From IMG/VR virus record IMGVR_UViG_3300005747_000506, positions 1-22,179 of that record: a stretch of 22,179 bases of DNA, one strand, 5' to 3'. Shown one piece after another: positions 1-22,179 of the stretch; the stretch's first letter is position 1; each line of letters opens with the position of its first letter. This DNA comes from a virus. The translations under genes were made by a program, and so were the position numbers. Below the pieces are notes generated by a model. That model did no database searches. It was not told the origin of the DNA and was given only the letters and a program-made list of their open reading frames with translations.

Positions 1-702
1 CCCGCCTCGGAAAGGGGCGGCTAAGGCGGGGAGGGCACCGCCTGCGAAGATGCCGAGGGCCAAGCCTTCAGCCATTCCTTCTGCGGTTTCATCTTCGAGA
101 GCCCCGTAGATGCCGCCGCCAATACCTCCGGCCAAAGCACCTTCGCCGACACGCCCCGCCGTTGTGGTGGCGCGACCGCCCGGCAAAATCTTGTTGACGG
201 GGCTCACAACTGCCCCGGCTATCTCTGCCGGATAGGCGACGTATGGCCTTTCATCCCGGCCACGCTCAAGCTGCTCTTGAGCTTGATCGCGGTACCGCTG
301 ACGGAGGTCACCAAAGCTCTGGTCATCGTCGCGCGCGAGATAATGCGCCGCGGCAGCGCCGGTGCCAACGATGTTATCGCCGGCACCAAACGTATAGCCC
401 TGCACGCCAGATCGCGCGGCGATTTCGGAATCATCACCTGGGGGCAGGCGAACATCACCACCAATACGCTTGTCTCGCTGATAGCCGCCCTCGCCTTCCA
501 TCGGAATGGACACCTGCTCTTTCCAATAGGGCCACTGCGCATCGGAGATCGTTAGGCGGGCGTTGTCGTCAGGGTCGGCCTTCGCCATAAAGTCTTTGAC
601 GTGCATGTCTGAATAGTGCTTCCGATGCATACCTAGCAGCAGGTCGCCATCGGTCATGTCACTGTATTGCGGGTATCGCTCCCGGAGAGCTTTAATATCC
701 AT
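1..702 (-). CDS. N-terminal part of a large virion/ejection-type protein (cut by window edge)
   Basis: An open frame of 234 codons runs from ATG at 702 to the first base of the window without a stop. Its ATG overlaps the TAA of the upstream gene (TAATG at 700-704), so it is translationally coupled to the late operon. The N-terminus begins MDIKALRERYPQYSDM, a soluble mixed charged region fills about the first 150 residues, and residues ~180-234 are rich in Gly and Ala with glycine-zipper-like spacing that could insert into membranes. Position after two ejection-type genes in a P22-like order suggests an internal virion or DNA-ejection protein, possibly a long one with a lytic domain further on, but no catalytic motif lies in the visible part. 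I do not recognise the family. It is certainly coding; the function is inferred from context only. Confidence 0.75.
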   Translation of the reverse strand, partial: MDIKALRERYPQYSDMTDGDLLLGMHRKHYSDMHVKDFMAKADPDDNARLTISDAQWPYWKEQVSIPMEGEGGYQRDKRIGGDVRLPPGDDSEIAARSGVQGYTFGAGDNIVGTGAAAAHYLARDDDQSFGDLRQRYRDQAQEQLERGRDERPYVAYPAEIAGAVVSPVNKILPGGRATTTAGRVGEGALAGGIGGGIYGALEDETAEGMAEGLALGIFAGGALPALAAPFRGG

Positions 703-2012
703 TAGCGGATTCCTAACGGGTCGTTGTTGCCCCCTGGAACAGCGGTAATCCCGTTGCCGGTCTCCCCGGCTCCTGGAATGCCATATTGCCCCGCGTTAGG
801 GTAAGCGCTTAGTTTTTTGAGAACGCCGCGGTATATCCCATCCAATCGCTCAAGGTTGTGCAGCAATTGATCTTCGCTTTGGGCTTGGTCAATGCTACCC
901 AGAACAGATTGCAAAAGCTGCATTTCCTGATTGTTGACCGCGCCAAGCGCGCCGCCTGTTGGGCTTTCGTCCCGCATCTGCTGCAACCGGTCAAAGCCTA
1001 TATTGGCGCGAATGCTGTCCGACACAGCCTTTGCGTTGAATGCGCCGGAGCCAGGGATTGACCGAAGAACGGAGCCGCCTAGACCAGTGACCGGGGAATA
1101 CCAAGGGGCATTCTCAATCTTCGAACGGAAACGGCCAATGTCTTCCAAGACAAGGCTTGCTTTCCGCGCCTCACCCTCACCTTTGGATTGCGCCTTCTGC
1201 GCCAAGGACTTCTCGTCTAGCGCTGCAGGCCCGCCTGGGATCGGCACGATGCTGATATTGCCATCGTCACCAATCAACGGCTGGCCATCGGCCCCCCGGC
1301 GGAAATCGTAGCCGGACGGAAGCTTAGGCAGTCCCGGCATTTCACGGGATGGCGCGTCTCCAGTATTCACGCTGACATTGCTAGCGCCGGCCTTTTTCAA
1401 CGCCAACTGGAAGTCCACAAACGAGCCATCGAAACCATTGGCTCTTGCGTACTCATACTGCTGGATGGCCGCAGGCGGTGCCGCGGGCCTCTGCTGCGAC
1501 CGTGCGAAAGCCTGCTGGCGCGCGAGCATATCTTGCTGAAAAGCCTGTTGGGCCGTCATGTCTTCCTGACGCCAACCGCGCTGCTGCTCCATAATGCCTT
1601 GCTGATACGCCCGCTGGTCTTGTAGCTGTCGCGCTTGCTTTTCCTGCTCCGCTCTCTCAAATGCCAGTTGCGCAGACAAACGCCCGGCATAAGGATTGCC
1701 CTTCAGCGCCGCCAAGCGAGCCTCTGCACTCTGCATGCCCGGCTCTATCTGCGGCGCGTTCGGCTGCTGACCGTCTCGCGTGCCAATCTGCGATGATTCC
1801 GACATGCCGCCGGAGAGCGCCGCCATAGCCTTGTCCTGGTCCGTCGCGTCCTTGTGGCGCAAATAGCCAGCCACGCCAGCGTCAACCATAGAAGCCAAGC
1901 CGCCAGGAATGGTGCCGTTGTTCTTGCGCTCGCGCTCCGCGTCTAACCGTGCGGCCAATGTCCGACGATAAGAAGGGCTGTCAGCCAGGCGCATAACTTG
2001 CTGTGGGATCAT
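702..2012 (-). CDS. Putative ejection / internal virion protein
   Basis: 436 residues. The start ATG at 2012 has AAGGA six bases upstream; the stop overlaps the next gene as TAATG. The N-terminal 60 residues are charged and helical. A Gln/Arg-rich probable coiled coil spans residues ~95-175. Next comes a segment starting AIQQYEYARANGFDGSFVDF (~182-201), a linker type I associate with phage virion proteins. The C-terminal domain (~265-410) carries SIRANIGFDRLQQMRDESPT and a following LLQSVLGSID stretch, a recurrent pattern in podoviral proteins carried in the capsid. The place after the tail genes matches the ejection-protein block of P22-like phages (gp7/gp20/gp16). No enzymatic motif is seen. 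Role in DNA delivery is inferred from gene order and composition. Confidence 0.7.
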   Translation of the reverse strand: MIPQQVMRLADSPSYRRTLAARLDAERERKNNGTIPGGLASMVDAGVAGYLRHKDATDQDKAMAALSGGMSESSQIGTRDGQQPNAPQIEPGMQSAEARLAALKGNPYAGRLSAQLAFERAEQEKQARQLQDQRAYQQGIMEQQRGWRQEDMTAQQAFQQDMLARQQAFARSQQRPAAPPAAIQQYEYARANGFDGSFVDFQLALKKAGASNVSVNTGDAPSREMPGLPKLPSGYDFRRGADGQPLIGDDGNISIVPIPGGPAALDEKSLAQKAQSKGEGEARKASLVLEDIGRFRSKIENAPWYSPVTGLGGSVLRSIPGSGAFNAKAVSDSIRANIGFDRLQQMRDESPTGGALGAVNNQEMQLLQSVLGSIDQAQSEDQLLHNLERLDGIYRGVLKKLSAYPNAGQYGIPGAGETGNGITAVPGGNNDPLGIR

Positions 2013-2021
2013 GTCGAGTCC

Positions 2022-3494
2022 TTACCCAAGAAAGCCGAAGCCGCTAGTTGCGCCAAACGCGCCAAGAGCCGAGCCGCCTAGGCTAAACAGCCCCTGCGTC
2101 AACATTTGATTGTGCTGCGCCCTTGCCTGCGCATTGGCCAAATCGCCTTGATAGCTGGCATAGGCCGCGCCCTGGTAATCCGGGGCCTGAATGTTCGCTT
2201 GCGGCGTGTTAACAAAGTTGGGCTGCTGCACTTGCGTTCCGCTGTTGATTGCGGAAATCTCGTTCAGTGGCGTTTGCCGCAATAGCATGCGCTCTTGGAT
2301 AGCCTGCTGACGTGCTGCGTTGTTCATTGCGGCTTGCTGGGCTGCAAACTGCGCTTCCGTCACGTTCTGACCGTACTGCTGCGCCTGCGCCTGGTTGTTG
2401 AAGCCCGCCGCCGTGGCCTCCGCGCCAAGGCGCTGCAACATCGCATCATTCGTAAAGCCGCGCTCTGCCATGTTCTGGCCAAACTGCTGGCCCGCGGCCT
2501 GGTTGTTAAACCCTGCGCGCGCCAACTGATTGCCATAGTCCTGCTGGATCGCCGCGTTGGCGACTCCAGTTTGTGCCATGTTCTGGCTAAAGCGCTGGCC
2601 TTGGGCCTGATTGCCAAACTGTCCCGCGGCAAGGTCCATGCCGAAAAGTCTGCTTTGCTCATTCCCGGCGTTGATAATCGCGCCTAACCGCGCGTCGTTT
2701 TCTTGGCGGTTAACCAAATCCATCGACTCACGATAGCCATCGCTGCGGCGGTCAGTGAAACCCATGTTTGCCAACCGGGTAGACTCTGCATCGCGGCGTT
2801 GGTCGAGGTACGGTTGCATCCGGTCCATAAGAGCCTGCTCAACCCGCATGCGGTCATCACCGAAATCGTCCGCGCCAACGCGCCCCTGAATACCGCCACT
2901 TGGCGCTATAGTGCCTATCGCGGACGGTGCTGCCGCGCCCGCGTATTGCGGCCCCCTGCCAGCGTCAAACGAGCCGGAGATATTCGGCGCGTAATCGTTA
3001 TCCAGATAGTTGACGCGGCCGGCATCAGCAATGCCAGCGCTACTGCCCTGGAACTCCGGCAGGCCGTCAAAATTGAGGGGCTGGCCAAGCGCATCCTTGG
3101 TCAATGACAACTGCTGGTTGGCCGTATCGAGCGTGCCTTGTTGCAGGTCCATCTGACCTTGTTGTAACCGCTCCCCGGCAGGCGTGAGACTTGTCACTGC
3201 CTCATATTTGGGGCCTAGCGTTACTTGCGTATTGAAAATTGGCGCGCTGGAGTCAGGAGCCCCGCCTTGGCCGTTTTTCAGTCGCAGTGCCGCCCGCTCA
3301 TCATACAAGGTCTGATTGAACCGGTTGTAGGTGAAATCTTCCCCGGTCGGCACATACTCCAGAGTACCATAAGGCGTGCTCTGGTTGGTCTGGTTCAGCC
3401 TATTTTGCGTGTAGGCCGTTTCATTGTTGATCGTGCCTTGAGCCGCTGCGGTGCGCACCGGATCGGGCGGGCTCGGCATGCTAGGAGCACACAT
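2022..3494 (-). CDS. Gln/Asn/Ala-rich ejection-type virion protein with internal repeats
   Basis: 490 residues. ATG at 3494 has AAGGA about seven bases upstream and lies inside the 3' end of the GNAT gene (14-bp overlap). The N-terminus MCAPSMPSPPDPVRTAAAQ followed by an NRLNQTNQSTPYG segment is of a type I associate with podoviral structural proteins. Residues 290-398 contain three Gln/Asn-rich repeats of about 36 residues. The stretch TPLNEISAINSGTQVQQPNF (~408-427) and the Gly/Ala-rich hydrophobic C-terminus (466-490) are also typical and could contact membrane. Likely packed in the virion and ejected with the DNA or attached to the tail; no enzyme motif is visible. Coding status is sure; the exact role is inferred. 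Confidence 0.75.
   Translation of the reverse strand: MCAPSMPSPPDPVRTAAAQGTINNETAYTQNRLNQTNQSTPYGTLEYVPTGEDFTYNRFNQTLYDERAALRLKNGQGGAPDSSAPIFNTQVTLGPKYEAVTSLTPAGERLQQGQMDLQQGTLDTANQQLSLTKDALGQPLNFDGLPEFQGSSAGIADAGRVNYLDNDYAPNISGSFDAGRGPQYAGAAAPSAIGTIAPSGGIQGRVGADDFGDDRMRVEQALMDRMQPYLDQRRDAESTRLANMGFTDRRSDGYRESMDLVNRQENDARLGAIINAGNEQSRLFGMDLAAGQFGNQAQGQRFSQNMAQTGVANAAIQQDYGNQLARAGFNNQAAGQQFGQNMAERGFTNDAMLQRLGAEATAAGFNNQAQAQQYGQNVTEAQFAAQQAAMNNAARQQAIQERMLLRQTPLNEISAINSGTQVQQPNFVNTPQANIQAPDYQGAAYASYQGDLANAQARAQHNQMLTQGLFSLGGSALGAFGATSGFGFLG
2301..2627 (-). repeat. Three ~36-residue protein repeats inside the ejection-type gene
   Basis: The encoded protein repeats the pattern A-G-(Q/F)-(F/N)-N-Q-A-x-(G/A)-Q-(Q/R)-(F/Y)-x-Q-N three times, beginning at residues 290, 327 and 363 with spacings of 37 and 36. 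Each unit has a weaker half-unit of about 18 residues (VANA, FTND, FAAQ). The DNA copies have diverged, so this is an old protein-level duplication rather than a recent tandem repeat. A long helix or fibrous rod is a reasonable guess. Confidence 0.7.
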
Positions 3495-3969
3495 GGGCTT
3501 TTCCTTTGAACCTGTAGACCATTTTCGTAGAGACTTCCCGGAAGCCCATTCTTTGCCAAATCTTGGCCACTCTCAGGTCAGTAACTGGCTCCACATAAGC
3601 CAGCGTCACGCCTGAGGCTTCCAAGTGCGCCAGCACAAACCGGACCATTTTCTTGCCCAGCCCGTTGCGATGCTCTGGGAGGACGTAAATTGCATCTTCT
3701 TGGGCGATAACTTCGCCGCTGTGCATGTCGTTGGTGATGTAGACGTTGCAGTATCCAACCGCCTCGCCCTCATCGGTGCGGGCGATGATGTTCAGCAGCC
3801 ACCCATCGCGCGCGGCCTGGAAGTACTGGTCAAGCCGCGGGTTGAATGGGCTGGTTGGCAGACCGTCCGCCTCAAGCCGGGCATTCATTTCCGCATAGTG
3901 CTGCCGGTAGATCGGCTCCATTTCATCATAATTCAGGTCGAAGCGCTCAAGCGCGATGCAATAGGTCAA
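3481..3969 (-). CDS. GNAT-family N-acetyltransferase
   Basis: GNAT fold enzyme, expected to move an acetyl group from acetyl-CoA to an unknown amine. The acetyl-CoA-binding motif A is clear: IYVLPEHRNGLGKK (about residues 94-107 from the TTG start), where the R-x-G-x-G-K part holds the pyrophosphate. It is preceded by a beta strand (EVIAQEDA) and followed by motif B around KIWQRMGFREVSTKMVYRFKG. I prefer TTG at 3969 because it overlaps the upstream TGA as TTGA, the same junction used by terL; this gives 162 residues. An in-frame ATG at 4011 gives 176 residues but lacks a ribosome site and overlaps the upstream gene by 46 bp. It sits between two virion genes, so it is made late; its target may be a virion protein or host envelope component, which the sequence does not show. 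Confidence 0.85.
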   Translation of the reverse strand: MTYCIALERFDLNYDEMEPIYRQHYAEMNARLEADGLPTSPFNPRLDQYFQAARDGWLLNIIARTDEGEAVGYCNVYITNDMHSGEVIAQEDAIYVLPEHRNGLGKKMVRFVLAHLEASGVTLAYVEPVTDLRVAKIWQRMGFREVSTKMVYRFKGKAHVCS

Positions 3970-5630
3970 AGCGGCCCGCCAACTCTGAACAGATATTGCA
4001 CGCCCAGCCATTCGCCGCGCTGGGTGGCTTGAGAGAAGGCTGTCGTACTCTGGATGCGAACATTGACCGCCGCAGAGCGCCCCGTTCTTCCCCCCGCCTT
4101 ACGATAGCGCAAGATTTTCTTATAAATTACACCGACAAGGGTGCCGCTGGGGCCGAACGCGCGGCCCGTGACTTCCTGCTCATCTGTCATCAATACTGTC
4201 GTCGGATCGGGCTTGTTAATCAGTGTTGCAAAAACAGTTTCGTATCGGCTGAATGTCTTTTTGTTCGTTGGGAGCCCAAAATCATTAAACGCCGTTACGC
4301 ATTCGTACTTGACGTTCTCTCCACTGTCGTCAAACCGCCGGAACTCATCGACAACCCTGACGCCCGCACCATTGGCATAATAAATCAGAGAAGATTCCTC
4401 CCCATCCCTTTGATAACTCACGAAACTGCCAGCTTTTATTCCTGGGAACTCGCACGCAGCACCCGTGACGGTGTTAAACGCAAGAGCCCAGCCGTCGCTA
4501 TACCCTGACCACTCCGCATCGTCGCTAGGTTGCGTGCGCGGGCAATTCGTATCTTGCCCCAAATTGAGGATGAGCATTCGCCTTTCCGGGTGGATGGTCA
4601 GCGATACTTGGTTGATATCGTTCGCCCGCGCTTGGCGAACAGCCTCCCGGTATCCCTCCAGAATTTTGCCCGTGTAGGGGCTCATTTGCTGCGATGCAAT
4701 AGGATTGCCGAGCACTTGCGATATCGGAATGATGCCATCGTAAGTGGCTATCAATAGATCGCTGCCAGACTGCACGGCAGAGCGTCGGTTGAGCGGCGCT
4801 CCAATCCGAAATACGCCAATCAGCGCCCAAGTGGTTGAACTAGCCGGGTCGGTGCCTTCGTAAAGGATGGCCTCGCCCTCTGACGTGACAAAAACGGCAA
4901 CATCGTTGACGCCGTCGCCACCGTCTCGCGTCCATGTCCACATGTTGACGATGTAACCGCCGCGCTGGGCAACGCCGCCAAGGTCAAAGCTGGTCGCCGT
5001 GTCCGCAATAGCCTCTGTCGCCAGATAGTAGGCTTGCAGGCTATCCTTCATGCCAAACCAAACGCGCTTTTGATGCGAAGAAAACCAGGCGATATCTGAG
5101 ATAGTGACCCCGGTTATCTCAACATCGTTGGCAATCGTTCCGTCATAGATTTTTGCGTTGTCCACACCGTTAGCCAGGAACAAATAATTCCCAGCGATGT
5201 TGGCAAATTGTGCGCCGGTCCAATAGGGGCTGCTAACGCCTGTCGCGCCAACTGTTTCTAGCCCATCAGTTTGATCGGGGCTGTAGCGGAAAAGATCGCT
5301 CTCAATCCCCACGATGACTTCACCTTCGCCATCTGTGCCGTTGTAGGCTTCCATCCCCCCCGCAACCCAATCATTGAAATAGTCGCTTTCGTTCAGGTAT
5401 GTAATTTGGAATTCTGCTGAAAATTCCTTTGAAAAACCCCACGGCACCAGCCCCTGAGAAGCGGTGCCGCCCCGGTAGCGCACCTTGCCCACGTCAGGGA
5501 AGAAGTTAATCATGCGGACGGCATCGGTTGGCGGCATGCTGTCCAAGCCCTGCTCAGTGTTCCAGCCACCAGAAGGAGCGGGCACAAAAACAGAGTGAGC
5601 GCTTTGCCGCTCTTTCCGTTTGCGCGCCAT
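3966..5630 (-). CDS. P22 gp10-like tail / packaged-DNA-stabilisation protein
   Basis: 554 residues, starting at ATG 5630 that overlaps the upstream TAA (TAATG). After a basic N-terminus comes GGWNTEQGLDSMPPTDAVRM then INFFPDVGKVRYRGGTA, a pattern I recall from podoviral tail-hub proteins of roughly this size. The rest is beta-rich with repeated short strands and many Trp, Tyr and Gly residues, consistent with the propeller-like fold known for P22 gp10. In P22, gp10 joins the tail tube below the portal and adaptor and prevents DNA leakage. Order here (coat, adaptor, spike proteins, this gene, ejection proteins) fits. Assignment to gp10 is by length, N-terminal pattern and context, not by a catalytic motif. 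Confidence 0.6.
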   Translation of the reverse strand: MARKRKERQSAHSVFVPAPSGGWNTEQGLDSMPPTDAVRMINFFPDVGKVRYRGGTASQGLVPWGFSKEFSAEFQITYLNESDYFNDWVAGGMEAYNGTDGEGEVIVGIESDLFRYSPDQTDGLETVGATGVSSPYWTGAQFANIAGNYLFLANGVDNAKIYDGTIANDVEITGVTISDIAWFSSHQKRVWFGMKDSLQAYYLATEAIADTATSFDLGGVAQRGGYIVNMWTWTRDGGDGVNDVAVFVTSEGEAILYEGTDPASSTTWALIGVFRIGAPLNRRSAVQSGSDLLIATYDGIIPISQVLGNPIASQQMSPYTGKILEGYREAVRQARANDINQVSLTIHPERRMLILNLGQDTNCPRTQPSDDAEWSGYSDGWALAFNTVTGAACEFPGIKAGSFVSYQRDGEESSLIYYANGAGVRVVDEFRRFDDSGENVKYECVTAFNDFGLPTNKKTFSRYETVFATLINKPDPTTVLMTDEQEVTGRAFGPSGTLVGVIYKKILRYRKAGGRTGRSAAVNVRIQSTTAFSQATQRGEWLGVQYLFRVGGPL

Positions 5631-6190
5631 TAAACAAGCATTCCCATGGCAAACAGGTAGCCCAGGTCAAGCGTCATATTGTTTGTGCCGGTATGGTTCG
5701 CGATGTGGATTTCCAGATAATCATTCGTATCTAGCGCCACATCTGCGCTCGTCGTGATTTGCACAACGCTTGTGCCGTCTGCGATGCATTGCGCCTCTGA
5801 ATGCGCAATCAATGCCCCGCTTGCCGCGCTGTCGTCGTAATGCCAAAGCTGGACGCCAGCCACCTGGTTGGTTCCTGCGGCAAAGCTGATTGACGCTTGG
5901 CAGGTTACCTGGAAATGCCGGGTTGGCGTGCCCGTGTACCGCAGCCGGTTGTCGGTCGGCATGTCGAGTTGAGCGGATAGGCCGGTTGCCGTTGTGGTCC
6001 CGGATGCTTTGACATAAACGCCAGCGGAAGCGATTGCCCGGATAGCCGGGGTCGAGACGTACATACCGCCATAAGGCGGGGTTACGCTCACCACAAAGTC
6101 GCGGATATCTTGCGCACTAATCCCGCCTGTCTGCCCATCCTGGAACAAGCCGGTAAGCAAGGTGCTTTGCGAGCGCTGTGTATCAACCAT
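5630..6190 (-). CDS. Small tail-fibre-like / knob virion protein
   Basis: I take ATG at 6190 as the start because GGAG lies seven bases upstream and the ATG falls just after the spike gene stop; this gives 186 residues beginning MVDTQRSQSTLLTGLFQDGQ. An upstream in-frame ATG at 6220 would overlap the spike gene without a ribosome site. The N-terminal 40 residues, ending TPPYGGMYVSTPA, resemble attachment segments of phage fibre proteins. The remainder is Thr/Ser/Asn-rich beta sequence ending NMTLDLGYLFAMGML, suggesting a compact trimeric beta-sandwich knob. Lying between the spike esterase and the gp10-like gene, it is probably a tail decoration or receptor-contact protein. No family can be named with certainty. 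Confidence 0.6.
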   Translation of the reverse strand: MVDTQRSQSTLLTGLFQDGQTGGISAQDIRDFVVSVTPPYGGMYVSTPAIRAIASAGVYVKASGTTTATGLSAQLDMPTDNRLRYTGTPTRHFQVTCQASISFAAGTNQVAGVQLWHYDDSAASGALIAHSEAQCIADGTSVVQITTSADVALDTNDYLEIHIANHTGTNNMTLDLGYLFAMGMLV

Positions 6191-6192
6191 TG

Positions 6193-8325
6193 TTAAGCTC
6201 CGTGCATCTGGCGTCGCCACTCAGCCAGGACTAGCGCCGCGTCATAGCGGCCTTGTGCGCGATGATAGGCAGCGCTCCAGTGCAATGGGTCACCACTTCC
6301 CGGCGTGCCTATGTGGATTTGCGTGCCGCCGCTTGCAACGCTGGAAGCCCAAGCGCCGTCACCGTCCACCGTGAAATCTGGATTGACGCCTGGGTCGATA
6401 TGGCCGGGGCACCCCATGATGAACCGTGGATTGGCAGCGGCGACTTCATTTTCAACCGCCCGGAACTCTGCGAAAATGCCGTAATCGCTCTCGTTGACAT
6501 AATCCAGATCAACGCTGGCTGGCGCATAAAGGATCATGTCAATGCCGAGGGCGGAAAATGCCCGCGATACGAACGCCTCCAGGTAGGTCTTGTACTGCGC
6601 CGGCGTGATGATGTTCGAGCCGCCCGCATAGTTAGACGCCCCCCGCGCCTCTTGCCCGCCGAGGCAGCCAACAGATAAAACCTTGAACGTCGAGTGCATG
6701 GCCGGGGTAGCGTCAGCGACCTCAAAGACCTTTTGCAGTTTGGCAACGTGCGCATCCCAAAGGCTCGTTCGACCAGAGCCGCCCGCGTCCGATGCGGATA
6801 GCCAGTAGTCAATGCCGCCGTTGTCTGATGCCGTCTCGCGCGCTAGGCACGCTCCAGAGGCATGGGCAGCGCCGTAGACAACGAACGCATCACTATCGGC
6901 AATGATCTGGTTGAGCATGTAGGCCTGCGGGTCAGCACGGCCAATATTGTTGTTGTGGTCCCAGCCGCTAAGGTTGGTCTCGCGCCCTTGCACACGCACC
7001 CAAAGGTTGTTGGCCAGGTCCGTTGCGAACGTGCCGCCCGTATGGTCCTGCAAACAATAGTAAATCTGGGCGCTCTCGGTGACGTAATCACCGTTGGAAT
7101 AGGCCGTACTGGTCACCCAAGCGGCGGGAACCGTATGATCTATCGGCGCTCGCAAGTGGTAGCCGAAATACTGGGTATCGTCGGCAGTAAGGTCCAGAAC
7201 GCTAAATCCGCGCGCAAGGTCCGTCGCTTCCCGGTTTGCACCCGCGGGGCTGGAGCCAGCGCCAAGGCTGTTGCCGATAGCCGCAACCGCGATGCCTGGA
7301 CGAGCCACAAAGTTGCCAGATTTGCCAGCCAGTGAACCCGCGATGCGAGCGGCCAAAGCCGGTGTTGGCGAGTCCGTGTCCCAAACCTCAAACGCGCCAT
7401 CAAACGTGCCTGTCCAACTGGTATTGGGCGTTGATGCCGTATGCCCCAGCAGGCTGACCCGGCTATCGGAAATCGTGTTGCTGAGCACGGTAGCTGTACT
7501 GTCGCGGCGGTCGTAGGCTATGGGCAAGCCCTGGTAGAAAGCCCAAACTTCGCCATCGTCCGCGGCCACCTGCAACACACTTAGTTCAGCGGATGACGTG
7601 GCCAGAACATCGGTTTCGTCCGCGTCCGACTGCCTGACAGTCGTTGACGCGTCCTTAACCAGCGGGTCAACCTGCAATGCCGCGCCGCCTGCATCCAGAT
7701 CAATACGGGCATAGTGTGCGCCGGTGGTCGCTTGCGAGCGCGCAATCGGGATCGTAAAGGCATTGCTGGCGCTGGTAATTGTGCCGCTAAAGCCCTGGGC
7801 ATAAGCGTTTCCACTGCCCAACTGGCTGGTGACGGTGGTGTTGTAAGCGACATTGTTAGCCTGGGTGAAGCTCACCACACTGCCTGCAATGGTCGCGTGA
7901 TTACTGCCGCGTAGTGACAAGTCTTGCGAGCCGACAAGATCGTTGATGGCCGTCACGTTCGGGCTGCCGGTCGTGTCGCTGGTGTCGTAAGCCGCCGATG
8001 CCGCCGCGTACCATTCGCCAATGGTCCAGGACACAGTGCTGTCTTGTGTGGTGCCGCCGCTGTCTGTCGCGCGGACGGTGACCGAGAACGAGCCCGCCGC
8101 CGTGTATGCGCCGGTAATCGCGCCCGTGGACGTGTTCAGCGCCAAGCCACCCGGCAACGAGCCGGAATTGACCGCGTAGCTGGTTGGCGTGATGGCAAAG
8201 AAATTGGCCATGTTGATAGCGAGCGGCGTTTGACCAACATTGCCCGTCTGCGCAGAGACATTGATCGCCGCGGCTAAAACGCTACCAAACTGTAAGCCGA
8301 TGCCAACGCCAATGCCGTAGCTCAT
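6193..8325 (-). CDS. Tail spike with Ig-like domain and SGNH-type esterase domain
   Basis: 710 residues. Residues ~20-103 form an Ig-like domain of the putative-Ig/He_PIG type (SGSLPGGLALNTSTGAITG then SVTVRATDSGGTTQDS). Residues ~105-335 are a beta-rich region possibly of lectin-like fold. Residues ~345-700 look like an SGNH hydrolase: block I AAIGNSLGAGSS puts the likely nucleophile at Ser353, and the C-terminal GDPLHWSAAYH puts Asp679 and His682 in the usual D-x-x-H arrangement. A module at ~402-446 with W-x-x-x-x-x-Y-x-x-G-D-x-V and CLQDHTGG resembles carbohydrate-binding modules of the 5/12 type and is inserted in the esterase. The likely job is removal of acetyl or other ester groups from host surface polysaccharide during adsorption. 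The neighbouring spike-base-like gene supports this. Substrate is unknown. Confidence 0.7.
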   Translation of the reverse strand: MSYGIGVGIGLQFGSVLAAAINVSAQTGNVGQTPLAINMANFFAITPTSYAVNSGSLPGGLALNTSTGAITGAYTAAGSFSVTVRATDSGGTTQDSTVSWTIGEWYAAASAAYDTSDTTGSPNVTAINDLVGSQDLSLRGSNHATIAGSVVSFTQANNVAYNTTVTSQLGSGNAYAQGFSGTITSASNAFTIPIARSQATTGAHYARIDLDAGGAALQVDPLVKDASTTVRQSDADETDVLATSSAELSVLQVAADDGEVWAFYQGLPIAYDRRDSTATVLSNTISDSRVSLLGHTASTPNTSWTGTFDGAFEVWDTDSPTPALAARIAGSLAGKSGNFVARPGIAVAAIGNSLGAGSSPAGANREATDLARGFSVLDLTADDTQYFGYHLRAPIDHTVPAAWVTSTAYSNGDYVTESAQIYYCLQDHTGGTFATDLANNLWVRVQGRETNLSGWDHNNNIGRADPQAYMLNQIIADSDAFVVYGAAHASGACLARETASDNGGIDYWLSASDAGGSGRTSLWDAHVAKLQKVFEVADATPAMHSTFKVLSVGCLGGQEARGASNYAGGSNIITPAQYKTYLEAFVSRAFSALGIDMILYAPASVDLDYVNESDYGIFAEFRAVENEVAAANPRFIMGCPGHIDPGVNPDFTVDGDGAWASSVASGGTQIHIGTPGSGDPLHWSAAYHRAQGRYDAALVLAEWRRQMHGA

Positions 8326-8327
8326 GC

Positions 8328-8597
8328 TTAAAATTCCAGCAGGTCAACGGTGGCGGTTGTGCTGGTGGCCCAAAGCCGCTTGGCTTGGCACACAAACCGG
8401 CCCGCCGGCACGCTGGGATAGGTGATCGAAGTCCCGTCAGCCATATCCAGTAGCGTCACCTGGACATTGCCTGCCGCTGAAAGCCACATGGAGCGAACGC
8501 CCGCGGGCAGGTCCACCGAGTCGCTCTCTGTCGCTGCAATAGCCATCGTTGGCCCCATCGTGATGTCACGGGGGTATCGAGCCGCGCTATTCGCCAT
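8328..8597 (-). CDS. Spike-base-like small virion protein
   Basis: 89 residues, ATG at 8597 with AAGGA nine bases upstream. The body DSVDLPAGVRSMWLSAAGNV followed by ITYPSVPAGRFVCQAKRLWA and a Thr-rich end resembles short beta-barrel proteins annotated as 'spike base protein' in alphaproteobacterial phages and in the Rhodobacter gene transfer agent. The match is a pattern memory, not a computed alignment. It lies two bases upstream of the esterase spike gene, fitting a role in anchoring that spike to the tail. Confidence 0.55.
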   Translation of the reverse strand: MANSAARYPRDITMGPTMAIAATESDSVDLPAGVRSMWLSAAGNVQVTLLDMADGTSITYPSVPAGRFVCQAKRLWATSTTATVDLLEF

Positions 8598-8609
8598 TGT
8601 CTTGGTTCC

Positions 8610-9335
8610 TTAAATCCAACCGTTAATGCGGCTGTAGCCGCCCTGGGATGGCGGTTGCCCGTCCCAATGCCTGCCGCTAGCGAAGACATCGCCGGCGGGG
8701 AGAATGTGCCGCTTGGGCTGGTCCTGCTTGGTCAATTGCGCCAAGCGTTTGTCGTATCGGTGCATCATGTGCCCGATGGTCAGGCCGTCCGCTGCCAGCC
8801 ACGCAACAGCAATGGCCAGGGTCAGCAATTCTTCATCAAGCCGGGCAACGTCAGTGTCTGCCGCGAAGGCTGATTGCCCTGTTCCGCCGCTGCTTTCGCA
8901 CCAGTGGGCCGAGACGTATTCAAACGCCAACGACTCGCCGCCGCTGAATGCCGGGTACGCAATGATGCTGTCGGCCCGATAGATGAAGTTGCGGCGCTCG
9001 CTGCTCTCAACATCAGAGCTTTTGAGCGCTTGCCATTGCTGCGGACCTATCGGCCCATTGACCAAGACCTTGTTCGTCCGGTCGTAGAATGCCTCCGGGA
9101 TAAAGCGCCCGAAGTCGCTGGGCAGAATCCCGGTTTGCGTCTCGCCTGCGATGGCCGTGAATGAGTGCTCCCGCCGCAATATCTGCCAGTTGATATCGAG
9201 CGCCAACTGACTGCCGACGCTGTTGGCATACCGCAGCAGGCGGCGGGTGCTTTCAACATCCGCGCCAACGATTGCCGTCTCCTCGTCCAACTGAACTTCA
9301 TTGAAAACAGCGTTGGCAATCGTCAGCAGCGACAT
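8610..9335 (-). CDS. Head-tail adaptor protein (P22 gp4 / SU10-adaptor type)
   Basis: 241 residues from ATG 9335. The protein is helical at the N-terminus (MSLLTIANAVFNEVQL, then a long helix with ESTRRLLRYANSVGSQLALD), followed by INWQILRREHSF, ILPSDFGRFIPEAFYD and a W-x-x-L segment, the order seen in phage adaptor proteins that ring the bottom of the portal. A second helix pair (~165-195, LDEELLTLAIAVAWLAADGL) and a Gly/Pro-rich C-terminal tail complete it; C-terminal tails of adaptors embrace the portal. Its place soon after the coat gene and before the spike genes supports the call. Which adaptor subfamily it belongs to is uncertain. Confidence 0.65.
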   Translation of the reverse strand: MSLLTIANAVFNEVQLDEETAIVGADVESTRRLLRYANSVGSQLALDINWQILRREHSFTAIAGETQTGILPSDFGRFIPEAFYDRTNKVLVNGPIGPQQWQALKSSDVESSERRNFIYRADSIIAYPAFSGGESLAFEYVSAHWCESSGGTGQSAFAADTDVARLDEELLTLAIAVAWLAADGLTIGHMMHRYDKRLAQLTKQDQPKRHILPAGDVFASGRHWDGQPPSQGGYSRINGWI

Positions 9336-9337
9336 GG

Positions 9338-9475
9338 CTACTTACGCCCCTTGCCGGCCGACATATTCTTGCCGACTTTGCCCGTTCCGGGCGAATTGGG
9401 GTTGGCGCGAATGTGGCCAGTGTTCAGCTTGCCGGGCACTTTCGATGGGTTGGATTTAATGCAGCCTTTTTTCAT
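9338..9475 (-). CDS. 45-residue basic small protein
   Basis: A short frame from ATG 9475 to TAG at 9338-9340, between the 68-residue gene and the adaptor gene, with AAGGG nine bases upstream. It begins MKKGCIKSNPSKVPGKLNTG and ends KNMSAGKGRK. It is strongly basic, rich in Lys, Gly, Asn and Pro, and has no hydrophobic core. Tight packing (five bases after the previous stop, two before the next ATG) supports real translation. It may be a DNA- or capsid-bound virion protein or a minor head component; the function is unknown. Confidence 0.65.
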   Translation of the reverse strand: MKKGCIKSNPSKVPGKLNTGHIRANPNSPGTGKVGKNMSAGKGRK

Positions 9476-9479
9476 TGGG

Positions 9480-9686
9480 CTATCCCTTCATTGCCGCTTG
9501 GGCATGGTCACGGAGTTGGATCAAGCGAGTGCGGGCCTTGCCTGCGTCGGAGCCTTCGAGCCCTTCAAGCGCCGCATAGATTAGTTCGATGCCTTTGGCG
9601 AGCGTTTCCGCTGGGCTCGTCGCTTTGGGCTTGCGGCCCGGCCTTTTGGAGGCCGAGACATCAGCTTCCAAATCGTCTTCTGGCAT
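9480..9686 (-). CDS. Small hypothetical protein downstream of the coat gene
   Basis: I choose ATG at 9686 (68 residues) because GAGG lies eight bases upstream. An in-frame ATG at 9734 would place the coat-gene terminator hairpin inside the coding sequence. The N-terminus is acidic (MPEDDLEADVS), followed by a basic KRPGRKPK stretch that recalls an AT-hook, then an amphipathic two-helix region (~25-66). It might be a small head protein or DNA-associated protein. No family recognised. Confidence 0.6.
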   Translation of the reverse strand: MPEDDLEADVSASKRPGRKPKATSPAETLAKGIELIYAALEGLEGSDAGKARTRLIQLRDHAQAAMKG

Positions 9687-9700
9687 TCTCAATTCCTCAA

Positions 9701-9727
9701 AAGAAATGACCCCGCCGAAGCGGGGCC
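9701..9727 (-). terminator. Intrinsic terminator after the coat gene
   Basis: On the minus strand CCCCGC-TTCG-GCGGGG (9725-9710), extended by two more base pairs, is followed by the U-rich tract TCATTTCTTTT. The loop is a stable UUCG tetraloop. It lies 17 bases after the coat stop and before the ribosome site of the next gene, so it probably trims most transcripts after coat and lowers expression of the tail genes. Confidence 0.75.
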
Positions 9728-9743
9728 AAGTCATGGTCTGGGG

Positions 9744-10952
9744 TTAGTTGAAGGCGAGGCGCGCGGCCCATTCGGGACGCAACGTTTTGAAGCCATAGAG
9801 CACGTCGATACGGCAGGGCTCGTCATCGGACGAAATCCGATAGTCACGAACGATCCGCATAGAAATGCCGTCCAGCACCTCACGGGCCTTCCAGGTCGCC
9901 GCTTCCGGCAAGACCAAATCTGCCGTAGCAAACGTGAAGGCGTCCCGGTGGTATGCCAGCGACATGCCATGGGTTGCAGCGTTGCCAATTGCGGTCGCGT
10001 GGTCGCTTTCCCGCTTGTAGACCGGCGCATTGTCCGCTGGGGAGCCTGACACGTTCTGCCGAGCCCCAGAGGTCACAATTTCTGGGGAAATCGGGATGCT
10101 GGTGGCGTTTGCCGCAACGTCAGCGGTAACGACAAAAGTCATCAATTCGCCCGTATCAACCTTGGTCTCGTGATGTACGCGGTTGATGCCCAGGGTGATG
10201 ATATCCCCTTCCTTGAACGTCCCAGCGCCGGTATCAACGGTCAGGGTCGAGCCCGTTTGCGATGCGCCGTTAACGAGGTAATCGCCGGTACCGTCATCCG
10301 TGCCCGAAGTGAACCGGGTCAGATGCGTGCTTTCCATGAAGTTGAAGCCCGCCCGGCGGCCCATGTAACCATCAAGGTTTTGGGCAGAGGTTCTCTTGGC
10401 ATCGTTCTGCTCGGCGCGCAGGTAGTCCACCAACTCCAAGTTGTCATCAGTGTTGGAAAGGACGTACATCTGGTCACCCATCGGGGCCAGATTGTCCACC
10501 AGAGCCTTGCGAGCCCGGCCAACGTCCTTGGCGGTGATAGCGCCACCAACATTGGAAACCTGGTTGTAAACGTCCTTGATGACCGAATTGAGCACGTCGC
10601 TCTCGATCTTCGCGGCCAACACTGACATCGCCGGTTCAATGTGCAAGTCGCTGAAGTTGTCCAGGTCCATGGTCAGTTCTTCCGAACTGAACGCCATGCC
10701 GACATGCTTGCGGCTGGATACGGTCAGGGTCTGGCTGGTGTGCGTGGTGTCCTGTTCGACAAGGGTCACGCCATCGGTAACAACGTACTGAGCCGGGTTG
10801 CGAATGTTCAGCGAATTGCCGATTTTCGCGCCTTTAACGGCGAAGCTGCTGTCATACTGACGGTTAACAGTGCCGATGAAGTTCAGCTTTTGGTGGAGCA
10901 CCGAGAGCGCTTCTTTGGTGATAGCGGTCGGTGTAAGGAGGGTATTGGCCAT
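9744..10952 (-). CDS. Major capsid protein, P22 coat type
   Basis: 402 residues, against about 430 for P22 gp5. The N-terminus MANTLLTPTAITKEALSVLH matches the P22 coat style, where an N-terminal arm is followed by a Gly/Asn-rich strand region (GNSLNIRNPAQYVV). A long spine-helix segment (~112-155) and a Thr/Gly/Ser-rich inserted beta domain (~210-300) follow, and the C-terminus CRIDVLYGFKTLRPEWAARL is a hallmark of the family. Hundreds of copies assemble the procapsid on the scaffold made by the gene just upstream. The gene is followed by a strong terminator and preceded by a hairpin, both likely to set its high expression. The ribosome site is weak (only GGA at about -14). Confidence 0.9.
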   Translation of the reverse strand: MANTLLTPTAITKEALSVLHQKLNFIGTVNRQYDSSFAVKGAKIGNSLNIRNPAQYVVTDGVTLVEQDTTHTSQTLTVSSRKHVGMAFSSEELTMDLDNFSDLHIEPAMSVLAAKIESDVLNSVIKDVYNQVSNVGGAITAKDVGRARKALVDNLAPMGDQMYVLSNTDDNLELVDYLRAEQNDAKRTSAQNLDGYMGRRAGFNFMESTHLTRFTSGTDDGTGDYLVNGASQTGSTLTVDTGAGTFKEGDIITLGINRVHHETKVDTGELMTFVVTADVAANATSIPISPEIVTSGARQNVSGSPADNAPVYKRESDHATAIGNAATHGMSLAYHRDAFTFATADLVLPEAATWKAREVLDGISMRIVRDYRISSDDEPCRIDVLYGFKTLRPEWAARLAFN

Positions 10953-10976
10953 TGTTCATGGGTCCATCTATGGGAT

Positions 10977-10997
10977 GCGCCGCAATCGCTGCGGTGC
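10977..10997 (-). other. Stem-loop between scaffold and coat genes
   Basis: GCGCCGCA and TGCGGTGC form an 8-bp stem with one mismatch around a 5-base loop, in the 54-bp gap between the scaffold stop and the coat start. No U-run follows, so it is not an ordinary terminator. It could protect or process the coat mRNA. Confidence 0.45.
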
Positions 10998-11006
10998 GTT
11001 GTTGGG

Positions 11007-11957
11007 TTAGCCGCGGTTTCGCCGTTGCTCCATCCGCCGCTTGTGAAATTCTTCGGGCGATAGATCGGCCAAATTCTGCCTTGCCGGGCCACCTTTGCGG
11101 GCCACTGGCTTGACTGGCTTGGCTTTCTTCGCGTCCGGGCGGCTTGCTTTGTTCGCCCGCGCGAGCATTCGATCATGCTCCATGGCTTTGTGAGCCATGA
11201 TTGCGAAGGCCGGGTTTAGCGCCCATGAGGATGACGCCTGTACCTTGTCGAAGCCCTCGTATTTTGTCGTGACGTAGTCGATAACTGCCGTTTCATCGAA
11301 CTTGGGCAGCACCTTGCGGACCTTGGCCTCACCCTCTTGCTGAAGGCGTTGCATCTCCGCCGCGCGCGCCTGACCGCTCTGCGCCTCTGCCTGAGCAAGA
11401 GCGCCCCGCACCTGCTCTGAGGCTTGGCGGTATCTCACCAAATCATCAGAGACAAATCGGTAATTGTCAGGGTCTGCGTGCCTATCGATAGTGCCTAACT
11501 GCTGCTCTAGCCCTGCAATCGACGTGTCCAACTGCTTAGCCTGGGCAAACAGGCCGAAAGCCTGGTCATCCATGGATTGCAGCTTATCGACGGCCTCAGC
11601 ACGCGCTTGCAGCGCTTTGCGGGTTTCAGCGACCTCCTCAGATCGCGCGGTGTGCGCTCTCCAGGTTTCGTCAGCGAATTGCTGGACCATTGCCGCGGCT
11701 TCTTTGGCCGTCTGGCTACCATCGAGCCGGACAGTCTTCCCACCAAGGTTTAGCTCAACAAAGTCGTCGTCTTCATCGCTTTCGCCTTCAACATCGCCTT
11801 CATCGTCGCCGTCTTCCGTATCGAACTCAGCATCAGGCGCTTCCGCGTCGGACGCTTCATCCTCTACTTCCGGGGCTTCAGTCTCTGCGATGTCGTCACG
11901 CTCTGCATCGGGCGCAACAACGTCTTCGGCAATGCCGCTGGCGTCGTCTTCTTGCAT
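11007..11957 (-). CDS. Scaffolding protein
   Basis: 316 residues from ATG 11957, chosen because GGAG lies six bases upstream; an in-frame ATG four codons earlier (11969) has no ribosome site. The first ~95 residues are extremely acidic with repeated Asp/Glu/Ala/Pro, then a long helical coiled-coil region (~100-230) rich in Ala, Glu and Gln, and the last ~50 residues are strongly basic (KASRPDAKKAKPVKPVARKG, then SPEEFHKRRMEQRRNRG). An acidic, helical protein with a basic C-terminal coat-binding segment, lying between portal and coat, is the pattern of P22 gp8. It guides coat assembly inside the procapsid and exits before DNA packaging. No protease gene is seen, consistent with scaffold exit by release, as in P22. 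Confidence 0.8.
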   Translation of the reverse strand: MQEDDASGIAEDVVAPDAERDDIAETEAPEVEDEASDAEAPDAEFDTEDGDDEGDVEGESDEDDDFVELNLGGKTVRLDGSQTAKEAAAMVQQFADETWRAHTARSEEVAETRKALQARAEAVDKLQSMDDQAFGLFAQAKQLDTSIAGLEQQLGTIDRHADPDNYRFVSDDLVRYRQASEQVRGALAQAEAQSGQARAAEMQRLQQEGEAKVRKVLPKFDETAVIDYVTTKYEGFDKVQASSSWALNPAFAIMAHKAMEHDRMLARANKASRPDAKKAKPVKPVARKGGPARQNLADLSPEEFHKRRMEQRRNRG

Positions 11958-11983
11958 AAAAAGCTCCATCTAAGGGAGGGTTG

Positions 11984-12036
11984 GCGCATCACTGCGCTAA
12001 GTCAGGCCGTGGCCTGATACACCCGGTCAAGCCGGG
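11984..12036. other. Cluster of three stem-loops between portal and scaffold genes
   Basis: Three perfect hairpins lie in a row in the 84-bp gap: GCGCA/TGCGC (11984-11997), TCAGGCC-GT-GGCCTGA (12002-12017) and CCCGG-TCAAG-CCGGG (12022-12036). None is followed by a U-run on the minus strand. They may tune the ratio of portal to scaffold and coat by RNA processing or attenuation. Confidence 0.55.
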
Positions 12037-12041
12037 GATTG

Positions 12042-13913
12042 CTAAAGCTGCTGGGGCGCTCCATTCGGCATCGGCGGTTGCCCAGGCTGCTGTCCAGGCT
12101 GGCCTGGTTGCGGTTGCCCGCCGCCAAGTTGCGCGATTTGTCCCTGCACAAGTGGCGCAAGGCGTTCTTCAAGCTCATCTGAGCCCTGGAAGTCCAAATT
12201 GCGCATGAAAATATCAGCAGAAACGGACCAGAACGCAGGCACTGACCGGCCAAGCTCCATCATCACTTCGCGCGCATCTTCGCGCTGCGTGGCATAAGAC
12301 GGGCCAGCATCAACGGAAACATCGTAAATGCCCGTGTTCAGGTTGTAGATGCGATCTTCACCGTTGACCATTTCGCCAGCGCTCAAGCCGTCCTGATTTG
12401 ACGCCAGCCGGACCAGCCGCTCCTTGCTATCCTCACCGAGTATCCGTAGCATTTCCGTGCCACTGGTCACGGCGGGGATGGCGTCAACCATGCATTGCCC
12501 AGCGTATTGGATGGCCCGGTTCAGGTTATCGATGAAGTGGAAGTTGCTCACGTCCGCTTCACGCTGCCGGGCGAGAATTGCCCTGCCGCTGGTTTCGTTC
12601 GACCGCGCGCCTAAGCTGCTGTCGTAAATGCCGATGATGGCCTTAATATCATCCTGCGCTAGCTGCGCTTCTTGCAGCGCACCAGCCGGAACGCCAGCGA
12701 ACTGGTTCCTGGTCGGCATGGGAGCGCCTGAAGCGCCGTTCCAGGTCAGGTAGTCAAAATTGCGTGTGTTAGCGTTTGCCCATTTGTCCAATTCATCGCC
12801 GTCAGATGGCAGGGCGTTCTCTTCAATCAACCAAGGCGATTTCGGGGCGAGCGCCACTAGCTCGGTGGTTGCTGAACGCCAGAAATTCATCATAGCTTGG
12901 GGGTCTTTGGCGTCCCGGATCATCGACCGGAAGTGCCGCTTGCCGTCAACGATGACCTCATCACCCCACACTGGGCAGATCGGGATAGTCCGGCCCGGCC
13001 ATTCCGTCTGCTCCAGCACTTCATCGCCAGAAAGGATCATGCGGCGCACATTCGGGCGCTCGCTTTTCCGCCGGCGGATTTCCTCGAAGCCCAAGGCCAT
13101 CACGGCGCGCACAGCGTCTTCATCCGAGCCTTCGTCCGCCGACATGCCGCCTTGTTCCAGGATCGAGCGCGCAATCTTGGCCAATTCTTCCTCTGGCAGC
13201 GTTTGAACAGAGCCATCAGGGGCGCGAATGGCCACCAGATCGAACGGCTCCATATCCTTGCGCCAGTATTCGACGGTGTGGATATGGCGCTCCAGCAATG
13301 AGCCGACAAAAGATTGAGGCCCGCCGTCGAAGGATGTTTTCGCGGCATCGGGATAGCGTGTCTCGAACTCGTCTTCTGGCAGGTATTCACTGACAAACGC
13401 ATAACGCCAATCGCTCGCGTTATACTCAACCGATGCCGTGTCCCAATAGACCATGAGCGGGTTGGCGATACGCTGGATTTTTAGCTCCAGGTCAAACGAT
13501 TTTTCATGCACATAGTCGATGCCGAGGCGGAAAAATCCGAAGCCGCTGGTTACTGCGTGGTCAATAGCCGTATCGTAGGCTATTTCCGCTACGCTGCGGC
13601 GCTCGATATGCCGGATGAGACCTTGCAGAACCTCTGCCGTGGCCTGGTCGGCACCGCTGTCCACTGGCGACACGCGAACGCCGGTCTTGGCCTGTCTGGC
13701 GTCATTAACTACCTGCCGGATAAAGCCAGGCAGCCGGTTGACGGTCAGGCACGGACGGCCTTCATTCTGGCGAGTGCTTTTAACGATGGGGTCCCATTGC
13801 TCAGATAGCCGGGCAAAGCGAACGTCTTGTTCCGCCGCCTGCCGATTAAAGTCCGAGCCCTGGAAGCTCTCCTCAAACTGCTCTCGGGCTAATTTAATAT
13901 CATCCTCAGCCAT
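12042..13913 (-). CDS. Portal protein, P22 type
   Basis: 623 residues. ATG at 13913 overlaps the terL stop as TAATG. The N-terminus has the P22-portal pattern of a helix followed by DVRFARLSEQWD, GRPCLTVNRLPGFIRQVVND and DARQAKTGVRVSP, then the conserved TSGFGFFRLGIDYVHEKSFD and a segment rich in Trp/Asp (ANPLMVYWDTAS). The long helical wing and crown region spans about residues 250-500, and SSLGARSNETSGRAILARQR lies near 440-460. The end (~600-623) is a Gly/Pro/Gln-rich tail. Twelve copies form the ring through which TerL pumps DNA. Position directly after terL fits all P22-like genomes. Confidence 0.9.
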   Translation of the reverse strand: MAEDDIKLAREQFEESFQGSDFNRQAAEQDVRFARLSEQWDPIVKSTRQNEGRPCLTVNRLPGFIRQVVNDARQAKTGVRVSPVDSGADQATAEVLQGLIRHIERRSVAEIAYDTAIDHAVTSGFGFFRLGIDYVHEKSFDLELKIQRIANPLMVYWDTASVEYNASDWRYAFVSEYLPEDEFETRYPDAAKTSFDGGPQSFVGSLLERHIHTVEYWRKDMEPFDLVAIRAPDGSVQTLPEEELAKIARSILEQGGMSADEGSDEDAVRAVMALGFEEIRRRKSERPNVRRMILSGDEVLEQTEWPGRTIPICPVWGDEVIVDGKRHFRSMIRDAKDPQAMMNFWRSATTELVALAPKSPWLIEENALPSDGDELDKWANANTRNFDYLTWNGASGAPMPTRNQFAGVPAGALQEAQLAQDDIKAIIGIYDSSLGARSNETSGRAILARQREADVSNFHFIDNLNRAIQYAGQCMVDAIPAVTSGTEMLRILGEDSKERLVRLASNQDGLSAGEMVNGEDRIYNLNTGIYDVSVDAGPSYATQREDAREVMMELGRSVPAFWSVSADIFMRNLDFQGSDELEERLAPLVQGQIAQLGGGQPQPGQPGQQPGQPPMPNGAPQQL

Positions 13914-15226
13914 TATGCAGCCATCCAGCCGGATTGATTAGCCCGCTTGGCCTTCGACGGCATGCGATTACCAACCTTTCGCGTCATCTGGGGGAATAGC
14001 TCAGTAAAGCCCCATACCAGCGCGTCCACTCTATCGGGAGAGTAGCCCGCTTTTTTGCGGTCCAGGTCAGGCTTGAAGCTGCACATTTGGTTTTCCAGAG
14101 CCGCGAACTCCCCCACATGGAAGACCTTCCGGCGCTCATAAAGAGCCGCCAAGGGCTCGGCGCGGGTGTACTTGCCTCGGGTAGCTCGGACATCGCGAAA
14201 CGGCAGCCCAGGGCGTACCGCTTTAATGGTATTGCCCACCATGTCGCCTCCCTGGTTCGTTTCCGCTATAATCATGTCAGCTTCCCAAATGTCATATGCA
14301 GCAACAGCCGCGCGCGCCCATTCATCGGGCTTCATCCGCCCGCTTACATCGTCCAGCACATAGCCATTGCCCGCGCCATCAATGCCCACAACGACAATGC
14401 CGGTTTCGTCACTGCCGGGCTCGGTAGTCACCGCTGGGTCAATCGCAACCACAATGCGGGCCATGTCTGGCGTCTCGTTTGACCGCAGGATGACCGCGCG
14501 CCGCCAAAGGGCATCAACGTCATCGCTGCCGTACTTGCCTTCATAGAAGCGCTTACGTTGCGCTGGGGGGAGGGAGCGCAGATCGGCCAAGTACTCTGCC
14601 GACAGGTTCGCCGCGTTGTCCTCTGGGTTGACCACAACAGCGCCGTATTGCTCTGTGTCGATGGGCGTCTTTTCGATTGGGTCGATGCCGTCATACCAAA
14701 GCTGGTATGTCCAATGCTGATCGACCGTTGGATTCAAATCCACATACATGCGCTGCGAGAGGGGCTGACCCTCAATCGTCATCGCGGTTGCCGCAAGCCG
14801 GGTTCTCAGCAGGTTGTATGCCGAGTAGGTCATCTGGCTCGCTTCGTTTGGGTAAATGGTGCTGTATTCGTTGCCTAGAATACGCTCCATCGCGGCCTCA
14901 TCGTTCAGACCGCCGATCCAAACCTCAGAGCCGTTGGGCAATTGGAAATAGCTGTATTCACCATTCCATTTGTAAGGCATGCCGGGCCAGCGAACTTGGC
15001 AAACTTCTGGCCACGTCCCTTTAACGATGGCGCGCTTGGCTGCCGTCGCTTCCTGCCTGACAATCAAATGCCGGGACTTAGGGGCGATCAACGCCCGCTC
15101 AATCACAGTGCCAGTAATGTCAAACGTCTTGCCTGACCGTGAGCCGCCATAGACCAAACAGAAACGCTTCCCCGCCGTCAGAAGCTCGCGCATCCTGATC
15201 TGACCGGGGTTGCGGATGTAGGTCAA
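13913..15226 (-). CDS. Terminase large subunit
   Basis: 437 residues. The start is TTG at 15226, overlapping the terS TGA as TTGA; no ATG occurs before residue 12. The packaging ATPase shows Walker A GGSRSGKT (27-34), a Walker B-like strand ending NE (STIYPNEAS, 122-130), and the motif III-like YVDLNPT (161-167). The nuclease domain has the acidic triad VVAIDPAV (Asp263), IIAETNQGG (Glu322) and SPDRVDALVWG (Asp398/Asp401), as in RNase H-fold terminases. With TerS it recognises phage DNA, docks on the portal and cuts and pumps the genome. Whether packaging is headful or site-specific cannot be read from the sequence. Confidence 0.95.
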   Translation of the reverse strand: MTYIRNPGQIRMRELLTAGKRFCLVYGGSRSGKTFDITGTVIERALIAPKSRHLIVRQEATAAKRAIVKGTWPEVCQVRWPGMPYKWNGEYSYFQLPNGSEVWIGGLNDEAAMERILGNEYSTIYPNEASQMTYSAYNLLRTRLAATAMTIEGQPLSQRMYVDLNPTVDQHWTYQLWYDGIDPIEKTPIDTEQYGAVVVNPEDNAANLSAEYLADLRSLPPAQRKRFYEGKYGSDDVDALWRRAVILRSNETPDMARIVVAIDPAVTTEPGSDETGIVVVGIDGAGNGYVLDDVSGRMKPDEWARAAVAAYDIWEADMIIAETNQGGDMVGNTIKAVRPGLPFRDVRATRGKYTRAEPLAALYERRKVFHVGEFAALENQMCSFKPDLDRKKAGYSPDRVDALVWGFTELFPQMTRKVGNRMPSKAKRANQSGWMAA

Positions 15227-15600
15227 AGCTTGCTCGTGTCGCTTTCCAGGTTAACGGTGAAACTCCCACCAACTTCCAACTTATCGCCCCATTTCTTGGG
15301 CTTCATCTTGCCAGCCAACCATTTGCGCGTATCCAAGCGAACGCGGCGGTCATCCGACGCGAGCGCAGAATTGTCGGCAATATCAAGCATTTCGTCAGCA
15401 AGAGTGTCAGCTTGGTCGTCTTTTGCGCGCACGTATTGGTTCAGAAATTCTTCACGCTCTCTTAACCATCGGTGCACATGGCCAGCGCTCGGCATGTGCT
15501 TTTCCCGGCAAATCGCTCTAAGACTTTCGCCCTCGACTAAGCGCTCGCATATTTCGTCGGCGAGGCTTTGATTAAAAGGGAAGGCTTTTCGGGCTGGCAT
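15223..15600 (-). CDS. Terminase small subunit
   Basis: 125 residues from ATG 15600, with GAGAGAG just upstream. The N-terminal helix-turn-helix (~14-50: ICERLVEGESLRAICREKHM then SAGHVHRWLRERE) is the DNA-binding domain of this terminase family. A helical oligomerisation region follows (~52-110, VRAKDDQADTLADEMLDIAD), and a short beta-like tail ends it. It forms a ring that selects phage DNA and hands it to TerL. The gene begins only ten bases after an intrinsic terminator, so its expression probably depends on read-through or antitermination. Confidence 0.88.
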   Translation of the reverse strand: MPARKAFPFNQSLADEICERLVEGESLRAICREKHMPSAGHVHRWLREREEFLNQYVRAKDDQADTLADEMLDIADNSALASDDRRVRLDTRKWLAGKMKPKKWGDKLEVGGSFTVNLESDTSKL

Positions 15601-15609
15601 TGCTCTCTC

Positions 15610-15638
15610 AAAAAAATACCCCGGCGGTTAGGCCGGGG
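15610..15638 (-). terminator. Promoter-distal intrinsic terminator upstream of terS
   Basis: On the minus strand CCCCGGC (from GCCGGGG at 15632-15638) pairs with GCCGGGG (15625-15619) around a six-base loop, followed by TATTTTTTT. This is a textbook strong terminator located just before the terS ribosome site. Confidence 0.85.
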
Positions 15639-15669
15639 CTAGTTGCACAGGGGGAGATTGATGGAACGC

Positions 15670-15700
15670 AAAAACCCCGCGGGCGGTTAGGCCAACGGGG
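15670..15700 (-). terminator. Promoter-proximal intrinsic terminator upstream of terS
   Basis: On the minus strand CCCCG-TT-GGC-CTAACC-GCC-CG-CGGGG (15700-15675) is followed by TTTTT. It shares the loop sequence GGCCTAACCGCC-like core with the terminator 32 bp further on, so the two look like a duplicated pair. Confidence 0.75.
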
Positions 15701-15737
15701 TCATAGCTGCTCTGACAACTCATGCAGCATGACATGG

Positions 15738-15810
15738 TTAGAGCATATTTGCGCAAAGGCTGTCAAGTGGACGGATAAGGGGGCTTTCAGGAGCGCTATC
15801 CGTCTACTTG
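15738..15810 (-). promoter_or_regulatory. Putative late promoter with 14-bp inverted repeat
   Basis: A minus-strand TTGACA (15766-15761) is followed 17 bases later by CTCTAA (15743-15738), a poor -10, so an activator may be needed. The spacer holds the palindrome TTTGCGCAAA (15748-15757). The -35 edge overlaps one arm of an inverted repeat, CAAGTGGACGGATA (15764-15777) and TATCCGTCTACTTG (15797-15810), with one mismatch and arm centres 33 bp apart, about three helical turns. This looks like a binding site for a dimeric regulator upstream of the tandem terminators. Confidence 0.5.
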
Positions 15811-15831
15811 GTAGCCGCCCGCTCCAAACCA

Positions 15832-16305
15832 TCACTTCCACCCCTTAAGCTTCGCCATAACGTCAAGCGCTTCGCGCAGGTCTTGGGTCATCCTCGCGCC
15901 TCGCGTGCGGTTGCGCGTGATCTCGCTGATAGCCTTACCTTCCCCGCAGATTATCACAGCGGCGCGCCAGTCAACGGCGTTGAAGAGGCATTCATTCTGC
16001 CAGGCGAAATAGTCAGCTTTGAGATACTGCACGGCCTCAGCGTGAGAGGCATGCCCTTTCGGCTCAATCAGGCGAGCAAGGTCCACCGCTGGGGCGAGCG
16101 AACCGTGCGTTGCCCTATGCCCTCGGTAGACATGCTCCGCCGCGGACTGCTGGCTGTCGGAAAGATTGTCCCAAAGCTTGGCGTGCATTGCGCATCGATT
16201 ATGGGCGATGGTTGTCCGCTTGCCGTTGGCTGTATGCGAAACAGTCGTCTCAACGGGCTCAACGGGATGGTATTTCGCGCGGTGATCTAGGACGTGGTCA
16301 GTCAT
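15832..16305 (-). CDS. Hypothetical protein, last gene before the late region
   Basis: I take ATG at 16305 (157 residues, MTDHVLDHRAKYHP) because AAGGG lies about seven bases upstream and the ATG overlaps the end of the 66-residue gene by eight bases. In-frame ATGs at 16335 and 16401 would overlap that gene further. A helix with LSDSQQSAAEHVYRGHRATHG (split about residues 50-70) and a C-terminal segment with ICGEGKAISEITRNRTRGAR then ALDVMAKLKGWK suggest a helical, perhaps DNA-binding, domain. The end resembles small alphaproteobacterial phage proteins that lie before the terminase genes, but I cannot name a family. It sits immediately before the putative late promoter, a usual place for an antiterminator or late regulator; that role is only inferred. 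Confidence 0.6.
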   Translation of the reverse strand: MTDHVLDHRAKYHPVEPVETTVSHTANGKRTTIAHNRCAMHAKLWDNLSDSQQSAAEHVYRGHRATHGSLAPAVDLARLIEPKGHASHAEAVQYLKADYFAWQNECLFNAVDWRAAVIICGEGKAISEITRNRTRGARMTQDLREALDVMAKLKGWK

Positions 16306-16498
16306 TTGCACCCTTGCGTTGGTCGATTGCGTCATAAGCCCAAGCGGTTCGCGCTGAGGCGCGGGTAATCCAAGCGGTTTTGCAGTATCGGTCCACCCCA
16401 AGAATTGGCAGAAACACTGCTTTTATCAGGCCGTATTTCCAGATTGCCCGATAGGCGTCGGCCAAGACGTTGTCCGAAAAGCAGGCGGGGTTAAGCAT
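16298..16498 (-). CDS. 66-residue hypothetical protein
   Basis: ATG at 16498 follows the stop of the alpha-CTD-like gene by three bases and has AAGGG seven bases upstream. The product begins MLNPACFSDNVLADAYRAIW, has one moderately hydrophobic segment (~24-36, GLIKAVFLPILGV) and a basic, aromatic C-terminal half. It could be a small membrane-associated or nucleic-acid-binding protein. Family unknown; tight coupling and a good ribosome site support translation. Confidence 0.55.
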   Translation of the reverse strand: MLNPACFSDNVLADAYRAIWKYGLIKAVFLPILGVDRYCKTAWITRASARTAWAYDAIDQRKGAND

Positions 16499-16501
16499 CG
16501 G

Positions 16502-17080
16502 CTAACCCTTCCACTTCGGGTGCAGGAAAGCACAAGTTTCCCACCAATCAGTTTCGCGCCGCAAGTCAAGCCCGATGCTTTCCAATGCCCGCACTATTTC
16601 TTTAAAGGTTTCTGGGCCTAAGTTTGGCGTGAAGTAGTAATCGCGCCCGCCAATGCTCAAAACATCATCGATAATTTTTGCCCCAGAGTTTCTAAGACAA
16701 TTTTCGGCGCGGCCTCCTAAGCCTAAAGTCTCGATTGGCCTCTTTTTCAGGGGCAATGCGCGCATTGCATCCTCGTCCGCCCTGATTTTGTCCGCTCTTT
16801 TCTCCAAGCATTCTGAGTCATCGAAGCCCAAAACATAGCGGCACATGCTATGCGCCCGCTTCTGCTTGCAAATGTCACGGATCGCTCTGTGTAGTCTCTC
16901 TCTGTTCCTGACCGAGCTTTGGCTTACGCCTGACGGCAGGCTGTCCGCGGTCTGTTTCACCGTTTTTCCATCCAGCGTAGACAACAGAATAACCCTATCG
17001 GCTTCATGCTTTACCAAATAAGCGTGTTCGCGGAAGAATCCGGCATGCTCCCGGCATCTTGCCCTTGTTTTTCTCGTCAT
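16502..17080 (-). CDS. Putative transcription regulator: sigma-region-4-like HTH plus RNA polymerase alpha-CTD-like domain
   Basis: 192 residues from ATG 17080. Residues ~27-72 (ADRVILLSTLDGKTVKQTAD then SQSSVRNRERLHRAIRDI) have the spacing of a sigma-70 region 4 or similar HTH. Residues ~112-175 resemble the C-terminal domain of the RNA polymerase alpha subunit: PIETLGLGGRAENCLRNSGA, a helix, then TPNLGPETFKEIVRALESIG. Compared with E. coli alpha, the DNA-contact residues Arg265, Asn268 and Cys269 are matched by Arg124, Asn127 and Cys128; Gly296 and Glu302 by Gly155 and Glu161; Lys298 is replaced by Glu and Ser299 by Thr. Alpha-CTD-like helix-hairpin-helix domains also occur in proteins unrelated to transcription, so function is not proven. 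It lies in the regulator cluster just before the putative late promoter, so a role as late activator is a fair hypothesis. Confidence 0.65.
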   Translation of the reverse strand: MTRKTRARCREHAGFFREHAYLVKHEADRVILLSTLDGKTVKQTADSLPSGVSQSSVRNRERLHRAIRDICKQKRAHSMCRYVLGFDDSECLEKRADKIRADEDAMRALPLKKRPIETLGLGGRAENCLRNSGAKIIDDVLSIGGRDYYFTPNLGPETFKEIVRALESIGLDLRRETDWWETCAFLHPKWKG

Positions 17081-17083
17081 AAC

Positions 17084-17434
17084 TCAACCCTTCCATGTGT
17101 AGTGGAACACCCAGCCGCCATCGCCGCGGGTGAGCGGCCTGCGTGAAATCATGCCCAAATCTGCCATTCGCTGAGTCCCGCGAAGCAATGTGCGCTTAGG
17201 CACGCCGGTTGCCGTGGAGATTTCTTCTGTCGCTGCGGTGGTTTCCCCGACTGATTGCAAATAGGCGGCAACGATCCTCGCGGAATAGTCCAGGCGCTTA
17301 TCCGTCAATGGATTGGATAGCACTTTAAAGACGTTTTCAGGCCCCGTGAGCGGCCTTCTCTCTTTTGCCGTCTCGATATGCGGGAAATTGCAAGATAGCC
17401 ACTCCTGAGCCTCCTGAGCGCTTCTAGGCTGCAT
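17084..17434 (-). CDS. Winged-helix DNA-binding protein
   Basis: 116 residues. ATG at 17434 has GGAGG nine bases upstream and overlaps the upstream gene by 11 bp. Residues ~50-112 form a winged helix: a first helix (DYSARIVAAYLQSVG), a helix-turn-helix (ATEEISTATGVPKRTLLRGT), and a wing with LGMISRRPLTRGDGGWVFHY. This is the topology of MarR/IclR-like and phage regulatory domains. The first ~45 residues carry no recognised domain. The last codons (WKG) contain the ribosome site GGAAGGG for the following gene. Likely a transcriptional or replication regulator; target unknown. Confidence 0.6.
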   Translation of the reverse strand: MQPRSAQEAQEWLSCNFPHIETAKERRPLTGPENVFKVLSNPLTDKRLDYSARIVAAYLQSVGETTAATEEISTATGVPKRTLLRGTQRMADLGMISRRPLTRGDGGWVFHYTWKG

Positions 17435-17648
17435 TTACATCGTCCTCCCAGATTGAATGAGTGCAATCCCAATAATCCATCGCGGATTGCGGGTTGGCGA
17501 AGATGGCCAGGACCAAGTCGTGGTCGTCGGCGGGCGTGATGATCCAGCCGGGCCCCGCTTTCCGGCACTGATAGCCATCGTCGCGAACATGGATCACGTA
17601 GGGCTCAGGCAAGGTGTCGGTCCCGAAGGCGCGCGCGGTCCAGGTCAT
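17424..17648 (-). CDS. 74-residue hypothetical protein
   Basis: ATG at 17648 overlaps the stop of the Fis-like gene as ATGA and has GGAG eight bases upstream. The product (MTWTARAFGTDTLPEPYVIH onward) is acidic with many Trp, Asp and Tyr residues, and the middle reads as a short beta sheet followed by a helix (PADDHDLVLAIFANPQSAMD). No known motif. It is part of the early/regulatory operon by spacing alone. Confidence 0.6.
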   Translation of the reverse strand: MTWTARAFGTDTLPEPYVIHVRDDGYQCRKAGPGWIITPADDHDLVLAIFANPQSAMDYWDCTHSIWEDDVNAA

Positions 17649-17833
17649 GGCTTGTACTCCGGCACGGTCAAGGCTTGCTCGCGAACAACGCGCTGGAGCT
17701 GTCCGCGGTCCATGCCCAGAGCTTTCGCGGCCTTGGTCCTGTTCCCGTGGGAAGCTGCCAGGGCACCGAGTACCAGGGCGTTGCGTTCGGCAACATGGCG
17801 CTTGCGCATTGCGCGATATGGGGTGTCTGCCAT
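17645..17833 (-). CDS. Fis-type helix-turn-helix small protein
   Basis: 62 residues from ATG 17833 with GGGAG seven bases upstream. Residues ~22-53 (LGALAASHGNRTKAAKALGM then DRGQLQRVVRE) match the HTH of the Fis and NtrC C-terminal domain family, where G-N-(R/K)-T-x-A-A-x-x-L-G is the typical signature. Fis-type proteins bend DNA and bind as dimers. Coming directly after the helicase gene, it may act on the phage origin or on a middle/late promoter; neither is shown. Confidence 0.7.
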   Translation of the reverse strand: MADTPYRAMRKRHVAERNALVLGALAASHGNRTKAAKALGMDRGQLQRVVREQALTVPEYKP

Positions 17834-17837
17834 GGCT

Positions 17838-19223
17838 CTACTCCCTGAACAGCATGAGCGGCGCGTTGAAGTGCATTTGAATCCTACCCTCTGGCCCGTG
17901 GCGGTTTTTGGCTATGTCAACGTCCGCCTTGCCCTTGGCGGCTTCCATGGCTGCGAGCCAGTCGTCGTATTCAGCGCTTGCTTCATCTGGTTGTGACCGG
18001 CGCAGGTAATATTCTTCCCGGTAGATAAAGATTACCGCGTCTGCGTCCTGCTCGATTGAGCCGCTGTCCCGCAAATCAGAGAGCAGGGGCCGCTTGTCAT
18101 CCCTGGACTCGACGCCGCGATTGATCTGGGCAAGCGCCAGGACCGGCACGGCAAGCGCCTTGGCGATGCCTTTGACGGCGGCGCTGATTTCGGTGATTTC
18201 CTGCGTGCGGTTGGAATATTTGCTCTCCCGGTCGCTGCGCATGAGTTGCAGATAGTCGATAACGATCAGGTCCAGGCCCTGCTTGCGCTGGATTTTCTGG
18301 CACTGGCTGCGGATGTAAGCGGGCGTAACGGCTTCCCGGTCATCGATAGCGATTTTGAGGCTGGCCATCTGGTCCCGCGCTTGGGCCAGGCGCTCAAAGG
18401 CTGCCGGGTCCAGCTTGCCGCGTGATGCGTCATGGGCTGGCACGTTGGCCGCGGCACACACGATGCGCCCTGTGACTTGGCTCTGTGGCATTTCCAAGCT
18501 GAACATCGCCACGGACTTGCCTTGCGCGGCGGTGTTGAAAACGATGTTTGTGGCCAGCGAGCTTTTGCCGGAGCCGGGACGGCCTGCCAGAATGTAGAGG
18601 TTTGATGCGCCCAAGCCGCCTAGGGTGTCATCCATGCTGGGGAAGCCGGTAGGGAGCCCCTGGATAGCGCCGCCGTTCATGTAGGCTTGCTCATAGGTCG
18701 CCAGGATATCATCGATACCGCCGGCCCAGGACTTCGCCGCGTCCGGGCCTTGCGGGTCTAGCTCGGCTAGCTGGGATTCCAGCCATTGGACTTGCTCCGC
18801 AAGAGGCTGACGGGTCGAGTGGACGCTATCGGACAATTCCTCGCTGATGCCGATTAAGCGGCGTTTGCGGTAAAGCTCAGCGATGTAGCGCGCGCTGTAG
18901 GCCAGAGCGTCTGGCGTCATCACGGTCAGCGCGTTGGCCAGCAGAGCACCGACACACTCGCGCGCTTCCGGCGGTGGCATGAAGCGCTGCTCTGCCAGGC
19001 ACGCCGCAATCACGCTGGCGTTGATGGCGAAATGCTCCGCGGCCATGTCGCGGGCGATGGCAAAAATGCACTGGTGGACGCCATCGGCAAAATGCTCCGG
19101 CTCCAGGATGCCAGCAACCGCGGTGAAGTTTTCCGGTTTGGCCAGACACTCTCCAAGCAAGGTTTGCTCTGTTTCCAGGTCGCACGGCGGCTCGCGTTGG
19201 GCTGTGATGGTGTCAAAGGGCAT
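17838..19223 (-). CDS. Replicative DNA helicase, DnaB type
   Basis: 461 residues from ATG 19223, chosen because GGAG lies six bases upstream; ATG 19235 and TTG 19238 are in frame but lack a ribosome site, although the TTG makes a TTGA overlap with the initiator stop. The N-terminal DnaB domain (~12-110, DLETEQTLLGECLAKPENF) is followed by the linker and RecA-like motor. Walker A is GRPGSGKSS (214-222), Walker B DLIVIDYLQL (~318-327), the glutamine/arginine-finger loop QINRGVESR (366-374), and the conserved LSDLRDSGSIEQDAD (381-395). The hexamer unwinds the phage replication fork. A phage-encoded DnaB next to an initiator suggests the phage loads its own helicase. Confidence 0.92.
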   Translation of the reverse strand: MPFDTITAQREPPCDLETEQTLLGECLAKPENFTAVAGILEPEHFADGVHQCIFAIARDMAAEHFAINASVIAACLAEQRFMPPPEARECVGALLANALTVMTPDALAYSARYIAELYRKRRLIGISEELSDSVHSTRQPLAEQVQWLESQLAELDPQGPDAAKSWAGGIDDILATYEQAYMNGGAIQGLPTGFPSMDDTLGGLGASNLYILAGRPGSGKSSLATNIVFNTAAQGKSVAMFSLEMPQSQVTGRIVCAAANVPAHDASRGKLDPAAFERLAQARDQMASLKIAIDDREAVTPAYIRSQCQKIQRKQGLDLIVIDYLQLMRSDRESKYSNRTQEITEISAAVKGIAKALAVPVLALAQINRGVESRDDKRPLLSDLRDSGSIEQDADAVIFIYREEYYLRRSQPDEASAEYDDWLAAMEAAKGKADVDIAKNRHGPEGRIQMHFNAPLMLFRE

Positions 19224-19234
19224 GGGGTGCTCCA

Positions 19235-20158
19235 TCAATCATAGGCCAGGGCGCGGGCGCTCCGTTCGGCACGCTCCCGCAACTGGGCTTCCGTCAGCTT
19301 TGGTTTTGCTGTTGGCGCTTTGCCGTTGTGGTAGAAGCCCTCGACCAAGCGCGCGAACTTGGCCGGGTTGCAGACGAAATCCAGATCGGCGCGAAATGCG
19401 ATTTCCGTCTTGCCGGTTAGCGTCCTGCTGCTGGCCACCGACTCGACGGCCTCAAGCCATGCGTCGATACCGCCTGCCTCGGCGATCCGCAGCCTCAGCT
19501 TTTGCTCCCGGGAGGGCGAGAGAATTTTCGCTTGCGGTAATCCGGCTTTGGCTGCGGTGGCGTTCCAAGCATCGAACGCTTGTCGGATTTCTGAGGTTGA
19601 TCCAGAGGCGCAAGGTGGCCCGGCAGGTGGCTCCGTATCCGGGCCAGTATCGCCTCGCTGTCCGAGTCCACTTTCTTTGTCATTTTCGGCCTCGCCTTCT
19701 CGGCCCCCTTCCAAGGGGGTTTGGGGGTTGTGTTTTTCGTCTGGTCTTTCGTCTGGTCTTATAGTTTGTCCCGCGGCTGTCCCGCGGCTGTCCCGCCTTG
19801 GCGATTTTGCCTGTCCCGTTTTATTTTCGCCAAGCTGATAAATGTCGTAATTACAAATAGTTATAACGGTAACGCCTGTCCCGCTGTCTGTCCCGATGCT
19901 GTCCCGCTTTTTTAACCGTTTTAAAAACCTATCAACCGTGCTCTTTTCCCATGACCATGCGTCCGCTAAAAACCTAATAGAAACAGCTAGTTGGCCGCGT
20001 TGCAGCGGGATAATCTTGTCGCCGACGCGCTTGTCTCTGGCCTTCCATGACGCCTCCATCACGAGATAGATAAACGCCTCGCGCTCGGTGAATGGCTGGC
20101 GTTTGAACGCGGGGTTTGACCAAATTGACCTCGCAATATTGACGGTCCCGCCGCTCAT
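19235..20158 (-). CDS. Replication initiator-like protein (lambda O-like organisation)
   Basis: 307 residues; ATG 20158 overlaps the rusA stop as ATGA and has GGAGG seven bases upstream. The N-terminal ~100 residues form a winged helix of phage replication proteins: RSIWSNPAFKRQPFTEREAF, GQLAVSIRFLADAWSWEKST and VDRFLKRLKKRDSIGTDSGT. A low-complexity linker (~115-190) rich in Arg, Gly, Glu and Asp follows, encoded by the iteron-like DNA. The C-terminal domain (~190-300) is helical (EIRQAFDAWNATAAKAGLPQ then LRLRIAEAGGIDAWLEAVES). It probably binds the repeats in its own gene and recruits the DnaB-type helicase made by the next gene. No DnaC-type loader was found in the window. Confidence 0.7.
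   Translation of the reverse strand: MSGGTVNIARSIWSNPAFKRQPFTEREAFIYLVMEASWKARDKRVGDKIIPLQRGQLAVSIRFLADAWSWEKSTVDRFLKRLKKRDSIGTDSGTGVTVITICNYDIYQLGENKTGQAKSPRRDSRGTAAGQTIRPDERPDEKHNPQTPLEGGREGEAENDKESGLGQRGDTGPDTEPPAGPPCASGSTSEIRQAFDAWNATAAKAGLPQAKILSPSREQKLRLRIAEAGGIDAWLEAVESVASSRTLTGKTEIAFRADLDFVCNPAKFARLVEGFYHNGKAPTAKPKLTEAQLRERAERSARALAYD
19736..19759 (-). repeat. Perfect 12-bp tandem duplication in the initiator gene
   Basis: TTCGTCTGGTCT occurs twice back to back (19736-19747, 19748-19759). In the protein it encodes the repeat RPDE-RPDE in the linker. It lies next to the iteron cluster. Confidence 0.85.
19767..19906. repeat. Iteron-like repeats: candidate replication origin inside the initiator gene
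   Basis: Seven copies of TGTCCCG start at 19767, 19778, 19789, 19812, 19877, 19889 and 19900. Spacings are 11, 11, 23 (about two units), a 65-bp gap, then 12 and 11, so within each group they sit on one face of the helix. The 58-bp stretch between the fourth and fifth copies is AT-rich (TTTTATTTTCGCC onward, with ATTACAAATAGTTATAA). Eleven is not a multiple of three, so the repeats are not explained by repeated amino acids. Direct repeats flanking an AT-rich stretch in an initiator gene is the design of the lambda origin in gene O. Confidence 0.7.
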
Positions 20159-20520
20159 TCACTGGCCTCCGTTATGGTTACAACGATTTTCCCGCCTTTG
20201 ATTGGCTCGGCAAACTCTTCCGGCCATGCGTTCAGGAACTTGCTGTCATCAATGCCCAGGGCATCGGCAATGCCGTCCGCCGCGGCCTTTAGAGAGCCGA
20301 TGACATTCTGAATGTCGCGACGGCGGTTGTTTGGCGGGTGGAACGTCCAGGAGAGCCGCGGCTGAGTCTCGATGGCCATAAACCGGCCCCCGGCGAACAG
20401 GCATTCATGCGCCGCCCTCTCTCGCGCTGTCTTGGTGGCAGCGCCTCTAGCTCGCCAATGCACACGGGCGTTCTGGCTCAAGCGCTTGTCAGGCCAGGGA
20501 AGCTCTACGGTGACGCTCAT
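20155..20520 (-). CDS. rusA: RusA-type Holliday junction resolvase
   Basis: 121 residues from ATG 20520, chosen because GGGGAG lies eight bases upstream and the length equals typical RusA (about 120); an upstream in-frame start at 20658 would overlap the Cys-rich gene. The RusA core is visible: MSVTVELPWPDKRLSQNARV at the N-terminus, then NNRRRDIQNVIGSLKAAADG and IADALGIDDSKF. RusA dimers cut four-way junctions in recombination and replication intermediates before packaging. Compared with E. coli RusA (Asp70, Asp72, Lys76, Asp91), Asp69 matches Asp70, Lys78 is near Lys76 and Asp91/Asp92 match Asp91, but the second acidic residue is Gln71. The gene is in the early operon next to the initiator. 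Confidence 0.85.
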   Translation of the reverse strand: MSVTVELPWPDKRLSQNARVHWRARGAATKTARERAAHECLFAGGRFMAIETQPRLSWTFHPPNNRRRDIQNVIGSLKAAADGIADALGIDDSKFLNAWPEEFAEPIKGGKIVVTITEASE

Positions 20521-20693
20521 TCGGCCCACTCCCCGCAGCACCCGTAACGGCTGGTAACCAGCCCTTCCCGGTTTGAACAAGCCCCCATGCGCGGCATTCG
20601 CGGCGCGCCGAATTGCTTCTTGGGCTTGGGCAGGGGGTAGTCTGGCTCTATCACCCACCAGTTGCGGCAGTTACCGCACGCCGGGCTAGGCAT
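20517..20693 (-). CDS. 58-residue Cys-rich mini-protein, probable zinc knuckle
   Basis: A short frame from ATG 20693 to TGA 20519-20517, overlapping the Cro-like gene by eight bases and rusA as ATGA. AAGGTG lies six bases upstream. The N-terminus has C-G-N-C (Cys6, Cys9) and the C-terminus Cys39 and the pair Cys52-Cys53, spaced to bind one zinc ion. Trp12-Trp13 and a Pro/Lys-rich loop (PLPKPKKQF) lie between. Likely a small nucleic-acid- or protein-binding factor in the early operon; family not recognised. Confidence 0.7.
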   Translation of the reverse strand: MPSPACGNCRNWWVIEPDYPLPKPKKQFGAPRMPRMGACSNREGLVTSRYGCCGEWAE

Positions 20694-20901
20694 GGGTTGT
20701 CACCTTGGCCTCGCGCCACGCAAACAGGCACAGAGGAACTTCCAGCCCTTTTTCATCAGCCATGCGTTTGAGCGGAGCGTACCAAGCGGCAGGCAGCTTC
20801 CCCACTCTGTAAGCGTGGCTGATAGAGCTGTCGTCTACACCCAGAGCGCCAGCTACCGCTTGGCGTCCCAAATGGTTGATCAGATTTCTAGCTTCATTCA
20901 T
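20686..20901 (-). CDS. Cro-like HTH regulator
   Basis: 71 residues from ATG 20901, the first gene of the leftward operon. Residues ~11-45 read as a helix-turn-helix (LGRQAVAGALGVDDSSISHA then YRVGKLPAAW), the layout of YdaS/Cro-like phage proteins. The start codon lies seven bases after the -10 TATCGT of the operator-controlled promoter and has no good ribosome site, so the mRNA may be leaderless. It faces the XRE repressor gene, as Cro faces CI. It probably shares the operators, but this is inference. Confidence 0.7.
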   Translation of the reverse strand: MNEARNLINHLGRQAVAGALGVDDSSISHAYRVGKLPAAWYAPLKRMADEKGLEVPLCLFAWREAKVTTHA

Positions 20902-20908
20902 GCCCGCA

Positions 20909-20937
20909 ACGATATTGAAATATTTTCAAGATGTCAA
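20909..20937 (-). promoter_or_regulatory. Leftward early promoter with repressor operator in its spacer
   Basis: Minus-strand -35 TTGACA (20937-20932), a 17-bp spacer, then -10 TATCGT (20914-20909). The spacer contains the perfect palindrome TTGAAATATTTTCAA (20915-20929; TTGAAA arms around TAT). A protein bound there would block RNA polymerase. The same 15 bp occur, on the other strand, at 21463-21477. Confidence 0.8.
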
Positions 20938-20961
20938 TCTGTGATTTGTTTCACATGCGGT

Positions 20962-20983
20962 ATGAATTTTTTTCAGCTATATA
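20962..20983 (+). promoter_or_regulatory. Candidate repressor promoter with degenerate operator
   Basis: A -10 TATATA lies at 20978-20983, exactly seven bases before the ATG at 20991. ATGAATTTTTTTCAG (20962-20976) matches the 15-bp operator at 11 of 15 positions, keeping the TGAA and TTCA half-sites. No good -35 is seen at the right distance, so this promoter is probably weak or activated, as for lambda PRM. Autoregulation is inferred. Confidence 0.5.
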
Positions 20984-20990
20984 CGCAAGG

Positions 20991-21278
20991 ATGATTAGAG
21001 AGCCTGACGATCCCAAAGAAATCGGCGCGCGCCTAGAGTGGCTGCGTGGCTTCCTGGGCTACAGCATGCCGGAGTTTGCCGAAGCTGTAGGCGTCAAATA
21101 TGATCGCTATTATAATTGGGAAACGGGGAGGAGCAGAATCTCCCCGGAAGGCGCTAACCGTATTTGGGAAGATTACGGCGTCTCATATGACTTTTTGTTT
21201 TTAGGCATAGCAGGTAGGTTGCCTGCTGAAATGATGTCGTCTTGGCTTGCATCGCAAAAGGACCGCGACACTAAATAG
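20991..21278 (+). CDS. Short XRE-family phage repressor (CI-like)
   Basis: 95 residues from ATG 20991; earlier in-frame starts at 20931 and 20955 would run through the operator region and lack ribosome sites. Residues ~12-66 form an XRE helix-turn-helix (IGARLEWLRGFLGYSMPEFA, then EAVGVKYDRYYNWETGRSRI), with the conserved Y-x-x-W-E-x-G-x-x-x-I that closes HTH_3 domains. The C-terminus (67-95) is short; there is no S24/LexA-type peptidase, so induction cannot be by RecA-stimulated self-cleavage. It is divergent from the Cro-like gene, beside three copies of the TTGAAA-type palindrome, and is therefore the most likely binder of those sites. Confidence 0.75.
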   Translation: MIREPDDPKEIGARLEWLRGFLGYSMPEFAEAVGVKYDRYYNWETGRSRISPEGANRIWEDYGVSYDFLFLGIAGRLPAEMMSSWLASQKDRDTK

Positions 21279-21432
21279 TCAAGAGATGCTCCAGTTTTTT
21301 TTGAAACTGAGATTAACGCAGTAAGCCATTCATCGAAGACGATTTCAGCCACCAAAAGTTACCCCTAATTTCGTTCTACAACCCAACCGTCGCGACATTT
21401 CTGCGCGCTGTCAATTGGCTTGGCTGGATTTA

Positions 21433-21485
21433 TTGAAAAAAAATCAAATATTCTGTTGACACTTGAAAATATTTCAACCAATATA
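21433..21485 (+). promoter_or_regulatory. Rightward promoter with two operators
   Basis: -35 TTGACA (21456-21461) is followed by one base and then the perfect palindrome TTGAAAATATTTCAA (21463-21477), identical on the opposite strand to the operator of the leftward promoter. A -10 such as CAATAT or AATATA falls at 21479-21485. A second site, TTGAAAAAAAATCAA (21433-21447), matches 12 of 15 positions and lies 30 bp upstream. The same repressor should shut this promoter and the leftward one together. The 240-bp gap before the next gene otherwise shows nothing clear. Confidence 0.75.
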
Positions 21486-21517
21486 GCCTTCATCAGCCAC
21501 TCGATGGAGGAACGCAA

Positions 21518-21814
21518 ATGACCGACACAGAAATTTACAGCGACGGCATCAGCATCGAATACGACCATGACTTTGACACCCGCGAACAGCGCGAAGTTTG
21601 CAAAGAGTATTGCCCGTATCTGACCGTCACGCACCGCTTGGCCTGCCTCGGTTACGTTGAGCGCTACACCGTCGAATATGAAGACCTCGACCAAAGTTTA
21701 GAGATGAGGGAAGAAGACCTGCGCGCGTTGGCCAAGATTTATGCCGACGCGGTCGCGGCGATTGACGCGCACATGGCAAAAGCCGCGCCCCGCACCATGG
21801 AGGCGACGCGATGA
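21518..21814 (+). CDS. Small acidic Cys/His-containing protein
   Basis: 98 residues, ATG at 21518 with GGAGG seven bases upstream. First gene of the operator-controlled rightward operon. The middle contains Cys28, Cys32, His39 and Cys43 (C-x3-C-x6-H-x3-C), a spacing that could bind a metal, inside EVCKEYCPYLTVTHRLACLG. The rest is acidic and helical (EEDLRALAKIYADAVAAIDA). Function unknown; lytic-phase or lysogeny accessory roles are both possible. The stop overlaps the next ATG as ATGA. Confidence 0.65.
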   Translation: MTDTEIYSDGISIEYDHDFDTREQREVCKEYCPYLTVTHRLACLGYVERYTVEYEDLDQSLEMREEDLRALAKIYADAVAAIDAHMAKAAPRTMEATR

Positions 21815-22179
21815 GCCTCCTTGAAATCAGCGGCGCGGGCGGCGGCATCTCCGCGAAGCAGTATGGCCACAACGAGGTCATCCTAACGCTCCAAAGCCAG
21901 CGCAACACCTTTTGCACATGGCTGCCGGAAGATCAGCTTCTGGCCTGGGCAAAGAAGCTGGTGGCGGCGCTGGACGAGCCCGCAGCCGCGTCGCGGTGGA
22001 CGCCGGGGCGCTCGACGCCTGCGCCGCCCCTGACTTCAACGATGAAAGCTAAATTGATGGCTGAAACAATCCATATCGCCGGGCGCGAATGGCCGGTTGT
22101 GCGTGGTCGCGCGGACCTCCGTGGCGCGGACCTCATTGGCGCGAACCTCCGTGGCGCGAACCTCCGTGGCGCGGACCTC
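21811..22179 (+). CDS. Hypothetical protein joined in frame to pentapeptide repeats (cut by window edge)
   Basis: From ATG 21811 (GGAGG seven bases upstream) the frame stays open for 123 codons to the window end. Residues 1-60 (MSLLEISGAGGGISAKQYGH, later LQSQRNTFCTWLPEDQLLAW) look like a small phage protein. Residues ~60-82 are low-complexity (Pro/Thr/Arg). From Met83 (ATG at 22057) the sequence MAETIHIAGREWPVVRGRAD leads into pentapeptide repeats (ADLRG, ADLIG, ANLRG), which fold as a right-handed beta helix. In the other frame the stretch before 22050 ends with a plausible tail ...DACAAPDFNDES and a TAA at 22050-22052, so the natural arrangement may be two genes, with a one-base change fusing them here. 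The fusion is not proven. Confidence 0.55.
   Translation, partial: MSLLEISGAGGGISAKQYGHNEVILTLQSQRNTFCTWLPEDQLLAWAKKLVAALDEPAAASRWTPGRSTPAPPLTSTMKAKLMAETIHIAGREWPVVRGRADLRGADLIGANLRGANLRGADL
22111..22179 (+). repeat. 15-bp tandem repeat encoding pentapeptide repeats
   Basis: Units starting at 22111, 22126, 22141, 22156 and 22171 follow GCGGACCTCCGTGGC closely, giving ADLRG, ADLIG, ANLRG, ANLRG and ADL. DNA-level identity is high, which suggests recent unit duplication. The array continues past the window. Confidence 0.9.

Follow-up and report, generated by a model that had tools for sequence, protein, structure and literature searches.

A phage protein of a P22-like podovirus combines an RNA polymerase alpha C-terminal domain with a probable helix-turn-helix

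In this study, we report that a small protein of a P22-like podovirus, P0001, carries in its C-terminal half a true homologue of the C-terminal domain of the RNA polymerase alpha subunit (alpha-CTD), as judged from sequence comparison and structure prediction. Its N-terminal half is probably a helix-turn-helix (HTH) of the sigma-4/LuxR kind. We infer for this protein an HTH, DNA binding and an action on transcription, and we give an even chance to the reading of P0001 as an accessory early-operon regulator that binds DNA and has an alpha-CTD module of its own.

The analysed DNA, hereafter the window, is an IMG/VR virus record of 22,179 bp. By its gene content, the virus is a P22-like podovirus: the window encodes proteins matching the P22 portal (E 7.5e-168) and the P22 coat (E 7.5e-35), as well as a Sf6-type TerS, a TerL, a DnaB helicase, an O/DnaD-like initiator and a RusA-like resolvase. 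A gene for a CI-like repressor is found at 20931-21278, on the strand opposite to the P0001 operon, and the phage is therefore probably temperate. Several of its relatives sit in alphaproteobacterial genomes. A scan of the window for Rfam families and tRNAs found nothing, and a GNAT acetyltransferase gene (3481-4011) was noticed amid the structural genes, with a 46-bp overlap with the next gene.

All genes from the RusA-like gene to the left end of the window are on the minus strand. Among them, P0001 (16502-17080, taken from the list of open reading frames and its translation) encodes 192 amino acids that can be read as a probable HTH front half, an alpha-helical linker, the alpha-CTD and a short tail. 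It starts with an ATG preceded by GGAAGGG and is tightly packed among genes of the same strand, with gaps of 3 nt to both the upstream and the next ORF. Its GC content of 51.3%, compared with 58% for the window, is the lowest of the minus-strand genes. The replication genes (DnaB, 17838-19238) lie on one side of P0001 and the late control region on the other, and two further small HTH/wHTH genes (17645-17833 and 17084-17434) are found beside it. The latter, directly upstream of P0001, encodes a small wHTH-like protein that weakly matches a CARF-associated model of PADLOC (E 0.0008).

The alpha-CTD, with its helix-hairpin-helix DNA-binding fold, spans residues 109-167 (16580-16756, minus strand). 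With PF03118 (RNA_pol_A_CTD), P0001 scores 37.9 bits for a curated cut-off of 23.8 (E 1.5e-9), and 40 bits in a genome search. Its phmmer matches in the PDB at E <= 0.001 are RNA polymerase alpha subunits, the best of them with E 4.7e-6. The AlphaFold2 model, for which ten aligned phage alpha-CTDs were supplied and which was thus informed by alpha-CTD relatives only, has block-mean pLDDT values of 85-96 over residues 91-170; without an alignment, the pLDDT is 38.6 and the model is not usable. Foldseek superimposes the predicted structure on solved alpha-CTDs with an rmsd of 1.2-1.4 Å across 64 residues, and the model agrees with DNA-bound alpha-CTD structures such as 3n97, 1lb2 and 9zum. Helix-hairpin-helix families of DNA repair gave no Pfam match for P0001; only RNA_pol_A_CTD and sigma models did, and the top fold matches are alpha subunits. 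The alpha-CTD pattern that an earlier note on this DNA had placed at residues ~112-175 is thus borne out. The alpha N-terminal domain (alpha-NTD) is absent from P0001, as the NCBIfam models of RpoA match it by their C-terminal part only, far under their cut-offs.

In E. coli alpha, the 265 determinant contacts DNA, the 261 determinant contacts sigma and the 287 determinant contacts activators such as CRP. P0001 aligns without gaps with positions 250 to 323 of this protein, at ~30% identity to RpoA. Five of the seven residues of the 265 determinant (R265, N268, C269, G296, K298, S299 and E302) are identical: R265 corresponds to R124, N268 to N127, C269 to C128, G296 to G155 and E302 to E161. 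The other two are K298, replaced by E157 with a charge reversal, and S299, conservatively replaced by T158; the gap-free alignment confirms the matches and replacements that the earlier note gave for these positions. N294 and the tail residue W321 are likewise retained. The 261 determinant is altered (D259T, E261G), and so is the 287 determinant (T285G, E286G, V287R, R317E). As the 265 residues are mostly kept and those of the other two surfaces are lost, the sequence points to DNA binding rather than to activator or sigma contact. Moreover, the columns that are invariant among P0001 and ten phage alpha-CTDs are R265, N268, C269, L270, G296 and E302. Nearly all of these are classical contacts to DNA, an argument that the alpha-CTD module is retained in phages for DNA binding.

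The N-terminal half is less clear-cut. A candidate sigma region 4-like HTH covers residues 29-67 (16880-16996, minus strand), where the best remaining Pfam families in the whole protein are Sigma70_r4_2 (E 0.0051) and Sigma70_r4 (E 0.13). When residues 1-108 are searched alone, these values become 0.0022 and 0.07, and down to 0.0008 when the segment is cut out. The region 4 models (PF08281/PF04545) reach 16.9-19.4 bits on P0001, under the curated cut-off of 25.7, and nothing but sigma region 4 models comes above chance for this half. AlphaFold2, for which this half had no aligned relatives, predicts strands and no HTH there (pLDDT 40-73), a low-confidence result that counts neither for nor against an HTH, and a PDB search with this half returned no match worth keeping. 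This half is basic, with 24 K/R for 16 D/E. The sigma-4-like HTH of the earlier note is thus partly confirmed, as a suggestion from Pfam scores under the cut-off. Within the 192 residues, we found no sigma region 2 (-10 recognition and core binding) and no other domain, in particular no kinase, nuclease or other recognisable enzymatic domain; searches against defence and other phage families gave no match either. No homologue of the N-terminal half was found in 385 alphaproteobacterial genomes; two marginal matches were rejected, one being antisense to a longer ORF and the other requiring three in-frame stops.

P0001 is missing from 88 loci whose TerL is related and from 13 records of related viruses, 11-43 kb long, and is thus not part of a conserved switch. 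A peptide-pattern search of viral and genome contigs returned no close homologue. By tblastn against phages and plasmids, the matches were RpoA genes, in several phage records probably from host contamination, together with a solo alpha-CTD on a Brevundimonas plasmid; at this locus, a further match to residues 60-102 was discarded, as it lies ahead of the probable start of the plasmid gene. The full protein searched against 100 genomes of the phylum essentially retrieved RpoA; the single addition was a weak match within a frame of 1659 aa. A second PF03118 match exists in 12 of 289 genomes from the class of the Vannielia genome behind locus L017 (G001, an alphaproteobacterium), and at least seven of these are something other than split rpoA genes. 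Alpha-CTD-like ORFs of very small size that stand alone were also seen in bacterial genomes and on the plasmid (L101:2656-2910, L105:2980-3210 and L012:1152-1805), the one on the Brevundimonas plasmid being unannotated.

Other phages do encode alpha-CTDs. Viral contigs were scanned with an alignment of RpoA and P0001, and 11 loci were retrieved (L107-L117); an alignment of very diverse alpha-CTDs was too variable to serve as a pattern. In three of them, an HD-type dNMP phosphatase has a C-terminal alpha-CTD (L113:3458-4177, with phrog_318 at E 7.3e-87 and PF03118 at E 5.7e-13; also L114 and L115); in the remaining ones, the domain stands alone or behind coiled-coil or short unknown parts. Ruegeria phage vB_RpoS-V16 encodes a protein (P0002, L126:5923-6789) in which an N-terminal alpha-CTD (PF03118 E 1.2e-10) is followed by a MazG-like pyrophosphatase (phrog_5658 E 3.5e-52); this protein is named as an HTH-domain protein in GenBank and as a pyrophosphatase in RefSeq. 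In Bacillus phage Goe8, the domain is found in a 210-aa protein, and UniProt already gives the name 'RNA polymerase alpha subunit C-terminal' to proteins of uncultured Caudovirales, Mycobacterium phage Mithril and Rhodococcus phage Finch. The phage alpha-CTDs form a single clade in none of 200 bootstrap trees, in a poorly resolved tree where P0001 is a long branch, which suggests that they arose by several captures.

Two ORFs separate P0001 from the late control region, which lies on the minus strand directly before the gene for the small terminase subunit, terS (15223-15600; Sf6_terminase E 6.6e-39, phrog_1482 E 4.8e-39), the first late gene. This region contains an operator-like inverted repeat of 20-nt arms, 85% complementary and 19 nt apart (upstream arm 15797-15816, inner arm 15758-15777). 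Each arm has a -35-like hexamer, TTGACA (15766-15761) in the inner one and TTGGTA in the other, and the motif occurs nowhere else in the window. The TTGACA opens a promoter-like site read from the sequence (15737-15766), in which 18 nt separate it from TCTAAC with a TGn motif, giving the extended -10-like sequence TGCTCTAAC at 15745-15737. Two terminator-like hairpins with T tracts follow, at 15669-15701 (-19.5 kcal/mol, z -3.1) and 15611-15639 (-17.7 kcal/mol, z -3.1; also returned by a terminator scan). They have a 24-nt repeat (79%) in common, and the second stops ~10 nt short of the terS start. As there is no space for a promoter 3' of the hairpins, late transcription from the promoter-like site would have to cross two terminators, and this layout looks like an antitermination control of the lambda pR'-tR' type. 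No clear -10-like element for a sigma-dependent pause could be seen just past the presumed start site. A late promoter 0.8 kb downstream of P0001, as previously proposed, is plausible as a promoter-like sequence that a consensus scan does not accept; it is the inverted repeat and the tandem hairpins that stand out instead.

Between P0001 and this region, the gene at 15832-16401 (minus strand) is a candidate late antiterminator gene. Its first start, a TTG, overlaps the preceding ORF; the ATG at 16305, which overlaps the stop codon of that ORF and has AAGGG upstream, is likely the real start. The product matches phrog_21451, of unknown function (E 5e-5). In the closest relative, L002, whose TerL is 70% identical, a weak homologue of this gene (L002:1877-2455; phmmer E 0.0013, pairwise BLASTP E 2e-6) occupies the same position. 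It is followed at L002:2475-2580 by two terminator-like sequences, in the same place and of unrelated sequence, the second ending at the terS ATG; both were found by reading, and a strict scan passes the second only. As P0001 is absent from L002, the gene at 15832-16401 appears to be a better candidate than P0001 for the late antiterminator. Across 51 relatives, a strict search retrieved terminators before terL at 3 loci; this rarity indicates that the layout is not general in the phage group.

Altogether, we propose that P0001 would be a DNA-binding protein with an accessory role in this P22-like podovirus, expressed from the early/replication operon. Its alpha-CTD would have been acquired from a bacterial source and retained as a minor-groove DNA-binding module, with the HTH-like half supplying sequence specificity. 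The protein would most likely bind at least one phage promoter and alter its use by the host RNA polymerase, while the late switch would more likely come from 15832-16401, by antitermination at the two terminator-like hairpins. The domain by itself does not imply a role in transcription, since the same module is joined to enzymes in other phages. Indeed, P0001 might be a DNA-tethering adaptor for a non-promoter role (replication, recombination, nucleotide metabolism or counter-defence) and its alpha-CTD simply a portable DNA-binding module. The fusions to a dNMP phosphatase and to a MazG-like pyrophosphatase, the alpha-CTD-like domain that precedes wHTH modules in PglW (PMC12839542) and the location of P0001 in one gene string with replication genes are all consistent with this. 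However, P0001 itself has no recognisable enzymatic domain and the closest resemblance of its other half is to a DNA-binding HTH, so that we regard such a role as rather unlikely. The low GC content and long branch of P0001 might also indicate that it is what is left of a captured rpoA fragment, without a function. This seems very improbable, as the ORF is intact, has a ribosome-binding site, is closely packed with its neighbours and retains the diagnostic DNA-contact residues at such a low identity to RpoA.

The regulatory alternatives differ in their target. P0001 could be a decoy alpha-CTD that silences host transcription by competing with activators, or with the host polymerase for UP elements. 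Host alpha is indeed a target of phages, as described for Rac of phiKMV-like phages (PMC7552054), and most DNA-contact residues are there; yet the loss of the 287 and 261 residues would leave competition for DNA only, at high concentration, and K298 is reversed to glutamate, which makes a decoy unlikely. P0001 itself could also be a Q-like late antiterminator or a late activator acting at 15611-15816, given its location upstream of the promoter-like site and of the tandem hairpins directly before terS, the -35-like hexamer within an arm of the inverted repeat, and the sigmaR4-like 21Q that binds late promoter DNA (PMC6606751). We consider this quite unlikely, as the domain order of Q proteins (PMC9371919) is opposite to that of P0001, L002 has the tandem terminators with a relative of 15832-16401 and no P0001, and no clear pause element was seen. 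The boldest version is that P0001 mimics sigma region 4 and the alpha-CTD of the host holoenzyme in one chain, binds the inverted repeat (15758-15816) as a dimer and controls the late promoter by replacing the upstream contacts of the polymerase; this appears quite improbable. The related proposal of the earlier note, a polymerase mimic steering the host enzyme to the late promoter, is possible though not favoured, given the changed 261 and 287 surfaces and the better switch candidate nearby. An accessory regulator of the early operon is thus the reading that we retain.

Our results underline that phages use the alpha-CTD as a portable part: it stands alone, comes after coiled coils, is joined to nucleotide-cleaning enzymes and, here, lies behind a probable HTH. 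Should P0001 act on promoters, it would replace the UP-element contact in a compact form. As a side result, we describe a late operon behind tandem terminator-like hairpins and a candidate antiterminator gene in a P22-like phage group, which are directly testable.

Several known systems can be compared with P0001. The alpha-CTD of RpoA has the same fold and length, most of the 265 determinant and W321; P0001 differs from RpoA by its other N-terminal half, the loss of the 261 and 287 determinants, the K298E change and the lack of an alpha-NTD, without which it cannot assemble into RNA polymerase. Like 21Q, AlpA and lambda Q, small HTH regulators of phages or prophages, it may be encoded ahead of a terminator-guarded operon, as the sequence suggests, with two ORFs in between. 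The fold of 21Q resembles sigmaR4, and this protein binds late promoter DNA (PMC6606751); in the known Q proteins, a nozzle forms the N-terminal part and the HTH lies at the C-terminus (PMC9371919). However, these regulators have no alpha-CTD, P0001 shows the reverse order (HTH-like part at residues 29-67, alpha-CTD at the end), and the gene at 15832-16401 fits the position of a Q gene better. Phage Mu Mor binds an inverted repeat that adjoins or overlaps the -35 region of Pm, with host alpha-CTD bound beside it (PMC4390567); while Mor uses the domain of the host, P0001 has its own, and no homology was found between the two proteins.

The named phage alpha-CTD proteins and those of L107-L117 are also phage-encoded and free of an alpha-NTD; those that were read have other N-terminal parts (none, coiled coil, short unknown, HD phosphatase or MazG) and never the front half of P0001. 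Outside phages, in PglW of BREX type 2, wHTH modules come after an alpha-CTD-like domain (PMC12839542). In a 604-aa bacterial protein (L102), alpha-CTD and Sigma70_r4 both pass their cut-offs, with a PADLOC match to PglW over that stretch (E 1.5e-5); P0001 gave no PADLOC match, PglW included. The gene for this bacterial protein (L102:2849-4660) has a counterpart with an identical translation at L106:2660-4471, in a genome of a different size, which may reflect a mobile element or contamination. PglW and L102 share with P0001 a chain that joins an alpha-CTD-like domain to HTH modules, or in P0001 to an HTH-like part; they are large and bacterial, with the alpha-CTD before the HTH, whereas in P0001 it comes after the HTH-like part. 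Among the phage proteins searched, we found no second case of a probable HTH followed by an alpha-CTD in a protein of this kind, in line with the earlier statement that no phage regulator of this layout was described, even if phage alpha-CTD proteins and fusions are not in themselves unprecedented. Altogether, alpha-CTDs on unrelated partners and their pairing with an HTH were already known, while the order and pairing seen in P0001 look new.
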